Shown: piece after piece, positions 1 to 64,000 of the stretch
Position numbering within the stretch: the stretch's first letter is position 1
Layout: each line of letters begins with the position of its first letter
From: Alphaproteobacteria bacterium
Lineage (GTDB): Bacteria; Pseudomonadota; Alphaproteobacteria; Elsterales; Elsteraceae
Direction of reading: 5' to 3'
DNA length: 64,000 nucleotides
NCBI GenBank assembly: GCA_004292755.1
Contig: RDXE01000038.1
Span: forward strand, 1-64,000
The notes under the pieces: generated by a model
Seen by the model: only the letters and a program-made list of their open reading frames with translations
Database searches by the model: none
What the model was told of the DNA's origin: nothing
Position numbers and translations under genes: made by a program

Positions 1-157
1 CTGTGTCCGATAGCGTTTGATCGGCTTGGCGGTACGCTGTAGGAACAGCGCGTGCCAGTGCTCCGGTTCGGATGGCTGGGCATCACAAGTGGCTGGGGGA
101 GGCGTGCGACGATGGTCGGTGCCTCTACACTCAGGCCAAGGGTAAGGAACTGTCGCA
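1..157. other. Upstream region of the type I secretion operon
   Basis: Left window edge before the exporter gene. I see no convincing coding frame and no clear promoter. It probably holds the leader of the secretion operon, because AAGGAAC at 143-149 lies close ahead of the start codon at 158. Confidence 0.4.
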
Positions 158-1906
158 ATGATGCAGTCGCTCAACCGCATGCAGCCCAAGAGCCCAGAGA
201 TGAAACGGGCGCTGAAACTCTGCATGCCATACATTGGCGCCGCCGCACTGTTTTCCGGGGCGATCAATCTGTTGTTTCTCGCCCCTTCGCTCTACATGCT
301 GCAGGTCTATGACCGTGTGCTGAGTTCTGGCAGCGGCTGGACGCTGGTTATGTTGACGGTGGCGGTTGCTTTGGCGCTGCTGGTCATGGCGGTGCTTGAT
401 CCCTTGCGCGCACGCGTTCTGATCCGCGTCGGCATCAAGCTGGACAATCTGATGGCCAAGCGCGTGCTGTCAGCGCTGGTGGAGCGTGGCGTGACTGCTG
501 GCTCTGACCGGTATCGCGAAGCACTGCGTGACTTTGACAATTTCCGGCAGGTGATGACCGGCACGGGCATTCACGCGATTTTCGATCTGCCTTGGGTGCC
601 GATCTATATGGCCGTGATGTTCTTGCTGCACCCCTGGTTTGGTGTGCTGGCGGTTGGTGCTGCTCTCGTACTGGGCCTGCTGGCAATCGCTAACGAGTTG
701 GCGACCAAAAAGGCCTTGCAGGTCGCCAACTCCTACGCTGTGCGCACCTATGGATTCACCGATGCCACCCTGCGCAATGCGGAGGTGGTGCAGGCCATGG
801 GCATGCTGCCGGGCGTGACGAAGCGATGGGCACGCGACCGCGAGGCGATGATGGGCTATCAGGCCGCCGCCTCGGACCGCGCTGCCGACTTGGGCGGTGC
901 AATCAAGTTCGCCCGCATGTTCGTGCAGTCCGCAGCCCTTGGCATGGGCGCGTGGTTGACCGTGCAGCAATCGGTCACGGCCGGCGTGATGTTCGCGGCC
1001 ACCATCCTGCTGGGCCGGGCGCTCGCCCCAGTGGAGCAGGCGGTTGGCGCCTGGAAAGGCTTGATCCTGGCGCGGCAGTCGCTGACCCGCGTCACGGATC
1101 TTTTGACGGCGGTACCACCGCGCGAAGTGGCGATGCAACTCCCTGCCCCACAAGGGCGTGTGGGGTTGGAGCGCGTGGTCTATGCGCCCCCAGGTACCGA
1201 GAAGGCGATCATCAAAGGCGTCAGCTTTGACCTTGCAGCTGGTGAAAGCCTGGGTGTGATTGGCCCATCGGCCGCTGGCAAATCGACGCTCGCCCGCCTG
1301 ATCGTGGGTGTGTGGCGGCCCAACAGCGGTGCCGTGCGCCTGGATGGTGCCGATGTGTTCACTTGGGACCGGGCGGACTTTGGCCGCTATGTCGGCTATC
1401 TCCCCCAGGATATCGAGCTGTTTGCTGGCACAATCCGCGAAAACATCGCCCGCTTCAGCGATGCGGACCCCGATCAAATTGTGGAAGCTGCCAAACGGGC
1501 GGGTGTGCATGACATGATCCTGCGCCTGCCCCAGGCCTACGACACAGAAATCGGCCAGGGCGGCGAGGTACTGTCCGGTGGTCAACGTCAGCGGATCGCG
1601 CTGGCACGGGCGCTGTTCGGCAATCCGCGCCTCCTGGTGCTGGATGAGCCCAACGCCAACCTCGACAGCGAAGGCGAGATGGCGCTGAACCAGACCCTGA
1701 TGGATCTGAAGCAGGCTGGGACCACCATCGTGATCATCGCGCACCGCCCGTCGGTTTTGAACGTGGTGGATCGGGTGTTGGTGATGCGCGATGGCTTGGT
1801 GGAAATGTTCGGCCCGCGGGCGGAAGTGATCGCTAAGTTGACCTCCAATGTCGTTCGTCCGGCTGCCTTTGCCGGGTCGCCGCAGCCGCCAGCCCCGCAG
1901 GGTTGA
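158..1906 (+). CDS. Type I secretion system ABC permease/ATPase (PrtD family)
   Basis: Inner-membrane ABC exporter that would power one-step export of a protein (typically an RTX protease, adhesin or S-layer-like substrate) together with the HlyD adaptor that follows and a TolC-type outer-membrane channel not in this window. At 582 aa it has the PrtD layout without an N-terminal C39 peptidase domain. Hydrophobic helices begin at about residues 24-46. The ATPase domain shows Walker A GPSAAGKST at 369-377, signature LSGGQ near 472-476 and Walker B LLVLDEP near 492-498. The adaptor gene starts 11 bp after the stop, so the two are co-transcribed. The substrate is unknown because no RTX-repeat protein lies in the window. 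Confidence 0.93.
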   Translation: MMQSLNRMQPKSPEMKRALKLCMPYIGAAALFSGAINLLFLAPSLYMLQVYDRVLSSGSGWTLVMLTVAVALALLVMAVLDPLRARVLIRVGIKLDNLMAKRVLSALVERGVTAGSDRYREALRDFDNFRQVMTGTGIHAIFDLPWVPIYMAVMFLLHPWFGVLAVGAALVLGLLAIANELATKKALQVANSYAVRTYGFTDATLRNAEVVQAMGMLPGVTKRWARDREAMMGYQAAASDRAADLGGAIKFARMFVQSAALGMGAWLTVQQSVTAGVMFAATILLGRALAPVEQAVGAWKGLILARQSLTRVTDLLTAVPPREVAMQLPAPQGRVGLERVVYAPPGTEKAIIKGVSFDLAAGESLGVIGPSAAGKSTLARLIVGVWRPNSGAVRLDGADVFTWDRADFGRYVGYLPQDIELFAGTIRENIARFSDADPDQIVEAAKRAGVHDMILRLPQAYDTEIGQGGEVLSGGQRQRIALARALFGNPRLLVLDEPNANLDSEGEMALNQTLMDLKQAGTTIVIIAHRPSVLNVVDRVLVMRDGLVEMFGPRAEVIAKLTSNVVRPAAFAGSPQPPAPQG

Positions 1907-1917
1907 GGAGAGCCGCC

Positions 1918-3297
1918 ATGATGATGACTCAGTCCGGCGGGTCGGCCCCGACCCCGGCTCAATCCCAGCGCGCACAGATCGAGCGGCTGGCCCAATCCGT
2001 TCCCTTGGTCACCGAAGACGCCACCAGCACCATCCGCTTGGGCGTTGCGATCATGATCTTGTTCTTTGTTGTTCTCGGCGGCTGGCTGGCGGTAGCCCCC
2101 CTGGCCTCAGCCTCAATGGCGCCTGGGACGATTCGCGTCGAATCGCACCGTCAGGCTGTCCAGCACCTGGAGGGTGGCATCGTCCGCGAAATCCTGGTGC
2201 GCGAAGGCCAGTTGGTGCGCGAAGGCGATGTGTTGATCCGTCTCGACGACACCCAAGCCAGGGCCGGCTACGAGATCGCGCTGAACCAATACCTCGCCCA
2301 AAAGGTGGTGGAAGCACGGCTGGTTGCCGAGCGTGACAATCAGCCAACCATGACACTTCCGCCCGAGGTCACGCGCCATCAGGCGGACCCGGCGATTGCC
2401 CAGATGATCCTGGCGCAACAACAACTGTTCCTCGCCCGGCGAGAGACGCTGTTGGGCCAGGAGCAGGTACTGCGGCAACGCATCGCCCAAGCGCAGGAGC
2501 AAATCCGCTCTGCGCTAGCGCAGGAAACCTCCCAACGCCAACAGCTTGCGTTGATCCGTGACGAGCTGCAAGGCACGCGGGAGTTGTTTGAACGCGGCTA
2601 TGCCCCGCGCACCCGCGTGTTGGCGTTGGAGCGCACAGCCGCCGCGCTGCAGGGGCAGATGGGCGAATACACGGGCATTGCCGCCCGCACGCGCCAACAG
2701 GTGGCGGAGAACGAACAACAGATCCGCCAAACCCAGCGTGACCGCATTCAAGAAATCGCCGACCAACTGCGGGACAGCGCGGCCCGTCTGGCCGACCTGG
2801 AGCCGCGGGTGCGTGCAGCACGCGATGCTCTTGATCGCGTTGAGATTCGCGCGCCGATGACGGGCTTCGTCGTGGGCTTGCAAGTATTCACCGTGGGCGG
2901 CGTCGTCAATCGCTCCGACCGGTTGCTGGAAGTGGTGCCTGAGGGTGCGACGCTGGTGGTCGAAGCACAGTTGCCGGTCACCGATGGCGATGATGTTCGC
3001 GAAGGCATGCGGGCGGAGTTGCATCTCACCTCAGTGAAACGCAGCCGTGGCATCCCTGTGGTGCAAGGCGTCGTGCGCACGGTGTCGGCTGATCGGTTGA
3101 CCGACCAGCGCAGCGGCATGCCCTACTTCACGGCACTGGTCGAAGTGAATCAGGAGAGCCTGCGAGAACAGACGGACATCACCTTGATCCCCGGCATGCC
3201 GGTCGACGTGATTATTCCGCTGCGCGAACGCTCTGCGTTGTCGTACTTGATCCAGCCGCTGCTGGCGGGCCTGGATCGCGCGGGGCGGGAACAGTAG
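1918..3297 (+). CDS. HlyD-family type I secretion periplasmic adaptor
   Basis: Membrane-fusion protein linking the upstream ABC exporter to an outer-membrane TolC-type channel across the periplasm. The 459 aa protein has a cytoplasmic N-terminus, one membrane helix at about residues 45-65, a lipoyl-like half motif (HLEGGIVREILVREG), a long Gln/Glu/Arg-rich coiled coil in the middle, and a C-terminal beta-barrel region ending PGMPVDVIIP, all usual for PrtE/HlyD. I chose ATG 1918 because GAGGAG lies 7-8 bp before it; a TTG at 1903 overlaps the previous stop and is less likely. Confidence 0.93.
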   Translation: MMMTQSGGSAPTPAQSQRAQIERLAQSVPLVTEDATSTIRLGVAIMILFFVVLGGWLAVAPLASASMAPGTIRVESHRQAVQHLEGGIVREILVREGQLVREGDVLIRLDDTQARAGYEIALNQYLAQKVVEARLVAERDNQPTMTLPPEVTRHQADPAIAQMILAQQQLFLARRETLLGQEQVLRQRIAQAQEQIRSALAQETSQRQQLALIRDELQGTRELFERGYAPRTRVLALERTAAALQGQMGEYTGIAARTRQQVAENEQQIRQTQRDRIQEIADQLRDSAARLADLEPRVRAARDALDRVEIRAPMTGFVVGLQVFTVGGVVNRSDRLLEVVPEGATLVVEAQLPVTDGDDVREGMRAELHLTSVKRSRGIPVVQGVVRTVSADRLTDQRSGMPYFTALVEVNQESLREQTDITLIPGMPVDVIIPLRERSALSYLIQPLLAGLDRAGREQ

Positions 3298-3351
3298 TCG
3301 CGCCTTTGCTATCGTCACCCGGATCGTCCCAACCCTCTGGTTTTCCGTGTC

Positions 3352-4686
3352 ATGAAGATCTTATTCGCGCACCAGAACTTCCCCGGCCAGTTCAAGCACC
3401 TGTGCCGCCACTTTGTGGAGGAGGGTGGGCACGAACTATACTTCCTGACACGGGACAACCAGAATCGCATCCCCGGCGTGGAACGCTTGGTGTATGAACC
3501 GCAGCGTGAGGTGACGCGCGGCATCCACCACTACATTGCCGAGTATGAGAAGGCGATCCTCTACGGCCAAGCCTGCGTGCGCCATGTGGTGGCACTGAAA
3601 GAACGCGGCTGGAAGCCAGACATCATGATCGGCCACAATGGCTGGGGCGAGACCCTGTTCCTGAAGGATGTCTTCCCAGATGTGCCGATGCTCAGCTACT
3701 TTGAGTTCTTTTATAACTCCTGGGATGCTGATTGCTCTTTCGACCCAGAATACCCGATGAGTTTTGATGACCGTCTGCGCGTGCGGGTCAAGAACTCAAC
3801 CAACCTGACCGGTCTGGTGGCGGCCGACTGGGGCTTGTCGCCCACCAATTGGCAGCGCAGCCGCTATCCGCTGGAGTTTCAGCAAAAGATCTCCGTCATT
3901 CACGAAGGGGTGAACACCGACGAGCTGGTGCCCGACCCAACGGTGACAGTTACCCTGGCCGATGGCCGGGTGCTTACCCGCAATGACGAAGTGATCACCT
4001 ATGTCAGCCGCAATCTCGAACCCTATCGCGGCTTCCATACGGTCATGCGCGCCTTGCCGGAAATTTTGCGCCGCAGACCCAATGCAATTGTGTTGATGAT
4101 CGGTGGCGATGACGTCTCCTACGGACGTCGCCTGCCAGAAGGCGAAACCTACAAGAAAAAGTATCTAGCAGAGGTAAATATTGATCCCAGCCGCGTGCTA
4201 TTTCTCGGCAAGATTCCGTATGAACAGTTTGTTGGCGTGCTACGACTGTCAGCTGTCCATGTTTATCTGACCTATCCATTTGTGCTGTCTTGGTCGATGC
4301 TTGAGGCGATGTCACTTGGCTGCATGGTGGTTGGCTCACGCACGCCTCCCGTGATGGAAGCTCTGGAGCATGAGAAGACCGGCCTGTTGGTTGATTTCTT
4401 CTCTACCACTGAGCTGGCCGACGCCGTGGATCGGGTGCTGGACCATCCAACCCGCATGCAGCATCTGCGCGATGCCGCCCGGCAGCACATCATCAACACC
4501 TACGATCTGAAGCGGATTTGCCTGCCGCAAACCTTGACGCTGATCCGGGAGTTGGCAGCCCGCAAGCGACCGACCGTCGGCTTGTGGAAGCCGCCAGTCC
4601 AGATGGCTGCCCCAGCAGCTGCCAAGCCCGTTATCCTGCCCGCCAGTCGCTCGCGCGTGCCAGCCAATCTGCGCCGCGGGCGTTAG
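3352..4686 (+). CDS. Glycosyltransferase, GT4 family
   Basis: Cytoplasmic retaining glycosyltransferase of GT-B fold, 444 aa. The N-terminal domain starts MKILFAHQNFPGQFKHL, a form typical of a GT4 subgroup. The C-terminal nucleotide-sugar domain contains YVSRNLEPYRGFHTVMRA, MIGGDDVSYG and EAMSLGCMVVGS, whose glutamate is the usual donor-contacting residue. It follows the secretion genes by 54 bp, so it may glycosylate a secreted or surface product; that link is inference. Its stop overlaps the convergent ROK gene by 4 bp. No strong ribosome-binding site is visible. Confidence 0.85.
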   Translation: MKILFAHQNFPGQFKHLCRHFVEEGGHELYFLTRDNQNRIPGVERLVYEPQREVTRGIHHYIAEYEKAILYGQACVRHVVALKERGWKPDIMIGHNGWGETLFLKDVFPDVPMLSYFEFFYNSWDADCSFDPEYPMSFDDRLRVRVKNSTNLTGLVAADWGLSPTNWQRSRYPLEFQQKISVIHEGVNTDELVPDPTVTVTLADGRVLTRNDEVITYVSRNLEPYRGFHTVMRALPEILRRRPNAIVLMIGGDDVSYGRRLPEGETYKKKYLAEVNIDPSRVLFLGKIPYEQFVGVLRLSAVHVYLTYPFVLSWSMLEAMSLGCMVVGSRTPPVMEALEHEKTGLLVDFFSTTELADAVDRVLDHPTRMQHLRDAARQHIINTYDLKRICLPQTLTLIRELAARKRPTVGLWKPPVQMAAPAAAKPVILPASRSRVPANLRRGR

Positions 4687-5597
4687 CCAGCGGCTGCCTC
4701 GCCCTCGCGCGGCCATAGCCACGCCGCACCGCGCACGCCAGAGCTGTCACCATGAACCGGCGGCAGCAGCGGCGTGTCGCACCGGTCAGAGAAGACGTAG
4801 CGTTGCCAGATCACTGGCACGGTGCAGTAGAACCGCATCACCTTGGAAAGACCGCCGCCCAGCACAATGGCATCGGGGTCCAACAGGTTGATCACGCTGG
4901 CCAGAGCACGGGCCAACTGATCCTCATAGCGGGCCAGAACCATGTCGGCGGCAGCCTCGCCTGCCTCGGCCGCTGCCACCAACGCAGCAGCGTCCCGTCC
5001 CCCCGCCCGTGCCAGCGCAGGGCCGCTGAGGAACGTCTCAATGCAGCCATGGCGACTGCAATAGCAGGCGGCTCCAGGCCGCTCGTCGTCGCGGGGACTG
5101 GGCAGGGGATTGTGCCCCCACTCGCCAGCAATCGCGTTGGCGCCCGCCAGGGGCACGCCATCCACCACAATACCCCCACCGACACCGGTGCCGAGGATCA
5201 CACCAAACACCACCCGCTGCCCGGCAGCCGCACCGTCGGTCGCCTCGGAGACCGCAAAGCAGTTGGCGTCGTTCTGCACGCGCACTGGTCGCTGCAACGC
5301 CGCCGCAAGGTCCTGGTCCAGCGGTTGGCCGTTCAACACCACGGTATTGGCATTCTTGATCCGCCCGGTCGCGGGGGAGATTGCCCCCGGCATCGCGACG
5401 CCAACACTGGCACGCACGCCGGCCTGATGCTCGATCCCACGCACCAAATCGGCAACCGATGCGACAATCGCCCGATACTCCTGCGCGGGCGTAGGCACAC
5501 GGCGACGAACCAACTCCTGACCATCTGGGGCGAGCAGGATGGCTTCGGTCTTTGTCCCGCCAAGATCGACGCCAATCCGGTAGCGCGCCTCAAGCAT
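4683..5597 (-). CDS. ROK-family sugar kinase
   Basis: Cytoplasmic ATP-dependent hexose kinase (N-acetylglucosamine kinase, glucokinase or fructokinase type), 304 aa. The phosphate-binding motif GVDLGGTKTE is at residues 10-19. The ROK zinc site is seen as CYCSRHGCIETFLSGP, and GTGVGGGIV is the second nucleotide-binding loop. I chose ATG 5597 ([14 protein letters not shown]) because longer in-frame starts add 12 residues with no family similarity. It overlaps the start of its stop-side partner, the beta-propeller gene (5590-6600), by 8 bp, so the two are translationally coupled. The actual sugar cannot be read from sequence. Confidence 0.88.
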   Translation of the reverse strand: MLEARYRIGVDLGGTKTEAILLAPDGQELVRRRVPTPAQEYRAIVASVADLVRGIEHQAGVRASVGVAMPGAISPATGRIKNANTVVLNGQPLDQDLAAALQRPVRVQNDANCFAVSEATDGAAAGQRVVFGVILGTGVGGGIVVDGVPLAGANAIAGEWGHNPLPSPRDDERPGAACYCSRHGCIETFLSGPALARAGGRDAAALVAAAEAGEAAADMVLARYEDQLARALASVINLLDPDAIVLGGGLSKVMRFYCTVPVIWQRYVFSDRCDTPLLPPVHGDSSGVRGAAWLWPREGEAAAG

Positions 5598-6600
5598 GGG
5601 GCGCGATGTAAATGCCGTGTGGGCTGCGCCCAACCCGGATGCGGTGCTTCAATTGACCCGTCGCAACATCCATCACCATCACCTGGTGGTTGACCCGCCC
5701 CGTGATCCACACCTCCCGCCGGTCCGGCGTCAGCGCGAAACAGTCTGGCCCGCCGGGGATCGGGAAGCTGCGCAGCACCTGCAAGGTGCGGTGGTCCAGT
5801 TGAGACACGGTATTGTCCACCCGGTTGGAAATGAACAGCGTGCCCTCATCGAAAAGTTGTGGGAATGCATGGGCGCCGCGGCCAGTGCGCACGCGATTGA
5901 CAATCCGCCGCTCCAGACGATCCACCATGGCCAAATGGTCTGAGCCCATGATCGCCACCCCCAGGGTGCGATTATCGGCCGCGAGAATGATTCCCGCAGG
6001 CTCCGGCCCGACATCCATCGTCCAGGTGTGCTGCAACTGCTCCAAATCCACTTCGATCAGGCGACCGGTTTGCTGCACCGTCAGATAGGCGAATCGGCTG
6101 TCCGGCGAGATCACGATGTGGCTGACCATGCGCGGGATGCGAATGCGGGTCAGCAGTTGATAGTCCGCCGCGCGATAGACAGCGACGGCGTCCAGCCGCA
6201 GCTCAGCCACCACCAGGAACCGACCGTCGGGGCTGAACAGCAAGTGATAGGGGTTGGAGAATCGCTCGATCCGGCGCAGCGTGCGACCCGTGATCGCGTC
6301 CAGAAACACCAACTCATTGCCAACGGCATTGCCGATCACCAACTCCCGCCGGTCCGGGGTCAGCGCCCAGTGATGCGGTTCGCGCCCAATCGGCCGACGC
6401 TCAATCTCGCGATAGGTGGTCGGGTCCAGGAAGGACAGGCTGTCCTCGCCCGAATTCATCACCACAACAGGCGACGCAGCCGGAACGGCTGGCTGTGGCG
6501 GGTTGGTCTGACCTGCGGCAACAGATGGCAGGCCAGCAACACCGGACAGGCCAGCCATGGCTGAGCCAGCAAGAAACAAGCGGCGGGACGACGCATTCAT
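5590..6600 (-). CDS. Secreted YncE/YVTN-type beta-propeller protein
   Basis: 336 aa protein with an N-terminal signal ([17 protein letters not shown], twin arginine followed by a hydrophobic stretch), so probably exported by Tat. The mature part is a seven-bladed-type propeller built of repeats such as [46 protein letters not shown] and [16 protein letters not shown]. Proteins of this YncE/surface-layer propeller class bind ligands or partner proteins; no catalytic motif is visible. It is first in a two-gene operon with the ROK kinase and divergent from secA. Function unknown. Confidence 0.8.
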
Positions 6601-6654
6601 CCCCGCCAGATAGTCCTTGGCACCCCGCTGGGCAAGGGCTGGCGCGCTGCTGCG

Positions 6655-6683
6655 TTGACAGGGGGGTGGCAGGTGCTTATCTG
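6655..6683 (+). promoter_or_regulatory. Candidate sigma70-type promoter for secA
   Basis: TTGACA at 6655-6660 is a perfect -35 box. It is followed after 17 bp by TATCTG at 6678-6683, a weak -10. The element lies in the gap between the divergent propeller gene and secA and would give a leader of about 65 nt before the secA ATG at 6756. Confidence 0.5.
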
Positions 6684-6755
6684 TCCCGCGATGCCGCCAC
6701 CGGTCTCTCCCCGGCGGTCCGGCGCCCCTACGGTGTAGCAGGTTCGAGGTCTTTG

Positions 6756-9533
<2,778 letters not shown>

Positions 9534-9539
9534 GGCGGC

Positions 9540-9571
9540 TTGGGGCTACGGACAGATCACCGCAGCCCCAA
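9540..9571. terminator. Possible bidirectional terminator hairpin between secA and lipoprotein gene
   Basis: TTGGGGCT (9540-9547) pairs with AGCCCCAA (9564-9571), an 8 bp stem with a 16 nt loop just after the secA stop. There is no T-run on either side, and the stem overlaps the last codons of the convergent lipoprotein gene, so activity as an intrinsic terminator is uncertain. Confidence 0.35.
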
Positions 9572-9956
9572 CCTGTTGGCACACCCGGCCATCGCTGCGG
9601 AACAGAGTGCCGCCAACGGCGCTGTACCGCTCGCCATCTGGGCCATGCAAGGTTGGTCCCAGGCGCTGAATTGGCCCGAGGTCGGAGCGAAACGGCTCCG
9701 CGGCCGGTACGTCCGGTCGCGATAGGGCTGGGCGGGCGGGCTCGGTCAAACCAGGGGTGAGACCCCGCACAGGCTCAGCCGGACGCGAGACCGGCCCAGG
9801 TCCCAGTGGGCGGGTGACAGGGGCCGCCTCCAGCCGACGCACGGGGCTTGAGTCGGTGCCAGTCCACATCGCAGGGGCTGGCGCACAGGCGGCAAGGCTG
9901 CCCGCGGCACTCGCGATGCTAAAAGCGGCGAACCAAATGGAGCGGGATGTCCTCAT
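9546..9956 (-). CDS. Small putative lipoprotein, Pro/Arg-rich
   Basis: 136 aa with an N-terminal signal MRTSRSIWFAAFSIAS and a lipobox-like SLAAC, so probably an outer-membrane lipoprotein. The middle is low-complexity and rich in Pro, Arg and Ala; the end (GGTLFRSDGRVCQQVGAAVICP) has two cysteines that may form a disulfide. It starts 37 bp inside the end of the upstream Tudor-repeat lipoprotein, which suggests coupling. I chose ATG 9956 because it gives the signal peptide. I do not recognise a family. Confidence 0.55.
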   Translation of the reverse strand: MRTSRSIWFAAFSIASAAGSLAACAPAPAMWTGTDSSPVRRLEAAPVTRPLGPGPVSRPAEPVRGLTPGLTEPARPALSRPDVPAAEPFRSDLGPIQRLGPTLHGPDGERYSAVGGTLFRSDGRVCQQVGAAVICP

Positions 9957-10665
9957 CCTCCTCCGGACCGAAGCCATCGAAGCGAATCGGGCAGCGATTG
10001 TTACGGCCATCCTCACGCACGCGGCCTGGAAACCACGCCTCCTCGGAGTAAGCAATCACGGCATCGCCGCGCCGACACTGGCTGACCGCGCGCCCCGGCC
10101 CTTCGCTGGCATAGGGCAGCAGCGCGCCGCTGGGCACCACCTCATCCTCATCGGCATCAAAACCATCAAAGCGCACCAGGCACCCGCCGCCGCGGCTGCC
10201 GAGCGCCCGTCCGGCATACCAAGCACCGTCAGAGAAGGCGAACAGACGGGCCCCCTCCCGGCACGCCGCGGGTGCGCCAACCGTCGGCGCCGGGACACCT
10301 GCCTGGGGGCGAGGGGCAGGCGGCGGTGGCCCAGTCACCGGCTCCAACCGCCACCCCGCTGCCCGCATGCACGCTGCATAGAAGCGGCTGCGGTCATCGG
10401 CGTTCACGTCGGTATAGCGGATATCCCGCTCGGTTGAGCTGTAGGTCCCACGGCGACCGCGCTCCCGGCGCGAGTCGCTGGTGACGGACGTTGCGCGCCG
10501 ATCTACCGGCGCAGCCGCTGCACTTTCCCGCTGGCAGCGATAGCTGGTGGTGTTGAAGTCCTGGCTGCTGGCGCCAGGCTTACGCCACACCATCTCCGGC
10601 CCACAGCCAGCCAGGGCCAGACCGCTCAACACTGCCAGTATTGGCAAACGAATGGGCATGCTCAT
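9919..10665 (-). CDS. Lipoprotein with two Tudor-like repeats
   Basis: 248 aa. The lipobox LALAGC with Cys21 follows a short signal, which fixes the start at ATG 10665 (10659 is also possible). After a polar linker there are two copies of a roughly 50-residue module: about 134-186 and 196-248, each with Cys, W(Y/F)xGR, a second Cys and RFDGF followed by an acidic EDE stretch. This pattern resembles Tudor/agenet-type small beta barrels, an unusual fold for an envelope lipoprotein. It is likely periplasm-facing with internal disulfides. Function unknown. Confidence 0.7.
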   Translation of the reverse strand: MSMPIRLPILAVLSGLALAGCGPEMVWRKPGASSQDFNTTSYRCQRESAAAAPVDRRATSVTSDSRRERGRRGTYSSTERDIRYTDVNADDRSRFYAACMRAAGWRLEPVTGPPPPAPRPQAGVPAPTVGAPAACREGARLFAFSDGAWYAGRALGSRGGGCLVRFDGFDADEDEVVPSGALLPYASEGPGRAVSQCRRGDAVIAYSEEAWFPGRVREDGRNNRCPIRFDGFGPEEDEDIPLHLVRRF

Positions 10666-10788
10666 GGCAAACCCTTGCCGATCACCTTGCCAAAGGCAAG
10701 AGCAGCGGCCTGTCACCAAACCGCTGAGTGGCCCTGGCCCCGCGGGCGTCGGCACGCAAGGGTCTGGACCAACTGTTGGAGGCCACCG

Positions 10789-11241
10789 ATGCACGCCACG
10801 ATTCGCCCGATCACAGCTGGTGACTATGACGCTTGGCTGCCGTTGTGGCAGGGCTATCAGCGCTTCTATCAGGTTGATCTGGCAGAGGATGTCACCCGCA
10901 CCACCTTCGCCCGGTTCCTGAACCCTGATGAGCCCGTGTTCGCTGCAGTGGCCGAAACCGCGGACGGCGCGCTGGTCGGCACCGTCCACTGGCTGTTCCG
11001 TCGCAACACCTGGTCAATTGCCGATCACTGCTACTTGCAGGATTTATTCGTGGCCGAGTCCGGGCGCGGCCAGCGCATTGGGGAGGCTCTGATCCACCAC
11101 GTCTACGCCGCTGCGCGCGCAGTTGGTGCGCCAGCAGTCTATTGGCTGACCCACGAAACCAACACCACTGCGCGCCGCCTCTATGACCGCGTCGCCGACA
11201 ACACCGGCTTTCTGCGCTATCGAAAGATGCTGGGGGCGTAA
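10789..11241 (+). CDS. GNAT-family N-acetyltransferase
   Basis: 150 aa cytoplasmic acetyl-CoA-dependent acetyltransferase. It shows the GNAT order: IRPITAGDYDAW at the start, strand LVGTVHWLF, YLQDLFVAESGRGQRIGEAL (motif A with the acetyl-CoA loop), and the C-terminal TARRLYDRVADNTGFLRYRK typical of small-molecule or amine acetyltransferases. TTGGAGG at 10776-10782, 6 bp before ATG 10789, decides the start. Divergent from the Tudor-repeat lipoprotein. Substrate unknown. Confidence 0.85.
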   Translation: MHATIRPITAGDYDAWLPLWQGYQRFYQVDLAEDVTRTTFARFLNPDEPVFAAVAETADGALVGTVHWLFRRNTWSIADHCYLQDLFVAESGRGQRIGEALIHHVYAAARAVGAPAVYWLTHETNTTARRLYDRVADNTGFLRYRKMLGA

Positions 11242-11253
11242 CCGCGCCCCGGA

Positions 11254-11652
11254 TCACTCCGGATCGGGAACCACTGCCAGGGCCTCGATTTCAATCTTGG
11301 CGCGGTCTTCCATCAGGGATTTGACCTCGATCACGGCCATTGCCGGATACCAGCGCCCCATCAACTCGCGATAGGCCGTGCCGACAGCCTTCAGCTCGGC
11401 CAGATAGGCCGCCTTGTCGGTGATGTACCAGGTCAGCCGCACCAGATGCTCCGGTCCTGCGCCTGCTTCCTTCGCCACGGCCAGCACATTGCTCAGCGCC
11501 TGACGGAACTGACCGGTGAAGTCATCGGTTTCAAACTCGCACGCGCCGTTCCAGCCGATCTGGCCTGCGATCACCACCAACGTGCCGCGCGCGGCAATGC
11601 CGTTCACATAGCCTTTGGGCGGCAGCCACTCCGGCGGTTGCAGAATCTTCAT
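11254..11652 (-). CDS. RidA-family (YjgF/UK114) protein
   Basis: 132 aa trimeric-type RidA protein. RidA proteins hydrolyse reactive enamine/imine intermediates; some subgroups work inside aromatic-amine catabolism. Visible features are GTLVVIAGQIGWNG, EHLVRLTWYITDKAAYLAE and PAMAVIEVKSLMEDRAKIEI. ATG 11652 is preferred because GGGGGGAA stands just ahead and homology starts at MKILQPPEWLPPKGY. It is transcribed away from the aminobenzoate-type operon at 11787, and RidA-like genes occur beside such operons, so a shared pathway is plausible. Confidence 0.85.
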   Translation of the reverse strand: MKILQPPEWLPPKGYVNGIAARGTLVVIAGQIGWNGACEFETDDFTGQFRQALSNVLAVAKEAGAGPEHLVRLTWYITDKAAYLAELKAVGTAYRELMGRWYPAMAVIEVKSLMEDRAKIEIEALAVVPDPE

Positions 11653-11786
11653 GCGCGTGTTCCCCCCTTCCCGGTTCAACCCCTCCTGGGTGCTGCCGGT
11701 GCCGCTATTCATGCGCTGTCCCCCATTGCCGCGACAAGATGCCACTGATACTTTAACCCTGAAACGCCTCGTTGGGGGAGGGGTGC

Positions 11787-12605
11787 GTGACCGACTCGGG
11801 CAAGGATCAACCGGGGCGCCAACCGGGGCAGGGCAACGCCTTGCAAGATCGACACGCGCTGGTCACCGGCGGCGGACGCGGCATCGGTCGCGCCATCGCC
11901 GTGATGCTGGCAGCGGAAGGCTGCCGGGTCACGATCACCGGGCGGGATGCCGGGCGGCTGGCGGCTACGCTGCCAAACCTGACTGGCACCGGCCACGGCA
12001 TCGCGGCCAGCGACGTGGCCGACCGCGATGGCTTTCAGGCCGCCCTCACCGCCGCCATGGCGGAACGGGGGCCGATCACCATCCTGGTCAACAATGCGGG
12101 GATCGCGCCCTCGGCCCCGGCCCTCAAGCAATCCCTTGATGGATTTCAGGAGGTGCTGGCCATTGACCTGCTGGCCCCATTCCAGGCAATCCAGACCGTG
12201 GTACCTGGAATGATGTCCCAGGGGTTTGGGCGAATCATCAACGTCGCCTCCACGGCTGGTCTGGTTGGATATCGCTATGTTGCAGCTTATGTCGCGGCCA
12301 AGCATGGCCTGATTGGTCTGACCCGCGCCCTGGCTTTGGAGTTTGCCCGCACCGGAATCACCGTTAATGCCGTCTGTCCCGGCTTCACCGATACCGACTT
12401 GGTGGCAGGGGCCGTCCAGACCATCATAGCCAAAACGGGCCGCGACGCGACGGCTGCACGAGAAGAGCTTGCGCGTGGCAACCCGATGGGGCGACTGATC
12501 GCCCCGGAGGAGGTTGCCGACGCCGTCCGCTGGTTGATCCAACCCGCGGCCCAGTCGGTGACGGGGCAGGCGATTGTAGTCGCCGGGGGCGAGGTGATGC
12601 CATGA
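11787..12605 (+). CDS. SDR-family NAD(P)-dependent oxidoreductase
   Basis: 272 aa short-chain dehydrogenase, probably a 3-hydroxyacyl-CoA dehydrogenase of the operon it opens. The Rossmann motif TGGGRGIG is near residues 30-37, NNAG near 100, and the catalytic Tyr/Lys pair is in YVAAKHG; the C-terminus has [18 protein letters not shown] 11787 follows a strong GGGGGAGGGG stretch and is preferred to an upstream TTG. Its stop overlaps the MarR start by 4 bp. It would oxidise a ring-opened or reduced CoA thioester in the aromatic pathway; this role is inferred from context. Confidence 0.85.
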   Translation: MTDSGKDQPGRQPGQGNALQDRHALVTGGGRGIGRAIAVMLAAEGCRVTITGRDAGRLAATLPNLTGTGHGIAASDVADRDGFQAALTAAMAERGPITILVNNAGIAPSAPALKQSLDGFQEVLAIDLLAPFQAIQTVVPGMMSQGFGRIINVASTAGLVGYRYVAAYVAAKHGLIGLTRALALEFARTGITVNAVCPGFTDTDLVAGAVQTIIAKTGRDATAAREELARGNPMGRLIAPEEVADAVRWLIQPAAQSVTGQAIVVAGGEVMP

Positions 12606-13084
12606 GCGTGGAGCGCGTTGATCGGGAAACACCTGTTGCGCATGATGACAGAATGGACATCAGGCTGTGGTTGCGGCTGCTGACCTGCACAAACTTGATT
12701 GAAGCCCGCATCCGCCGTCGCCTGCGGGATCGCTACGACATCACACTGCCGCGCTTTGACGTGATGGCCCAACTGCACCGCGAGCCCGAAGGCTTGCAGA
12801 TGTCGGAGCTGTCCCGGCGCCTGATGGTCTCCAACGGTAATGTCACGGGCCTGATCGATCGCTTGGTGGCGGAGGGGTTGGTAACCTCGCGGCAGCACCC
12901 AGCCGACAAGCGCTCCCAGATCGTGGCACTGAGCGCTGCCGGACGCGCGCAATTTGAGGCGATGCTGCCAGAACACCAGTCCTGGGTCGCTGAGATCATG
13001 TCCGGCCTGAGCCAGGATCAGATCACCCAGATTTATGACTTGCTCGCCATCGTGAAAGCGGGCGCTGGAGGAAACGATGCCTGA
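12602..13084 (+). CDS. MarR-family transcriptional regulator
   Basis: 160 aa winged-helix regulator. The recognition segment lies in [19 protein letters not shown] and the wing in [16 protein letters not shown], typical of MarR repressors of aromatic catabolism that respond to the acid or its CoA ester. It sits second in the operon, so it is probably autoregulatory. ATG 12602 overlaps the SDR stop by 4 bp; an internal ATG ([10 protein letters not shown]) is possible. The end overlaps the hydratase gene by 8 bp. The operator was not identified. Confidence 0.88.
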
Positions 13085-13889
13085 GGCGGCCAGCCTAACC
13101 CCAACCCATTTCCGTCTGGCGGTCGCCGATCGCGTGGCGACCATCACGCTCGACCGGCCAGAGCGCAAGAACCCCCTCACCTTCGACAGCTATGCGGAGT
13201 TGGTGCAAACCTTTCGCGTCCTGAAAAGCGCGACCGACGTCTCAGCCGTGGTGATCACGGGGGCGGGGGGCAATTTCTGTTCCGGTGGCGACGTGCGAGA
13301 AATCATCGGTCCTTTGACCGAGCAGGCGATGCCGGAGCTGTTGGCGTTCACCCGCATGACCGGCGACTTGATCAAGGCCATGCGCGCCTGCCCGCAGCCG
13401 ATCATCGCGGCGATTGACGGCATCTGTGTCGGTGCTGGCGCCTGCATTGCCATGGCATCCGACATTCGCTTGGGGACCGAAGCCGCCAAGGTTGGTTTTT
13501 TGTTTGTGCGCGTTGGGCTGGCGGGGTGCGATATGGGGGCCTGCGCCATGCTGCCCCGCATCATCGGTCACGGGCGCGCGTCAGAGTTGCTGTACACTGG
13601 CCGCTTGATGCGCGCTGGCGAGGGGTTGGACTGGGGGTTCTACAGCCGCCTCGTCGCCCCCGATCACTTGGCCGCGGAGGCCAGCACCCTGGCGCGGGAG
13701 ATCGCTCACGGCCCGACCTTTGCCCACGCCATGACGAAAACCATGCTGCATCGGGAATGGGCGATGGACCTGGATCAAGCAATCGACGCCGAGGCAGATG
13801 CCCAGGCGATCTGCATGGCCACCGGTGACTTCCGCCGCGCCTATGAGGCGTTCATCGAGAAGCGCACACCTGTGTTTGAAGGCCGATGA
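13077..13889 (+). CDS. Enoyl-CoA hydratase/isomerase family protein
   Basis: 270 aa crotonase-fold enzyme. [13 protein letters not shown], the oxyanion-hole [10 protein letters not shown] and [19 protein letters not shown] are visible. The family hydrates or rearranges enoyl-CoA esters; in this operon it would act on a dearomatised or ring-opened aromatic CoA thioester. It overlaps the MarR gene by 8 bp and the dehydrogenase gene by 4 bp. Exact substrate is inferred only. Confidence 0.9.
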
Positions 13890-15070
13890 CCCCGCCCTCC
13901 CTGACCCAGGCGCGCGACCGCAGCTATCTTCAGTGGCCGTTCCTGGAGGAGCGCCACCGCGCCCTGGCCGACCGCCTGCTGGCGTTCGCCAACACCCTGC
14001 CCCACCAGGAGGTAAGCGAGGCGACCGTTGATGCGGTCACCCGCGGCCATGTCGCCCATCTGGCTGCCGAAGGCTGGCTGACCCATGCCGTGGCAGGCAC
14101 GCATCCCCTGGATGTCCGCAGCTTGTGCTTGATCCGCGAGCACTTGGCCTTTGCCGATGGCCTGGCCGAGTTCGCCTTCGCTATGCAGGGCCTGGGCATG
14201 GGGCCGATCTCGCTGTTCGGCACGGCGGAGCAGAAGGCACGCTGGCTGCCGGAGGTGGTGGCGGGGCGTGCCATCGCGGCCTTCGCGCTGTCGGAAGCAG
14301 CCGCTGGGTCTGATGTCTCCGCCCTCGCCACGCGGGCAGAGCGGGATGGCAATGGCTGGGTGTTGAACGGCAGCAAGACCTGGATTTCAAACGCAGGCAT
14401 TGCTGATGTGTATATCGTGTTTGCCCGTACGGGCGAGGCGCCCGGTGCCAAGGGTCTGTCGGCGTTCCTGGTACCCGCCGACACGCCAGGGTTCAAGGTC
14501 TCCGCCCGCCTGCCGGTGATGGCGCCGCACCCCTTGGGCAGCCTGTTGCTGGAGGATGTGCGCCTGACCGGCGATGCGCTGATCGGCGAGCCGGGGCGCG
14601 GCTTTGCCGTCGCGATGGCAACACTCGATGTGTTCCGGTCCACCGTGGGGGCGGCCGCCCTTGGCTTCGCCCGGCGCGCCCTTGCTGAAACCCTGGTGCA
14701 CACCAAACAGCGCATCCTGTTTGCCAAGCCGCTGGCGGAGCATCAATTGACCCAAGGGCGCTTGGCAGACATGGCCTTGGGGGTCGATCAGGCTGCCCTG
14801 CTGGTCTACCGCGCGGCTTGGACCAAGGACGTGATCGGCGGACGGATCAGCCGCGAGGCATCGATGGCGAAGCTGGGCGCCACCGAGATCGCACACAGCG
14901 TGATCGACAGTGCCGTGCAACTGCATGGCGGCGCGGGCGTGATGGTGGGTGGCGTGCCGGAGCGTCTGTATCGCGAGATCCGCGCGTTGCGCATCTACGA
15001 GGGGGCCAGCGAAGTGCAGAAGCTGATCATCGCCGGCCAAACTCTGGCACCGCTGGAGACCACACCATGA
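13886..15070 (+). CDS. Acyl-CoA dehydrogenase family protein
   Basis: 394 aa FAD enzyme. [15 protein letters not shown] and WISNAG mark the flavin/substrate region, [19 protein letters not shown] the FAD-contact segment, and [16 protein letters not shown] holds the Glu of the usual catalytic position. It likely oxidises a CoA ester formed in the aromatic pathway. Overlaps of 4 bp on both sides show tight coupling within the operon. Confidence 0.9.
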
Positions 15071-16536
15071 CCCTGCTGGAGCCGCTGGACCTGGGTCCGA
15101 TCCGCGTGCCCAATCGCGTGCTGGTGCCCGCCATGGTCACGCGCCTGTCGGGCGAAGATGGCTTTGTGAATGACAGCATCATCGACCGCTATGTTCGCTA
15201 TGCCACCGGCCATGTCGGCTTGATCGTCGTCGAGGCGACGGCGATTCACCAGTCCAAGTCCGGGCCACTGCTGCGCCTATCCGACGACGCATTCACCCCG
15301 GGCCATGCCGAACTGGTCCGCCGGGTGCGCGATGCCGGACCGTCGAAGATCGTTCCCCAGATCATTCACTTTCTGAAGGTCGCCCGCTCCGGCTGGCGCC
15401 AGACCATCGACAGCCTGAGCCCTGGCGAGATCGATGCCATTGTCACAGATTTCGCCGACGCGGCGGCGCGCGCCCAGGACGCTGGCTATGACGGGGTAGA
15501 GATCCACTCCGCCCATGCCTATACCCTGTCCAGTTTTCTCAGTGCCCGCAATCCACGCCGCGATGGCTATGACGGGCGCACCTTGGAGGGCCGTCTGGCT
15601 CTGTTCGGGCGGGTCTATCACGCCGTCCGCGCGCGGGTCGGGTCGGGGTTCGGGGTTGGGGCGCGCTTCCTGGCCGAGGAGTGCATCAAAGACGGTTACA
15701 CCGTTGAGGATGCCAAGCGCATCGCCCTGCGCATGGCGATGTTGGGGGTGGACTACATCTCGCTGTCGGTCGGCGGCAAGTTCGAGGATGCGGTCCACCG
15801 CGAGGGCCAGCCGCTTTATCCCTACACTGGCTATTCTGGCGACCGCTGCATGCCGGGCGATGCCTATCCGCCGCTGCCGCACGCGCATCTGGCGGCTGCG
15901 ATCAAGCAGTACGTCAACCAGCATGGCTACACGGTGCCGATTGCCTCCGTCGGCAAAATCTCCGATCCCGGCGACGCGGAACGCTTGGTCGCCACGGGTC
16001 AAGCAGACTTGATCGGCATGGCCCGCCAGCTGTTGGCTGACCCGGACTGGGTGAAGAAAGTTGCCCAAAACCGCAGCGACGAGGTGCTGCGGTGCATCTA
16101 CTGCAATGTCTGCAAGCAATTGGACGAGAACTTCAAAGAGGTGCACTGCTTCTTGTGGCCCAAGGGGGCCCGTCAGGCACCAGCCGACCAACCAGGTGCC
16201 CGCCCACCCGACTGGGCGGCCCCGGACGTCACCGTCGAACAGCGCCCTGGGGAGGTGCGCTTGCGCTGGCGGCGGGCGGGCGGTGATGTGGCTGGCTATG
16301 ACGTCTGGCGGTCGGAGGCTGGCGCCCCCTTCGTTGTCGCCGAGGCGGTGAAAGGCACCCAGTTCGTCGACCGGAAGGTCTTGGGTGGGCTGACCTATCG
16401 CTATTTTGTCCGCGCCTATGATGCCGTTGGTCGACAAAGCGCACCAACGGACACGCTGACGGTCGCCGTCCCAGCACCAGTTGCGTTTGACCGCCAGCCA
16501 GTCGCCACTGCGGACGACCTGGGGAGGGGGGAATGA
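15067..16536 (+). CDS. OYE-type NADH:flavin oxidoreductase with Fe-S motif and C-terminal FnIII domain
   Basis: 489 aa. Residues 1 to about 335 form the FMN TIM barrel of old-yellow-enzyme/2,4-dienoyl-CoA-reductase type ([51 protein letters not shown]). A cysteine cluster C343-x2-C346-x2-C349-x11-C361 matches the 4Fe-4S region of the TMADH/dienoyl-CoA reductase class. Instead of the FAD/NAD-binding half that normally follows, residues about 380-470 are a fibronectin type III-like domain ([30 protein letters not shown]). It may be the reductase acting on a hydroxylated aminobenzoyl-CoA or another CoA ester, analogous to the reductase half of 2-aminobenzoyl-CoA monooxygenase/reductase; the monooxygenase half is absent. 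It overlaps both neighbours by 4 bp. Confidence 0.8.
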
Positions 16537-18206
16537 GCACACCACGTTTGCCGGGCGCCGGTGCACCCAGCGCCCATGTCGATCACTTTGCCCGGGACCG
16601 CCTGCCACCGCAGGACCTGTGGCCGGTGATGGATTTCTCCACCCTGCCGGCTCTGGCCGCCTATCCGGATCGGCTGAACGCCGCCGATGTGTTCGTGGAT
16701 GAGCGGGTGCGCCAGGGTGATGGCGACCGGCCCTGCTTGTTCTTCAATGAAGAGGTGTGGAGCTACCGGCGGCTGCAGGAAACCATTGATCGCCTGGCCA
16801 AAGTTTTGGTCGGCCACTATGGCATCCGACCCGGCCAACGAGTGCTGCTGCGAGCACCCAACAACCCGATGATGGTGGCTGCGCACTTCGCTGTTTTAAA
16901 GGTTGGCGCGATCTACATCGCGACCATGCCCCTGCTGCGCGCCCGCGAACTCGCCTTCATTGTGGAGGCGTGCGAGATTGACTTGGCCCTGTCCGACATC
17001 AAGCTGGCCGAGGAAATCGTTGCAGCACAGGCGCGCGCACCGGGCCTGACCCGCATTGGCCTGTTCACCGCAACCGGCGCAGGCGATCACCCCGATGCCA
17101 ATCTCGATCGCTTGATGGCGGCCGAGACCCCCGGCTTCCAAGCGGTTGACACCAGCGCGGACGATATTGCCCTGATCGCCTTCACCTCTGGCACCACGGG
17201 CCAGCCCAAGGGGACAGTGCATTTTCATCGCGACATGCTGGCGATTGCAGACTGTTTCCCCCCGCACATTTTCGGCATCCGGCGTGACGATGTCATGGTG
17301 GGCTCGCCGCCGCTGGCCTTCACCTTTGGCCTTGGTGCTCTGGTGCTGTTCCCGATGCGGGTGGGTGCGGCGTCAGTGCTGCTGGAGAAGTTTTCCCCGG
17401 AAATCCTGCTGGAGACAGTCCAGCGCCAACGCTGCACAGCGATCTACACAGCCCCGACGGGCTATCGCCAGATGGCAGATCTGGCTGGACGATTTGATCT
17501 TTCCAGCCTGACGCACTGCGTCTCAGCCGGCGAGCATCTGCCAAAGCCGACCTTCGAGCTGTGGGCCGATCGAACCGGCCTGAAGATCATCGACGGCCTG
17601 GGATCGACCGAGATGCTGCACATCTTCGTGTCCTCCTCTGGCGATGGCATCCGCGTTGGAGCAACTGGACGGGCGATCCCAGGCTATCAAGCCTGCATCC
17701 TGGGCCCCGACGGCCAACCGGTACCCGATGGCGACATCGGGCGCTTGGCCGTGCGCGGCCCGACTGGCTGCCGCTACCTGAACAATCTGGAGCGTCAGCA
17801 GGCCTATGTGCAGCAGGGGTGGAACATCACGGGCGATGTTTATGTCCGCGATTCCGATGGGTACTTTTGGTATCAGGCCCGCAACGATGACATGATCATC
17901 TCGGCTGGGTACAACATCGCTGGCCCCGAGGTTGAAAGCGTGTTGTTGGACCACCCGTTGGTGAAGGAATGCGCCGTCATCGGCGCCCCCGATGCCGACC
18001 GCGGTCAAGTGGTCAAGGCCTTCGTCGTGCTGCGCGACCCCGCCGCCGAGGGCCCTGAAACCGTTGCCCTGCTGCAGGATTGGGTGAAGCGAGAGATCGC
18101 TCCGTTCAAGTACCCGCGGCGCATCGAATTCCGCAGCACCCTGCCGCGCACCGAGACGGGGAAACTGCAACGGTTCCGCTTGCGCGAGGAAGAACGCAGC
18201 ACGTGA
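16533..18206 (+). CDS. Benzoate-CoA ligase family protein (likely 2-aminobenzoate-CoA ligase)
   Basis: 557 aa acyl-adenylate-forming enzyme that activates an aromatic acid with ATP and CoA as the first step of catabolism. The AMP-binding P-loop is FTSGTTGQPKGTVHF; SPPLAFTFGLGALVLFP, LGSTEMLHIFVSS and GYNIAGPEVESVL are family motifs, and the catalytic lysine is in PRTETGKLQRFRL. The N-terminus (FARDRLPPQDLWPVMDF) is typical of the benzoate/2-aminobenzoate subgroup. It is last in the operon and overlaps the OYE gene by 4 bp. The exact acid (anthranilate, salicylate or benzoate) is inferred. Confidence 0.82.
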   Translation: MSTPRLPGAGAPSAHVDHFARDRLPPQDLWPVMDFSTLPALAAYPDRLNAADVFVDERVRQGDGDRPCLFFNEEVWSYRRLQETIDRLAKVLVGHYGIRPGQRVLLRAPNNPMMVAAHFAVLKVGAIYIATMPLLRARELAFIVEACEIDLALSDIKLAEEIVAAQARAPGLTRIGLFTATGAGDHPDANLDRLMAAETPGFQAVDTSADDIALIAFTSGTTGQPKGTVHFHRDMLAIADCFPPHIFGIRRDDVMVGSPPLAFTFGLGALVLFPMRVGAASVLLEKFSPEILLETVQRQRCTAIYTAPTGYRQMADLAGRFDLSSLTHCVSAGEHLPKPTFELWADRTGLKIIDGLGSTEMLHIFVSSSGDGIRVGATGRAIPGYQACILGPDGQPVPDGDIGRLAVRGPTGCRYLNNLERQQAYVQQGWNITGDVYVRDSDGYFWYQARNDDMIISAGYNIAGPEVESVLLDHPLVKECAVIGAPDADRGQVVKAFVVLRDPAAEGPETVALLQDWVKREIAPFKYPRRIEFRSTLPRTETGKLQRFRLREEERST

Positions 18207-18344
18207 TCCCAGCCCCCAACGCCCTGCGTGCATTTCCGCCATTGCCAGAGTGTCATTGAACCAGGATGATAGGCCAGACGCCTATGATCACGTGTGGCGG
18301 GTATCAATGGTTGGCCGTCTAGGCAACAGAGACGTGGAGTGAGG
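18207..18344. promoter_or_regulatory. Intergenic leader with small inverted repeat before the PP2C regulator
   Basis: Between the CoA ligase stop and the response-regulator start. It holds ATAGGC (18269-18274) and GCCTAT (18280-18285) as a 6 bp inverted repeat with a 5 nt spacer, which could be a weak operator or hairpin. No clear -35/-10 pair is seen. Confidence 0.25.
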
Positions 18345-19538
18345 ATGAACCCGGCAATCACCTCCTCCGCCGCGGAAGCGCATTTCCAACGCGGCATCGA
18401 CAGTTGCTATGTCCTGATTGTTGACGACCACCCAGTCAATCGAAAGTTGCTGGACGTCGCCGCTCAACGCCTGGGGGTCGGACGCATCGAGTTTGCATTC
18501 GATGGTATCGAGTGTCTGGAAAAGCTGAGCGCTGGGCCCAAGCCCGACCTGATCTTGCTGGACATCATGATGCCGCGGATGGACGGGTTTGAGACCTGCC
18601 GCAAGCTGCGCGGCGAGTTGGGCATGACCGATGTGCCGGTGATCATCCAAACCGCGCTGTCATCCAGCCAGGATCGGCTGAAATGCTTTGAAGCAGGCGG
18701 CACCGACGTGGTGACCAAGCCGCTGGACCTGCAAGAGTTGGTGGCGCGCATGCGCGTCCACTTGGAAAACCGGCTTATGGTGGAAAGCCTGCGCGCCTTC
18801 CGCCTGCGTCTGGCGCGGGATCTGGATGTTGCCCGGCGCATGCAGCGCTCTGTCCTGCCTGACCCGCAAGCGCTCAGCAAGCACTTCGCCGGTGATGGTG
18901 TCCTGGTGCAGGCGGAGTACACACCGTCCGACGAGGTTGGTGGCGATCTCTGGGCGATGCCCACCTGCGATCCTGGCAAGATCGCCGTGTTCATCTCTGA
19001 CATTTCCGGGCACGGGCTGGTGGCGGCGATCAATGCCTTCCGCCTGCACGGCTTGATCCCGCATCTGGTTGGTTTGACGGAGCGTCCCTCCGATTGGCTG
19101 ACAGCCCTCAACCGCGAAGTAGTCGCTTCGTTCCAGGGGGAGTTGCTGGCAACGGCCTTCTATGCCGTGCTGGACTTGGCGGCAGGCGTGCTGCGCTATG
19201 CCGGTGCTGGGGCGCCGCAGCCACTGTTAGGCCGCCGCCTGCCCGATGGCACGATTGAAATTGAGGAACTGATCTCGCGCGGGTTGATGCTGGGCATCGG
19301 CGAGGACTGGACCTATCTGGAGCATGAGGTGGCAATGCCACCTGGCAGCTTCGTCTTCCTTTATTCGGACTGTTTGATTGAAAGCGGCGAACCGGTGGAC
19401 AGCGAGTTGTTGAAGGCCTGGGTGATCCAGGCCGCCCAAGAAGAGGATCGCGTGGCGGCCATGAAACGGTTGCTGGCAGAGCATTCTGGTCCGCCCTGGA
19501 CCGATGACCTGACAATGATCTGGCTGGAACGGTCATAG
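18345..19538 (+). CDS. Response regulator with PP2C/SpoIIE-type phosphatase output (RsbU-like)
   Basis: 397 aa. Residues about 21-140 are a CheY-like receiver: acidic pair D27/D28, phospho-acceptor D73 in LILLDIMMPRMDGFE, and lysine in VVTKPLD. A helical linker follows, then a SpoIIE/PP2C serine phosphatase domain to the end (VGGDLWAM, FISDISGHGLVAAI, DDLTMIWLE), with the metal-binding Asp residues present. It would dephosphorylate an anti-anti-sigma (STAS) protein when phosphorylated by a histidine kinase. ATG 18345 has GGAGTGAGG ahead. The anti-sigma-type kinase follows 44 bp later. No STAS protein or kinase partner is in the window. Confidence 0.92.
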   Translation: MNPAITSSAAEAHFQRGIDSCYVLIVDDHPVNRKLLDVAAQRLGVGRIEFAFDGIECLEKLSAGPKPDLILLDIMMPRMDGFETCRKLRGELGMTDVPVIIQTALSSSQDRLKCFEAGGTDVVTKPLDLQELVARMRVHLENRLMVESLRAFRLRLARDLDVARRMQRSVLPDPQALSKHFAGDGVLVQAEYTPSDEVGGDLWAMPTCDPGKIAVFISDISGHGLVAAINAFRLHGLIPHLVGLTERPSDWLTALNREVVASFQGELLATAFYAVLDLAAGVLRYAGAGAPQPLLGRRLPDGTIEIEELISRGLMLGIGEDWTYLEHEVAMPPGSFVFLYSDCLIESGEPVDSELLKAWVIQAAQEEDRVAAMKRLLAEHSGPPWTDDLTMIWLERS

Positions 19539-19582
19539 GCGGAACGACCGATGATGACCACCTGCCACAGGGACATCCGCGC

Positions 19583-20311
19583 GTGACCACACCGGCCAAA
19601 CACCATTGGGCGCTGCAAGGGGTTGGCCTTCCCTCGCCAACGTGGGATGCGCTGGATGCGCATGCACGTGCAACGGGACTGTCGCCCCTGCCTCTGGTCC
19701 AGACGCTGCCGCCCTCCGCCCCATCGGCCACCATTCTTGTGGTACCGTCAACGTGGCAGGACGAACTGGGATCGGCTCTGGCTGCAGGCTTTGCCTATGG
19801 AGTGAGTGCTGACCTCCCCGTCAGCTGGATTGATCGCGTGCGGGCCGAGGCTGATCGATCCGGTGCGGTGCTGGGGTGGTGCTTCACCACCCGGCAAATC
19901 CTGGCCCACCGCCAAACCCCCCTGCTGCTGGACCGTTTGGTGGCCGAGGGGGTGATCACCGTCGAGTGTCGCGGGGATGTGGACCTGTTGTTGACCGAGG
20001 CCCTGGCGAATGCCGCCTTGCACGGCAACCTGCGCATCGCCGCCCCCAATGACCCCTACGAGGATGCCTTGGCTGGCCGTGGTGTTGGTGTGTTTGCCAG
20101 CCTTGACGGCGACAGTCTGTGGTGGCGCGTGTGGCAGGAAGGTGACGGCTCGGCCGACGCCATCCAGAAGCTCGACGATCTGTTGGCCGGTCAAACACCG
20201 GATTTGGAGAATCCGGGCGGCCGCGGGCTGTTCATCATCTCACGCCTTGCCCAGGCGGTGCAGTTTGAGGATCACGGGCGATGCCTTGCGATCCGGACCG
20301 CACGCCGCTAG
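19583..20311 (+). CDS. ATP-binding anti-sigma-type protein (GHKL/HATPase_c_2)
   Basis: 242 aa. The C-terminal half has a GHKL ATP-binding fold: N-box LTEALANAALHGN and G-box NPGGRGLFIISRL, as in RsbW/SpoIIAB serine kinases and anti-sigma factors. The first roughly 90 residues are a divergent domain I do not recognise. Downstream of the PP2C response regulator it makes a two-gene partner-switch module that likely tunes a stress or envelope sigma pathway. GTG start at 19583. Its end overlaps the next gene by 31 bp. Confidence 0.82.
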   Translation: MTTPAKHHWALQGVGLPSPTWDALDAHARATGLSPLPLVQTLPPSAPSATILVVPSTWQDELGSALAAGFAYGVSADLPVSWIDRVRAEADRSGAVLGWCFTTRQILAHRQTPLLLDRLVAEGVITVECRGDVDLLLTEALANAALHGNLRIAAPNDPYEDALAGRGVGVFASLDGDSLWWRVWQEGDGSADAIQKLDDLLAGQTPDLENPGGRGLFIISRLAQAVQFEDHGRCLAIRTARR

Positions 20312-20814
20312 TGCCCAGTCGCCGTCTGCTGCTGACGGCTCCCCTGGCGCTGATCCCCAGCCTTGCCACCGCGGCCGGAAGCGAGGCGTGGGTGTGGCTG
20401 ACCAACCCAGCAGGCGATGAGGTGCGCCGGGTGTATCGCCGTGGCACGGCGTGGGATCGCGCCGCCCTTGGCGCCATTGCCGTGATGCTGCGCGATCGCG
20501 GCGCAGCCGAAAGCTTGGTGATCGATCCGCGCCTGATTGAAATCCTGGGTGCGCTGCAAGCAGGCCTTGGCTTTCGTGCACCGTTCTTGGTGACCTCGGG
20601 CTATCGCGCACCGGAAACCAATCGCCGCCTCGAAGGGGCGGCGCAGCGCTCTCTTCACTTGGCAGGTATGGCGGCAGACATCTCGATGGCGGGCACACCA
20701 CCGCGCCGAATCGCTGAGCTTGCCTTGCAGTTGGCTGCCGGTGGCGTGGGCCTGTATCCTTCGGCAGGGTTTGTGCATATCGATTCGGGCGAGGTCCGGC
20801 GATGGACCTCGTGA
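20281..20814 (+). CDS. DUF882/YcbK-like M15 peptidase-fold protein
   Basis: 177 aa exported protein with a Tat-like signal (PSRRLLLTAPLALIPSLATAA). The mature part has the LAS/M15 zinc peptidase pattern: TSGYRAPETNR, SLHLAGMAADI and GVGLYPSAGFVHIDSGEVRRW, supplying His/Asp/His ligands. The family acts on or binds peptidoglycan peptides in the periplasm. ATG 20281 gives a longer signal; a GTG at 20311 overlapping the previous stop is also possible. Confidence 0.85.
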   Translation: MPCDPDRTPLVPSRRLLLTAPLALIPSLATAAGSEAWVWLTNPAGDEVRRVYRRGTAWDRAALGAIAVMLRDRGAAESLVIDPRLIEILGALQAGLGFRAPFLVTSGYRAPETNRRLEGAAQRSLHLAGMAADISMAGTPPRRIAELALQLAAGGVGLYPSAGFVHIDSGEVRRWTS

Positions 20815-20844
20815 GCCCACCGTCTGGATGTGTCGAGCTGAACC

Positions 20845-21492
20845 ATGAAGATCCGTCCGCCCAGCGCCCTTGAGGTTTCCACCCGTCCCGACGCTGCCCG
20901 CAGCGATGCCACGGCTCAACCGGGCAGTTTCCGGTTGTTGGTCGGCAGCCTTGGCGGCAGTGACGCCAAGCCACCGGCAGGTCCTGGTCGGGTGAGCGAT
21001 CAGACGTGGCTGTGGATGCTGCGCGAGCAAGGCGCCAGCGTCGGCGAAGCCAAGCTGGCCAAGGCCGTGACCCGGGAGGGCAACAGCTTCACCATCGCCA
21101 ATGACATGGATTTGAAGCGCGCGCTGGCCCTGCGGGATGACCCCGCGATCGCAGGGCGCCTGGAACGTGCGTTCGCTGCGGCCGATGCCGCACGCATTGA
21201 GGCTGCCCGCCTGCGCTCGGCTGCTGGGCCAGGGTTGGTGGAGGCGCACGCCGCCACGGGTGGCAGCCTGGACACCGCCACGCGCCCGGCAAATCCTGCC
21301 GCAGCAGGCGTTGGCTCGGCAATCCCTGCCCGGCCAGAAGTGGTGCAGGAGATGCCACAGCTCGCCCTCGCCAGCCGCTCGCCGCTGCTCACCCTGCTGG
21401 CCCACGGCATTGGTCAGCCGGAGCGTCAACGACCCAGCTGGGTGGATGGTGATAGCAGCATGCGGTTGAAGCCGCCCGGCGTAACGCTGTAG
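20845..21492 (+). CDS. Hypothetical Ala/Pro-rich protein
   Basis: 215 aa with no signal peptide or membrane helix. The N-terminal half has a compact basic-acidic segment (TWLWMLREQGASVGEAKLAKAV) and a helical stretch with Ala/Arg repeats; the C-terminal half is low-complexity Ala/Pro/Gly. I do not recognise a family. It lies in line with the DUF882 gene before it (30 bp gap) and the FGE-fold gene after it (10 bp gap), so it probably belongs to the same transcript. Confidence 0.55.
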   Translation: MKIRPPSALEVSTRPDAARSDATAQPGSFRLLVGSLGGSDAKPPAGPGRVSDQTWLWMLREQGASVGEAKLAKAVTREGNSFTIANDMDLKRALALRDDPAIAGRLERAFAAADAARIEAARLRSAAGPGLVEAHAATGGSLDTATRPANPAAAGVGSAIPARPEVVQEMPQLALASRSPLLTLLAHGIGQPERQRPSWVDGDSSMRLKPPGVTL

Positions 21493-21502
21493 AGCCGCCG
21501 CG

Positions 21503-22477
21503 ATGGCCCGGATGCTGGCCCGGATGCTGGCGTTGCTGCTGGTGGGTCTGGCCACTCTGCCCATCCCGGCTGCCGCGCAGTCGCTCGACCGCGCCTTGAT
21601 CGACGAGATCATCACCGGCCACCGCCTGAGCCAGGAGCGGGCGGAAGCGGCGCGGCGGGTGCTCGCCTCCTTACGGTTTGCGACCCAAGGAGTGGCGGGT
21701 GCCACTCGCCACCCGGTCAGTCGCGAACAGTGCCAAACAGAGGTGCTGGCCGCGGGACGCATCCCCGCCGACCCGGAGGCGGAGGCGATCTGCGGTCGCC
21801 CGCACATGGCGCCCCTGGTCGCGGCGGGCCGCCCCCGCTCCGAGGCGCGGGTGTGCATTGATCGGTTTGAGTTCCCCGGCTTGCCCTGCCAGTACCCCGT
21901 CACCTGGGTAACCCCTCGGGAGGCACAGGCCGTCTGCCGATCCATGGGCAAACGCTTGTGCGACGCAGCCGAGTGGGAAGGCGCCTGTGCTGGCAGTTAT
22001 GCAGGACCCGTCGATGGTGGTGCCCGTGACGCCCACAACCGCGCCCGACGCCTTGTCTATGCCTACGGAGCACAACGCCGGGGGGATCTGTGCGGGTTCG
22101 GTATCGGCAAATCACCGGGGTGCGACCGCGCAATCCAAACCCCTGGCGGCGATGTGCGCGGCCAATGCGGCACCAACACTGCCCCCGCGGGCTGGTTCCA
22201 CGCCTGCGTCTCTGCCTCCGGGGTCTACGACCTGCATGGCAATGCAGCCGAGCATATGAACTTGCCGCTGTCGCCAGCCCAGCGCGGCAGTGCGGGCGGC
22301 CAGGGGGTGACGGAGATGAAGGGCAGCTGGTTCGCCTTCAGCCGCTCTGCCACCCAATTGGTGCATCCTGACGACTGCCACTGGCGGGAACCCGGTTGGC
22401 ATCGCACGACCATCGACGCCAGCAACGGCCACGCCAACTATCATTTGGGCTTCCGCTGCTGCGCCGACGTGCGCTGA
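21503..22477 (+). CDS. Formylglycine-generating-enzyme-fold (SUMF1) secreted protein
   Basis: 324 aa with a signal peptide (LALLLVGLATLPIPAAAQS). The SUMF1/FGE fold is indicated by CIDRFEFPG, VTWVTPREAQAVCRSMGKRLCDAAEWEGAC, GVYDLHGNAAEHM and NYHLGFRCC. The paired copper-binding cysteines of true formylglycine-generating enzymes are not obvious, so it may instead be a binding or envelope protein with many disulfides. No sulfatase gene is near. The last codons and stop lie inside an 18 bp tandem duplication (22463-22498). Confidence 0.75.
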   Translation: MARMLARMLALLLVGLATLPIPAAAQSLDRALIDEIITGHRLSQERAEAARRVLASLRFATQGVAGATRHPVSREQCQTEVLAAGRIPADPEAEAICGRPHMAPLVAAGRPRSEARVCIDRFEFPGLPCQYPVTWVTPREAQAVCRSMGKRLCDAAEWEGACAGSYAGPVDGGARDAHNRARRLVYAYGAQRRGDLCGFGIGKSPGCDRAIQTPGGDVRGQCGTNTAPAGWFHACVSASGVYDLHGNAAEHMNLPLSPAQRGSAGGQGVTEMKGSWFAFSRSATQLVHPDDCHWREPGWHRTTIDASNGHANYHLGFRCCADVR

Positions 22478-22498
22478 GGGGCCGACGTGCGCTGAGGG
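22463..22498. repeat. Perfect 18 bp tandem duplication across the stop codon
   Basis: GCCGACGTGCGCTGAGGG occurs at 22463-22480 and again immediately at 22481-22498. The first copy encodes the end of the SUMF1-fold protein with its TGA. The second copy lies downstream and duplicates the stop. Confidence 0.95.
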
Positions 22499-22505
22499 CA
22501 GGACC

Positions 22506-24086
<1,581 letters not shown>

Positions 24087-24142
24087 GCGGCCCTCCCGCC
24101 CTCGGTCAATTTGAGGGTGGAGGTTATTCACCGGACGTTGAC

Positions 24143-24154
24143 TTGTCTATACAA
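24143..24154. promoter_or_regulatory. Candidate HutC operator between hutH and hutC
   Basis: TTGTCTATACAA at 24143-24154 is a near-palindrome that resembles HutC half-sites of the TGTATA-TACA type. It lies in the divergent hutH/hutC intergenic gap, where a repressor site controlling both genes is expected. Confidence 0.6.
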
Positions 24155-24211
24155 TTGACCAGGCCAGCGCTTGCCCTCACTCTCACGGCAGGCGAGGGCA
24201 AGGATTGCATC

Positions 24212-24970
24212 ATGGATCTGGCAGAGGGAGCGGGCCTGGCCAGCCCCGATTCACAGGACGAGCCGCAGCCGAGGTATGCGTCCATCAAGGCGCACATCCT
24301 GCGCCAGATCGCAGCGGGTGGCTTGCGCGGCGGCGATCGGGTGGCGTCGGAGAACGAATTGGTTGCTCAATTCGCCGTCAGCCGCATGACCGCGAACCGG
24401 GCCTTGCGGGAATTGATGGCCGAAGGCGTGCTGACGCGCATTGCTGGCGTTGGCACTTTTGTTGCCCATGGTCATGTCCATGCTGACTTGATGGCGGTGC
24501 GCAACATTGCCGACGAAATCCGCGCGCGCGGCCATCGCCACAGCGCTCGGCTGGAACTTGCGGAACGGACGCTCGCTCCCCAACCAGTCGCCCAAGCCCT
24601 GGCGTTGCAGGTCAGCGCGCCGGTGTTTCACACTGTGATTGTCCATCTGGAATCGGGCCAGCCGATCCAGTTGGAGGATCGCTATGTTAACCCGGCGGTG
24701 GCGCCCGACTACTTGGCCCAGGACTTCATGCGCGAGACCCCGAACGCTTACCTGTCGCGCATTGCCCCGATCAGCGAGGGTGAGCACATCATCGAGGCAA
24801 TTCTGCCCGACAGTCACACGCAAACCCTGTTGGGCATCGCAGCCGATCTGCCCTGCCTGCGCCTGTTCCGCCGCACCCTGTCGATCGGTCGCCCGGTCAC
24901 CTGCGCCTGGCTCACCCATCCCGGTGATCGCTACCGCATGACCGCGCGGTTTGGCGGCAAAGCCAACTAG
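24212..24970 (+). CDS. hutC: Histidine utilization repressor, GntR family
   Basis: 252 aa. The N-terminal winged helix is PRYASIKAHILRQIAAGGL followed by VASENELVAQFAVSRMTANRALRELMAEG; the UTRA ligand domain follows (IQLEDRYVNPAVAPDYL, LPCLRLFRRTL), which in HutC binds urocanate. ATG 24212 with AGGA ahead is preferred; the open frame upstream lacks family similarity. Divergent from hutH with a palindromic operator candidate between them. Confidence 0.92.
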   Translation: MDLAEGAGLASPDSQDEPQPRYASIKAHILRQIAAGGLRGGDRVASENELVAQFAVSRMTANRALRELMAEGVLTRIAGVGTFVAHGHVHADLMAVRNIADEIRARGHRHSARLELAERTLAPQPVAQALALQVSAPVFHTVIVHLESGQPIQLEDRYVNPAVAPDYLAQDFMRETPNAYLSRIAPISEGEHIIEAILPDSHTQTLLGIAADLPCLRLFRRTLSIGRPVTCAWLTHPGDRYRMTARFGGKAN

Positions 24971-24980
24971 CTTGGCAGGC

Positions 24981-25613
24981 TCAAACCAACCGACTCTCCG
25001 GCAAGCCAGCTTGAGCCAACACGAACCGGGCAATGTCTTCAACTGCTTTGCCCGCACGGATGTTGGCGAATAGGAACGGGCGCTCGCCGCGCATCTTGCG
25101 GGCGTCCCGGTCCATCACCTCCAGACTCGCACCCACCATGGGGGCTAAATCGATCTTGTTGATCACCAGCAAATCAGAGCGGGTGATGCCGGGCCCGCCC
25201 TTGCGCGGGATTTTATCGCCTGCCGAGACGTCGATCACATAAAGCGTCACGTCTGCCAGTTCGGGGGAGAAGGTGGCGGAGAGGTTATCACCGCCGCTTT
25301 CGATGAACAGCACCTCCAAATCTGGAAAGCGCGCGATCATGCGATCCACAGCAGCAAGGTTGATCGAGGCATCCTCCCGGATCGCGGTGTGTGGGCAGCC
25401 GCCGGTTTCGACACCGTCAATCCGGTCAGCCGCCAGCGCGCCAGAGCGGATCAGGAACTCCTGATCTTCGCGGGTGTAGATGTCGTTGGTAATCACCGCC
25501 ACATTCACAGTGGCGCGCAGGCGCTTGCACAACGCATCAACCAGCGCAGTCTTGCCAGAGCCAACCGGCCCCCCAACACCCACCCGCAGCGGTCCGCGAT
25601 TGCTGTCGATCAT
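24981..25613 (-). CDS. ureG: Urease accessory GTPase UreG
   Basis: 210 aa. P-loop GPVGSGKT at 15-22, the metal-binding GGCPHTAIR region (residues about 71-79) and NKIDLAP G-box are all as in UreG, which delivers nickel to apo-urease with UreE, UreF and UreD/H. It overlaps ureF by 4 bp. The urease subunits ureABC and ureD are not within the window, so this ureEFG block stands alone here. Confidence 0.96.
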
Positions 25614-26278
25614 GTGCGAAACACCCTCGTGCTTAAGGTTTCATGGGCCATCGATGCAAAGTCGAGCGCGATGGCGCCGCTGCCCAGACTGTCCAACGCT
25701 GGCGGTGCGGCAGCCAAGGCCAGCACGGCAGGCTCCAAGGCTGCTTGGGCGGCTACTCCGTCAGATTGGCCTAACGGCACAGCACGCACGGCTGCCGAGA
25801 CCATCGCCCCCACAAACGCGGCGAGATAGGCGGCGAGTGCTGGCTGACAGGCAATGCCTGCGGCCTTGGCGGTAGCGGCCACCGCCACTGGCAGCGGCAA
25901 CCCCCGCGGTGGCTGGAACTGCGGCCAGCCCGCGGCGACGGCACGGGCAAAGGCATCGCCTTGCAACTCAGCCTCGTGGGCAAGCTCGGACGTGCTTCGC
26001 CAAGCGCGGGCGAGCGATGCAATGGAGCCAAGATCGTGATCCCACACCGCAGCGAACAAACCGGCATCCACCCGGCCTGAGCCCCGCGTCACCACTCCGT
26101 CCAGCCATGCGATCAGCTGCGCGCGCGTGCGCACCCAGCCGAGCTCCACAGCCGCTTCCAACCCATGGGAGAAGGCATAGCTGGAGATCGGGAAGCCAGG
26201 GGATAGCCACGTCTGCAATCGGATCAGGCGGCCTGCATCGATGCAAGCGCCACCCTCCCCCTCAGTGGTGGTGCCCAT
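25610..26278 (-). CDS. ureF: Urease accessory protein UreF
   Basis: 222 aa all-helical protein that acts in the UreG-UreF-UreD nickel-insertion complex. The family motif [20 protein letters not shown] is at the N-terminal end. ATG 26278 is preferred (another ATG lies at 26290); either start overlaps the UreE end. It overlaps ureG by 4 bp. Confidence 0.92.
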
Positions 26279-26732
26279 GATCGTGACCATGACCAGCGGT
26301 GCCGTGATAGGCGCCGGGGTCGGGCTCAAAGGGCAGGTCGACCATCTCAACTTCGGCGCCCAACCCGGCCGCCATCTCCGCCAGCACGGGATCGGCGGGT
26401 GTGATCAGCGCATCGGCCAGCACTTGAATGGGGGCGTGCCGATTGCCGATCGCCCAGGCGATGCGGGCCAGGGTGGCCGGGGCGTCGGCGCGCAGGCGCA
26501 GGCACGGCTCGGCCTTGGCGGAGACCAGGATGAAGGTGCCGTCGTCGCACTTCAGCCCATCACCCTCCGCCAACTGCACCGGACGCGGCAAATCCAGCAG
26601 GAAGGTTTCGCCACTGTCGGTCGTCATCTGGACGCGCCGCCGGTGGCGATCATGATGATCCAGAGTGACCCTGGCGTTCGCCGCCGCCAGGGACCACGTC
26701 CCGCGAATGAAGACTGCCGATGCCCGTCGCAT
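26262..26732 (-). CDS. ureE: Urease accessory nickel metallochaperone UreE
   Basis: 156 aa. The N-terminal domain has LTLD-like VTLDHHDRHRRRV; the C-terminal domain contains IGNRHAPIQV with the conserved nickel-site His. The tail is His-rich ([14 protein letters not shown]), as in UreE proteins that store nickel. ATG 26732 is chosen over an upstream start because it gives MRRASAVFIRGTW, like the family. The end overlaps ureF. Confidence 0.92.
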   Translation of the reverse strand: MRRASAVFIRGTWSLAAANARVTLDHHDRHRRRVQMTTDSGETFLLDLPRPVQLAEGDGLKCDDGTFILVSAKAEPCLRLRADAPATLARIAWAIGNRHAPIQVLADALITPADPVLAEMAAGLGAEVEMVDLPFEPDPGAYHGTAGHGHDHGHHH

Positions 26733-26834
26733 GGCCGCACTGTGACCCGGTGCTGTTGCAGTGCGCAAGAGGCAGGCATCCCGTGACCGGTCCGGATGGG
26801 CGCGGTGGTCGCCCCCATCCGGCGGTCGGCGAGG

Positions 26835-28178
26835 TTAGCCAGCCGTCGCGATCACCGAGCCGAGAGGCACGGGGTTCGGGTCATTGCGATGCTGAATCGC
26901 ATTCACCGCCCATTCCTCCAGCGTCACCCGGTCTTTCTGGAACACCATGACGTGAGTGGAGCCGCCGAACTCGAAATGGCCGATCTCGGTGTCGCGCTCA
27001 ATCGGCTTCGGCTGGCCACCCTCTGGAATGAGATAGGCTTCGTCGATCACACAGGTGGACACTTCCACCATGCCGATGCAGATCAGCGCGACATATCCGC
27101 AGGTCTCGTGTTCGAACAGGAAAATCGCGCGGGTCGCGACATGGCCGAGATAGGGCTGAGACTCGGTCCCTTCCCAGGTACCGGGGTCTTCGCCTTGACC
27201 CGGACGCTGGGCAAAGTAAGTGCCCGGCTGGACCCAGGAGCGGAGCAGCGTGCCAGTCAGCGGCGAGCGCCAGCGGTGATAATGGGTGGCCGACAGGAAG
27301 CCCTGGTACAACTGACCGCCGACGAACAGTTCGGCAATGTTCCGCTGACCACCAAACAAGTCGAGCAGAGAGTAGTTGGCATCCTTAACCCAAAAATAGG
27401 TCTCGAGTGCCACGCTTTTCTCATACTGCCAAGGCGTGGTTTCGCAGCCGATGTTGATCTGGGTTACTGGATTCCCATGATAGGGCCGCGCACCCTTGAC
27501 GAACTCCCGGATGAAAAAGCTGTTCCAGGAGTCAAACCCAAAGCCTGGCAGGTCTGGATTGTACTGCATGTCGGTCCAGACACCGGCCTTGAACGCGGCT
27601 TCAGAAATCCACGAACCCGGCTTCTCGCGATCATTGATGTCCAGTTTGTCGAGCGAGTCGGCGCGTTTCAGGAATGCGTTCCACGCATTCAGCACCTTCT
27701 TGAACTGTGCATTGAAGGTCATGTCGTGGAACAACGCCACACCCGCCCTGGTGCCCATCGCAATGGCCAGAAAGCCATTCATCGGCGTGCCAACCTGCGC
27801 GGTGTTGTTGAACGAGGGCGAGGTGGTGATGATCTCGTTCAGGATTTCGAAGAAGCTGTCGTAGCTCTTGATCCACAGCGTATCGCCATCATCATGCTTG
27901 ATCTCGTCGCGAACCGACGTGTCGAGGGTGCAGGTCACGCCATTCGCCTGCCCGATCATCGAGGTCAACCACATGCGATAGACGCTGTTGGTGGTGACCC
28001 AATCCTTGAACTCCTGCATCTCAGGGGTCAGTGGCGCCAGGGTTCCGGCTTTGCGCTTTTCCTCAATGTGACGGCGCAGCGGCACCAGATAGGTGGCCGT
28101 GCCCCACACACTGTTGGGCACCCAGAATGCCATCTGGATCGGGTCGCTGGTCTCTAGTGTAAGCAACGGGTGTGACAT
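26835..28178 (-). CDS. Phosphatidylserine-decarboxylase-family protein, PsiD-like amino-acid decarboxylase candidate
   Basis: 447 aa, longer than lipid PSD. The N-terminal third resembles the PSD-associated (PSDC) domain (TPMNGFLAIAMGTRAGVALF). The catalytic part shows FGFDSWNSFFIREF, YQGFLSATHYHRWRSPLTG with the PSD His, PGTYFAQRPG, and GHFEFGGSTH, whose Gly-Ser bond near S407 would self-cleave to the pyruvoyl cofactor. The PSD PADG motif is replaced by GCETT. From memory, fungal L-tryptophan decarboxylase PsiD shares the PSDC domain, the HRWxxPxxGT, PGTYFAQ and GGSS features and a CES in the same place, so an amino-acid substrate is more likely than phosphatidylserine. AGGAGGA 5 bp before ATG 28178 is a strong ribosome site. 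It is not overlapped with ureE (102 bp gap). Confidence 0.82.
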   Translation of the reverse strand: MSHPLLTLETSDPIQMAFWVPNSVWGTATYLVPLRRHIEEKRKAGTLAPLTPEMQEFKDWVTTNSVYRMWLTSMIGQANGVTCTLDTSVRDEIKHDDGDTLWIKSYDSFFEILNEIITTSPSFNNTAQVGTPMNGFLAIAMGTRAGVALFHDMTFNAQFKKVLNAWNAFLKRADSLDKLDINDREKPGSWISEAAFKAGVWTDMQYNPDLPGFGFDSWNSFFIREFVKGARPYHGNPVTQINIGCETTPWQYEKSVALETYFWVKDANYSLLDLFGGQRNIAELFVGGQLYQGFLSATHYHRWRSPLTGTLLRSWVQPGTYFAQRPGQGEDPGTWEGTESQPYLGHVATRAIFLFEHETCGYVALICIGMVEVSTCVIDEAYLIPEGGQPKPIERDTEIGHFEFGGSTHVMVFQKDRVTLEEWAVNAIQHRNDPNPVPLGSVIATAG

Positions 28179-28526
28179 GGGATCCTCCTCACTGCGCGCG
28201 AGAGGTCACCGGTCAACAATTATTCTGTCAATATCCTAAGACGCCTCACCACTGCTACTTTATTTGATTTGATTTCCTCTCAGTTTAGGCATTACTTATT
28301 TTAAATGCGAAAAACTAGGCGCCATCGCCAGACCGCCCGCGGCACGACGCAGCGCTGGAAGACCGGTGCGCGGTGCGCCGAAACTGGGTAACGTTGCAAG
28401 AGCACCATTGAGACCGGGCTGCAAGGCCCAGGCGTCTCAATCCCCTTGGCTGCTGTTGATGTCTGACGGCCGCCAGCTTGGTGACACGACCAACACCTCC
28501 CCCCTCTCTCGCCTAGATTGGTTGCG
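28179..28526. other. 348 bp intergenic region, partly AT-rich
   Basis: Divergent gap between the PsiD-like gene and the acyltransferase gene. Roughly 28205-28310 is AT-rich (TTTATTTGATTTGATTTCC, ATTACTTATTTTAAATGCG), unlike the surroundings, and likely carries the promoters of both genes. I could not pair -35/-10 boxes with confidence. The remainder to 28526 shows no gene. Confidence 0.5.
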
Positions 28527-29687
28527 ATGTCTGTTGCTGGCTCAGCTCGACCCCACCGTGATGACCTCGCGAGCAGCCGGTATCTGGCTGCCTTAACAAT
28601 GCTGCGGTTCCCAGCCGCACTTATCGTGCTGCTGTATCATTATTTCGGTGCCGAGATCGCCGCATTACCGGGTGGTCGGAGTTTGGGAGCACTGGCCATT
28701 CATGGTTATCTTGGCGTGGTATTTTTCTTTGTCCTGTCAGGATTTATTCTAGCCCATGTTCATGGCAACGATCTCTTTGGTAGAGATTTTGGCTGTCCAG
28801 TTCGGCGCCGCTTTTACATCGCTCGCATAGCGCGGGTGGGCCCGGTGCTGTGGCTGTCGCTGTTGCTGGGGCTACCCGCCTTCCTAAAGGCGTTGAGCGA
28901 CGGCGGTCGCGTTGATCCCTGGCTCGAGGCCTCGGCAATGGTTCTGGCACCGCTCGGACTGCACGCCTGGGTCCCAGGGGCGGCTTGCTCCCTCACCTGT
29001 CCGACTTGGTCGCTGTCTGTAGAGGCGTTCTTCTACGGGTTGTTTCCTTTGGTGGTGGCGCCGGTGCGGGCTGCTCCCATTCGAGCAATCGCCGTGGCGT
29101 TACTCAGCGGGTTGGCGCTGGCAGGTGCGGGGGACTGGGTCTGGCTGTGGGCAACCGGTGGTGTCGATCCGTTGTTGACCTACCTTCCGGAAAGCCGCAG
29201 CGGTCAGTTGTTACGCCAGGCCGTACTGTACAATCCACTGCTTCATTTGCCCGCTTTTGTCTGCGGCGTTGCTGGATATACAATCTGGCAGACTTACCAA
29301 CAGTCTCTGCGCAGATCTGTTGTGGCGGCTCTGATTGGGCTTTTGGGATTGATAGTGTTGTGTGCGACGGCCGATGATCTACCCCCAGTGCTTCGTAGCA
29401 CAGTGCTGCCAGTACCTGTGTTTCTTCTGCTCATTGTTGCCAGCGCCCAAATACCGTCCCGATCCGCACCGTTGGAATGGCTTGGCCAGATCAGCTTCGC
29501 TCTGTACGCGGTTCACATTCCAATCTACCAAATCATCACCTCTCGTACGGTGATGGGACCTACACTCACGGCAAAATTACTTGCGACGATACTCTCGCTG
29601 ATCGTTGCAGCACTGGTGTTTCGATATCTGGAGGGGCCGGGCAGACGCTGGGTGATACAAACCTTTGGCACCCGCACTCAGCACTGA
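28527..29687 (+). CDS. Membrane acyltransferase, family 3 (OafA/YrhL-like)
   Basis: 386 aa polytopic inner-membrane protein with about ten helices. It starts with YLAALTMLRFPAALIVLLYHY, whose arginine and the later HGYLGVVFFFVLSGFILAH are hallmarks of acyltransferase 3 proteins; LTCPTWSLSVEAFFYGLFP is the other family motif. Such enzymes O-acetylate or acylate surface polysaccharides. It marks the left end of the exopolysaccharide locus and would decorate that polymer. ATG 28527 is preferred to TTG 28518. Confidence 0.87.
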   Translation: MSVAGSARPHRDDLASSRYLAALTMLRFPAALIVLLYHYFGAEIAALPGGRSLGALAIHGYLGVVFFFVLSGFILAHVHGNDLFGRDFGCPVRRRFYIARIARVGPVLWLSLLLGLPAFLKALSDGGRVDPWLEASAMVLAPLGLHAWVPGAACSLTCPTWSLSVEAFFYGLFPLVVAPVRAAPIRAIAVALLSGLALAGAGDWVWLWATGGVDPLLTYLPESRSGQLLRQAVLYNPLLHLPAFVCGVAGYTIWQTYQQSLRRSVVAALIGLLGLIVLCATADDLPPVLRSTVLPVPVFLLLIVASAQIPSRSAPLEWLGQISFALYAVHIPIYQIITSRTVMGPTLTAKLLATILSLIVAALVFRYLEGPGRRWVIQTFGTRTQH

Positions 29688-29734
29688 TCACAGACCAGCC
29701 AACGGCGAAAGCGTTGGGCCGCGATGCCGTCAGG

Positions 29735-30385
29735 CTAAAGATGTCGATAGAGGAACCGAGGAATGTAAAATCTCCGGCGATTCAACAGCACACCCGCAAG
29801 ATTTGCGCGGGCATCGACCAGCTGATCGCGAAGTTTATCGGCGACGGGAGCACGGGTGTTGTCTGCGACCAGCACCATGACCACTGCCTCCGCCATGCTA
29901 GCCGCGATGATACCGTCAAATGATCGCGCGGGAGCAGGCGCATCAATGATCACCCATTCGAACAAGCTTTTCAGCTGAGCCAAAAACACGTCGGCTTCCG
30001 GTGGCGGCTCGCCAATCGCAAACCCAGGCGGCAATCGCCGTGAGACCATGAGTGTGGAGTTTTCCACTGGTACCACGTCAAATGCCTGGCCCCCCAGGGA
30101 CGCAGGCAGCACCATGGTGCCCCAGGGGTCCTCCCGCAACAGATTGCTCGCTTCCAAGGCGTCGGCCTGGGCGTTGCGCGGTTGACCCAAGTCGAGCAAA
30201 AGGATTGGCCTACCCGCTTCCTCCGCCGTCAGCAGAGCAAGGTCGAGCGCGAGGGTCGAGGTACCGGCCTTTGGTTGCGGGGCAATCAACTCGATGACCC
30301 GCGCATCCTCGCGGGTCAACTGCCGGACCATGAACAGCAGCTGGCTCGCCTCTTCCGCGCGCATGAGCAGGGGTTTCAAGCTCAT
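29735..30385 (-). CDS. CpsD/CapB-like exopolysaccharide ATPase with degenerate P-loop
   Basis: 216 aa MinD-like fold resembling bacterial tyrosine kinase (BY-kinase) cytoplasmic domains. The Walker A position reads APQPKAGTSTLALDLA: the invariant GKS/T lysine is replaced by Thr42. The Walker A-prime region ILLLDLGQPR (D65) lacks its usual second acid, while Walker B WVIIDAPAP is intact. There is no Tyr-rich tail, only FYIPRFLYRHL. It may be a regulatory pseudo-kinase of the adjacent GumC protein. It overlaps that gene by 4 bp. Confidence 0.75.
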   Translation of the reverse strand: MSLKPLLMRAEEASQLLFMVRQLTREDARVIELIAPQPKAGTSTLALDLALLTAEEAGRPILLLDLGQPRNAQADALEASNLLREDPWGTMVLPASLGGQAFDVVPVENSTLMVSRRLPPGFAIGEPPPEADVFLAQLKSLFEWVIIDAPAPARSFDGIIAASMAEAVVMVLVADNTRAPVADKLRDQLVDARANLAGVLLNRRRFYIPRFLYRHL

Positions 30386-31890
30386 CGAGTCGGCGCCACC
30401 CCAACGCTCAACCGGGGCGGCAATCGACGGAAATCATCGACGGCAAGCAAAACAGGCAGGTCGTAATGCCGCTCCACTTCATCAGCAGTCAAGAACCGCT
30501 GACGCAGTCCGGCGCGAACCAACGCCACGGAAACGCCCACCAGCATCCCAACCAGCACCGCACCAATGATGATCAAGGGCCGTCGGTCCGTTGGACGAGC
30601 GGGAACGGCGGGCGGCTGTGTCAGGCGAATGTTCGCCTCGCGGCGTGCCTCTCGCTCTGCAATCGCTGAAAACTCCTCCAGCTTACGGGCATAGAATTGC
30701 TGGCTCTCCTCTAGGATCTGGCGCTCTCGGGCAAGACGGTCATGATCATTGGTGTTGCCAATCACTTCAGCCAGGGTTTGATTCAGTGCCTGAATGGTAA
30801 CCAGAACAGCTGACCGCTGAGCTTGCAGTCCCTCCTGCGCAGCCGTTAGCGAGACTTGGCGCTGCACAAAATCATCCCGCACTGAATTGATCTGCGTTGC
30901 GCGAAGTTCCTGACGCCGTAAAGCAGTCCGATCAATGAACTCTTTCAGAGATGCGATTTGACGGTCAAGGTCCTGTACGAAGGCAGATTCCTCTGTAAAG
31001 CGTGTCAACAAATCCTGTCGTCGGACCTCAAGTGTGACCAATGTCGCGCGCGCACCTTCAACATCAGGTCGTTCTGATTGCTCCACAAAGGCGTCAACCT
31101 GCCGTGGCATTGTTGCAATTGCTCGATTGAAGGCTTGCAGCTGCGCCTCACTCTGCCGGACTTGCTGGTCGATCTGTTGCAACAGTTCCTCAGCCTCCGC
31201 GCGCTGGCGCAGCAAGGTGATGGTTTGGGTTTCAATGCTCCACAGCCGGGTGCGCTGCTGAAAGCTGCGCAACGCCTCATCCGCCGCGGCAAGGCGGCGC
31301 TCAAACTCCTCGGCTTGGCGCTCAATGAAGTCCGTCTGCGGCGGGCGGAACACGGCACGCCGACGTTCCAGGTACTTCTGGATCAGCAGCGCCAACGCGC
31401 GTTCGGCCAATGCCTCGTCTGGATGGCGAAACGAGATGCGGATCGAGCTTGCCTCAAACGTGGTGTTGAAGGTGAGTTGCCCCTCGAACCGCCGCACGGC
31501 CTCATCCAAGGCTCCAGGCGGCAGACCGGGATAGAGTTGCCCCAGGCCAATCTCGCCAATGACCTGGCGCTTGGCCTCGGCCTGACCAATGATTTCAATT
31601 TCCGCTGCAACAATCTGGTCGCGGTCCAACGCCGACCCGACCCCGGCCTCGCCGATCTCAGAGCGGAAGATGTAGTCAGTGGACGGCAAAATCAGCAGGC
31701 GCGCCTCTGCCTCATAGATCGGTGTCTGCCTAGAAGCAGCCATAACCCCCAGCATCACGGGCAGACAGAACCCTGCCAGCACCCAACGCCAATCCCGGAA
31801 CAGGTTCGATAAGAACTCCTGTCCCAAAAGATTGAGCGTGCGACGCCGGGGTTCGGTGCCAAACGCTGCGGGTTGGGAGGCTGGGGTCAA
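30382..31890 (-). CDS. GumC/Wzz-family polysaccharide chain-length protein
   Basis: 502 aa inner-membrane co-polymerase of PCP-2a type. TM1 is near residues 36-52 (WVLAGFCLPVMLGVMAA), a long periplasmic coiled coil runs from about 180 to 410, and TM2 lies near 440-460 (PLIIIGAVLVGMLVGVSVAL). The short cytoplasmic tail (ADEVERHYDLPVLLAVDD) is the usual BY-kinase contact region. With the CpsD-like protein it would set polymer length and drive export through Wza. A divergent promoter region separates it from the deacetylase gene. Confidence 0.88.
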   Translation of the reverse strand: MTPASQPAAFGTEPRRRTLNLLGQEFLSNLFRDWRWVLAGFCLPVMLGVMAASRQTPIYEAEARLLILPSTDYIFRSEIGEAGVGSALDRDQIVAAEIEIIGQAEAKRQVIGEIGLGQLYPGLPPGALDEAVRRFEGQLTFNTTFEASSIRISFRHPDEALAERALALLIQKYLERRRAVFRPPQTDFIERQAEEFERRLAAADEALRSFQQRTRLWSIETQTITLLRQRAEAEELLQQIDQQVRQSEAQLQAFNRAIATMPRQVDAFVEQSERPDVEGARATLVTLEVRRQDLLTRFTEESAFVQDLDRQIASLKEFIDRTALRRQELRATQINSVRDDFVQRQVSLTAAQEGLQAQRSAVLVTIQALNQTLAEVIGNTNDHDRLARERQILEESQQFYARKLEEFSAIAEREARREANIRLTQPPAVPARPTDRRPLIIIGAVLVGMLVGVSVALVRAGLRQRFLTADEVERHYDLPVLLAVDDFRRLPPRLSVGVAPTR

Positions 31891-31996
31891 GCTCAGTCCA
31901 TTGGCGAAATGAGGTTACGGGCCGACTCTCGCATGGCAGGCGAAAAAAATCAGCCTCTGTATTGACGAGAAACGATAATTCAGGTGTTTTCGTGGC

Positions 31997-32986
31997 ATGC
32001 AAATCGGTTCCGTGCTGATGCGGTTTGGACTGGACCGGTGGCTGCGCGCCGTCGCGGGGGGCAGTGGCGTGATCCTGGGCCTGCACCGCCTCAGACCACC
32101 CGCAGTAGATCGTTGGAGCTATCTGGACGGACTAACAATAACACCGTCCGCCTTGTCTGCCACCCTGGCTGTGTTGCGGGCGGAGGGGTACCACCCCTGC
32201 CGACTGCGCGACAGCATGAACTGGAGCCGCCGCCAGGGGCGGTTTTTCTGCCTGACGTTCGATGATGGCTACCGCGACAATCTCACCCACTTGGTTCCAG
32301 TGCTGGAGCAGTGGCAGGTGCCTGCAACGGTGTTCATCGCTACGGGCTTCATTGATCGCACGGCACGCCTGTGGTGGGACGACATCGAAACCATCCTGAG
32401 CGCCGAGACTTGCCTGATCCTCACCACACCGATGGGAGAGGAGCAGTTGGATATCGCCACGCCCGCAGCGAAAACCGCGGTTGCCTGGCAGTTGGTCCGC
32501 CGCCTCCTGGCCGCACCCGCCGAGGCCGCCACGGCATTGCTGGAGGGGTTGGAGGCGCGCTACCGGATCGACCCGGTGGCCACGGTCGACTCCGCCATGC
32601 TGACCGCCACCGAGTTAGCTGAGCTGGCACGCCATCCGCTGATCGAGATTGGCGCCCACACGGTAGACCACCACCCGCTCACCGCCCTGAACGAGGCCGA
32701 TGCCATGGCCGCCATCACGCACGGGCGGGCCCGCCTGGAAACCCTGGTCGACCAGCCGGTGAGCAGCTTTGCCTACCCGTTTGGCAGCGCAGTGACCTTC
32801 TCTGATCGGGATGTACGCCTGGTGGAGGCCGCTGGGTTTGAGCGCGCGGTGACCAGTCTGCCGGGACCAGTCCGTCACCCCATCGCCTCCCATCGGCTGC
32901 GCCTGCCGCGCATCCCTGTGTCTGGTCACAATGCCGGTGCGCGGGTGCGGTTGGCGCTCACGGGTGTCCGCCGTCCGGGGCGGTGA
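31997..32986 (+). CDS. Polysaccharide deacetylase family protein (NodB domain)
   Basis: 329 aa. Catalytic motifs of CE4 deacetylases are visible: TFDDGY at 87-92 (base Asp and metal Asp), GAHTVDHHPL (metal His pair) and FAYPFG. No clear signal peptide is seen; GGSGVILGLHRLRP near residues 21-34 matches the N-terminus of EPS-cluster deacetylases. It would remove N-acetyl groups from the exopolysaccharide or an intermediate. Its end overlaps the convergent GNAT gene by 29 bp. Confidence 0.86.
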   Translation: MQIGSVLMRFGLDRWLRAVAGGSGVILGLHRLRPPAVDRWSYLDGLTITPSALSATLAVLRAEGYHPCRLRDSMNWSRRQGRFFCLTFDDGYRDNLTHLVPVLEQWQVPATVFIATGFIDRTARLWWDDIETILSAETCLILTTPMGEEQLDIATPAAKTAVAWQLVRRLLAAPAEAATALLEGLEARYRIDPVATVDSAMLTATELAELARHPLIEIGAHTVDHHPLTALNEADAMAAITHGRARLETLVDQPVSSFAYPFGSAVTFSDRDVRLVEAAGFERAVTSLPGPVRHPIASHRLRLPRIPVSGHNAGARVRLALTGVRRPGR

Positions 32987-33944
32987 CAGCACGTCGGACC
33001 AGCCAGGGCAGTGCCAGCCGCCCCAACAGACTGGTAGCCCCGACGACGCGGCCCAGCGGGGCCGCCTGGGTCGCCCACATCGCCTTGTAGGGCTCCGCCC
33101 CGCGCAGCAAGTCAATGCCGGCGAGCCCCTCGGCAAAGGCCCGTTCGATCAAGGTCCAGAGCAAGACATGACCTGGGGAGCGGTCTGCCCAGCGCGGGTC
33201 ATAGCCCGGCAGCCAGTACATCTGCCACAGCCCCTCCCGCCACCCGACGTGAACGGCAATCGGTACGCCCTGAACCCGCAAGGCATCCACCGTCACACCC
33301 GGCAGGTCGACGACGTGATCGAGGAATGGCAGGATGCGTTGCTGCCAGGCGTGACGCCCAGCCGCGTCAGGCTGGCGCGCCAGCAGCCAGCCACGCAAGG
33401 CGTGCAGGCAGGTGGCACGCTCCTCCCCCCTCACCGCACTCGCCTCCAGCCCTTGATCGAGAAGACGCCGCCGGTGCCGCCCAATACGGGCGCGCAGATT
33501 GGCGGAACGGCTGAGCCAATAGTCTTCTGGGCTGCCGACAGTGGCGATCCTGGCCGTGCTGGTTGGCGGCAACGGCTGTAGCCCGGTCCAAGCGAGGTCC
33601 CCCACGCTATCGTCGAGACGGATCAAGTCCACAGGCAGATCAACCAGGGCGGCCCGAAGCTCGGCCAAAGCAGCCGGCGGGGTAGGACCCAGCACCCGAT
33701 TGTGGTCGGTCACGGCAATGCCGCTCCACTCCGCCACGCGCAGACCAGCCACGCGACGCAGCGCCAGCGGCAGGATGGTGGGGGCGTCGCCCTCCCACAC
33801 CAGCCAGCAGGGTGTCACGGGCCGAGTGGTGATCGCTGCTGCGGCCCACGCAAAGGTGTTCGGCGGTGCCGCAGCCTCAGGCCAGCGTTCCGCCAGGGCC
33901 GCGATCTCGGCGGGCGTGGTCAGGCGGCGAACCCGGTGGGTCAC
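32958..33944 (-). CDS. CelD/FemAB-like GNAT acyltransferase
   Basis: 328 aa cytoplasmic protein of the CelD/BcsL-like GNAT group found in exopolysaccharide clusters. The core is SANLRARIGRHRRRL, followed by IAVHVGWREGLWQMYWLPGYDPRWADRSPGH (split motif) and LLWTLIERAFAEGLAGIDLLRG. It would transfer an acyl group to a sugar or amine in polymer assembly; the substrate is unknown. It is third in the operon gumC2 - small secreted protein - this gene, with a 2 bp gap to the gene before it. Confidence 0.75.
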   Translation of the reverse strand: MTHRVRRLTTPAEIAALAERWPEAAAPPNTFAWAAAAITTRPVTPCWLVWEGDAPTILPLALRRVAGLRVAEWSGIAVTDHNRVLGPTPPAALAELRAALVDLPVDLIRLDDSVGDLAWTGLQPLPPTSTARIATVGSPEDYWLSRSANLRARIGRHRRRLLDQGLEASAVRGEERATCLHALRGWLLARQPDAAGRHAWQQRILPFLDHVVDLPGVTVDALRVQGVPIAVHVGWREGLWQMYWLPGYDPRWADRSPGHVLLWTLIERAFAEGLAGIDLLRGAEPYKAMWATQAAPLGRVVGATSLLGRLALPWLVRRAVTAPDGGHP

Positions 33945-33946
33945 GG

Positions 33947-34474
33947 CTAGAACTGCTTGTCGGACGGGTTGATCGGCTGCACCGGCAGGCGCATGCGCCC
34001 ATCGAGTGTATCGATCTCCAGCACATAGCCTTGGGTGCGAGCACCCAGCCGACCGTCATCGACGACGAACAAATCCAGGATTTCTTCGCGCGACAACACC
34101 AGTCCGGCGATGCTGCCACCAGCGCGGTTCAGCACAGTACTGCCAGAATCCCGCGTGACCAGCAGCAGCGGATGGCGGGAGTGCTCAACGGTATCCCACA
34201 CCGAACTGCGGGCATAGGGATGGGACAGGCGCATCCAGCGCACGTGCCAGCCACTGCCGCGGGGTACCGAAACATGCAGGTTGCGAACGGTCAGGCGCAT
34301 CCACACCGTTGGCACATTGCCGCTTTCCCGCGGCAAACGGTCAAGGGAGACCAACGCCTCCGACCGGCTATAGCCGACGATATAGACGAAGGAGGGCTCG
34401 CGCTGCTGGGCCGCCACCGGCAGGCCGACGGTGGCACCTGCGATGACGCCAGCGAGGCACGCGCGCCGGTTCAT
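33947..34474 (-). CDS. Secreted hypothetical protein in EPS operon
   Basis: 175 aa with a signal peptide (RRACLAGVIAGATVGLPVAAQQ, possibly Tat). The mature protein is beta-rich with no motif I recognise (WMRLTVRNLHVSVPRGSGW, IAGLVLSREEILDLFVVDDG). It overlaps the GumC-SPOR gene by 4 bp and precedes the CelD-like gene by 2 bp, so it is probably a periplasmic part of the same polymer system. Confidence 0.65.
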   Translation of the reverse strand: MNRRACLAGVIAGATVGLPVAAQQREPSFVYIVGYSRSEALVSLDRLPRESGNVPTVWMRLTVRNLHVSVPRGSGWHVRWMRLSHPYARSSVWDTVEHSRHPLLLVTRDSGSTVLNRAGGSIAGLVLSREEILDLFVVDDGRLGARTQGYVLEIDTLDGRMRLPVQPINPSDKQF

Positions 34475-36711
34475 GGGGTCCGCCGCTGGGGCAACTCGAT
34501 CACAGTGGCGGGCAGGCTGTCCTGCTCCCTCAAGCGCTGGCTCAGCAGCACGGCACCGGATCGATCAGGACCTGCCAGCACCCGGACCAGGAACCAGGGC
34601 TGCCCACTGCCATCCACCACCCGTTGGCGCTGCATGCGATGGCCCGTGGTGGCCAGGCGCGCGGCCAAGGCCTCGGCCGCCGCCTCGCCCCGGAAGGTGC
34701 CGACCTGGACTGCCCAGCGGTCACTGGTGGCGGGTTCCTGCCAAACCGGCTCGGTCGACGGGCTGCGAGGCTGCGACGCCGGGTCCCCAGCCGGTGGCGG
34801 CGCTGTTGGTGCCGCACTCGCGGGAACAGCCGGGGGTGGCACGCCCTCTTCCGGTGCTGCGCGGCGGCGTGCGACTGGGGGGCCATCGGGCAGCACAGGC
34901 GCCACCCCAGTGCCAAGGGGGATCGCCACCACTGTCAGAGCATCAGGCAACTCTGCTGGCGGGGCTGGTGGTCGCGGTGGCCCCTCGCTGGACCGCGGGA
35001 AGTCCGCCGGTGCAATGGTCTGGGCGGGGGCGGGGGCGAGGTCGAGCGGGCGGCTGGTCTGGTCTGACGCAGACGGCAGCACTTTGGCGACCCAAGCGGC
35101 CACCCACTGGACCGCTCCTCCAGCTATGCGCCACAGCGCCTCGGTCCGCAGCGGCACGGCGGAGGCGAGCAGCAAGGCCACCACCAGCACCAACACGGTC
35201 AACACCCGCCGCACGGTCAGATGCCCGGCCCAGCGGCGAACCCAACCATAGCGCCGTTGCCGGTCAGTGACAGCCGCTAACACCGGCAGGCGCAGGCGCC
35301 GCTCCACATCCCGCTCATCCAGCAGCGTCTGGCGGAACACCCCGCTCAAGGCCAGCAGGAACACCGAGGTCATTGCCGCACCCACCAGCGCGACCAATGC
35401 GATCGGTCGCTTCAGGCTTGCGCCGCGGGTTGGCACTTCTGCGGGTTGGATCACGCGCACGGTGGTGCGGGAGCGCCGCTGCAACTCCTCCGCCACTTCG
35501 GCTTCGGCGAAGCGTCGGCGGGCCTGGGTGTATTGCTCGGTCAACAGCTTGACCTCGCGCAACGCCTCATCCAGCAGCGATGATTGCGTGACCAGAGTGG
35601 CAATCGCGGCCCGCGTTGCCTCCATCTGCCGACCAACCTCATCGCGGCGTGCAATCAAACCCGGCAGGTCGACGCGGGTGAGCGCCACCTGCCGCTCCAT
35701 CTCGTCATTGGCATTGGTGCGCCCGCGCCGCACCGCTTGTTCGCGCCGGAGTGGGGAGGCTGCCAGCACGCGCTCCAACTCGCCGATCTGGCGCTCCAAA
35801 TCCTGCGCCTGCTGGGTTGGGCGCAAGAACCGCGCCTGCAGCTCGGCGCGCCGCAACTCCAACTGCACCAAAGTGTTGGTGCGATTGTCGAACTCCGGGC
35901 CGGCCGTCTGGTCACGCCCCAGTTCCTGAACCCGGGGCAAGCTGGATTGCCCGGTGATCAGTCGACCCAACTGGGCCGTGGTCTGTGCCACCTGTTCGCG
36001 CAGACGGGCATCAACTGCCTCCAGCCCGGCGAGGCGGCGCACCAGCAAGTCGCGCTGTTCCACGGGATCAATGATGCCGGTTTGCAGTTGCAACTGCGCC
36101 AGCCGGTCCTGCGCCTCACTGAGGCGTTGTTCCATGCGGTCGCGTTGCAGGGCCAGGGTCGGCGCTTGTGGGCGCGCAAAGACCACGGCCCGGCGTTCCA
36201 GATACAACTCGATCAATACCCGCAACGCCTCGGCAGCCGTCTCGGCGTTGGCGTGGCGATAGCTGACGCGCAGCAGCGAGGTTTGCTCCGGCGTGTTGGC
36301 GGAGATGTCGCGACCGAACTGTACAGCTGCCCGCTCCTCCCCCTCCGGATCGCGGACGAACTCAGGATAAAGCCGCTCCACACCCAAGCGCGCCACGACT
36401 TCGCGGTGTAATTGGCGGCTGGCGAGGATGTCTTGCTCCGCCTTCACGATCTGGGAGCGGGAGAACACATAATCCCCCGCAGCGATGCCCAACTCTGGCC
36501 TTAGCGCATACTCCGAGCCGATCAGCACCAGCAGCCGCGCAGAGGACGTAAAGGTGGTGGGTGCCTGCATCGCCGCCCACAGACCCAAGCCTGCGACGGT
36601 GCAAAAACTGATCACAATCAACTGCCAATGCGCGAACACCCGCTGAAACAGCGGGGTCAGATCAAGGCGTGACCGGGACGGTCCGCCGCGCGCAAGGGCG
36701 CTGTCAAACAT
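34471..36711 (-). CDS. GumC/Wzz-family protein with extra transmembrane helix and C-terminal SPOR domain
   Basis: 746 aa, much longer than usual. TM1 is at about 30-48, the periplasmic coiled-coil body at about 180-425 and TM2 at about 434-458; a cytoplasmic tail with DERDVERRLRLPVLAAV follows, as in other GumC proteins. It then adds a third hydrophobic helix at about 502-520 (VLTVLVLVVALLLASAVP), a Pro/Ala-rich linker to about 660, and a SPOR domain at about 664-738 (RWAVQVGTFRGEAAAEALA, WFLVRVLAGP). The third helix would return the chain to the periplasm, where SPOR domains bind denuded septal peptidoglycan. It overlaps the next gene by 4 bp. Confidence 0.85.
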   Translation of the reverse strand: MFDSALARGGPSRSRLDLTPLFQRVFAHWQLIVISFCTVAGLGLWAAMQAPTTFTSSARLLVLIGSEYALRPELGIAAGDYVFSRSQIVKAEQDILASRQLHREVVARLGVERLYPEFVRDPEGEERAAVQFGRDISANTPEQTSLLRVSYRHANAETAAEALRVLIELYLERRAVVFARPQAPTLALQRDRMEQRLSEAQDRLAQLQLQTGIIDPVEQRDLLVRRLAGLEAVDARLREQVAQTTAQLGRLITGQSSLPRVQELGRDQTAGPEFDNRTNTLVQLELRRAELQARFLRPTQQAQDLERQIGELERVLAASPLRREQAVRRGRTNANDEMERQVALTRVDLPGLIARRDEVGRQMEATRAAIATLVTQSSLLDEALREVKLLTEQYTQARRRFAEAEVAEELQRRSRTTVRVIQPAEVPTRGASLKRPIALVALVGAAMTSVFLLALSGVFRQTLLDERDVERRLRLPVLAAVTDRQRRYGWVRRWAGHLTVRRVLTVLVLVVALLLASAVPLRTEALWRIAGGAVQWVAAWVAKVLPSASDQTSRPLDLAPAPAQTIAPADFPRSSEGPPRPPAPPAELPDALTVVAIPLGTGVAPVLPDGPPVARRRAAPEEGVPPPAVPASAAPTAPPPAGDPASQPRSPSTEPVWQEPATSDRWAVQVGTFRGEAAAEALAARLATTGHRMQRQRVVDGSGQPWFLVRVLAGPDRSGAVLLSQRLREQDSLPATVIELPQRRTP

Positions 36712-36894
36712 GGTTTCGGTTGGCGCCAGAACAAAGAGATTCGCTGCCGGCGTCCCGGCCCTTTGTGTTAACCGATTCGACCCGCCGACTCCAAAGTGAA
36801 TCTGGCCCCCCGGCCAAGACGGTTTGCCTAAGTCCTACCCAGGCGCCTATCGTCCGCCCTACCAGCGGGGCGGGCAGCAAGAGGTGCCGGGGCG
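36712..36894. other. Divergent gap between gumC-SPOR and asnB
   Basis: 183 bp between two divergent transcripts. It likely contains both promoters, but I see no clear -35/-10 pair or palindrome. Confidence 0.3.
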
Positions 36895-38811
36895 ATGTGC
36901 GGAATTGCTGGAGTGTTTGATTGGCAGCGGCGCATCGAGCCCGCCTCCCTCGCGGTCCAATGCCGGGCGATGACCGCTGCCATTGCCCATCGCGGCCCCG
37001 ATGGTGAGGGCGTGTGGCACGATGCGGCCCAGGGCATCGCGCTTGGTCACCGCCGCTTGGCGATCCAAGATCTCTCGGTCGCCGGGGACCAGCCGATGCA
37101 CAGCGCCTCTGGTCGCTGGAGCATCGTGTTCAATGGCGAGATCTACACCCATCTGACGGAGCGACCGGCCCTAATTGCTGGCGGCGCGCGCTTTCGCGGC
37201 AGTTCAGACACCGAAACCATCCTCGCCCTGGTCGATGCACATGGCGTGGAAGCCGCACTGGAGCGGCTGGTCGGCATGTTTGCCCTGGCACTGTGGGACC
37301 ATCAGGAGGAAGCGCTATGGCTGGTGCGCGACCGGCTGGGGGTCAAGCCGCTCTATTGGGCTGAGGTGGGTGGCAGCATCTTGTTCGCCTCCGAGCTGCG
37401 CGGCCTGTCGGTGCATCCAGACTGCCCGCGCAGCGTCGATCCAGCGGCCATGGCGCTCTATTTCCGCTTCGGCGCGGTCCCGGCACCGCACACCATGTGG
37501 GCTGGGGTTGGGAAGCTGGAGGCTGGCAGCTGGCTCAGGATCAGCCGGGATGGCCGTCGCCGCCAGGGACGCTACTGGGACATTCGCACTATCGCTGCGG
37601 AGGGCATCCGCCAGCCCCGCCTGCAACCCGTTGATCGCCTGATCGAAGAGGCTGAGGCTCTCATTCAAGACGCAGTCGCGTGCCGCCTGATTTCGGACGT
37701 GCCGCTGGGGGCGTTTCTGTCTGGCGGCATCGACAGTTCGGTGGTGGTGGCGATGATGCAGCGGGTGGCAGGCCAGCGGGTGCGCAGCTTTGCCATCGGC
37801 TTTGACGATCCAGCTGCCAACGAAGCCGCCCATGCCGAAGCCGTCGCCGCCCATCTGGGCACCGATCACACCACCTTGATGGCCACGGAGAGCGATGCCC
37901 AGCGGCTGGTGCCGCAGTTGCCCGCCTTGCTGGACGAACCCTTGGCCGACCCCTCAATCCTGCCAACCTTCCTGGTCAGCCGGTTAACCCGTCAGCACGT
38001 CACGGTCGCCCTGTCCGGTGATGGCGGGGATGAGCTGTTCGCTGGCTATGACCGCCATCGGCTGGCCCAGCGCCTGACCACCCTGCGGCAGCGCGCGGGG
38101 TTTGCAGGCCCCCTGCTGGCGCCTCTGGTGGCGGGTGCCGCGGGCTTTGCCGGTGGGCAGCGCGACACACTCCTGAAACTGTCGGAGGTATTGGCGCTGC
38201 CGGGGGCTCACGCACTCTACGCTTGGTTTGTCGCCCAGTGGAAAACCACCGAAGCCATCCTGCCGGGGGTCACAGCCGCACCGGCGGCAATCGATGATCC
38301 GAGCCTAACCTTCACTGGCTTTGCCCCGGCCGAGCGGATGCAGCTGCAGGACATGCTGTGCTACTTGCCCGAGGTGGTGTTGACCAAGGTGGATCGGGCC
38401 AGCATGGCCGTCGCTCTCGAAGCCCGCGAGCCCCTGCTGGACCATCGTTTGGTCGCCTTCGCCTGGCAGGTACCGCTGGCAGCGAAGCTGCGCGATGGGC
38501 GCGGCAAATGGCTGCTGCGGGAGGTGCTGTATCGCCATGTGCCCCGCACGCTGGTAGATCGCCCGAAGCAGGGCTTCAGCCCGCCGATTGGCCGGTGGCT
38601 GGCTGGCCCCCTCCGCGCCTGGGCCGAGGATTTGTTGAGCGACCAAAGCCTGAAAGCGCACCCGATGCTGGACGCCGCCACTGCCCGCCAAGCCTGGCAG
38701 CGCTTCCTCAGCGGTCGGGACCAGCGGCCCTATGCGGTGTGGACCCTGCTGGTGTACCTGGCGTGGAGCAGAGCCCCGTTTGGCAACCCGGCGAGCCTGC
38801 GCACCACCTAA
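36895..38811 (+). CDS. asnB: Asparagine synthase (glutamine-hydrolysing), first copy
   Basis: 638 aa. N-terminal class II glutaminase with nucleophile Cys2 (MCGIAGVFDWQ, AHRGPDGEG, FNGEIYTH), then the ATP-pyrophosphatase domain with FLSGGIDSSVVVAM near 274-287 and LSGDGGDELFAGYDRH. AsnB paralogs in exopolysaccharide clusters are thought to amidate sugar carboxyls or an intermediate rather than make asparagine, so this copy probably serves the polymer pathway. It overlaps the convergent methyltransferase by 4 bp. Confidence 0.93.
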   Translation: MCGIAGVFDWQRRIEPASLAVQCRAMTAAIAHRGPDGEGVWHDAAQGIALGHRRLAIQDLSVAGDQPMHSASGRWSIVFNGEIYTHLTERPALIAGGARFRGSSDTETILALVDAHGVEAALERLVGMFALALWDHQEEALWLVRDRLGVKPLYWAEVGGSILFASELRGLSVHPDCPRSVDPAAMALYFRFGAVPAPHTMWAGVGKLEAGSWLRISRDGRRRQGRYWDIRTIAAEGIRQPRLQPVDRLIEEAEALIQDAVACRLISDVPLGAFLSGGIDSSVVVAMMQRVAGQRVRSFAIGFDDPAANEAAHAEAVAAHLGTDHTTLMATESDAQRLVPQLPALLDEPLADPSILPTFLVSRLTRQHVTVALSGDGGDELFAGYDRHRLAQRLTTLRQRAGFAGPLLAPLVAGAAGFAGGQRDTLLKLSEVLALPGAHALYAWFVAQWKTTEAILPGVTAAPAAIDDPSLTFTGFAPAERMQLQDMLCYLPEVVLTKVDRASMAVALEAREPLLDHRLVAFAWQVPLAAKLRDGRGKWLLREVLYRHVPRTLVDRPKQGFSPPIGRWLAGPLRAWAEDLLSDQSLKAHPMLDAATARQAWQRFLSGRDQRPYAVWTLLVYLAWSRAPFGNPASLRTT

Positions 38812-39494
38812 GCGGCCCGCGCAACTGTGCCGACCACATAGACCGAGGGCAAAAAACGCTCCGCCAAGCCCAGGGCGCGCAGCGTTGTGAGGGAGCGTGC
38901 CTCCGGTCCGTAGAGGCGATTATAATAGGCATCGGTGATATCATCGCCGGTGCCAAAGGCCGTTTGACACATCGCGGTCAACTCCCGCCGACCAAAGCCC
39001 GCATGGGCGCCCAGCTCGTTGCGGAATCGGCCCGTTGCCATGGCCTTCCAGTCGATCCAGTTCCAGGCGAGCTTGGTCCGCCAGTCAGTCGGCGATCCGA
39101 TGTAGCCAACCCAACGGCGGCTGTTGGGCGTTCCTACACAAAAAGTTGCGCCCACTTTCGCGACACGCGCCATTTCTGCGAGTGCAGCGGCAGGATTCAG
39201 CATGTGTTCCAGGGCATGGAAGCTGAATACCAAATCGAAACATCCATCGCGGAAGGCCATTTGCTCCGCGTTCATCTGCACAAATTGGGTCCGACCAACA
39301 AACTGCTGCGGAATTCCGATGTCAATGGCGACACCCTGCGCCTTGAAGTAGTCAGCAATCACCTGAGCCTCGCGACCATCGCCGCAACCGACAACAAGAA
39401 CGGTTGCAATTTCTTTGCGACTCGCTTGTGAGATTAGGGCGCACAAGGCCTCAGTCTTCGCATCGCGAACTGTCGAAAAATCTTCATTAGCCAT
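38808..39494 (-). CDS. Class I SAM-dependent methyltransferase
   Basis: 228 aa. The SAM-binding motif VLVVGCGDGREAQVI is near residues 32-46, FDLVFSFHALEHMLNP is post-motif II/III, and VAKVGATFCVGTPNS follows, as in methyltransferase type 11. ATG 39494 is set by GGAAAGAG 8 bp upstream. Probably an O-methyltransferase of a polymer sugar; substrate unknown. Confidence 0.82.
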   Translation of the reverse strand: MANEDFSTVRDAKTEALCALISQASRKEIATVLVVGCGDGREAQVIADYFKAQGVAIDIGIPQQFVGRTQFVQMNAEQMAFRDGCFDLVFSFHALEHMLNPAAALAEMARVAKVGATFCVGTPNSRRWVGYIGSPTDWRTKLAWNWIDWKAMATGRFRNELGAHAGFGRRELTAMCQTAFGTGDDITDAYYNRLYGPEARSLTTLRALGLAERFLPSVYVVGTVARAA

Positions 39495-39600
39495 CGGCGA
39501 CACTCTTTCCTTTTCTTGCCATGCATCCAGTCTCAGCAACGGGACCGTATGTACCATGGCTCTGGATGGTATTTTACGCTAAAGCAACGAGGAACGGAAT

Positions 39601-40920
39601 GTGAGCGGAGGTGACGCTGTGCGCGTGAGTGTTTTCGGCCTGGGTTACACTGGGTCTATCACGTCTGCGTGTCTGGCCGAGATGGGGCACCGAGTGATCG
39701 GTGTCGATCTCGATGCAGTCAAGACCCGCCTGATTGCTGAAGGTCGCTCCCATGTGGTTGAGGCGGGCCTGGATGCACTGATCGCTGGCGTCGTCCGCCG
39801 CCGCTTGCTGACAGCGACGGCCCGCGCGGCAGATGCGATCCAGAACACCGACGCCTCGGTTGTGTGTGTGGGCACTCCCAGCCGAGACGATGGCTCGGTG
39901 GATCTACACGCCATTGCCAGCGTGTGTCAGGACATCGGCGCCGCCTTGCGCGATAAGGACGGCGACCATGTGGTGATCATCCGGTCCACGGTCCCTCCGG
40001 GCACCACGCGCCACATGATCCGGCCGATGCTGGAAGAAGCCGCGGGCAAGCCCGTGAAGGTGTGCTTCAATCCAGAGTTTCTGCGCGAAGGCTCGGGCCT
40101 GGAGGATTTCCGGCGGCCCGCGAAGATTGTGATCGGCGCCGAAGACGCAATGACGGCCCAAATGGTTGAGCAAATGTATCACGGCCTTGCTGCCGAGGTT
40201 TTCCGTGTTGGCTTCGAAGCCGCTGAGTTCGTAAAGTACACTGATAATGTCTGGCACGCCCTGAAGGTTGCCTTTGCCAACGAAATCGGCAATCTCTGCC
40301 AACCGCTTGGTGTCGACAGCCACGAGGTGATGGGGCTATTCTGCCGCGATACCAAACTGAACATCTCCCCCACCTATCTCAAGCCAGGTTTTGCCTTTGG
40401 CGGCTCGTGCCTACCGAAGGAGCTGCGGGCGATGCGGGGGCTGGCGGATCGGCTGGGGTTGGAATTGCCGGTGATTGGCAATGTGCTGGCCTCCAACGAC
40501 ATTCAAATCCAGCGTGGGGTGGAGCGGGTGCTGTCGTTCGGCGCCAACCGTATCGCCATGCTCGGCATCTCCTTCAAACATGGCACCGATGATCTCCGGG
40601 ACAGTCCGTTGGTGGCGCTGGTCGAATCCCTGCTGGGCCAGGGCTGCGACGTTCAGATTGTGGATCCTGCGGTTAGTTCTACTCGGGAACGGGCAGGTGC
40701 AAACGCCTACATCGACCGCTATCTGCCCCATCTGGTGCCGTGCCTGACCACCGATCTGGACGCAGCTGTGGAGCATGCGCAGGTCATCGTCGTCGGCAAT
40801 GGCGACCCCGCCTTTCACGGCGTGGCCGACCAGATGCGGCCGGACCAGCACTTGTTGGACTTGATGCGGGTGCGCCCGCGCTACACACCAGGACCGAACC
40901 TGCATGGGATCAACTGGTAA
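39601..40920 (+). CDS. Nucleotide-sugar 6-dehydrogenase (GDP-mannose/UDP-glucose dehydrogenase family)
   Basis: 439 aa NAD-dependent enzyme oxidising a nucleotide sugar to its uronic acid. The Rossmann motif FGLGYTGS is near residues 12-19, STVPPGT and FNPEFLREGSGLEDF follow, and the catalytic cysteine lies in FAFGGSCLPKELRA. The motif set is nearer GDP-mannose 6-dehydrogenase (AlgD) than UDP-glucose dehydrogenase, so a mannuronate donor is possible. GTG 39601 has GAGGAA 6 bp upstream; GTG 39619 with GGAGG ahead is an alternative. Confidence 0.9.
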   Translation: MSGGDAVRVSVFGLGYTGSITSACLAEMGHRVIGVDLDAVKTRLIAEGRSHVVEAGLDALIAGVVRRRLLTATARAADAIQNTDASVVCVGTPSRDDGSVDLHAIASVCQDIGAALRDKDGDHVVIIRSTVPPGTTRHMIRPMLEEAAGKPVKVCFNPEFLREGSGLEDFRRPAKIVIGAEDAMTAQMVEQMYHGLAAEVFRVGFEAAEFVKYTDNVWHALKVAFANEIGNLCQPLGVDSHEVMGLFCRDTKLNISPTYLKPGFAFGGSCLPKELRAMRGLADRLGLELPVIGNVLASNDIQIQRGVERVLSFGANRIAMLGISFKHGTDDLRDSPLVALVESLLGQGCDVQIVDPAVSSTRERAGANAYIDRYLPHLVPCLTTDLDAAVEHAQVIVVGNGDPAFHGVADQMRPDQHLLDLMRVRPRYTPGPNLHGINW

Positions 40921-40927
40921 CCCCGCC

Positions 40928-42127
40928 ATGGCACGCCCCGGCGTCTTGATCATCGTCGAAAACTTGCCGGTGCCCTTTGACCGGCGGGTTTGGAACGAGG
41001 CGACCACCCTGGCGGCGGCTGGCTACTCCGTCAGCGTCATCTGCCCGATGGCGCGCGGTTGGACCAAAGCCTACGAGGTGATCGACGGCATCCACATCTA
41101 CCGCCACCCCCTGCCCTTTGAGGCCAAGGGGGCGGCGGGCTACGTCATCGAGTATGGCTCCGCGCTGTGGCACGAACTGCGCCTAGCCTTCAAGGTGAAG
41201 CGAGAGCGGGGATTCCACATCCTGCAAGCCTGCAACCCGCCAGATACGATCTTCCTGATCGGCCTGCTGTTCAAACTGCTGTACCGCACCCGATTTGTCT
41301 TTGATCACCACGACATCAATCCAGAGCTGTTCGAGGCCAAGTTTGGTGGCCGCGGCCCCTTGTATTGGGTGGTTCGGGTGTTGGAGTGGTTGACCTTCAA
41401 AACAGCCGACTTTTCGATTGCCACCAACCTGTCCTATCGTCAGATCGCTGTGGAACGCGGCGGTATGCGACCGGAGCGGGTGTTCGTTGTGCGCTCCGGT
41501 CCGAACCTGGAGCGGCTAAAGCAAGTCCCCGCCGACCCCTCCTTGAAGGATGGCCGCGCATTCTTGATCGGCTATGTTGGCGTGATGGGCAAGCAGGAGG
41601 GTATCTCCTACCTGCTGCGCACAGCCAAGCTGCTGCGGGACAAGGGGCGCGACGACATCCTCTATCGCCTGATCGGCGATGGACCAGAGGTGGCAGCCCT
41701 GAAGGATGAGGCGAAGGCCCTTGGCGTTGACGACATCGTGATCTTCGAAGGCAGTGTCGATGATGCCCGCTTGTTGAGCGTGCTGACCAGCGCCGACGTG
41801 CTGGTCAATCCCGACGAAGCCAATCCAATGAACGACAAGAGCACGATGAACAAGGTCATGGAATACATGGCTGTCGCACGCCCGATTGTGCAGTTCGACT
41901 TAACCGAGGGGCGTTATTCGGCTCAGGAGGCGTCTCTCTACGCCAAGCCGAACGACGTCGACAGCTTTGCGGCCTGCATTGAAACCCTGCTGGCCGATCC
42001 CGATCTGCGCCAGCGCATGGGTGCGTTTGGCCGCAAGCGCGTAACCGAGGAATTGGCGTGGACCCACGAGGCGCCAAAGCTGCTGGCTGCCTATGACACG
42101 ATCTCCCATGGGCTGAAGGCGCGCTAA
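40928..42127 (+). CDS. Glycosyltransferase, GT4 family
   Basis: 399 aa GT-B enzyme. N-terminal IIVENLPVPFDRRVWNEA is typical of the WbuB/ExpE7-like group. The donor domain shows IGYVGVMGKQEGISYLL, YRLIGDGPEVAALKDEA and MEYMAVARPIVQFD, with the EANPMNDKSTMNK segment holding the donor-binding acidic residue. It follows the dehydrogenase by 7 bp. An ATG at 40904 inside the previous gene is a possible longer start. Confidence 0.88.
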   Translation: MARPGVLIIVENLPVPFDRRVWNEATTLAAAGYSVSVICPMARGWTKAYEVIDGIHIYRHPLPFEAKGAAGYVIEYGSALWHELRLAFKVKRERGFHILQACNPPDTIFLIGLLFKLLYRTRFVFDHHDINPELFEAKFGGRGPLYWVVRVLEWLTFKTADFSIATNLSYRQIAVERGGMRPERVFVVRSGPNLERLKQVPADPSLKDGRAFLIGYVGVMGKQEGISYLLRTAKLLRDKGRDDILYRLIGDGPEVAALKDEAKALGVDDIVIFEGSVDDARLLSVLTSADVLVNPDEANPMNDKSTMNKVMEYMAVARPIVQFDLTEGRYSAQEASLYAKPNDVDSFAACIETLLADPDLRQRMGAFGRKRVTEELAWTHEAPKLLAAYDTISHGLKAR

Positions 42128-42131
42128 CGCG

Positions 42132-42911
42132 ATGGATGCCGCCACCCGCAACCTGCAACTCTACAACAGCGATCAGGGGGTGGGCACCTACGCCGCGGCG
42201 TCCGAGGCCACTCCTGTAGAGCGCCAATTGTTTCAGCGCTTTGCCACGGATTTCGGTGCCGGTCTGGTGTTGGACCTTGGCGTCGGTGCGGGTCGCACGA
42301 CGGCAGCGCTGGCCGCGCTGAGTGGACGCTACCATGGCATCGATTACGCCCCGGCCATGGTTGCCGCCTGCCAGAGGCGCTTTGCGGCACAGCCTGAGTT
42401 GATGTTCAGCCATGGCGACGCCCGGCGGCTGGATGGCATTGCTGACGGTGCTGCAGCAGCTGTGGTGTTCAGCTTTAACGGCATTGACAGTGTCGGACCG
42501 GACGATCGTCTCGCAGTGCTGGCTGCCGTCCGGCGGGTGTTGCGCCCCGGTGGCTTGTTTCTGTTCTCTGCGCACAATCGGGCGTTCCAGGGCATTCCAC
42601 GCTCGCCTGGGTGGCAGTGGACGCTGCGCCCTCGCGGCCTTGCTCGCCAAGCCTTGATGTGGTGGAACCACCTGCGCGTGCGGCGCGACGAAGTGGAAAC
42701 ACCCGACTATGCGATGCTGAACGACATCGCCCATCACTTCGCCAGCCTGTTCTACTATATCGACCGCGACGCCCAGTGCCGCCAATTGGCTGCTGCGGGC
42801 TTCAGTGACTGCCAAGTTTTTAACAGCCGGGGGGAGATGCTGCCCGCCACAGCGGTTGATACAGGCAACGACCCGCACCTGCATTACGCCGTCCGGCGTC
42901 CAATGGATTGA
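42132..42911 (+). CDS. Class I SAM-dependent methyltransferase
   Basis: 259 aa. SAM-binding VLDLGVGAGRTTAALA near residues 46-61, IDYAPAMV (acidic motif II), and VRRVLRPGGLFLFSAHN. Tight spacing (4 bp after the glycosyltransferase) places it in the dehydrogenase-GT operon as a sugar methyltransferase candidate. Confidence 0.85.
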   Translation: MDAATRNLQLYNSDQGVGTYAAASEATPVERQLFQRFATDFGAGLVLDLGVGAGRTTAALAALSGRYHGIDYAPAMVAACQRRFAAQPELMFSHGDARRLDGIADGAAAAVVFSFNGIDSVGPDDRLAVLAAVRRVLRPGGLFLFSAHNRAFQGIPRSPGWQWTLRPRGLARQALMWWNHLRVRRDEVETPDYAMLNDIAHHFASLFYYIDRDAQCRQLAAAGFSDCQVFNSRGEMLPATAVDTGNDPHLHYAVRRPMD

Positions 42912-42916
42912 CGGCA

Positions 42917-44317
42917 GTGACGCGGGAACCCTTTCCCCGAGGACTCTATGGTGGTCGCCAGTTGCCGCCACCAACCCGCGCTGCAGTCCATGCCGTAAGC
43001 CAGCCCACTCAAAGCTTGGAGACGTTGACCAACGCGCTCATTTTTGGCGTGGTGGTCATGTTTTGCACGATCTCTGGTTATTTCTTGGAAGCACGCGGAA
43101 TTTCCTATATGAGCCCCGGCGGCAATTTTCTCATGAAGATGCATCCTGGGACGTATATTATGAGCGGCATGTTCGGCCTATTGGCTCTTGCCCTCAATCC
43201 AGTGCGGTTCATTGTGCTGCTGTGGGATCGCCAGGGGCCGGGCTTGGTTTATACTGTGTGCTCCATCCTGCTGTTCATCTGGGTGGTGGTGCGCCACGGC
43301 ACGTCGGGCACCGCCTTTATGATTGATTGCTTGATCGTGCCGGGTCTGCTGGCGCTGTCGATGGCAATGTTGACCGACCAGAACCGAGATCGCCTGTACA
43401 TCACGGTGATGGTCCTGATGGGCATCAATGCCGTGATTGGCATTGGCGAGTTCTTGACCCGCACCCGCCTGACCCCGTTTACCATTGACGGGGTTGAAGT
43501 GGTGGAGCCGTTTTTCCGCCCAACGGCGTTGCTGGGTCACCCATTGCAGAACGCGCTGATGACGTCGATGGCGTTCTTCACCCTGCCCGCCTTGCGTGAT
43601 CGGCCTCTTATCGCGCTGCCGCTGGCCATCCTGTTTCCCATGGCGCTGTTCAGCTTCGGCGGGCGCACAGCGATGGTGATCACCGCCGGGATGACCACGC
43701 TGCTCGGCACGCTGTGGTATCTGGGCCGTCTGTTTGAACGCAAGGTCAGCTATGTCAGCTTCCTCGGCGCGCTGGGGGTGGTGCTGGGAGTGCCGATGGC
43801 CGCCGGTCTGGTGCTGTCGGTGCTCGGGTCAGAAAGCCGTCTGGTGCAGGAATTCTATTGGGACACCAGCGCCCAGTCGCGCCTGCTGGCCTTGCGGATT
43901 TTTGACCAGTTGACCGCAGGCGACATCCTATTCGGCATTGGCCCAACCGGGATTATCGAACAAGTGCAAGTGCTGGCCAACTTCACCGGCATCATCGGAA
44001 TTGAGAATGGCTGGCTACTGCTATTGTTACACTATGGGTTGTTTGGCTTTGTTGTCTTCATCGTCACTCTAACGTGGTTCCTGCTGGCAATCACATCAGG
44101 CGCGCCTGCTTACATTCGCACGGTGCTGGTGGTGTTTATCTTGATCGCGTCTTCCAACAACTCACTGGCGGCGAAGGATAGCTCACTGATCCTGCTGGTG
44201 CTGCTGGCCTATGGCGCCACCTGCTATGAGCGCCGTCAGGCCGCCCGCGCTAAGGAGCGGCAGGCGCGGGAGATGTTGATCCCGTCCCGGTCGCTCCGCG
44301 GGTCAAATCGCGACTGA
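42917..44317 (+). CDS. Polysaccharide polymerase / O-antigen ligase-like membrane protein (VpsF/Wzy type)
   Basis: 466 aa inner-membrane protein with about eleven helices (for example ALIFGVVVMFCTISGYFL, FIVLLWDRQGPGLVYTVC). The periplasmic loop region has the pattern RPTALLGHPLQNALMTSM and IEQVQVLANFTGIIGIENG seen in VpsF/Wzy-like proteins. It would polymerise repeat units on the periplasmic side. I prefer GTG 42917 to TTG 42908, which overlaps the previous stop. The end overlaps the convergent Wza gene by 68 bp. Confidence 0.83.
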   Translation: MTREPFPRGLYGGRQLPPPTRAAVHAVSQPTQSLETLTNALIFGVVVMFCTISGYFLEARGISYMSPGGNFLMKMHPGTYIMSGMFGLLALALNPVRFIVLLWDRQGPGLVYTVCSILLFIWVVVRHGTSGTAFMIDCLIVPGLLALSMAMLTDQNRDRLYITVMVLMGINAVIGIGEFLTRTRLTPFTIDGVEVVEPFFRPTALLGHPLQNALMTSMAFFTLPALRDRPLIALPLAILFPMALFSFGGRTAMVITAGMTTLLGTLWYLGRLFERKVSYVSFLGALGVVLGVPMAAGLVLSVLGSESRLVQEFYWDTSAQSRLLALRIFDQLTAGDILFGIGPTGIIEQVQVLANFTGIIGIENGWLLLLLHYGLFGFVVFIVTLTWFLLAITSGAPAYIRTVLVVFILIASSNNSLAAKDSSLILLVLLAYGATCYERRQAARAKERQAREMLIPSRSLRGSNRD

Positions 44318-45017
44318 GGGTATAGGAAAACCCGCTGTCGAACGGCAGAATACCGCGGATGTACTGGGTCACGAAGCGGTTGATCTCTGCAATCGTGCTG
44401 CGCGGCACGTAGACAATATCGAAGGGTAGCAGCGGCACATCCTGGCTTGGGTCGCCCGTGCTGAGGAATTGCTGCAGATCGAGGGAGCGCAGCATGGGTC
44501 GGCCATCGGCGCCACGGCGGATCAGTGCCACCGATTGCGGGCGGGCATTGGCGGTAAAGCCGCCTGCGATTAGCACAGCCTCCAACACGCCGACACGACC
44601 TGGCAGCGCGTGCACGCCCGGCGAGGCAACCTCGCCACCAACGATCACCCGCTGCGAGCCATAAAGACGCGGCACCACCACCACATCGGGCCGACGCAAA
44701 TCGCGGGAGAAGCGCTCCCGCAGATGGACCCCCAACTCATCGGCAGTCATCCCCTCCGCCCGCACTGAGCCGATCAGGCTCAACGCGAAGCGACCGTCGG
44801 GGCCGATCAGCACCCGGTCAGAGAACTCCGGATTGTAAAGCAGACGCACCTCGATTTCGTCGCCGGGTTTCAGGCGATAGCCGGGCACGTCTGCCGTCCA
44901 CGGCGCGAACGCGAGCGGTTGGTCCGCCTCCGGGGCAACCACACCCATGCTGCTGCACGCCTGCGCCGTGCCGAGGGCAAGGGCGAGGGCAATCCGCCGG
45001 AACCAGATGAACGTCAT
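44250..45017 (-). CDS. Polysaccharide export lipoprotein (Wza/GumB family)
   Basis: 255 aa outer-membrane export channel protein. The signal peptide ends in lipobox AQAC with Cys21. Residues about 45-125 are the Poly_export domain (YRLKPGDEIEVRLLYNPEFS, VLIGPDGRFALSLIG). A SLBB domain follows (VIVGGEVASPGVHALPG). It pairs with the GumC proteins to span the envelope. The C-terminal coding end overlaps the polymerase gene on the other strand by 68 bp. Confidence 0.93.
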   Translation of the reverse strand: MTFIWFRRIALALALGTAQACSSMGVVAPEADQPLAFAPWTADVPGYRLKPGDEIEVRLLYNPEFSDRVLIGPDGRFALSLIGSVRAEGMTADELGVHLRERFSRDLRRPDVVVVPRLYGSQRVIVGGEVASPGVHALPGRVGVLEAVLIAGGFTANARPQSVALIRRGADGRPMLRSLDLQQFLSTGDPSQDVPLLPFDIVYVPRSTIAEINRFVTQYIRGILPFDSGFSYTLSRDLTRGATGTGSTSPAPAAP

Positions 45018-45076
45018 GAAGAGGAGTCTAGCCGAACTGCGGAATTACTCAAACCATGCTCTACCGGTCCGACCAC

Positions 45077-46018
45077 TCAGCGGGACCGACCCAATGCGCC
45101 ACGGTAGCGCGCAACCATGTCGCGCGGATGCAACGTCGTCTCGCTGCGTCGACCAAGGAAATAGCACCCGCTGGCACCATCGATCGCAAAGCGCTCTGGC
45201 ACCAAGCGATCGATCAAGCGCACGGGGCTGGCCAGCAAGGCCGCCAGTGTGCCTGCCTGCCAACTGCGGAACAGACCGGCCGCAGCATACCGGATCGACC
45301 ATAACAGCGCCGTCCCCGGCCCCAACACCGTGCCAGCCGCGACTTCGTCAAACTGGCGGAACAGCCACCGGTGCCCGCTCTCGGTAAAGCGTGTGAAGTC
45401 ATAGGCAGCTTCGTGGACCTGCTGCATGAACGGCGTCTCGGCATACACCACGCCATCCGGCACCAACACCCGGTGAATCTCTGCCACCACCTGGGCGGGT
45501 TCCACCACATGCTCCAGCACCGCTTGAATCCACACCGCATCCACACTGCCATCCGCCAGCGGGATGCTGTGACCATCGGCAATCAAGTCCGTCAGCGGAC
45601 TGGCGTAGACATCGAAGGTCAGGGTCCGGATGCCTGGATGGGCGTATAGCTGCTCCACACCGGCGCCCAGTGCGCCACCGCCGATGATCAAAACCCGCGG
45701 CGCCGGGCCCAGCAGGCTTAGAAAGCGTTTGGCATTGCTCTCCGCCACGCGATTGCGCCCGAAGGCAAGGTCGAACACAGCGGCCCGCAGCCGCCCGCTG
45801 CGGCGGCGGATCGGGCTGGCGCCAGCACTGGCCTCGACCGCGGTGCGGTCCAGAATGCTGGTGGCAAAGTCCACCAGGACTGGACGGCCATCCACCACAG
45901 GAAACGCCGGTGCACCACACCGTGCCGCGCACTCCAGGCCCGATTGACCAGACACCAAGGGATTTCGCCGGGGACAAGGGCAGCGCAAGCTTTCCTGCAC
46001 CCACTCGTTTTGTATCAT
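45077..46018 (-). CDS. Methyltransferase with N-terminal zinc-ribbon-like segment
   Basis: 313 aa. The first 50 residues have a Trm112-like pattern (SLRCPCPRRNPLV, LECAARCGAPAFPVVDGRP). The methyltransferase core has VLIIGGGALGAGVEQLY, GHSIPLADGSVDAVWIQAVLEHVVEP and VLVPDGVVYAETPF, of methyltransferase 11 type. Likely acts on a polymer component. It is monocistronic, or read with Wza 59 bp downstream. Confidence 0.8.
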   Translation of the reverse strand: MIQNEWVQESLRCPCPRRNPLVSGQSGLECAARCGAPAFPVVDGRPVLVDFATSILDRTAVEASAGASPIRRRSGRLRAAVFDLAFGRNRVAESNAKRFLSLLGPAPRVLIIGGGALGAGVEQLYAHPGIRTLTFDVYASPLTDLIADGHSIPLADGSVDAVWIQAVLEHVVEPAQVVAEIHRVLVPDGVVYAETPFMQQVHEAAYDFTRFTESGHRWLFRQFDEVAAGTVLGPGTALLWSIRYAAAGLFRSWQAGTLAALLASPVRLIDRLVPERFAIDGASGCYFLGRRSETTLHPRDMVARYRGALGRSR

Positions 46019-46174
46019 CGAATACCTTGCCTAAGAGTTTTGACTTACGCTCGCGGCAAACCAGATATACTGTACCACCAAGCCGCGCGGGCAACGGCGA
46101 TGTCGGGTGGTAACGCGATTGGCGTCCGGTGGGACGGTGCCTTGCCGCGCCACGCGTCGACAACCTGTTTCAGG

Positions 46175-46855
46175 ATGGCAACCGACGTGGGTCTTGTCCA
46201 TATGATGCGAAAGTGGTGGGTGTTGCGCGGCGAGCCTGAACAAGTGTTCCGCCGGATCGCTCAAACCCGATTTTGGAACAGCCAGGAAACGGTCTCAGGG
46301 GTCGGCTCAACCCTTGCGGCAACATGGGAGATCCGCCAGCACCTGCCAGCTCTGCTGCACGAGTTGGGGGTCAAAACCATGCTCGATGCCGGGTGTGGGG
46401 ATTGCAACTGGATCGCTTCCCTCGATTTGAGCCTAGACCATTACACCGGCGTCGACATTGTGCCCGAGATCATCGATGGGCTGCAGGCGCGGTTTCCGAA
46501 ATCGAAAATGAGCTTTCAGTGCGGCGACATCAGCCGTGTTGCCCTGCCGCGGGTCGACTTGGTGCTGGCGCGCGACAGTTTGGTGCATCTGCCCAACACC
46601 ATGATTGAGGCGTTCCTGGATCGCGTTGCGGAAAGCGGAAGCACCTGGCTGCTGGCAACCAATTTCGGCAACCACCGCAGCAACCCCTCGATCCGCGCTG
46701 GGGACTGGCGCGCCATCAATCTGGAAGCCCCCCCCTTCAACCTGCCGCCCCCCAGCCGGTTGCTGTCGGAGGCCCGCGGCGTCGATGACCCGGCCTATGC
46801 CGACAAGTCCTTGGCGCTGTGGCCGGTCGCTGCCCTGTCCAATCGCTCGAGATAG
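46175..46855 (+). CDS. Class I SAM-dependent methyltransferase
   Basis: 226 aa. FWNSQETVSGVGSTLA and MLDAGCGDCNWI (SAM site) are marks of a methyltransferase subgroup found in polysaccharide loci; LVLARDSLVHLPNTM follows. ATG 46175 gives the usual short lead of about 30 residues; an earlier ATG at 46100 is possible. Its end overlaps the convergent glycosyltransferase gene by 61 bp. Confidence 0.78.
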   Translation: MATDVGLVHMMRKWWVLRGEPEQVFRRIAQTRFWNSQETVSGVGSTLAATWEIRQHLPALLHELGVKTMLDAGCGDCNWIASLDLSLDHYTGVDIVPEIIDGLQARFPKSKMSFQCGDISRVALPRVDLVLARDSLVHLPNTMIEAFLDRVAESGSTWLLATNFGNHRSNPSIRAGDWRAINLEAPPFNLPPPSRLLSEARGVDDPAYADKSLALWPVAALSNRSR

Positions 46856-47913
46856 CGCTGCGTCACGGTCGACCAAGTGAACTCCGCCGCCCGTGCGCGC
46901 AACCGATCCGCTGGCACGGGGTCCGCGCGGCAGGTCTGGATCGCAGCTGCCAAGCCTGCGGGATCACCAACGGGTGCCAAAGGCCCGAGATCACCATCCT
47001 CCAGAATGTAGCGGGGGCCACCGGGAGCATCGGTTGACACCACGGGCGTGCCCCAGGCCATCGCCTCGACAAGCACATTGCCAAACCCCTCGTGGCGGGA
47101 GGGCAGCACCACGGCACCGGCACGGGCAAACCACGCATCGGTACCGGGCACAGTGCCAACAAAAGCGACGCGCGCCGACAAGCCGAGGGCCACGGCCTGT
47201 GCCTCCAGCGCGGCCCGCTCCGGCCCATCGCCCAGCAGGATCAAACGCTCTTGTGGCAACAGGGCAAGGGCAGCGAGCAGCGTGGCGACATCCTTCGATG
47301 CCACCATCCGCCCGGCGAACACCAGGGGGCCGGGTTGCTCGGTCAGCCAGGGGTGGGGGGCTGACGGGAGAGCCTGCGGCAGAGCCGGGATGACTGGATT
47401 GCCCACAACGCTGACGGCCCCGCGCGGCAGACCCGCCACTGCCGCCATCGCCACTGCAGCATCAGGCGAGACCGCGATCCGCCCGGCGGCTCGGCGGTAC
47501 AGCAGCCGAATTGCAAGCCTCAACGCCAGACGCTCCAGCCTGCGCCGGTCCATCAGTTCACGGTCCAGCATCAAGTGCTCGGTTATCACCACGGGCGTGC
47601 CGCGAAGGCTGGCAAGAGCGACCAAGTTGTTGTGGGGCAAGGCGCTCAACACCACGTCGGGTGCCGCCTCGGCCACGGCGCGTGCCAGCACGGGACCAGC
47701 CTGGGTGGTCCGCCGCACACCCAACGGCACCACGCTGACGGTCGGGGCGATCAGCGGCGCCAATCCCCCCTCCGCCCGGTCCAGGATCAAGGTGACCCGG
47801 CGCCCAGCCTCGGCGAAGCCGTTGGCGAGGGTGATCATCACCCGCTCCGCCCCGCCGACGGCGAGACTGGGCAGATACAGGCCAATGTGCCCTGCGCCGC
47901 GACCGCCCGTCAT
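46795..47913 (-). CDS. Glycosyltransferase, GT4 family
   Basis: 372 aa. The glycine-rich donor-site loop appears as HIGLYLPSLAVGGAERVM; the donor domain has PLVFAGRMVASKDVATLL, LLGDGPERAALEAQA and RHEGFGNVLVEAMAWG (EX7E). The last gene of the heparinase - flippase - GT operon, joined to the flippase gene by an ATGA overlap, which fixes ATG 47913. Confidence 0.9.
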   Translation of the reverse strand: MTGGRGAGHIGLYLPSLAVGGAERVMITLANGFAEAGRRVTLILDRAEGGLAPLIAPTVSVVPLGVRRTTQAGPVLARAVAEAAPDVVLSALPHNNLVALASLRGTPVVITEHLMLDRELMDRRRLERLALRLAIRLLYRRAAGRIAVSPDAAVAMAAVAGLPRGAVSVVGNPVIPALPQALPSAPHPWLTEQPGPLVFAGRMVASKDVATLLAALALLPQERLILLGDGPERAALEAQAVALGLSARVAFVGTVPGTDAWFARAGAVVLPSRHEGFGNVLVEAMAWGTPVVSTDAPGGPRYILEDGDLGPLAPVGDPAGLAAAIQTCRADPVPADRLRARAAEFTWSTVTQRYLERLDRAATGHSAKDLSA

Positions 47914-49346
47914 GGCGACCGTCGGAGGCGGGCCAGCATCAGAGTGCGCGCCCGGCAGACATCCAGCGCCAACGCTGCCAGCCCATAAACCGCAGCCCCT
48001 GCCAGCACGGTGACCACCAGGGCCAGCGGTCCCTGCGGGGTGCCGATCAGCACCAGCAGCCCAACCATGGCGGCAAGCGGCGGCACCAGTCGCAGGATGC
48101 GCCCAACCGGCACCGGCATCGGCAGAATGCGCCCGGCAATACCCAGCGACAGCAGCATATAGGTGCCTTGCGTCGCCATCGCCGCAATCGCAGCGCCGAT
48201 GACACCATAGACCGGCACCACCAGCACCAAGGTCACGCCACCTGCCACGGCGGCAGGAACAATCGCCCACAACTCCACTGCCGGTCGCTCCGCCAACTGG
48301 AACGCGTGGTTGACGTAGTGCCCAGTCAACCCATTCAGCAGGGCTGCAATGGCTATGAAGGGAAGCAGGGCGGCTGCATCGGCACTCAACGCCTCGCCAA
48401 TCATCACGGCCGTGATCGGTTGCGCCAGAAGGCACAAGCCCACAGTCATCGGCAGAGCAACAGCCAGCATCAACTCCACACCATCGGCCAAGCGCTCCCG
48501 CATCGCCTGCGGCCCAGAGCGAGCCAGCGCCGAGACCGCGAGCGGCGAGACCGCCGAGCCAATGGCCGACAAAACCACCAGGATGCTCCGGCTGGCGAGG
48601 GTTTGCGCTGCGGCATAGGCCCCGAGATCAGCCAGATCAATCAACCACGCCAGCACCAACCGGTCGCCATTGCCCATATAGCTGTCGATGGTCATCGTCA
48701 GAGTGATGGGCAGGCCATAGACCAGGACGCGGCGCACCTGGCTGCGGTCAACCACGCCCGGCTGGCGCCAGACCGCCCACGCCTCCCGATCCAGCAACAC
48801 CACCGTGGCTGAGGCGATGGCAATCGCACTGACCGCCCCGGCGGCACCAAACTCCGTCAGCGCCGCACTCGTAACGGCCAAGCCAAAGCCCAGGACCGAG
48901 ACAAGGCTCAACAGCACAAAGTACCGCCCGGAGCGTAGCATCGCCCGGTGCAGTTCCAAGTTCAGTTGAGCCGCCCCTTGGGCCAGGGTCGCGGCCAAGG
49001 TTGCCCACAGCATCGCTCCAACCGGTCGCTCCGTTGGCACCACCAGCAGCACGCACCCAGCGATCACCAGCCCCGCCGCTGCCATGATCAGGAAACCAAC
49101 CCGCAGCAGGGCGATGAACCCAGGCAGACGGTTCTGGGTTTCCGCTTCCGCAAGGAACCGCGCGAGGCTGGCGCGCGCCCAGAAGAACAGGATCGAGCCC
49201 GAAATCGGCAACAGCGCCATCGACAACGCGTAAAGGCCATACTCCTCCTCCGGCAACAGCCGGGTGAGCAGCACGATGGTGCCTAGGCCAGTGATGGTCT
49301 GCACCAGGGCGGACCCAGCATAGCCGGCGACATGCCCCATCAGCAT
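47910..49346 (-). CDS. Oligosaccharide flippase family protein (Wzx-like)
   Basis: 478 aa polytopic protein with about 12-14 helices, of the MATE-like polysaccharide transporter fold. It starts MLMGHVAGYAGSALVQTITG, then VLLTRLLPEEEYGLYALSMA, typical of Wzx. It would flip lipid-linked repeat units to the periplasm. ATG 49346 overlaps the heparinase stop by 7 bp; longer frames lack similarity. Confidence 0.88.
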   Translation of the reverse strand: MLMGHVAGYAGSALVQTITGLGTIVLLTRLLPEEEYGLYALSMALLPISGSILFFWARASLARFLAEAETQNRLPGFIALLRVGFLIMAAAGLVIAGCVLLVVPTERPVGAMLWATLAATLAQGAAQLNLELHRAMLRSGRYFVLLSLVSVLGFGLAVTSAALTEFGAAGAVSAIAIASATVVLLDREAWAVWRQPGVVDRSQVRRVLVYGLPITLTMTIDSYMGNGDRLVLAWLIDLADLGAYAAAQTLASRSILVVLSAIGSAVSPLAVSALARSGPQAMRERLADGVELMLAVALPMTVGLCLLAQPITAVMIGEALSADAAALLPFIAIAALLNGLTGHYVNHAFQLAERPAVELWAIVPAAVAGGVTLVLVVPVYGVIGAAIAAMATQGTYMLLSLGIAGRILPMPVPVGRILRLVPPLAAMVGLLVLIGTPQGPLALVVTVLAGAAVYGLAALALDVCRARTLMLARLRRSP

Positions 49347-51223
49347 CGCGCCACCACGTCGATCTCCCACACCTGTTGCTGCCCTGACGTGAGTGTGCCG
49401 ACGGCGACGAGCCTTTGGGCGCTGGTCTGGGTCCCGAACCGCAGCGACACGGGCGCGCACCCAATCGCCACCGCCAAGGGCCCCGTGCTGGTGATCCGCA
49501 CCAAGGGCTCCTGAGTGCTGGCAATCAGCCAGCCAGAGCCATCCATCGTGATGGTCAGAGCCGGATGCACCGTGAAGCCAATGCTGACTGGCCAGCCAGC
49601 CCCCGATCCCTCCAGCCAGTCGGTGATGCGCCAGCCAGCGGGGGTGGGCGCGATCATGCGACCAGTCAGTGCCCCAAAGGGTTCCTGGTACCCATCATGG
49701 CGGAGGGACCATATCTCCCCAGCCTCCCGCCAACTCCTGGCTTTGCGGCGCCAGTTGAAGTCGCCCGCGGAATCGGACGAACTCTGCCCTCCGATACACA
49801 AGCAGTTGTGGACATCGGTTGCGCGAAACCGGTCTCGGCTGCCGGGTTCCGCGTGATAGGCATAGGTTCCTGCGTCGATGAACACTGGCTGATCGTCCAG
49901 GCTCATCCACACGGCTGTCGCATCGGCATGGCCGTGGGCTGCGATGGACAGAAAGCCCAGCGGGCCGTGGTCCGCCACCAGCACCGCGATGCGCCCCGCA
50001 AGGCTACGCCGTGCGACGGAATAGCCGCCGTCAGCAAAGCACCGCTCCCCCTCCAAAACCTCTGGCGCACTGGTCAGTGGCGGCCAGATCAACGCAGACA
50101 GCGGTGCAGAGACTGGTTGTGGTGGCAGCAAGGCTGGGTCACTGGTCTCAGCCGCCAGCAGGGTGAGGGTGCGGGCCACCTGTGCTTCCCGCCCTGGTGC
50201 TTCCGAGATGACCCGGCTCTCATCATCATCGCCAATCGCAGGCACCTCGCCCTTGGTATCGACCATCCACCGCAGGGCGAGACCACCGCGCCGCAGGGCG
50301 TCCTTGAGGGGCAAGGGCGTGCCAGCCAAGTCACCGATCCGGCTGGCAAAGGCCAAACATTCCAGCGTGAAGGCGGTGTAGGTTGGCGACTGCTCCCCCC
50401 CGATGCCATCCGGCAAAATCTGGCTGGCCGCCATCGCCTGCAGCGCCGCCCCGCCCTCCTGCCGCCACGCGGCGGCGTCGGGAAGGTCGGGGCACGCGCA
50501 GCCGATGGTCCACAGACCCAAGGCCTCAGCCGTGCGGTGGTTGTTGGCCGAGGAAAACAGCGAGGGGTAGCGCTGCAGCCACGCGCCATGGGCGGCCAGC
50601 GCCGAGACCACGGTGTGCTGCTCCGCCTGCGTCCACAGATCCTGCGGCAACCACGTGGTGGTCAACACCAGGGATACCGCGCGCAGGGCCAATTCAATGC
50701 CCGACGTCCAATTGACGCCCCGCCAGGGTGGATTGTGCGCGATCCAGTCCAGCACCAAACGCTTCGCCAGCGCCCCCGCGGCCGCCTCCCCGCAGGCACC
50801 AAGGGCCGCCAGGGCAGGCAGGCTCTGCAGCCGGTTCAGCTCCCATAGGTATTTTATGTCACCGAAGCCATCCAGATGGCGAAACGGCACGTCAAAGCAG
50901 TAGGCATCGGCCTGCCACCGCCGACCAGTAATGGGGTCGAGATGCCAGTCCGGCGGCGTCGCACTGGGCCAGTCAACACCCCACCAATGCCACTGGCCTG
51001 CCGCGACGCTCCGATTGAGCTGCTGCCAGGCTGGAGCGGCCTGCCGGGGCAGGGGCAGGGGCAGGCGCGGCACGCTTACCCCCGCTGGTACCTGCGGCAG
51101 GGGTGGGCGGACCCGGTCATGGTGGCGGCGCCACTGTTCGCCCAAACGATGGCGAACCTCGCCAGGCTCCATAGCAGCCAGTCGGTCGCGGTACCAAGCA
51201 AGACGGCGGGAGAGACGAAGCAT
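49340..51223 (-). CDS. Heparinase II/III family polysaccharide lyase-like protein
   Basis: 627 aa. An N-terminal alpha/alpha toroid (NRLQSLPALAALG, LFSSANNHRTAEALGL with the conserved NNHR, GEQSPTYTAFTLE) is followed by the C-terminal beta-sheet domain (ERCFADGGYSVARR, IAAHGHADATAVWMSLDD, FIDAGTYAYH). No signal peptide is evident. Genes of this type are common in exopolysaccharide and exosortase-linked loci, where they may trim or edit uronic-acid polymer. It heads the flippase-GT operon. Confidence 0.85.
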   Translation of the reverse strand: MLRLSRRLAWYRDRLAAMEPGEVRHRLGEQWRRHHDRVRPPLPQVPAGVSVPRLPLPLPRQAAPAWQQLNRSVAAGQWHWWGVDWPSATPPDWHLDPITGRRWQADAYCFDVPFRHLDGFGDIKYLWELNRLQSLPALAALGACGEAAAGALAKRLVLDWIAHNPPWRGVNWTSGIELALRAVSLVLTTTWLPQDLWTQAEQHTVVSALAAHGAWLQRYPSLFSSANNHRTAEALGLWTIGCACPDLPDAAAWRQEGGAALQAMAASQILPDGIGGEQSPTYTAFTLECLAFASRIGDLAGTPLPLKDALRRGGLALRWMVDTKGEVPAIGDDDESRVISEAPGREAQVARTLTLLAAETSDPALLPPQPVSAPLSALIWPPLTSAPEVLEGERCFADGGYSVARRSLAGRIAVLVADHGPLGFLSIAAHGHADATAVWMSLDDQPVFIDAGTYAYHAEPGSRDRFRATDVHNCLCIGGQSSSDSAGDFNWRRKARSWREAGEIWSLRHDGYQEPFGALTGRMIAPTPAGWRITDWLEGSGAGWPVSIGFTVHPALTITMDGSGWLIASTQEPLVRITSTGPLAVAIGCAPVSLRFGTQTSAQRLVAVGTLTSGQQQVWEIDVVARC

Positions 51224-51312
51224 GCGCGCCGATGCTAGGGTCGCGGCGTCCGGCTTACCAGTCCCTTACTGCAGCCGGGAGCGCGGCGTTGTGACTGCCA
51301 GGAGCGGACAGA

Positions 51313-53181
51313 ATGTGTGGCATTGCGGGCTGGATCGGACCCTCCGGGCAGGCGATTACGGAGGACGGGCTTTCGCGCATGCTGGCAGCCATCGCCCGCC
51401 GCGGTCCCGATGGCGAAGGGCGCTGGATCGAGAACGGGCCAGAGGACAGCCGCGTGCTGTTGGGCCATCGGCGACTGGCAATCATCGACCTCGCTGGCGG
51501 CGCACAGCCGATGCACCGCGGCCCGCTGACCATTGTTTTCAATGGCGAAATCTACAACTACCGAGACTTACGCCGCAGCCTGCCGCCCGAGGAAGTGCAG
51601 CACACCGATAGCGATACTGAGGTGTTGTTGACCCTGTGGCTGCGCGAGGGGCCAGCCTGCCTCGACCGGCTGGTGGGCATGTTCGCGTTCGCCGTGTGGG
51701 ACCGGCGCGACGGCTCTCTCACCTTGGTGCGCGATCGCTGGGGCAAGAAGCCGATCATGCTGCTGGCGCACCAGGGCGGGCTTGCCTTCGCGTCAGAGAT
51801 CAAGGGCCTGCTGGCCCTGCCGGGGGTACAGGCCAGCCTGGATCACACCGCCCTGTGGCAGTGCTTTGCCTATCGCTACGCGCCCGGGCCGCGCACGATG
51901 TTCCAGGGCATTGAGAAGCTGCCCCCGGCCAGCATGCTGGTTTGGCGCAATGGTCAGCGCACTCTGACGCGCTGGTGGCGCCCGCCCGATTCGGCCCCTC
52001 CGCCCGCGGGAGGTGGGGACGAGGCGGTGGAAGTGGATCGCTTCACCCAATGCCTGGAAGAGGCTGTGCGCGCCCGCATGGTGGCAGATGTGCCCATTGG
52101 CGCGTTTCTATCCGGCGGGATCGACTCAGCAGCTGTGGTGTCGTTGATGGCGCGCCATTCCAGCCAGCCCGTGCGCACCTTCTCCGTTGGCTTTGACGAG
52201 GCAGGCTATAGCGAGTTGAACCATGCGGAGACTGTGGCCGGGCTGATCGGTGCCCGCCATCAGTCCCTGGTGCTGAAGCCTGAAGCCGTGCTGGAGGAGT
52301 TGGACAACGCGATCTGGGATCGCGATGCCCCGGTCTCCGAACCCTCCGACATCCCGCTGACCCTGCTGGCGCGCGCTGCGGCGAGTGAGGTGAAGGTTGT
52401 GCTGACCGGCGAGGGGTCGGACGAAATCCTTGCAGGCTACCCCAAGCACCGCGCAGAGGCGCTGGGCCTGCGCTATCGCATGCTGGTGCCGCCGCCGCTC
52501 CACCGCGCTTTGGTCGCCCCGTTGATTGACCGTCTGCCCTATCGCTTCCGACGGATCCGCGTGGCTGCAGCGACCATGGGCCTGAGCGATCCGCGTGCCC
52601 GTCATCCCCGCTGGTTTGGCGCCCTGTCGCCTGCGGAACGGGCAGCGCTGGTTGCGATGCCGCCGCCGCACGCCGATGCCGTGGACCCAGAGCCGTTCGA
52701 GGGGGCGGCTGCCGCCTCCCCCCTGCGGCGGGCGCTCTACTTCGACCAAACCTCCTGGCTGCCTGACAATTTGCTGGAACGCGGCGACCGGGTGACCATG
52801 GCGGCCTCGCTGGAAGCCCGCATGCCGTTCCTGGACCACCGTCTGGCGGCCTATGTCGCCTCGCTACCCGACGATCGGCGTTTGCGCGGCAGCACCACCA
52901 AATGGCTGCTCCGCCGGGCGATGGAGCGGGTGTTGCCCCAGGCCATCCTGACCCGCCCCAAGATCGGCTTTCGCGTCCCCGTGGAAGCGTGGTTCCGCGG
53001 CCGCTTGAGCGGCTGGCTGGAGGATTGTTTGACCGGCGCTGGCAGCCGCACCCGCGACCTCTACCGACCCGACGCGCTGCGCCGGGTGCTGGAGGAGCAT
53101 CGAGCCGGTCGCGTCAACCATGAGAAACTACTGTGGTTGCTGTTGACCACAGAGTTGTTCCGGCGGCGCTACAATGTCTGA
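51313..53181 (+). CDS. asnB: Asparagine synthase (glutamine-hydrolysing), second copy
   Basis: 622 aa. The glutaminase domain has nucleophile Cys2 (MCGIAGWIGPSG) and ARRGPDGEGRW. The synthetase domain has FLSGGIDSAAVVSLM near 262-276 and LTGEGSDEILAGYPKHR. It is clearly diverged from the first copy at 36895, so it is not a recent duplicate. It likely amidates a carboxylated sugar or intermediate. Its end overlaps the glycosyltransferase gene by 8 bp. Confidence 0.93.
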   Translation: MCGIAGWIGPSGQAITEDGLSRMLAAIARRGPDGEGRWIENGPEDSRVLLGHRRLAIIDLAGGAQPMHRGPLTIVFNGEIYNYRDLRRSLPPEEVQHTDSDTEVLLTLWLREGPACLDRLVGMFAFAVWDRRDGSLTLVRDRWGKKPIMLLAHQGGLAFASEIKGLLALPGVQASLDHTALWQCFAYRYAPGPRTMFQGIEKLPPASMLVWRNGQRTLTRWWRPPDSAPPPAGGGDEAVEVDRFTQCLEEAVRARMVADVPIGAFLSGGIDSAAVVSLMARHSSQPVRTFSVGFDEAGYSELNHAETVAGLIGARHQSLVLKPEAVLEELDNAIWDRDAPVSEPSDIPLTLLARAAASEVKVVLTGEGSDEILAGYPKHRAEALGLRYRMLVPPPLHRALVAPLIDRLPYRFRRIRVAAATMGLSDPRARHPRWFGALSPAERAALVAMPPPHADAVDPEPFEGAAAASPLRRALYFDQTSWLPDNLLERGDRVTMAASLEARMPFLDHRLAAYVASLPDDRRLRGSTTKWLLRRAMERVLPQAILTRPKIGFRVPVEAWFRGRLSGWLEDCLTGAGSRTRDLYRPDALRRVLEEHRAGRVNHEKLLWLLLTTELFRRRYNV

Positions 53182-54322
53182 GACCAAGCCGACTGCGCCG
53201 CGCCCACGGGTGCTTTTGGTGGGTCCCTGGCCGCCCACCAAAGGCGGGGTGACCACGTTTATGCAGAACCTCGCCAGCGACCCCGAGCTGGCACAGCGCT
53301 ACGCATTCCATGCATACTCAACCTCCCGCCCACCGAAGGAGGACACGACTGAGAACTGGGGCTACCACGCTCTGTTCGCTGGGGGATTGTGGCGTGCTGC
53401 TGTCGCCGCGTGGGTCAGCCTGTGGCACATGATCGTGTTTCCGCTGCGGGTGGTGCGCTGGCGCATCGATATCGTCCAGGTGATGGCGTCGGACTTCCTG
53501 GTGTTCTGGGAATCAGTCGCCTATGTGCTGGTCGCGAAGGCCTTGCGACGGGCAACGGTGCTGCGTCTGGGCGGGGCGTTTGATCGGTTTTGGGATGCCT
53601 CCGGCCCCCGCGCACGGCGCTGGATCGCCTGGGGCATCGGCCTGCCGGACCGCTTGATCGTGCAGTCCGACTACTGGGTCGGCGTCGCGGCAACGGCTGG
53701 GCGGACCAGCGGCGTCGTGGTCGTCAACAACTGGGTTGGCGACGACCTGCCCAACCCAGCCCCAAGACCGGTTCGACCCGTGCCAGAGCTGTTGTTCATC
53801 GCGGGCAATGAAGCAACCCGCAAGGGCGTGGACACGTTGCTGGCGGCGCTGGATCAGCTCTACCGCGGCACGATCGACTTCCGGCTGACCATGGTCGCGG
53901 TGCCCGGCCCGTTGCGGACGCGCGTGACCACATTGCCCTGGGCCGAGCGCATCAGCTGCCACGGTTTTGTTGAGCGTGCAGCCGTGCTGGCGCTGATGGA
54001 TCAGGCGGACGTGTTCGTCCTGCCGTCGCGCGGTGAGGGGTTTCCGAACTCCCTGGTGGAGGCGATGGCGCGTGGCTGTGCCGCCATCGCCACGCCGGTC
54101 GGCGCCGTGCCAGAGGTGATGGAGCATGGCGTCAGCGGAATGATCGTGCCCGTCGATCAGCCAGACTCCCTGGCGGCGACCCTCACGCAGCTGGTAGCCG
54201 CTCCCGATCTTCGCCGCGCCCTCGCCACCGCTGCAGTGGCGCGGGTAACCAGCCGCTTCACTGCCAGCGCGATCCGGGCGGTGATCGACGGGCTGTATCA
54301 GCCGCTGCTCACCCGGCAGTAA
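53174..54322 (+). CDS. Glycosyltransferase, GT4 family
   Basis: 382 aa. VLLVGPWPPTKGGVTTFMQN is the N-terminal acceptor-side loop. The C-terminal donor domain has LLFIAGNEATRKGVDTLL and PSRGEGFPNSLVEAMARG (EX7E). It overlaps asnB by 8 bp, so the pair is translationally coupled. It ends the exopolysaccharide locus; a GC-rich hairpin follows. Confidence 0.9.
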   Translation: MSETKPTAPRPRVLLVGPWPPTKGGVTTFMQNLASDPELAQRYAFHAYSTSRPPKEDTTENWGYHALFAGGLWRAAVAAWVSLWHMIVFPLRVVRWRIDIVQVMASDFLVFWESVAYVLVAKALRRATVLRLGGAFDRFWDASGPRARRWIAWGIGLPDRLIVQSDYWVGVAATAGRTSGVVVVNNWVGDDLPNPAPRPVRPVPELLFIAGNEATRKGVDTLLAALDQLYRGTIDFRLTMVAVPGPLRTRVTTLPWAERISCHGFVERAAVLALMDQADVFVLPSRGEGFPNSLVEAMARGCAAIATPVGAVPEVMEHGVSGMIVPVDQPDSLAATLTQLVAAPDLRRALATAAVARVTSRFTASAIRAVIDGLYQPLLTRQ

Positions 54323-54331
54323 CCTAGGCTC

Positions 54332-54353
54332 GGCCTTGCCTCACGCCAAGGCC
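54332..54353 (+). terminator. Possible terminator hairpin at the end of the EPS locus
   Basis: GGCCTTG (54332-54338) pairs with CAAGGCC (54347-54353) around an 8 nt loop, 9 bp after the glycosyltransferase stop. No T-run follows, so intrinsic termination is uncertain. Confidence 0.35.
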
Positions 54354-54526
54354 TGCAACCACACGCGCAGCAGAGCCTTCGTCTCGGTACGATGGGTGCG
54401 GCCACACGGGCGGCGGGTCAGGTATGGTCATCCTGTTCGGCTCGGTCACGGCTCGGGTCGGTCTGCCAGCGGCGAACCTCGCGGTGAGCGAGAGCCCACC
54501 GCCAGCACGGCCGGTCAGCCAAGGGC

Positions 54527-54937
54527 TTAGTCAGCAGTAACCGGCGGCAGTTGGAAGGCGCGGGCCTTGGTGCAGATGCCGGAGACATCCTTCTGCACCT
54601 GGCGGTTGGTCGCAATCATGTCCTCTGCAATGTGGCGCATGTCGGCAACCGAGGCCGCAAGGGCAGAGGCTGCAGCGTGCTGGGCCGACAGCGCCTTCTG
54701 ACAGGCCGCCACAGCCTCACGCAGTTTGCCCATCGCCAAGCCAATGTCGGTGGTCGGGCCAGCCGAGGGCGCAGGACGGGGTGATTGCGCCGACTGCTGC
54801 GGCGCGCGCATGCGATCCTGCGGGAATGGCAGAATGGTCGCGATTGACCGGGAGGTCGCCTCTAAGGCGACGGCGGATGACCGGGAGGTCGCCTCTAAGG
54901 CGACGGCGGGAACGGACGGGTGTGAGTCGACAAGCAT
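54527..54937 (-). CDS. Hypothetical small helical protein, N-terminal repeat
   Basis: 136 aa if translation starts at ATG 54937. A helical Ala-rich stretch at about 69-115 (MGKLREAVAACQKALSAQHA, IAEDMIATNRQVQKDV) looks coiled-coil-like. The first 31 residues contain AVALEATSRS twice with an 11-residue period, encoded by a 33 bp tandem DNA repeat with hairpins. A second start at ATG 54811 (MRAPQQSAQ) has AGGA about 5 bp ahead, and using it would leave the repeats in the leader. Both starts have plausible ribosome sites. No family recognised. Confidence 0.5.
   Translation of the reverse strand: MLVDSHPSVPAVALEATSRSSAVALEATSRSIATILPFPQDRMRAPQQSAQSPRPAPSAGPTTDIGLAMGKLREAVAACQKALSAQHAAASALAASVADMRHIAEDMIATNRQVQKDVSGICTKARAFQLPPVTAD
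54845..54910. repeat. 33 bp tandem repeat with REP-like palindromes
   Basis: Two copies of a 33 bp unit (54845-54877 and 54878-54910). Each carries the perfect palindrome GTCGCCT-CTA-AGGCGAC, at 54855-54871 and 54888-54904. This resembles a small REP-type element caught in the N-terminus or leader of the minus-strand gene. Confidence 0.85.
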
Positions 54938-54952
54938 CGGGTGATCCCCTCG

Positions 54953-54978
54953 GTACCAGGGGAGTGCCCCTGGAGTAC
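54953..54978. repeat. GC-rich hairpin upstream of the small minus-strand gene
   Basis: CCAGGGG (54956-54962) pairs with CCCCTGG (54967-54973) around AGTG; GTA/TAC extends the stem past a 2 nt bulge. It lies in the 215 bp gap between the hypothetical gene and arfB. It may be a terminator or attenuator, but there is no T-run. Confidence 0.4.
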
Positions 54979-55152
54979 GGAAAGGACGCGACCGTCGTTA
55001 CATAACCAGTGCGGGCCAGGGGTACGTGCGTAAGCGTCGTGGGTTTGAAAGTAGAGATATGACAACTCGGTTTCAAGTTACATTCTGCGGGGTAGACCGA
55101 ATGGTGGAGATACACTGTATCTTTTAGGCCGCTGGCTGGCGGATTCGCTTGC

Positions 55153-55590
55153 TCACTCGTCCTGTCCGCCGCGGCTGCCACTACCGCGATTGGCCTTGAT
55201 CCGCCCACGATGAACCTTGCCCTCCACCCGTTCGCGCTTGGAGGCGAGGGTTGGCCGGGTGGCAAGGCGGCGACGCGGGCGAATCAGGGCTTGTTGCAAC
55301 AGGCTGACCAGACGCGCCTCCGCTGCTGCACGGTTGCGGTCCTGGCTGCGGAACTCACGCGCGCTCAGCACCAGCACACCCTCGGCTGTCAGCCGACGCC
55401 CAGCCAGCACGGTCAAGCGCTGCCAGACATCCTCCGGCAAGCCCGCGCGCGCCAAGTCAACGCGCAACTCAACAGCAGTGGCGACTTTGTTGACATTCTG
55501 CCCACCGGGACCATCCGCCGTGACAAAGCGCTCTTCAATCAAGCGGCGGTCCAGCACCAACCCACGCCCGATGCGCAGGTCCGCACTCAT
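55153..55590 (-). CDS. arfB: Alternative ribosome-rescue factor ArfB (YaeJ)
   Basis: 145 aa class I release-factor-like protein. The catalytic GGQ motif is at about residues 28-30 in TADGPGGQNVNKVATAVEL, and the basic C-terminal tail that enters the ribosomal mRNA channel is present (RPTLASKRERVEGKVHRG). It hydrolyses peptidyl-tRNA on stalled ribosomes. It overlaps the alpha/beta hydrolase gene by 4 bp. Confidence 0.95.
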   Translation of the reverse strand: MSADLRIGRGLVLDRRLIEERFVTADGPGGQNVNKVATAVELRVDLARAGLPEDVWQRLTVLAGRRLTAEGVLVLSAREFRSQDRNRAAAEARLVSLLQQALIRPRRRLATRPTLASKRERVEGKVHRGRIKANRGSGSRGGQDE

Positions 55591-56420
55591 GAGCCACCCG
55601 CCAGCGCGACGATGGCTTCGGTCACCTGCCCCTCAGGGTCGGCGATCTCCGCCAGGACAGAGAAATGGTGGTGATGCGCCAGCGGCAGCGTCGTCACGCT
55701 TCCGCCCGCTGCAATCAGCGCAGCTGCATAGACCTCGGTCTGGCGCACCAACTCAGGCAGTTCGGCGGCACCGACGCCAATCGCCATCGGCTTCGGGCGC
55801 TGTGGCAGATGAAACAGGGGGGACAGCCGGTGCGCTTCGGCCTGATCCATCCGCAATGCCTCGTTCAGATAGCTGAGGCGGATCGGCTCCAGATCGAACA
55901 GGCCAGACAATGGCACCAGACCCGTGACTGGCGACAGATCGGCCACCAGCGCTGCCAGATGGCCGCCAGCGGAATGGCCTCCAACCACCATGCGCGCTGG
56001 ATCGGCGCCCAACTCCACCAGATGGTCGGCCAGCCAAAGCACGGCGCGCCGCACCTCCTCGGCAATGGCGGTCATGGAGGCGGTTGGGGCAAGGGTATAC
56101 TCTACCAGGGCGACATTGATGCCGCGTGCCTGCGGTCCTTCAGCCAGAAAGGCGAAATCCTCTTTGTCGCGGCTTTGCCAATAGCCGCCATGGATGAACA
56201 GAAACGTTGGCGCACCGGCGATGCCGCAGGGCAGGAAGTCCAGCCGCTGCCGCGCCGCAGGTCCGTAGGCCAAATTGCACCGCACCCCAGGCGCTGCATA
56301 GACCCGCTTGGCACCGGCGCGCCAAATCGGCCACCAGCGCTGGTACCAACCGGGTACAGCCGCACTGTTGTTGAGGGCAGCGTCCAGCGCTGCTTGGTCA
56401 AGACCATTCCAGACTGTCAT
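55587..56420 (-). CDS. Alpha/beta hydrolase, arylformamidase-like
   Basis: 277 aa. HGGYW is the oxyanion-hole loop and GGHSAGGHL the nucleophile elbow with the catalytic serine; AHHHHFSVL supplies the His. This HGG-type group includes kynurenine formamidase-like esterases of the tryptophan-to-anthranilate pathway. It precedes the BenE transporter and is distant from the aminobenzoate operon, so a pathway link is only suggestive. Confidence 0.8.
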   Translation of the reverse strand: MTVWNGLDQAALDAALNNSAAVPGWYQRWWPIWRAGAKRVYAAPGVRCNLAYGPAARQRLDFLPCGIAGAPTFLFIHGGYWQSRDKEDFAFLAEGPQARGINVALVEYTLAPTASMTAIAEEVRRAVLWLADHLVELGADPARMVVGGHSAGGHLAALVADLSPVTGLVPLSGLFDLEPIRLSYLNEALRMDQAEAHRLSPLFHLPQRPKPMAIGVGAAELPELVRQTEVYAAALIAAGGSVTTLPLAHHHHFSVLAEIADPEGQVTEAIVALAGGS

Positions 56421-56459
56421 CGCTGGCTCCCGCCTTCACAAACACGGCCCGACGCAACG

Positions 56460-57626
56460 CTACGGTGCTGACCGCCAGCCCGCCAGTGCCATCGCGGCAC
56501 CACCGAACACCAACCCCCAGAACGGGGAGCCGATGCCCGCCACGGTCAATCCCGACGCAGTGGTGACAAAGGTGAGGATGGCTGGAATCCGCTCAGCCTC
56601 GCGGGCGAGTGCTCCTGCCAGGGCGCCGCCCAAACTGCCAAGCAGGGCGAGGCCCGCAACGGCTTGGATCAACACAGGGGGCGCGGCTGCGATAAAGGCA
56701 GCAGCCAAGCCCGCGCCCAGGCCCAGCACCACATAACCAACAGCACCGGTCACCCCGGCGATCCAGCGCCGCGCCGGATCGGGATGAGCCTCTGGTCCAG
56801 CGCAGAGTGCGGCAGTGATCGCAGCCAAGTTGATGGTCAACCCGCCGAACAGTGCAATCACGCCCGAGGCCGCGCCTGTTGCGACAAACACCGGGCGCAC
56901 CGGCAGGCGATAGCCATTGGAGGTCATCACCGCAAGGCCCGGCAGGTTCTGAGCGGCCATCGTCACCAGAAACAGCGGGATCGCGACGCCGATCACCGCC
57001 TGCAGGCTGAAGCTGGGCATCACCCATTCCAGATGCGGCCCGGCATCGGCAAAGCTGCCTGCGGGCAGCGGTACTGTCAGCGCGATGGCGACCACAGTGG
57101 TTACGAGAGCCAGCGGCACAGCGTAGAGCCGGGCAAACCGCCACGCGATCAACCACGTCACCAGGATCGCACCCGCCTCCAGCGGCAGGGTTTGCAAGGC
57201 GCGCAGCGGGGCGAGGCACAGATTCAGCAAAATGCCCGCCAGCATGGCGCTGGCCAGCGCTGGCGGGATTGCCGCCACCCAGTCAGCCAAGCGCCGCCAC
57301 AGGCCAGCAGTGACGATCAGCGCCGCCGTGACCAGAAACGCGCCAACGGCTTCGGCAAAGCCACCGGGCAGCGTGCCGGTTGCAATCAACAACGCCGCCC
57401 CGGGCGTGGACCACGCCACGGCGACGGGCAGCCGCCAGCGCCAGCACAGCACCAGACCGACCAGCCCCTTGATCAAACAGATCGCGGCCAGACCGGACGC
57501 GGCTTGCAGGGGCGTTGCCCCCATCGCCGTCAACCCCTGCAGCACCAATGTGAAGGTGCTGGCGAAGCCGACTACGGACGCCAGCACACCGGCAGACACC
57601 GGCTGCACCCACCCTGCTTTGCTCAT
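56460..57626 (-). CDS. benE: Benzoate/H+ symporter, BenE family
   Basis: 388 aa with about twelve helices, NCS2-like fold. VLASVVGFASTFTLVLQGL, LPVAVAWSTPGAALLIATG and GLTINLAAITAALCAGPEAHPD are BenE family motifs. It imports benzoate or a related aromatic acid with protons. ATG 57626 follows GAGGAAGCG. It may feed the CoA-ligase operon at 11.8-18.2 kb; this is inference. Confidence 0.9.
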   Translation of the reverse strand: MSKAGWVQPVSAGVLASVVGFASTFTLVLQGLTAMGATPLQAASGLAAICLIKGLVGLVLCWRWRLPVAVAWSTPGAALLIATGTLPGGFAEAVGAFLVTAALIVTAGLWRRLADWVAAIPPALASAMLAGILLNLCLAPLRALQTLPLEAGAILVTWLIAWRFARLYAVPLALVTTVVAIALTVPLPAGSFADAGPHLEWVMPSFSLQAVIGVAIPLFLVTMAAQNLPGLAVMTSNGYRLPVRPVFVATGAASGVIALFGGLTINLAAITAALCAGPEAHPDPARRWIAGVTGAVGYVVLGLGAGLAAAFIAAAPPVLIQAVAGLALLGSLGGALAGALAREAERIPAILTFVTTASGLTVAGIGSPFWGLVFGGAAMALAGWRSAP

Positions 57627-57708
57627 CGCTTCCTCGTTCCCGCGCGCCGTGCGACGGTCGCACCCGGAGAGGAAGGCGGCAAGACCGCGATCCAGGAGGA
57701 AGGCTGCC

Positions 57709-58896
57709 ATGCACCGGACCACCGATCCACGCCCGGCACTCGGCTTGCGCCCAGTCATCAATGTGGCCGGAACGATGACCTATCTCGGCGCCTCCAGCGT
57801 GCGCGCCGAAGCGATTGCCGCCATGGCGGCGATCCTGCCGGAGTTTGTGGAGATGGGGGCGCTGCAGCGGTACGCCAGCCGCGCGCTCGCCGCGGCGACG
57901 GGGGCCGAGGCCGGGTTTGTCACCGCCTCGGCTGCGGCGGGCGTCTCACTCACCCTTGCCGGTGCGATGACCGGCGCCGACCCCGCCCGAATCGAACGCC
58001 TGCCCGACACCGAGGGGATGACCCGGCGCGTGCTGATCCAGGCGGGCCATCACGTCCACTACGGCGCCCCCGTCACCCAGGCGATCCGCCTGACGGGAGC
58101 CGAGCCCGTGCTGCTGGGCACCGCCACACGGGTGGAGCCCTATCACCTGCTCAGCGCGCTGGAGGCACCCACGGCCGCGGTGCTGTTCGTCGTCTCCCAC
58201 CACACAGTTGATCACGGTCAATTGTCGCTGGAGGAGGTGGTGGCGCAGTGCCGCCCCCGTGCCGTGCCGGTGATCGTCGATGCTGCCTCGGAGTATGACT
58301 TGACTGGGTTCCTGGCCCGCGGCGCCGACGCTGTGGTCTACAGCGGCCACAAGTTCCTCGGCGGACCGACGGCGGGCATCGTGGTCGGACGCACCGCACT
58401 GGTGCGCGCGGCCTATCTGCAGACCCTGGGCATTGGTCGCGGCATGAAGGTGGGCAAGGAAAGCATTGTTGGCGTGCTGGCCGCTCTGGCCGCCTTCCAA
58501 GCCCGCGATGCCCAAGCGGTCCGCGCGCGAGAAGACGCCGCCATCGCCCTGTGGGCAGAGCGGCTGGCCGATCTGCCGGGTCTCACCACTGCCGTGGTGC
58601 CCGACCCAACCGGCAACCCCCTGGTCCGCCTGGAGGTGCTGATCAACCCGTCCCAGGCTGGCACCACCGCCTGGGACCTTGCCGATTGGCTGGCCGCGGG
58701 CGATCCACCGGTGATCGTGCGCGACCACATGGTGGAGCACGGCCGCTTCCAACTCGACCCCTGTAACCTGCACCCCGGCGAGGCCGAGATCGTGGCGGAC
58801 TGCATCCGCCAGTGCCTCGCCCAAGGCGGACCGCGCCGCACCCTGGCAGACCGCCGCGCCGCGAAGCTGGCGGCCCTGCTGGCTTGGCCGGAGTAG
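57709..58896 (+). CDS. SelA/DgaE-like PLP-dependent enzyme
   Basis: 395 aa fold-type I PLP enzyme of the L-seryl-tRNA(Sec) selenium transferase/D-glucosaminate-6-P ammonia-lyase-like group. INVAGTMTYLGASSV opens the domain; VDAASEYDL supplies the cofactor Asp and YSGHKFLGGPTAGIVVG the Schiff-base lysine. SelA proper is unlikely because there are no selenium genes nearby. AGGAGG lies 9 bp before ATG 57709. Divergent from benE with an 82 bp gap. Confidence 0.8.
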   Translation: MHRTTDPRPALGLRPVINVAGTMTYLGASSVRAEAIAAMAAILPEFVEMGALQRYASRALAAATGAEAGFVTASAAAGVSLTLAGAMTGADPARIERLPDTEGMTRRVLIQAGHHVHYGAPVTQAIRLTGAEPVLLGTATRVEPYHLLSALEAPTAAVLFVVSHHTVDHGQLSLEEVVAQCRPRAVPVIVDAASEYDLTGFLARGADAVVYSGHKFLGGPTAGIVVGRTALVRAAYLQTLGIGRGMKVGKESIVGVLAALAAFQARDAQAVRAREDAAIALWAERLADLPGLTTAVVPDPTGNPLVRLEVLINPSQAGTTAWDLADWLAAGDPPVIVRDHMVEHGRFQLDPCNLHPGEAEIVADCIRQCLAQGGPRRTLADRRAAKLAALLAWPE

Positions 58897-58911
58897 GCTC
58901 AAAAGCAGATG

Positions 58912-59047
58912 CGATAGCCGGAGAAGGCCAGCGTCACGCACAGGGTCCGCACCTGCCGATACGTGCGCTCGTTCGCGGTGAGATACTTCCGGAAGCCGTC
59001 GGCGGCAGCGTCCGGGCCAACCGATGCCGCCCAAAGCCCGCACCACG
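58912..59047 (-). pseudogene. Reverse-strand coding remnant cut by the IS256 fragment
   Basis: A minus-strand frame reads DAAADGFRKYLTANERTY and onward to an aromatic C-terminus (LAFSGYRICF). It looks like the tail of a gene whose upstream part has been lost where the IS256 remnant begins. An alternating pattern ending in Phe would fit an outer-membrane barrel, but the assignment is weak. Confidence 0.3.
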
Positions 59048-59526
59048 CCGCCTTCCCCGACACGCTGGTCCAGACGTGCATTGTTCACCTGCTCCGCCAC
59101 AGCATGGAGTTCGCCGCGTGGAAGGACCGCAAGGCGGTCGCCGCCGCCCTGAAGACGATCTACGATGCGCTGGACGCGACGGCGGCCGAGGCCGCCCTGA
59201 CCGCCTTCGAGACCGGGCCGTGGGGCGCCAAGTACCAGGCGATCGGCAAGGCGTGGCAGGAGGTCATCCCGTTCTTTGCCTTCCCCCGCGAAGTGCGGCG
59301 CATTCTCTACACGACGAACGCGATCGAGGCCCTGAACGCAAAGCTCCGCCGCGCGGTTCGGGTCCGGGGGCATTTTCCGAACGACGAGGCCGCACTGAAG
59401 CTGTTGTTCCTGACCTTGAATCGTGCCGAGAAAGACTGGAAGATGCCGCCACGCGAGTGGAGCGCCGCCCGGGCCCAGATGGCCGTCCTGTTCGGTGATC
59501 GCTTCGCCAAGGCGATGGGCGCCTGA
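59047..59526 (+). pseudogene. IS256-family transposase, C-terminal fragment
   Basis: About 160 residues from FPDTLVQTCIVHLLRHS to the end, with TTNAIEALNAKLRRAVRVRG (the conserved C-terminal part with the catalytic Glu) and FFAFPREVRRILYTTNAIE. The N-terminal DNA-binding region and the two catalytic Asp are absent, so it is inactive. Confidence 0.85.
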
Positions 59527-59569
59527 ACCATGACCTCGCCCCGCCGAGCACGAAATTCCTGACAGTCCC
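59047..59569 (+). mobile_element. Truncated IS256-family element with one terminal repeat
   Basis: Contains the C-terminal part of an IS256 transposase. The right end has CGAAATTCCTGACAGTCCC at 59551-59569, matching the type of terminal repeat seen in IS256 elements. The left half, including the start and left repeat, is missing. Confidence 0.75.
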
Positions 59570-59631
59570 GAGGGCCACCGTCGAAGCGGATTCATGAATG
59601 GCATCAAAGTGATGAGCATCGCTCGACAATG

Positions 59632-59781
59632 GCCTGTAATTGGACGCCGATGCACATCATCGAGCGCCTCGTCGGCCGCCTCAAGCACTTCCGCCGCGTC
59701 GCCACGCGCTACGAGAAGCTCGCAGCCAAGTACCTCGGCATGGTCGAGATCGCCGCCATCCGGCTCATGCTGCGGGTTTGA
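59632..59781 (+). pseudogene. IS5-family transposase tail fragment
   Basis: The frame ending at TGA 59779-59781 reads MHIIERLVGRLKHFRRVATR from ATG 59650, followed by YEKLAAKYLGMVEIAAIRL, the usual C-terminus of IS5-group transposases. Only about 50 residues remain. Confidence 0.75.
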
Positions 59782-59831
59782 GAACAGGAACTAGGCAATG
59801 TACGCCGAACCAAACAAAACCAATCTCCCCG

Positions 59832-60707
59832 TTAGTTTTGCTGACGTGCTACCCATTGTGTGTGTTCGCGTGAAAAGGCTTGCTCAGCCTCATTAACAAA
59901 CGAAGCAAAATCATCGGCGCTCTTGATATCGCCTATTTTGGCCTGAAGGATGCCAATTTCATGTGCCGTAAGCGTGTAGGACGAAGCTAATTCGTTGAAT
60001 TTCTTGATTTGTGTCCAGCCAATAATACTTGCTGCAATAACTATCAAAGGATCGGTCGGCCAATATGACTCCGGATATGAGCTTACGTTCTTCACTGCAA
60101 CGAGGGCGGCAATAATATATACTATCGCACCAGCACCAATCCACAATCTACTAATTCTCTTATTGAATCCTGCTTTCCTAGCATACCATGCCCGTTGCTC
60201 GCGAATTCGATTCACATCATAATATTCTTTTTTTTCGTCGAGTTGCAGCTTTCGCACTGCTTCCATTGTCTCGGTAACTTGCGCATCGTCAGCGGATTCT
60301 GCCGGTAGATGCTCTCCTATATGTTGATTGGCGCGTAGTATTTCTGTTAGATAGTTACGGAACTCTGCACGCCTTTGTATTTCACTGTCAGCGAGCCCAA
60401 ATGGCTCAGCAGACATGCAATAGCGCCAGGAGCTTGTTTTTACTGATTCTGCCAATGCACGGCCCTTATACCATTGTTGCTCAGGTTTACTCTGGCCTCT
60501 CCACAAAAGAAGGGCCAGAAGCGCGATAAAAATAACCAAATAACATACCACTGCCGCTCGCGAGCGTAAAATATCAAGCGACAGAATCGAAACTAATATA
60601 AGTAAAACATACTCTGAACAAATAACAGCAAGATATTTATTCTGTGATTTTTCTGAAAGTCTACTTGCTGCTTTATAGATCGCAGGAAATTCAAACGTTA
60701 GCATCAT
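59832..60707 (-). CDS. SLATT/DUF4231-type four-helix membrane protein (candidate defence effector)
   Basis: 291 aa. Two membrane hairpins: helices at about 24-44 and 51-69, then 186-206 and 219-235. The segment after the first hairpin, WYKGRALAESVKTSSWRY at 79-96, and the RIREQRAWYARKAGFN stretch before the second hairpin match SLATT (SMODS/SLOG-associated two-TM) proteins of DUF4231 type. These are predicted membrane-disrupting effectors that sense a nucleotide signal. It is coupled to the TIR-like gene by a 4 bp overlap (60704-60707). Base composition is clearly more AT-rich than the rest of the window, so the pair was likely acquired. Confidence 0.72.
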   Translation of the reverse strand: MMLTFEFPAIYKAASRLSEKSQNKYLAVICSEYVLLILVSILSLDILRSRAAVVCYLVIFIALLALLLWRGQSKPEQQWYKGRALAESVKTSSWRYCMSAEPFGLADSEIQRRAEFRNYLTEILRANQHIGEHLPAESADDAQVTETMEAVRKLQLDEKKEYYDVNRIREQRAWYARKAGFNKRISRLWIGAGAIVYIIAALVAVKNVSSYPESYWPTDPLIVIAASIIGWTQIKKFNELASSYTLTAHEIGILQAKIGDIKSADDFASFVNEAEQAFSREHTQWVARQQN

Positions 60708-61114
60708 GGAATTAGCTCTCTAATTGCAGCAATTATTGATGATGTCATCTGAGGAACCAGTCTACTGGAGTAATCTTGTACCACCTTCGGAGTCTGTTGC
60801 GCACCTCTACGCCTGATGCCAACGATCGGCTTCCCTAAGGTACGAGCAAACTCCATTTCGAATAAAATCCAATCGCTGTGATTTATGTACATGCCGGACA
60901 TGATTATTACACAATCTACTGGCCGAATCTGTTGGCGAATCTCCTCTTGCAGTTGGCTTTTATTCATACGAGGAAAAGCGCCGTCGTAAGGAACTGAGAA
61001 GTTTGACCACTTGAAGTTAGATGCCTCGTTAAGCATGCTGACAACACGGGTGTATCTCTCGCTATACTCCCATGCGTGGCTGATGAAGAGCCTATAATTG
61101 TGCAGGTAGGGCAT
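60704..61114 (-). CDS. TIR-like protein (ThsB/DUF1863 type)
   Basis: 136 aa. It begins YRLFISHAWEYSERYTRVVSM, then FKWSNFSVPYDGAF, the pattern of the TIR-like MTH538/ThsB family that makes cyclic-ADP-ribose-type signals from NAD in Thoeris defence. VDCVIIMSGMYINHSDWIL and FEMEFARTLGKPIVGI follow; E86 or E88 sits where the catalytic glutamate is expected. GAGGAGGT is 5 bp before ATG 61114, and a promoter with TTGGCA-N17-TATACT lies upstream. It is the first gene of a two-gene operon. Confidence 0.75.
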   Translation of the reverse strand: MPYLHNYRLFISHAWEYSERYTRVVSMLNEASNFKWSNFSVPYDGAFPRMNKSQLQEEIRQQIRPVDCVIIMSGMYINHSDWILFEMEFARTLGKPIVGIRRRGAQQTPKVVQDYSSRLVPQMTSSIIAAIRELIP

Positions 61115-61465
61115 GGAGGACCTCCTCAGGTGATTATTGCAAGATAACTTAGCTGCCGATCTGACGCAGTATAATGCAATGCTTGTGCAATGCCAATTGC
61201 ACAGACCTTATAGCCCTCCAGCAGCTCAACGACACGAGCACTAGCCGAAATTCCCCAAGTGGCGTTCCGTCTGACGTGAGTTTCGCCTGAATCCGACCGC
61301 TGGACAAGCATTTCCCGTCCCGAGCGGCGTCGTCGGGCGCGCAAGGCGCTGGAACAGGGCAGATCGGCCCGCGAAGCCGCCGTGTTGTGCTCCGGTGGTG
61401 GTGTTTTTCAGCGCAGCGGGCAGACCTGTCCTGCCGTTTTCGTTGAGTTTGGACGTGCATCGCAG
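61115..61465. other. Region between the TIR-like operon and the IS1380 element
   Basis: 351 bp. The left part holds the operon promoter and ribosome site. From about 61260 the sequence becomes GC-rich and probably includes an end of the IS1380-type element. No gene is seen. Confidence 0.45.
61168..61196 (-). promoter_or_regulatory. Sigma70-like promoter of the TIR-SLATT operon
   Basis: On the minus strand TTGGCA (61196-61191), 17 bp, TATACT (61173-61168): five of six matches in each box and ideal spacing. It would start transcription near 61161, about 47 nt before the TIR-like ATG. TGCAATGC occurs twice at 61175-61182 and 61186-61193, an 11 bp period inside the promoter, which could be a regulator site. 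Confidence 0.75.
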
Positions 61466-62870
61466 TCATGCGCATGACGGAGGCGCTCGCAATCGGCGGA
61501 TGGCGGCGAGGATGGCGCGGACCATCGGGCCGGTGACGGCCACCTCGGCCAGCTGGAAGGTGATGGCGCGGGCATGGCGCACAACGCGGGCGCCGAGCTT
61601 GATCAGTTTGAGTTGCAGGCTGGTCAGGGACCAGTCCGCCATCGCCTCGGGCAGTTCGATGCAGCGCAGGAAGGTGGCCAGGTTGTAGGCCAGCGCGTGC
61701 AGTTGCAGTCGCACCTCGTTGTCGCGGAACTTCCGGCATGACAGGCGCGTCGAGCGCAAGGCGTACTTGCCCTCCTTGATGTGCTGCTCGGCGGTGCCGC
61801 GCTGGTTGTAGAACCTCACCACCCAGTCTGGATCCATCGGCAGGTTGGTGACGATGAAGCCGACACGCGGGAACAGCTCGCCCGGGTGCCATTCGATCTT
61901 GGCGATCACCCGGCGTTCCTTGTCCCAGGACGCCGCCTGATAGTCGAAGTCCTCGAAGAACCGCTTGACCTTGGTCAGCGAGGGCCGCCCCACAGGGCGC
62001 GTCAGCCGATGCGCGATCTTCTCGCGCAGGACGTTGTTGGCGGGCAGCCGGATGGCGTAGAAATAGCCCGTCTCTTCCAGCCGCTCATAAATCGCCGGGA
62101 TCGCATAGGCGGCGTCGGCGCGGAAAAACCGCAGGATGTCCCGCGTTGCATACCGGGCGATCACCGGATCAAGGACGTCCCGCCAGCCATCTGCGCTGTG
62201 GACGTTGCCATGGCGCAGGGCGCAGCGTTCCAGCATGCCGAACTGGTTGAACAGGAAGTTGGGGTGATAGCAGGTGCAGTCGAAGTGGCCATTCCAGGCC
62301 GCACCTTCCTGATCGCCATGGGTGGGGCTGACCGAGCTGTCCATGTCCAGCACGATGAACTTCAGCCCGTTGCGGTCATGAAACCGGTCGATCCATTGGC
62401 CGTTCAGGTCGGCCAGCGCTGTCCGGTTCTCGGGCTGTGCCAGTGTCTCGGTCTCGAACCGTCCCATCTGCGAGGCCGAAGCCGCTTGCGCATCGACGGC
62501 ACGGTCGCCCACGATTTGCCGCATGACCGAATCAATGGCCAGTCGATCTGCATCGTTGACGTCCTCGTATCCGGCCAGTCCCCGAACACCGATTGCCTGA
62601 ACAACCCGTCAAGCCGATGGACCGTGTTCTTGCCGCGCCGGGTGTCGCGTAGTGCTGTTGCCGCCCGATCGGACAGCCCGAGCGCGTCATCCAACTCGCG
62701 CATCACCAGCAGGCCGCCATCGGAGCTGAGCTGCGTGCCGCGAAATTCCAGCCGTACACGAGGGTCGAACTCGACCCGATCTGCCCGCTGCAAGCCCGCA
62801 CCCTCTGGGTGATCCATGAAACGCGCCCCTCACAGCAGTCAACACCATGATTTTTAACGGAAATAACACG
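61381..62870 (-). mobile_element. IS1380-family insertion sequence, approximate extent
   Basis: The element surrounding the frameshifted transposase. Ends are approximate: weakly matching CGTGTT-starting segments at 61381 and 62870 (inverted) might be its termini, but the similarity is too short to be sure, and no target duplication was recognised. Confidence 0.4.
61466..62817 (-). pseudogene. IS1380-family transposase with frameshift
   Basis: The N-terminal part (62817 to about 62580) has FRGTQLSSDGGLLVMRELDD and the C-terminal part (to 61466) has VLDMDSSVSPTHGDQEG, FFRADAAYAIPAIYE and FYNQRGTAEQHIKEGK, the DDE residues of IS1380. The two halves together give about 450 residues, the family length, but they are in different frames. 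The shift lies near 62570-62590, where LFRQSVFG should run into LAGYEDVND. Likely an inactivating indel; a sequence error is also possible. Confidence 0.85.
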
Positions 62871-63175
62871 TTCACGACAGCGAAATCAGCGAGTTACTTG
62901 GGGAATGTGGGACTACGCAGATATGGCTGAACAGGTCAGTAGTAGGAAAGCAAGAAAGATCGGCAAGTAGTCGATACCAGAAGAGTATCCCTTACCATTC
63001 AAAATCAAGCCCAGTGGCCATGAGACCCCGACCGAATACCATCGACTGCATTTATTCTCGACCGGCAATGTCGACAAAGACTGTAAGGCTTGCAGGTCTG
63101 CAACTGCGCCAAACAAAACACCTCCCCCCAGTTGCCTGAGGGGAGGTGCCATAGCAGCCCGACGGAGCGATGGGA
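62818..63175. other. Non-coding stretch after the transport gene
   Basis: 358 bp between the IS1380 transposase start and the substrate-binding protein stop. It holds the IS end and the terminator at 63111-63148; I see nothing else. Confidence 0.5.
63111..63148 (-). terminator. Intrinsic terminator of the substrate-binding protein gene
   Basis: On the minus strand CACCTCCCC pairs with GGGGAGGTG (9 bp stem, 63119-63127 with 63140-63148, 12 nt loop), followed by TTTTGTTT. It starts 28 bp after the TGA of the transport gene. Confidence 0.88.
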
Positions 63176-64000
63176 TCAGTTCATCCGCACCAAGCGCAGC
63201 GGGAAGTAGTTGTTGGACAGCTGTTTCAAGTCGACAGTGCTGCGGCTGGCCCACAGGATCACCTGCTGGTGCAGCGGCAACACGGCGTGCTGGTCGCGCG
63301 CCATGGACAGCGCTTCCTTCATCATCTGCAGTCGCTTGGCGGCATCGGTCTCGATTGCAATCGCGTCCGTCAAACGGTCCATCGCCGGGTTGGAGTGGCC
63401 CTGGACGTTGAACACGCCCTTGTTCGGCACCGCGCCACGGGTATAGGCGAGGTTGACCAGCGCGTTGTGCGCGTCGATGGAGGCTGGCGACCAGCCCAGC
63501 AGGAAGAAGCTGGTCTCATAGGAGGGCGGATTGACCAGCCGGAAGAAGCGGCTGAACGGCTCCGTCACCACATTCACCTTCACGTTGATGCGAGCCAGCA
63601 TCGCCGCGATGGCGGTGCAGATCGCCTCGTCGTTCACATAGCGGTCGTTGGAGCAGTTGAGGGTGACGTCAAAGCCCTCGGCATAGCCCGCCTCGCGCAT
63701 CAACTCGCGCGCGCGGTCCACGTTGAACGGCAGACGCGTGTTGATCGAGGGATCGAAGCCCGCAATGCCGGGGCCAACCAACAGCCCCGTCGGGTTGGAG
63801 TAGCCGCGCATCACGCGCGTCTTGATGGCTTCGATGTCAATCGCGTGGTGGAAGGCCTGACGGACCCGGATGTCCTTGAACGGGTTGCGGCCCTTCAAGC
63901 TGGAGCCCAACAGCTCGTCGCGAATCTGATCGAGGCCCAGATACATCGTCCGGGTCTCGGGCGTCTGCCACACCTTGAACTGCGGGTTGCGCTCAAACGC
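63176..64000 (-). CDS. ABC transporter substrate-binding protein, family 5 (partial)
   Basis: C-terminal 274 residues or so of a DppA/OppA-type periplasmic peptide-binding protein; the gene runs off the right edge. NPFKDIRVRQAFHHAIDIEA is the family signature, followed by GFDVTLNCSNDRYVNDE and a C-terminal HAVLPLHQQVILWAS. The substrate (di/oligopeptide or similar) is unknown. An intrinsic terminator follows the stop, so it ends its transcript. Confidence 0.92.
   Translation of the reverse strand, partial: AFERNPQFKVWQTPETRTMYLGLDQIRDELLGSSLKGRNPFKDIRVRQAFHHAIDIEAIKTRVMRGYSNPTGLLVGPGIAGFDPSINTRLPFNVDRARELMREAGYAEGFDVTLNCSNDRYVNDEAICTAIAAMLARINVKVNVVTEPFSRFFRLVNPPSYETSFFLLGWSPASIDAHNALVNLAYTRGAVPNKGVFNVQGHSNPAMDRLTDAIAIETDAAKRLQMMKEALSMARDQHAVLPLHQQVILWASRSTVDLKQLSNNYFPLRLVRMN

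Follow-up and report, generated by a model that had tools for sequence, protein, structure and literature searches.

A PSDC-domain decarboxylase gene of an Elsteraceae bacterium and its bacterial relatives, predicted to act on free amino acids

The window analysed here, a stretch of 64,000 nt of the Elsteraceae contig RDXE01000038.1, carries on its minus strand (26835-28178) a gene whose 447-aa product resembles both the lipid enzyme phosphatidylserine decarboxylase (PSD) and the Psilocybe L-tryptophan decarboxylase PsiD, which raises the question of whether it acts on a membrane lipid or on a free amino acid, and if the latter, on which one. The answer we favour is that the protein is probably soluble and uses a pyruvoyl group to decarboxylate a free amino acid; it has the PSD fold and belongs to a distinct subfamily (here W-type) of the PSDC/PsiD branch.

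The gene product and an ordinary PSD in the same genome

The gene is real: its open reading frame has an ATG start with GGAGGA just upstream, and the protein is 62–73% identical to the products of 31 loci elsewhere. It encodes a predicted proenzyme with two Pfam domains, both matched far above cut-off, these being an N-terminal PSDC (PsiD-type) domain (PF12588, E 8.7e-33; residues 52-197, 27588..28025, minus strand), which is helical in the AF2 model, and a catalytic PS_Dcarbxylase domain (PF02666, E 8.5e-26; residues 218-422, 26913..27527, minus strand). The AF2 model (pLDDT 81, pTM 0.82), made with an input alignment without plasmid-derived rows, found its best PDB fold matches in apo and tryptamine-bound PsiD (E 1e-21), followed by the free and arginine-bound forms of the A. 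oryzae arginine decarboxylase (2e-18) and then by E. coli PSD (2e-11). Matches of the protein to solved structures followed the same order, with PsiD (8x4q/8zia) at E ~4e-33, the A. oryzae enzyme (9jer) at 2e-31 and E. coli PSD at just 3e-5. Both solved PSDC-type relatives are free-amino-acid decarboxylases. The protein had been described as soluble-looking, and indeed no signal-like stretch was recognised at its N-terminus and no transmembrane one elsewhere: hydropathy over 19 residues peaks at 2.0 (at 360), where the model has buried strands.

A role as lipid PSD, or as a backup for the normal one, would agree with the shared catalytic fold, with PS_Dcarbxylase being the matching Pfam model for the catalytic domain, and with the label 'phosphatidylserine decarboxylase family protein' that relatives carry in the databases. 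However, Cys-Glu-Thr replaces the ADG motif of the lipid enzyme, no membrane segment was recognised, and all NCBIfam PSD equivalog models scored far under their cut-off (best 61 bits, cut-off 371), so that the protein does not qualify as a PSD equivalog. The PSDC branch is also split from four PSD-branch sequences with an SH-aLRT of 100, which places the window protein outside the genuine PSDs, a grouping with which had been named as counting against the original prediction. Furthermore, the source genome (4.2 Mb, 99.9% complete) encodes a separate, ordinary PSD on contig 30 (G000:C30, PS_Dcarbxylase E 2.5e-44, a 231-aa frame with SPADG and FGS), and the gene following it reads by eye as CDP-alcohol phosphatidyltransferase-like. 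Finding this second PSD shows that the original prediction was mistaken in placing the window gene 'in place of' the lipid enzyme, and it also removes the absence of any other PSD, which had been named as counting against the PsiD-like assignment. Lipid PSDs share with the window protein the catalytic fold, the Ser-derived pyruvoyl site and the His144 equivalent, but differ in having the ADG motif, a membrane lipid substrate and no PSDC domain, and taken together we regard phosphatidylserine as a highly improbable substrate.

Catalytic residues and relation to the fungal enzymes

The PsiD-like architecture originally proposed is present, with the two domains, Cys-Glu and GGST, and the protein also contains the HRWxxPxxGT and PGTYFAQ motifs. 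Residues C245, E246 and S407 pair with A89, D90 and S254 of E. coli PSD in the alignments, the Cys-Glu-Thr of residues 245-247 (27438..27446, minus strand) thus lying at the ADG of the lipid enzyme, with E246 opposite Asp90, while His301 of the His301-Arg302-Trp303 motif (27270..27278, minus strand) pairs with His144. The sequence Gly405-Gly406-Ser407-Thr408 (26955..26966, minus strand) is invariant in the alignments, pairs with Gly253-Ser254 of E. coli PSD and is the predicted self-cleavage site, at which Ser407 would give rise to the pyruvoyl group. Within the PSDC family alignments C245, E246, H301, G405, G406, S407 and T408 show little or no variation. We infer that the proenzyme would cut itself between Gly406 and Ser407, turning Ser407 into the N-terminal pyruvoyl group of a short C-terminal chain (~40 aa), with which the amino group of the substrate would form a Schiff base; CO2 would then be lost with the help of His301 and Glu246, and the amine released.

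One residue sets the W-type sequences apart from most of the family. Position 304, which corresponds to His147 of E. coli PSD, a member of the maturation triad, is Arg in the window protein and N, R, Q, K or S in 33/34 W-type sequences (Asn in most, with His in the remaining one), compared with His in 68/72 other bacterial PSDC sequences and a retained His equivalent in PsiD. The A. oryzae arginine decarboxylase likewise has Asn at this position, yet its PDB entry gives two separate chains, and maturation without the His147 equivalent therefore looks possible. GCET is found in 34/34 W-type sequences, whereas the other PSDC sequences mostly have A-C-E-S/A.

Both PSDC enzymes that we know to have been characterised come from fungi. 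PsiD (PDB 8x4q, 8zia) and the window protein have in common the PSDC plus PS_Dcarbxylase architecture, Cys-Glu where lipid PSDs have PADG, HRW, GTYFAQ and the GG/S processing site, and PsiD is the best fold match, but the two are only 29.6% identical over 361 columns. The A. oryzae arginine decarboxylase (PDB 9jer, 9jf5) shares the architecture and the catalytic columns, and has an arginine link in common with one W-type locus (L038, see below), but is 28.3% identical and has GTYFAE instead of GTYFAQ. In the best tree both fungal enzymes nest with a second group of bacterial PSDC proteins, here called E-type, at 100/100 and outside the W-type clade, although PsiD and 9jer are each on a long branch. 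The E-type proteins are ~37–43% identical to both fungal enzymes, and the window protein is 28–32% identical to PsiD, 9jer and E-type alike, that is, to any characterised or operon-linked member. In the available text of PMC12283126, the A. oryzae enzyme is described as a pyruvoyl ADC and counted among five convergent arginine decarboxylases, and no bacterial member of this type is named there. Our literature search, which covered few subscription papers, turned up none that deals with PSDC enzymes of bacteria, and their novelty is accordingly provisional.

Distribution of the W-type subfamily and the urease genes

In 84,980 species genomes, 429 relatives of the window protein were detected, and among the best 80 of these, 31 loci from 7 phyla were W-type (62–73% identity), with the remainder at most 38% identical. 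The W-type sequences form a single clade (100/100) on a long stem (1.6–2.6 changes per site), and are present in Pseudomonas, Dickeya, Prodigiosinella, Derxia, Desulfobacter vibrioformis and a Prolixibacteraceae isolate, as well as in metagenome bins, where contamination is possible, of Acidobacteriota, Bacteroidota, Atribacterota, Bipolaricaulota and Actinomycetota. Only two W-type genes, the window's own and one other, were found in the 385 sampled genomes of its class, and no relative was detected in the viral contigs scanned or in phage records other than an ordinary Acinetobacter psd. The W-type is a tight but phylogenetically scattered subfamily of a little-studied family, apparently spread horizontally. 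Its checked neighbourhoods looked mutually unrelated apart from L038, without recurring neighbours or a shared operon. In one genome, a PSDC gene (L149, G984:C35:65368-66709) occupies two frames with a stop between the halves, and is likely to be a pseudogene.

The window gene itself looks horizontally acquired, as a gene of this type was absent from all members of the family searched, and the GC content is 55–58% in the core of the gene region versus ~67% just downstream (gene 58%, window 64%); composition alone is weak evidence here, since the DNA on the other side of the gene is also low in GC. As noted originally, no phosphatidylserine synthase (PSS) gene lies beside it. It is followed on its own strand by ureE (26262..26768, minus strand; NCBIfam UreE models), 66 bp downstream, and then by ureF and ureG (24981..26281, minus strand), of which ureG is above the TIGR00101 cut-off and ureF is recognised by homology to relatives. 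On the other side, 28518-54322 holds what by eye from the translations is an exopolysaccharide-type cluster, with acyltransferase, chain-length/tyrosine-kinase, polysaccharide deacetylase, asparagine synthase-like and glycosyltransferase genes.

The proximity to ureEFG on one strand would allow for a urea/arginine catabolic unit, in which arginine is decarboxylated to agmatine, agmatinase yields putrescine and urea, and urease releases ammonia, and both agmatinase (TIGR01230, above cut-off) and the urease alpha gene are present in the source genome. However, the urease alpha gene is on another contig (C36), apart from the ureEFG genes of the window (24981-26768), and in the family members G001, G005 and G007 ureEFG is grouped with the remaining urease genes, and no PSDC gene adjoins it. 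There was also no urease gene among the scanned W-type neighbours, let alone a recurrent one, and the lower GC content suggests a recent arrival of the window gene. We consider such a unit very unlikely, and rejected the urease genes as an incidental neighbourhood.

Arginine-agmatine loci and the choice of substrate

Informative context came from the E-type relatives, which are annotated as 'phosphatidylserine decarboxylase family protein' and are 29–32% identical to the window protein. Five loci combine an E-type gene, contig-cut in one of them, with an antiporter of the arginine/ornithine type, and two of the five also contain aguA (agmatine deiminase) and aguB (N-carbamoylputrescine amidase). 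The E-type gene directly adjoins a TIGR00905 APC antiporter (basic amino acid/polyamine antiporters of the arginine-ornithine, histidine-histamine or arginine-agmatine type) in Enterobacter cancerogenus (L010), Photobacterium damselae (L012), G543 (L121) and G966 (L141). At L141 (6988-11962, minus strand), the order of transcription is aguB, aguA, antiporter and E-type enzyme, with aguA and aguB above the NCBIfam cut-offs, and the step missing from this pathway is the decarboxylation of arginine. The L141 E-type enzyme is predicted to be a pyruvoyl-dependent arginine decarboxylase with the PSD fold that supplies the synthesis of putrescine, and is of a kind that is annotated as PSD family, and this operon makes the arginine decarboxylase idea directly testable.

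The two groups meet at L038, a 7-kb metagenome contig, where two different PSDC enzymes share one apparent arginine-agmatine operon (65-6936, plus strand): the E-type gene is followed on one strand by a frame that by eye is porin-like, by aguB and aguA, and then by the W-type gene and an antiporter. The E-type copy is contig-cut and 80% identical to that of L141, while the W-type gene between aguA and the antiporter is 68% identical to the window protein. This gene set resembles the Chlamydia aaxABC cluster, an arginine-agmatine exchange system consisting of a pyruvoyl arginine decarboxylase, an antiporter and a porin, with the decarboxylase activity being predicted in L038; the chlamydial decarboxylase has another fold, however, making this a functional analogy only. 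The aaxABC cluster is named in the available text of PMC2720952. Based on the E-type loci with antiporter or aguBA and on the W-type gene of L038, the PSDC family looks like one of soluble pyruvoyl-dependent decarboxylases of free amino acids. For the window protein, a free amino acid as substrate is likewise probable from its domains, its catalytic columns, its split from the PSDs and the arginine context of its E-type cousins.

Which amino acid this would be is less clear. Arginine, with agmatine as product, is the only substrate with contextual support and the best-supported candidate, although a tentative one, as the context for the W-type comes from L038, 1/34 W-type genes in an arginine operon. 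The E-type copy of that locus may be its real arginine enzyme, which would count against an arginine reading of the W-type. Also set against arginine are the unrelated neighbours of the other checked W-type genes, which are usually solitary where E-type genes are antiporter-linked in several genomes, the 28–32% identity to any characterised or operon-linked member, the loss of a His147 equivalent that most bacterial members keep, and the source genome, in which no agmatine deiminase and no TIGR00905-type antiporter was found. That genome does encode the agmatinase, which speaks for the arginine reading, and three Orn/Arg decarboxylase-fold proteins. A search of 399 Burkholderiales genomes gave no further W-type gene with an antiporter. 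Another amino acid, neither arginine nor aromatic, is about as likely a substrate as arginine.

The original prediction pointed to an aromatic amine such as tryptamine, as would be made by a bacterial functional counterpart of PsiD. PsiD is indeed the top fold match, 17 W-type consensus residues (including G293, P318, Q324 and P326) are common to PsiD only versus 10 common to the arginine enzyme only, and a clade of W-type and PsiD is tolerated by the AU test (p 0.35). Nevertheless, PsiD is placed elsewhere in the best tree, no aromatic-metabolism neighbour was identified, and neither P318 nor Q324 is confined to the W-type, so that a special tie to tryptophan is not supported: PGTYFAQ was rejected as a mark of tryptophan, with P318 in 21/72 non-W bacterial sequences and Q324 in L141, the clearest arginine-operon enzyme. 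As the motif is not diagnostic, it neither favours nor disfavours tryptamine, and with both fungal enzymes nesting with the E-type and the arginine-agmatine-putrescine operon as the only informative context, we consider an aromatic substrate unlikely. Position 324 failed equally as a mark of arginine, since among W-type genes only that of L038 has Glu there, but L141 has Gln.

For the family as a whole, it seems reasonably likely that W-type proteins are bacterial pyruvoyl amino acid decarboxylases with a substrate of their own, whose gene has moved singly from phylum to phylum, and that bacteria have in the W-type and E-type enzymes of the PSD fold a hidden source of biogenic amines, one of these enzymes being an arginine decarboxylase for agmatine-putrescine operons. 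If free amino acids are indeed the substrates, the label 'phosphatidylserine decarboxylase family protein' is misleading for many bacterial genes, and bacteria would have a route to amines, agmatine among them, that has so far gone uncounted, including via plasmid-borne copies in Enterobacter and Photobacterium. PsiD of the psilocybin pathway would then have relatives in bacteria for which an ancestral role in the metabolism of arginine and polyamines is plausible.

The Enterobacter antiporter-decarboxylase pair is located on the conjugative plasmid pUPC1 (L010:465-6236) beside an EmrA-type efflux pair and a YfdX protein, which suggests a mobile acid-stress module; a DNA-level search of E. coli genomes found no copy of the pair. 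Finally, in the genus g478 PSDC genes lie near pyrBI and a YfcC-like transporter (L139 and L142, by eye), with argR also near in L139, and these neighbourhoods are possibly another arginine link.

Follow-up and report, generated by a model that had tools for sequence, protein, structure and literature searches.

The gene and its neighborhood

The window, i.e., the whole stretch of 64,000 nucleotides analyzed in this work, belongs to a little-studied alphaproteobacterial genus and harbors a gene coding for a polysaccharide co-polymerase (PCP), a protein that sets the chain length of secreted polysaccharides, which here carries a SPOR domain at its C-terminus, hereafter SPOR-PCP (Table 1). The fusion, the topology, the conservation, and the cluster context of this protein were all computed.

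Table 1. Coordinates of SPOR-PCP, of its parts, and of the neighboring genes in the window.
Feature	Position	Strand	Basis or remark
SPOR-PCP, GumC/Wzc-type polysaccharide co-polymerase with third transmembrane helix (TM3), Pro/Ala linker, and C-terminal SPOR domain	34471..36711	-	746 aa; ORF, Pfam
PCP core, residues 15-459: TM1 (29-47), mainly helical periplasmic domain, TM2 (about 437-459)	35335..36669	-	Pfam Wzz, VIA-align
Basic TM2-TM3 loop, residues 459-502, with conserved FRQTLLDERDVERRLRLPVLAAV segment	35206..35337	-	charge count, motif alignment, dN/dS
TM3, residues 503-521	35149..35205	-	hydropathy, AlphaFold
Pro/Ala-rich low-confidence linker, residues 552-662, length differing between species	34726..35058	-	composition, AlphaFold, alignment
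SPOR domain (PF05036), residues 663-731, conserved Gln669 in VQVGTF	34519..34725	-	Pfam, PDB sequence match, AlphaFold
Predicted exported protein, 175 aa, unassigned family	33947..34474	-	4-base overlap (ATGA) of its start with the SPOR-PCP stop
GNAT-like acyltransferase (Acetyltransf_6), next gene	32958..33944	-	
PCP2, paralogous PCP, 502 aa, lacking both third helix and SPOR	30382..31890	-	ORF, Pfam, tree
Stand-alone BY-kinase-like protein	29735..30385	-	NCBIfam; substituted Walker A lysine (APQPKAGTSTL), Tyr-rich tail absent
Outer-membrane polysaccharide export (OPX/Wza-type) lipoprotein	44250..45017	-	Pfam, NCBIfam
VpsF-family polysaccharide biosynthesis protein, candidate Wzy polymerase	42908..44317	+	NCBIfam
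Wzx-type flippase (Polysacc_synt)	47910..49460	-	

The cluster also contains glycosyltransferases, a UDP-sugar dehydrogenase, acyltransferases, a polysaccharide deacetylase, and two asparagine-synthase-like genes. The joint presence of the OPX lipoprotein, the VpsF-family protein, the Wzx-type flippase, and the sugar genes therefore marks a Wzx/Wzy-type exopolysaccharide locus. The 175-aa exported protein, which is translationally coupled to SPOR-PCP and 75% identical in the second species described below, gave no family match, and the mean pLDDT of its predicted structure is 33; it is a possible partner of SPOR-PCP. Judging from its sequence, the BY-kinase-like protein is probably a pseudokinase of the EcpK/HfsB kind; it is the probable partner of PCP2 and perhaps also of SPOR-PCP. 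It is known that EcpK and HfsB bind the cytoplasmic tail of their own PCP, in the segment after TM2 (PMC12004946). The FRQTLLDERDVERRLRLPVLAAV segment in the TM2-TM3 loop of SPOR-PCP matches the (pseudo)kinase-docking tail segment of related PCPs in a motif alignment, and a (pseudo)kinase might thus dock on this loop as well. Elsewhere in the genome, four other SPOR proteins (three with cell-wall enzyme domains, namely one RlpA-like, one SLT transglycosylase, and one D-Ala-D-Ala carboxypeptidase, and one without a further domain) and two Amidase_3 amidases were found; the genome therefore encodes both candidate producers of denuded glycan, the amidases, and its readers.

Domain architecture and topology

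The membership of SPOR-PCP in the PCP family is borderline by its Wzz score (residues 15-107, 26.0 bits against a Pfam cut-off of 25.5; the orthologue reaches only 18.4 bits) and clear by phmmer matches to other PCPs and by structure. The AlphaFold model, built from four sequences, consists of a Wzc-like core, a linker predicted to be disordered, and a well-predicted SPOR-like domain. The core was grouped with the structures of Wzc, KpsE, and WzzE by Foldseek and VIA-align; its Foldseek match to the PCP fold has an E-value of 1.6e-9, and Wzc (7nhr) superposes on residues 18-460 with a VIA-align Z of 16.6 (rmsd 5.3, 216 aligned residues). PCP-2 co-polymerases (Wzc, GumC, HfsA, EpsV) share with SPOR-PCP the first helix, the helical periplasmic domain, TM2, and a VERxLxLPVL segment, whereas after TM2 they bear a cytoplasmic tail or a kinase domain in the place of TM3, the linker, and a periplasmic SPOR domain. 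Indeed, Pfam detects no BY-kinase domain on the SPOR-PCP chain, which places it outside PCP-2a, and TM3 and the SPOR domain stand there instead. The first-pass annotation had described the protein as a GumC-type co-polymerase with a third helix and a SPOR domain, and this description is borne out by Pfam, hydropathy, and the structure match.

Three helices were detected by hydropathy, the third of them (VLTVLVLVVALLLASAVPL) spanning residues 503-521, so that the earlier placement at about 502-520 was correct to within one residue. A topology prediction had been proposed as a check on this helix: TM3 turned out to be the most hydrophobic segment both in SPOR-PCP and in its orthologue (Kyte-Doolittle 2.85 and 2.83, vs. 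2.07 and 2.14 for TM2). The loop between TM2 and TM3 contains 12 Arg/Lys vs. 5 Asp/Glu (net charge +7), the orthologue having 13 vs. 5, and this basic charge is as expected for a predicted cytoplasmic loop. The strong hydrophobicity of TM3 and the strongly basic loop ahead of it therefore lead to the prediction that the SPOR domain is periplasmic, and the location originally assigned to it is supported by calculation. In the linker, Pro and Ala account for 28% and 19% of the residues, respectively.

The SPOR domain was recognized by Pfam with an E-value of 6.4e-10 (39.7 bits against a gathering cut-off of 21; 41.1 bits in the orthologue), and when the C-terminal piece was compared with PDB sequences, the SPOR domain of E. 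coli FtsN (1uta, E 0.0012) was the sole match with an E-value below 0.01. It is predicted as a beta-alpha-beta-beta-alpha-beta, RNP-like fold with pLDDT of about 85-92 (strands 666-673, 693-699, 705-714, and 736-739; helices 676-687 and 717-731), and the chain 6ozd superposes on residues 662-742 with a VIA-align Z of 10.2 (rmsd 2.9, 81 aligned residues); no SPOR structure of known name appears in the match list obtained with the whole chain. The ligands of SPOR domains are glycan strands that have lost their peptides and are enriched at the septum; a conserved Gln (Gln270 in RlpA, Gln251 in FtsN) touches the sugar (PMC6895207). As far as the sequence can tell, Gln669 is the counterpart of these two residues, and it is conserved in the orthologue together with R692, R695, R697, and R710. 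The stretch WFLVRVLAGP has one residue more than the usual RVRVGP strand; this leaves Gln669 and R710 as the only plausible equivalents, and R710, R695, and R697 are plausible candidates, not fixed by the alignment, for the Arg patch. The cytoplasm-TM-linker-SPOR layout and the conserved Gln are also those of FtsN/DamX/DedD-type proteins; unlike in these, the TM-linker-SPOR module of SPOR-PCP makes up the C-terminal third of a co-polymerase.

Conservation, distribution, and origin of the third helix

The same in-frame fusion is present in a second, independently assembled genome of the genus (G001, a MAG labelled Alphaproteobacteria), on the 15,133-base contig JAAFHH010000018.1, where a single 688-aa ORF shows the same architecture and an overall identity of 64%, which excludes both an assembly error and a chance frame. 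The gene order is also that of the window: SPOR-PCP, the 175-aa exported protein (with the ATGA overlap), the GNAT-like acyltransferase, the deacetylase on the other strand, PCP2, and the BY-kinase-like protein. The dN/dS values between the two species (0.15 for the PCP domain, about 0.11 for the loop 459-486, the most constrained part of the protein, and 0.22 for the SPOR domain) indicate purifying selection, while the linker drifts and alters its length and TM3 has changed in sequence, keeping its position and hydrophobicity. The start codons near the junction are not closely preceded by a Shine-Dalgarno-like motif, so that separate translation of the SPOR part was discarded and one long product is likely. 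The domain architecture of SPOR-PCP is real and conserved in two species, while its function is what we infer.

A search for this domain order in other genomes, which the first-pass annotation had also proposed, thus retrieved it in one further species of the same genus. Outside the genus, searches of 60, 385, and 397 genomes (partly overlapping sets) yielded no PCP homologue with a SPOR domain; the second and third searches, limited to two scored candidates per genome, could miss a SPOR fusion on another PCP branch. A contig scan with the two-row alignment of SPOR-PCP and its orthologue matched the G001 contig only, the scan with SPOR-PCP alone retrieved no relative, and plasmid records gave PCP-only matches that reached up to residue 433. 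Long-frame homologues suspected of having SPOR tails (L008, L010, L011, L101, and others) were rejected, as they carry kinase-like domains and have no SPOR match. Eight loci with PCP homologues in other genomes (L017, L082, L091, L105, L106, L109, L110, and L112) were flagged with at least one in-frame stop within the matched stretch. No description of a SPOR domain fused to a Wzz, chain length determinant, or co-polymerase protein was found in the literature. As far as searched, the architecture is undescribed and, in the genomes examined, limited to one genus; therefore, it is not a general solution.

A third helix is not in itself peculiar to this protein. It occurs about 40-50 residues past TM2, with almost nothing beyond it, in all 30 XrtA-type proteins analyzed (L021-L050), in contrast to the two helices usually described for PCPs; therefore, the initial statement that standard Wzz/GumC proteins end after TM2 is not a general rule, and it fails for these 30 proteins and holds for the nearest relatives of SPOR-PCP (PCP2 and L072-L075), which end in the cytoplasm without TM3. 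In the phylogenetic tree, from which L042, apparently a wrong-frame row, was left out, SPOR-PCP is the sister of PCP2 (95/91), near other TM3-less PCPs and outside the three-helix XrtA clade (100/100), and at least four gains or losses of the third helix are necessary. Since its closest relatives lack TM3, the helix was gained separately in SPOR-PCP, with the SPOR domain as its cargo; hence, calling it an added helix is appropriate for this lineage and not as a contrast to all PCPs.

Two different readings of this helix have to be weighed at this point. If SPOR-PCP were a diverged member of the XrtA chain-length determinants that bears a SPOR tail, TM3 would simply be the ordinary third helix of that family re-used, as its occurrence in every XrtA-type protein and the alignment of TIGR03007 (XrtA chain-length determinant) with residues 28-515, i.e., into TM3, might suggest. 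The score of that alignment, however, is 81.9 bits, far below the cut-off of 278.85, the host genome has no exosortase (PF09721) match, and the tree groups SPOR-PCP with TM3-less PCPs; XrtA proteins, moreover, stop soon after TM3 without an added domain and form a separate branch. We therefore disfavor the assignment as very unlikely. It is even harder to believe that residues 503-521 do not span the membrane, or that residues 524-552, predicted by AlphaFold to be helical, cross back, either of which would leave the SPOR domain in the cytoplasm with no cell-wall contact. Against this stand the strength of TM3 in both species, the far weaker hydrophobicity of residues 529-547 (Kyte-Doolittle 1.14, and 0.37 in the orthologue), and the SPOR domain itself, which, on a Pro-rich linker, is expected in the periplasm.

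Two other PCPs were also observed to continue beyond such a helix. A 741-aa ORF (L009:1504-3726, identical to L087 and L116; G022:C1:329337-331559) joins a Wzz/PCP part to a complete OPX domain (Pfam Poly_export, SLBB) through a helix ending in the lipobox-like LTALAGC; if the lipobox is processed, this would be a self-separating PCP-OPX polyprotein and, if it is not, an inner-membrane-tethered OPX. This fusion was not found in the four other genomes of its family that were examined. In L058:1490-3448 (identical to L088; G316:C16), the third helix is followed by about 125 Cys-rich residues, predicted to be periplasmic and without a Pfam match. The third helix with a periplasmic extension in SPOR-PCP, L087, and L088 suggests that extra parts have been attached repeatedly to the C-terminus of PCPs.

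A possible link between exopolysaccharide export and the cell wall

On the whole, we lean, by a small measure, towards the idea that SPOR-PCP serves as a second PCP by which the Wzx/Wzy machine is anchored or positioned at peptide-stripped peptidoglycan, chiefly at the division site. It might have arisen by duplication from a GumC-like ancestor, followed by the gain of a C-terminal module with the FtsN/DamX layout (helix, Pro-rich linker, and SPOR domain). It speaks against the idea that, given the presence of the paralogue PCP2, the PCP part of SPOR-PCP could have lost the ancestral role. With TM3, the chain would re-enter the periplasm; there, owing to the flexible linker, the SPOR domain could reach and bind peptide-stripped glycan strands, and the protein would become enriched at the septum. 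The PCP part, alone or as a hetero-oligomer with PCP2, would form the ring for polymerization and export, taking along the OPX channel and Wzy, so that the machine would be held at, or recruited to, the cell wall under amidase remodelling, chiefly at the division site; the TM2-TM3 loop retains the segment by which related PCPs bind the BY-(pseudo)kinase. More tentatively, and with some doubt, we propose that the exopolysaccharide machine is targeted by the cell wall itself: SPOR-PCP would read denuded septal peptidoglycan and bring Wzy, OPX, and PCP2 there, tying export to daughter-cell separation.

The same domain anatomy (Pfam, AlphaFold, and topology) would also suit a general peptidoglycan anchor, holding the export complex wherever denuded or nascent strands occur and giving support or passage through the wall, with no septal targeting; the Wza-Wzc machine reaches across the entire envelope (PDB 9r68, 9r64), and a wall anchor could therefore help it. 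We consider this unlikely, since known SPOR domains bind denuded strands, and these strands are septum-enriched (PMC6895207). A rather low probability is also assigned to the possibility that SPOR-PCP acts as a sensor or regulator, in which the SPOR-bound state would alter the PCP ring or the docking of the (pseudo)kinase; polymer length or export would then be switched according to the state of the wall, and position would be secondary. That the docking-type loop between TM2 and TM3 is the most constrained part of the protein (dN/dS 0.11), and that partner pseudokinases exert their effect through binding to the cytoplasmic stretch that follows TM2 (PMC12004946), would fit this idea; the conservation of the loop, however, may reflect the ancestral fold only.

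Anchoring of SPOR-PCP to septal peptidoglycan, which the first-pass annotation had put forward and which is here the favored reading, would be consistent with the biochemistry of SPOR domains (PMC6895207) and with the septal PCP of pneumococcus, CpsC/Wzd of Streptococcus pneumoniae, which relies on divisome-associated proteins for its recruitment to the septum, where it places polysaccharide synthesis, and whose relocation relocates capsule synthesis (PMC10233549). In SPOR-PCP, the proposed address would instead be built in, and, on the simplest reading, this genus has placed a septal address in the PCP itself. To our knowledge, CpsC/Wzd has no SPOR domain.

The siting of Wzx/Wzy machines in the Gram-negative envelope and their passage through the cell wall are poorly understood. 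If the proposed anchoring is true, a PCP that itself contains a reader of peptide-stripped peptidoglycan would act as a direct and removable targeting device, and the question of siting would therefore become testable by deleting or swapping one domain. In that case, this genus would possess a secretion machine tethered to the cell wall that is being remodelled during division.

Follow-up and report, generated by a model that had tools for sequence, protein, structure and literature searches.

In Thoeris systems of any type, a ThsB-type TIR protein with a catalytic glutamate is encoded in an operon with an effector, which is activated by an NAD-derived signal of the TIR's making, and the system gives protection from phage. 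The type I effector, ThsA, has SIR2 and SLOG domains. In type II, a TIR protein is paired with a TM-Macro ThsA, the signal being His-ADPR (PMC11204291, PMC12948488). In type IV, the product of the TIR protein, N7-cADPR, activates a caspase-like protease (Rousset 2025, as cited in PMC12847820). The name "Thoeris type III" appears in PMC12390725. A TIR protein and two TM proteins from the P2-like phage AC1 block phages in E. coli (PMC9122126). Finally, Iyer, Burroughs, Anantharaman, and Aravind (2022; PMC9503650) described how, in Firmicutes phages, TIR genes adjoin genes for 2TM SLATT proteins, and, citing Burroughs 2015, they predicted SLATT to be a membrane effector regulated by ADPr derivatives. 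SLATT proteins have repeatedly been predicted to act as nucleotide-gated membrane effectors in bacterial immunity, and no solved structure of any of them was found.

The pair of genes considered here, from a 64,000-nucleotide stretch of alphaproteobacterial DNA (the window), is a variant of the last of these arrangements. As in the neighborhoods of PMC9503650, a TIR gene stands beside a gene encoding a SLATT protein, predicted to be an effector gated by ADPr derivatives, but the protein has two fused SLATT domains, not the 2TM SLATT found in Firmicutes phages. The newness implied by the first-pass annotation of the window was thus overstated, as both the pairing and the gated-effector role had been described; what differs is the fusion and the alphaproteobacterial host.

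The pair resembles type IV Thoeris (known here by description) in its two-gene layout and in that its TIR subfamily adjoins Peptidase_C14-like proteases in 10 loci, the caspase-linked and SLATT-linked TIR groups sharing one tree. The type IV effector, however, is a caspase-like protease, which is absent from the window's pair, the effector here being a double-SLATT membrane protein. With type II Thoeris, the pair shares the combination of a TIR signal maker and a membrane effector, and some other SLATT-linked TIRs are EcThsB2-like, but by Pfam the partner has no Macro domain, and the window's TIR is unlike EcThsB2 in sequence, with Phe at the position of its special Tyr. Nor does Pfam find either the SIR2 or the SLOG domain of type I. 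The family calls and the co-occurrence behind the proposal of a Thoeris-like defense system hold; the pair is not a member of type I or II. If the effector of type III should prove to be SLATT_3-SLATT_1, then the pair would belong to that type. The phage AC1 system likewise joins a TIR with membrane partners and protects E. coli, but it has three genes rather than two. Membership in CBASS was ruled out, since no CD-NTase gene lies beside the effector gene, whose neighbors are the TIR gene and transposases.

The gene pair and its setting

The features of the locus are as follows:

58963 to 59526, plus strand: C-terminal part of a Mutator/IS256-type transposase, a fragment downstream of the pair (profile match)
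59832 to 60707, minus strand: gene encoding a SLATT_3-SLATT_1 fusion protein of 291 amino acids, candidate membrane effector (open reading frame, Pfam, NCBIfam, AF2 model)
59853 to 60221, minus strand: SLATT_1 domain, residues 163-285, with a hydrophobic stretch at 188-206, a short helix at 219-235, and a conserved C-terminal AFSREHTQW motif (Pfam, alignment, AF2 model, hydropathy)
60228 to 60686, minus strand: SLATT_3 domain, residues 8-160, with hydrophobic stretches at about 26-44 and 51-69 (Pfam, AF2 model, hydropathy)
60704 to 60707, minus strand: ATGA, 4-bp stop/start overlap, translational coupling (read in the sequence)
60704 to 61114, minus strand: gene encoding a ThsB-type TIR protein of 136 amino acids (open reading frame, Pfam, PADLOC, AF2 model)
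60857 to 60859, minus strand: codon for Glu86, the putative catalytic glutamate of a WxxxE motif (W82xxxE86)
61121 to 61127, minus strand: GAGGAGG, resembling a Shine-Dalgarno sequence, 6 nt upstream of the start codon of the TIR gene (read in the sequence)
61168 to 61196, minus strand: weak sigma70-like promoter candidate, TTGGCA-17-TATACT
61245 to 62911, minus strand: IS1380-type element upstream of the pair (transposase match and candidate terminal inverted repeats)

The 4-bp overlap that the first-pass annotation had reported is plain in the sequence, and the same kind of junction occurs at 21 of 39 same-strand junctions where TIR lies upstream of SLATT. The claim that the pair has its own promoter fared worse: one sigma70-like site was found where 2.3 are expected by chance, and the site was discarded as evidence. 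The AT-rich setting was correctly noted (GC is 0.42-0.48 over 59750-61249 and rises to 0.63-0.70 on either side). Transposases do lie on both sides of the pair, but to call both of them remnants goes too far, as the IS1380-type element on the right has almost its full length, with a candidate pair of terminal inverted repeats of 16 nt (61245-61260 and 62896-62911) and a transposase (DDE_Tnp_1_4, 61466-62817) split over two overlapping frames. No other defense gene was seen adjoining the pair, and a search of the window for tRNA genes gave none. The genome as a whole carries a single copy each of the TIR gene and the double-SLATT gene.

Insertion sequences on both sides raise the question of whether the copy in the window is stranded between them and in decay. 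Such a fate would fit the long branch of its TIR in the tree (0.54), the frameshifted TIR of a related pair (L008), and the sequence VPQM in place of the V.W that each of the 30 other dual-SLATT TIRs under comparison retains, the loss of the Trp being unique. The copy may indeed be weakened, since its TIR lacks a residue kept by those 30. Nonetheless, both frames are intact, every family-invariant residue is present in both proteins, and neither the Shine-Dalgarno-like sequence nor the overlap has been lost. Furthermore, differences from relatives amount to 0.60-0.68 at third codon positions but to 0.19-0.39 at the first two, so that constraint on the protein is still visible. A decaying remnant is an unlikely description of the copy.

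The TIR protein

The call of the first gene as TIR-like, of the ThsB kind, is borne out by Pfam, where ThsB_TIR scores 47.1 bits against a cut-off of 21.2, and by the PADLOC ThsB model (E=2.4e-10). Structure prediction, suggested as a check on both proteins, gave for this one an AF2 model (pLDDT 82) that a fold search finds to resemble TIR and nucleoside-deoxyribosyltransferase-like Rossmann folds. The protein is a candidate for both NAD-processing signal maker and sensor of infection.

Two residues had been put forward as key, E86 and E88. Glu86 is invariant in all 58 SLATT-linked partner TIRs aligned, the sole such residue in an alignment with 22% mean column identity, and it persists even in partners whose identity to the window's TIR is as low as 11-20%. 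Glu88 varies among the same 58 and was ruled out as the catalytic residue. The likeness to Thoeris of any type lies in this ThsB-type TIR with its conserved glutamate and in a TIR gene that forms an operon with that of an effector (the 4-bp overlap here; TIR nearby in 53 of 60 clusters, described below). Phe10 aligns with Tyr8 of EcThsB2 in the alignment made in this analysis, and Phe or Ala is usual at the equivalent position of NADase-active TIRs (PMC11204291).

Since NAD+ depletion alone is how some TIR systems act (PMC12847820), the TIR protein could itself be a toxic NADase, with SLATT serving at the membrane as its regulator, sensor, or antidote. However, signal making is the role of stand-alone ThsB-type TIRs in Thoeris, and SLATT is the predicted effector beside reverse transcriptases and in nucleotide-related and GTPase conflict systems (PMC9122126, PMC7159879). 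A toxic TIR with SLATT in any of these accessory roles appears improbable.

The double-SLATT protein

The product of the second gene matches Pfam SLATT_3 (121 bits) and SLATT_1 (107 bits; cut-off 26.3 for each) and, also above cut-off, DUF4231 (44 bits); NCBIfam profiles agree. As the SLATT_3 and SLATT_1 profiles cover separate residue ranges, the protein consists of two fused SLATT domains, and the earlier picture of a single four-helix SLATT/DUF4231 protein was right about the family but not about a single domain. The kinship of the two halves is visible only through the two Pfam profiles: compared directly as sequences, they score 35, against a mean of 28 for shuffled sequences.

The AF2 model of this second protein is all helical (pLDDT 93.5). 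Each SLATT domain is expected to have two TM helices; three stretches are clearly hydrophobic (about 26-44, about 51-69, and 188-206), and the helix that should be the fourth to cross the membrane (219-235) is short and under the usual hydropathy cut-off. A fold search of the PDB gave no relative of solved structure below E=0.1, PADLOC models did not recognize the protein, and the literature yielded no experimental work on proteins of the SLATT_3-SLATT_1 kind. Invariant polar and aromatic residues (W79, R83, E87, K90, T91, and W94) lie in the helix that follows the second hydrophobic stretch, and further invariant clusters lie at about 163-182 and in the C-terminal helix from F278 to W285. Going by their conservation in sequence, these clusters may be positions where a ligand binds.

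Linkage of TIR and SLATT genes

When genome contigs were scanned with an alignment of SLATT proteins, 242 relatives came up and 80 of them were retained; extra loci were drawn from plasmids, predicted viral contigs, and whole-genome draws. SLATT_3-SLATT_1 proteins were clustered at 80% identity, giving 60 clusters, and a TIR gene was sought within 400 bp of each representative. Conserved co-occurrence, on which the first-pass annotation had staked its proposal, was found: a TIR gene lies within 400 bp in 53 of the 60 clusters, far above chance, in several phyla. Of the remaining seven, one is L008, where a frameshift breaks the TIR reading frame. In the other six, no TIR gene lies within 400 bp of the representative, although one of the six has members with TIR. 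TIR reading frames thin out steeply with distance from SLATT (61 of 78 are within 500 bp). Both SLATT_3 and SLATT_1 are present in all 61 relatives aligned, and the ThsB_TIR profile recognizes 57 of the 58 partner TIRs.

The arrangement is not fixed. Among the 53 clusters, TIR is upstream on the same strand in 31, downstream on the same strand in 10, on both sides in 6, convergent in 4, and mixed in 2. Since order and strand vary while the linkage persists, it seems that selection maintains the linkage and that it does not go back to a single inheritance. The divergence of TIR is correlated with that of SLATT (r=0.70 over 31 loci and 0.80 over 27 loci; permutation p<=0.0005).

Correlated divergence, like translational coupling, also fits a physical complex. 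The two proteins might form a single membrane complex activated by protein contact, with TIR sensing and SLATT opening and no diffusible nucleotide passing between them, and SLATT does lack a recognized ligand-binding domain beyond its own helices. Against this, the catalytic Glu, invariant even at 11-20% TIR identity, would be superfluous in a pure scaffold, and the same TIR subfamily adjoins caspase-fold proteases without SLATT. Activation by contact within one complex is, on balance, quite unlikely.

The full-length double-SLATT family is uncommon, present in 4 of the 399 genomes of a phylum draw, the window's own included. Pairs are carried by predicted viral contigs and by plasmids, from 5.2-kb Col-type up to conjugative. 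In phage records, there were no SLATT matches and a single TIR match, adjoining a caspase. A convergent double-SLATT/TIR pair (L004:2844-4138) occupies part of a small mobilizable Col-type plasmid of E. coli (NZ_CP103336, 5238 bp). Of the 5426 E. coli genomes covered, 4 carry such a pair, which would be a convenient test case for the laboratory. With just two genes and relatives on so small a plasmid, the pair offers a minimal system in which to seek the ligand and the pore.

Carriage by plasmids of such different sizes might suggest a function in the maintenance of plasmids or mobile elements, or in exclusion, instead of phage defense. The survey of defense surroundings that the first-pass annotation had called for, however, turned up restriction-modification, McrBC, and other TIR effectors in the vicinity of related pairs. 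The TIR subfamily is, moreover, common to the caspase-type Thoeris layout. A maintenance or exclusion function has little probability in the light of these surroundings.

Exchange of partners

Loci with the window's TIR subfamily were also gathered without using SLATT as a query. The subfamily has three kinds of partner: double SLATT, single SLATT (on prophage-like contigs, several near an integrase), and caspase-fold protease (Peptidase_C14). In the tree, the window's TIR falls in a group of 28, of which 26 are linked to double SLATT (support 100/98), with an Acidisoma TIR as nearest neighbor (99/86). Five single-SLATT TIRs lie beside this group (89/79), and ten caspase-linked TIRs lie in a separate group of 17 (89/95). 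Since the one subfamily pairs with single SLATT and caspase-fold proteases too, effectors appear to have been swapped.

Double SLATT, for its part, is also paired with very different TIRs, some of them EcThsB2-like (E=1.8e-30) and others closely resembling a Bacillus cereus TIR of known structure (8fz9). A survey of the active-site tyrosine of EcThsB2 saw only TM-Macro Thoeris carrying that residue (PMC11204291). By the alignment made here, the SLATT-paired TIR of locus L053 has Tyr at this place, where the window's TIR has Phe, so the association of the tyrosine with TM-Macro Thoeris may not be exclusive.

Proposed mechanism

The pair is probably a Thoeris-like abortive-infection module, in which the SLATT membrane effector is gated by a signal that the TIR protein derives from NAD. 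Family knowledge and the conserved glutamate make this class of mechanism the most likely one. A phage component would be recognized by the TIR protein, which would then assemble, and Glu86 would convert NAD+ to a nucleotide signal, perhaps N7-cADPR (by kinship with the caspase-linked TIRs) or another ADPR compound. The double-SLATT protein, in the inner membrane, would bind the signal through conserved helices outside the membrane, the putative site comprising W79/R83/E87/K90/T91/W94 and the C-terminal FSREHTQW helix. It would then open or disrupt the membrane, and growth would halt before phage release.

A further step can be offered tentatively, as a possibility that falls short of being probable: TIR with double SLATT may constitute a distinct type of Thoeris, its self-contained four-helix effector gated directly by a nucleotide that the TIR makes (perhaps N7-cADPR), the same TIR subfamily having swapped a protease for a membrane channel. 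If the window's TIR makes the signal of its caspase-linked relatives, then one immune signal would be wired to very different killers.

Other genes near related SLATT loci

QueC, TGT, and OGG are ancillary genes of type IV CBASS. A conserved set consisting of a TIR-TGT fusion, an OGG-like glycosylase, QueC, and TIR lies near or beside SLATT_3-SLATT_1 in nine loci (L049:1772-6372, L044, L045, L047, L084, L010, and L092, and in part L009 and L098). No CD-NTase was seen with the set near SLATT loci. It looks like the base-modification module of type IV CBASS joined to TIR signaling.

TPR-S / MAP3K_TRAF-binding proteins often neighbor TIR and SLATT genes (L010, L080, L002, L003, L068, L023, L062, L092, and L111) and perhaps act as a sensor. 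Downstream of a TIR-SLATT-TIR arrangement, L049 encodes a trypsin-like protease fused with a DNA/RNA non-specific endonuclease (L049:6782-8803), which recalls the nuclease-protease pairs of PMC12799240. Nmad2 and MazG_C genes lie near the SLATT gene in two loci (L065:1983-5004 and L061:6374-8154).
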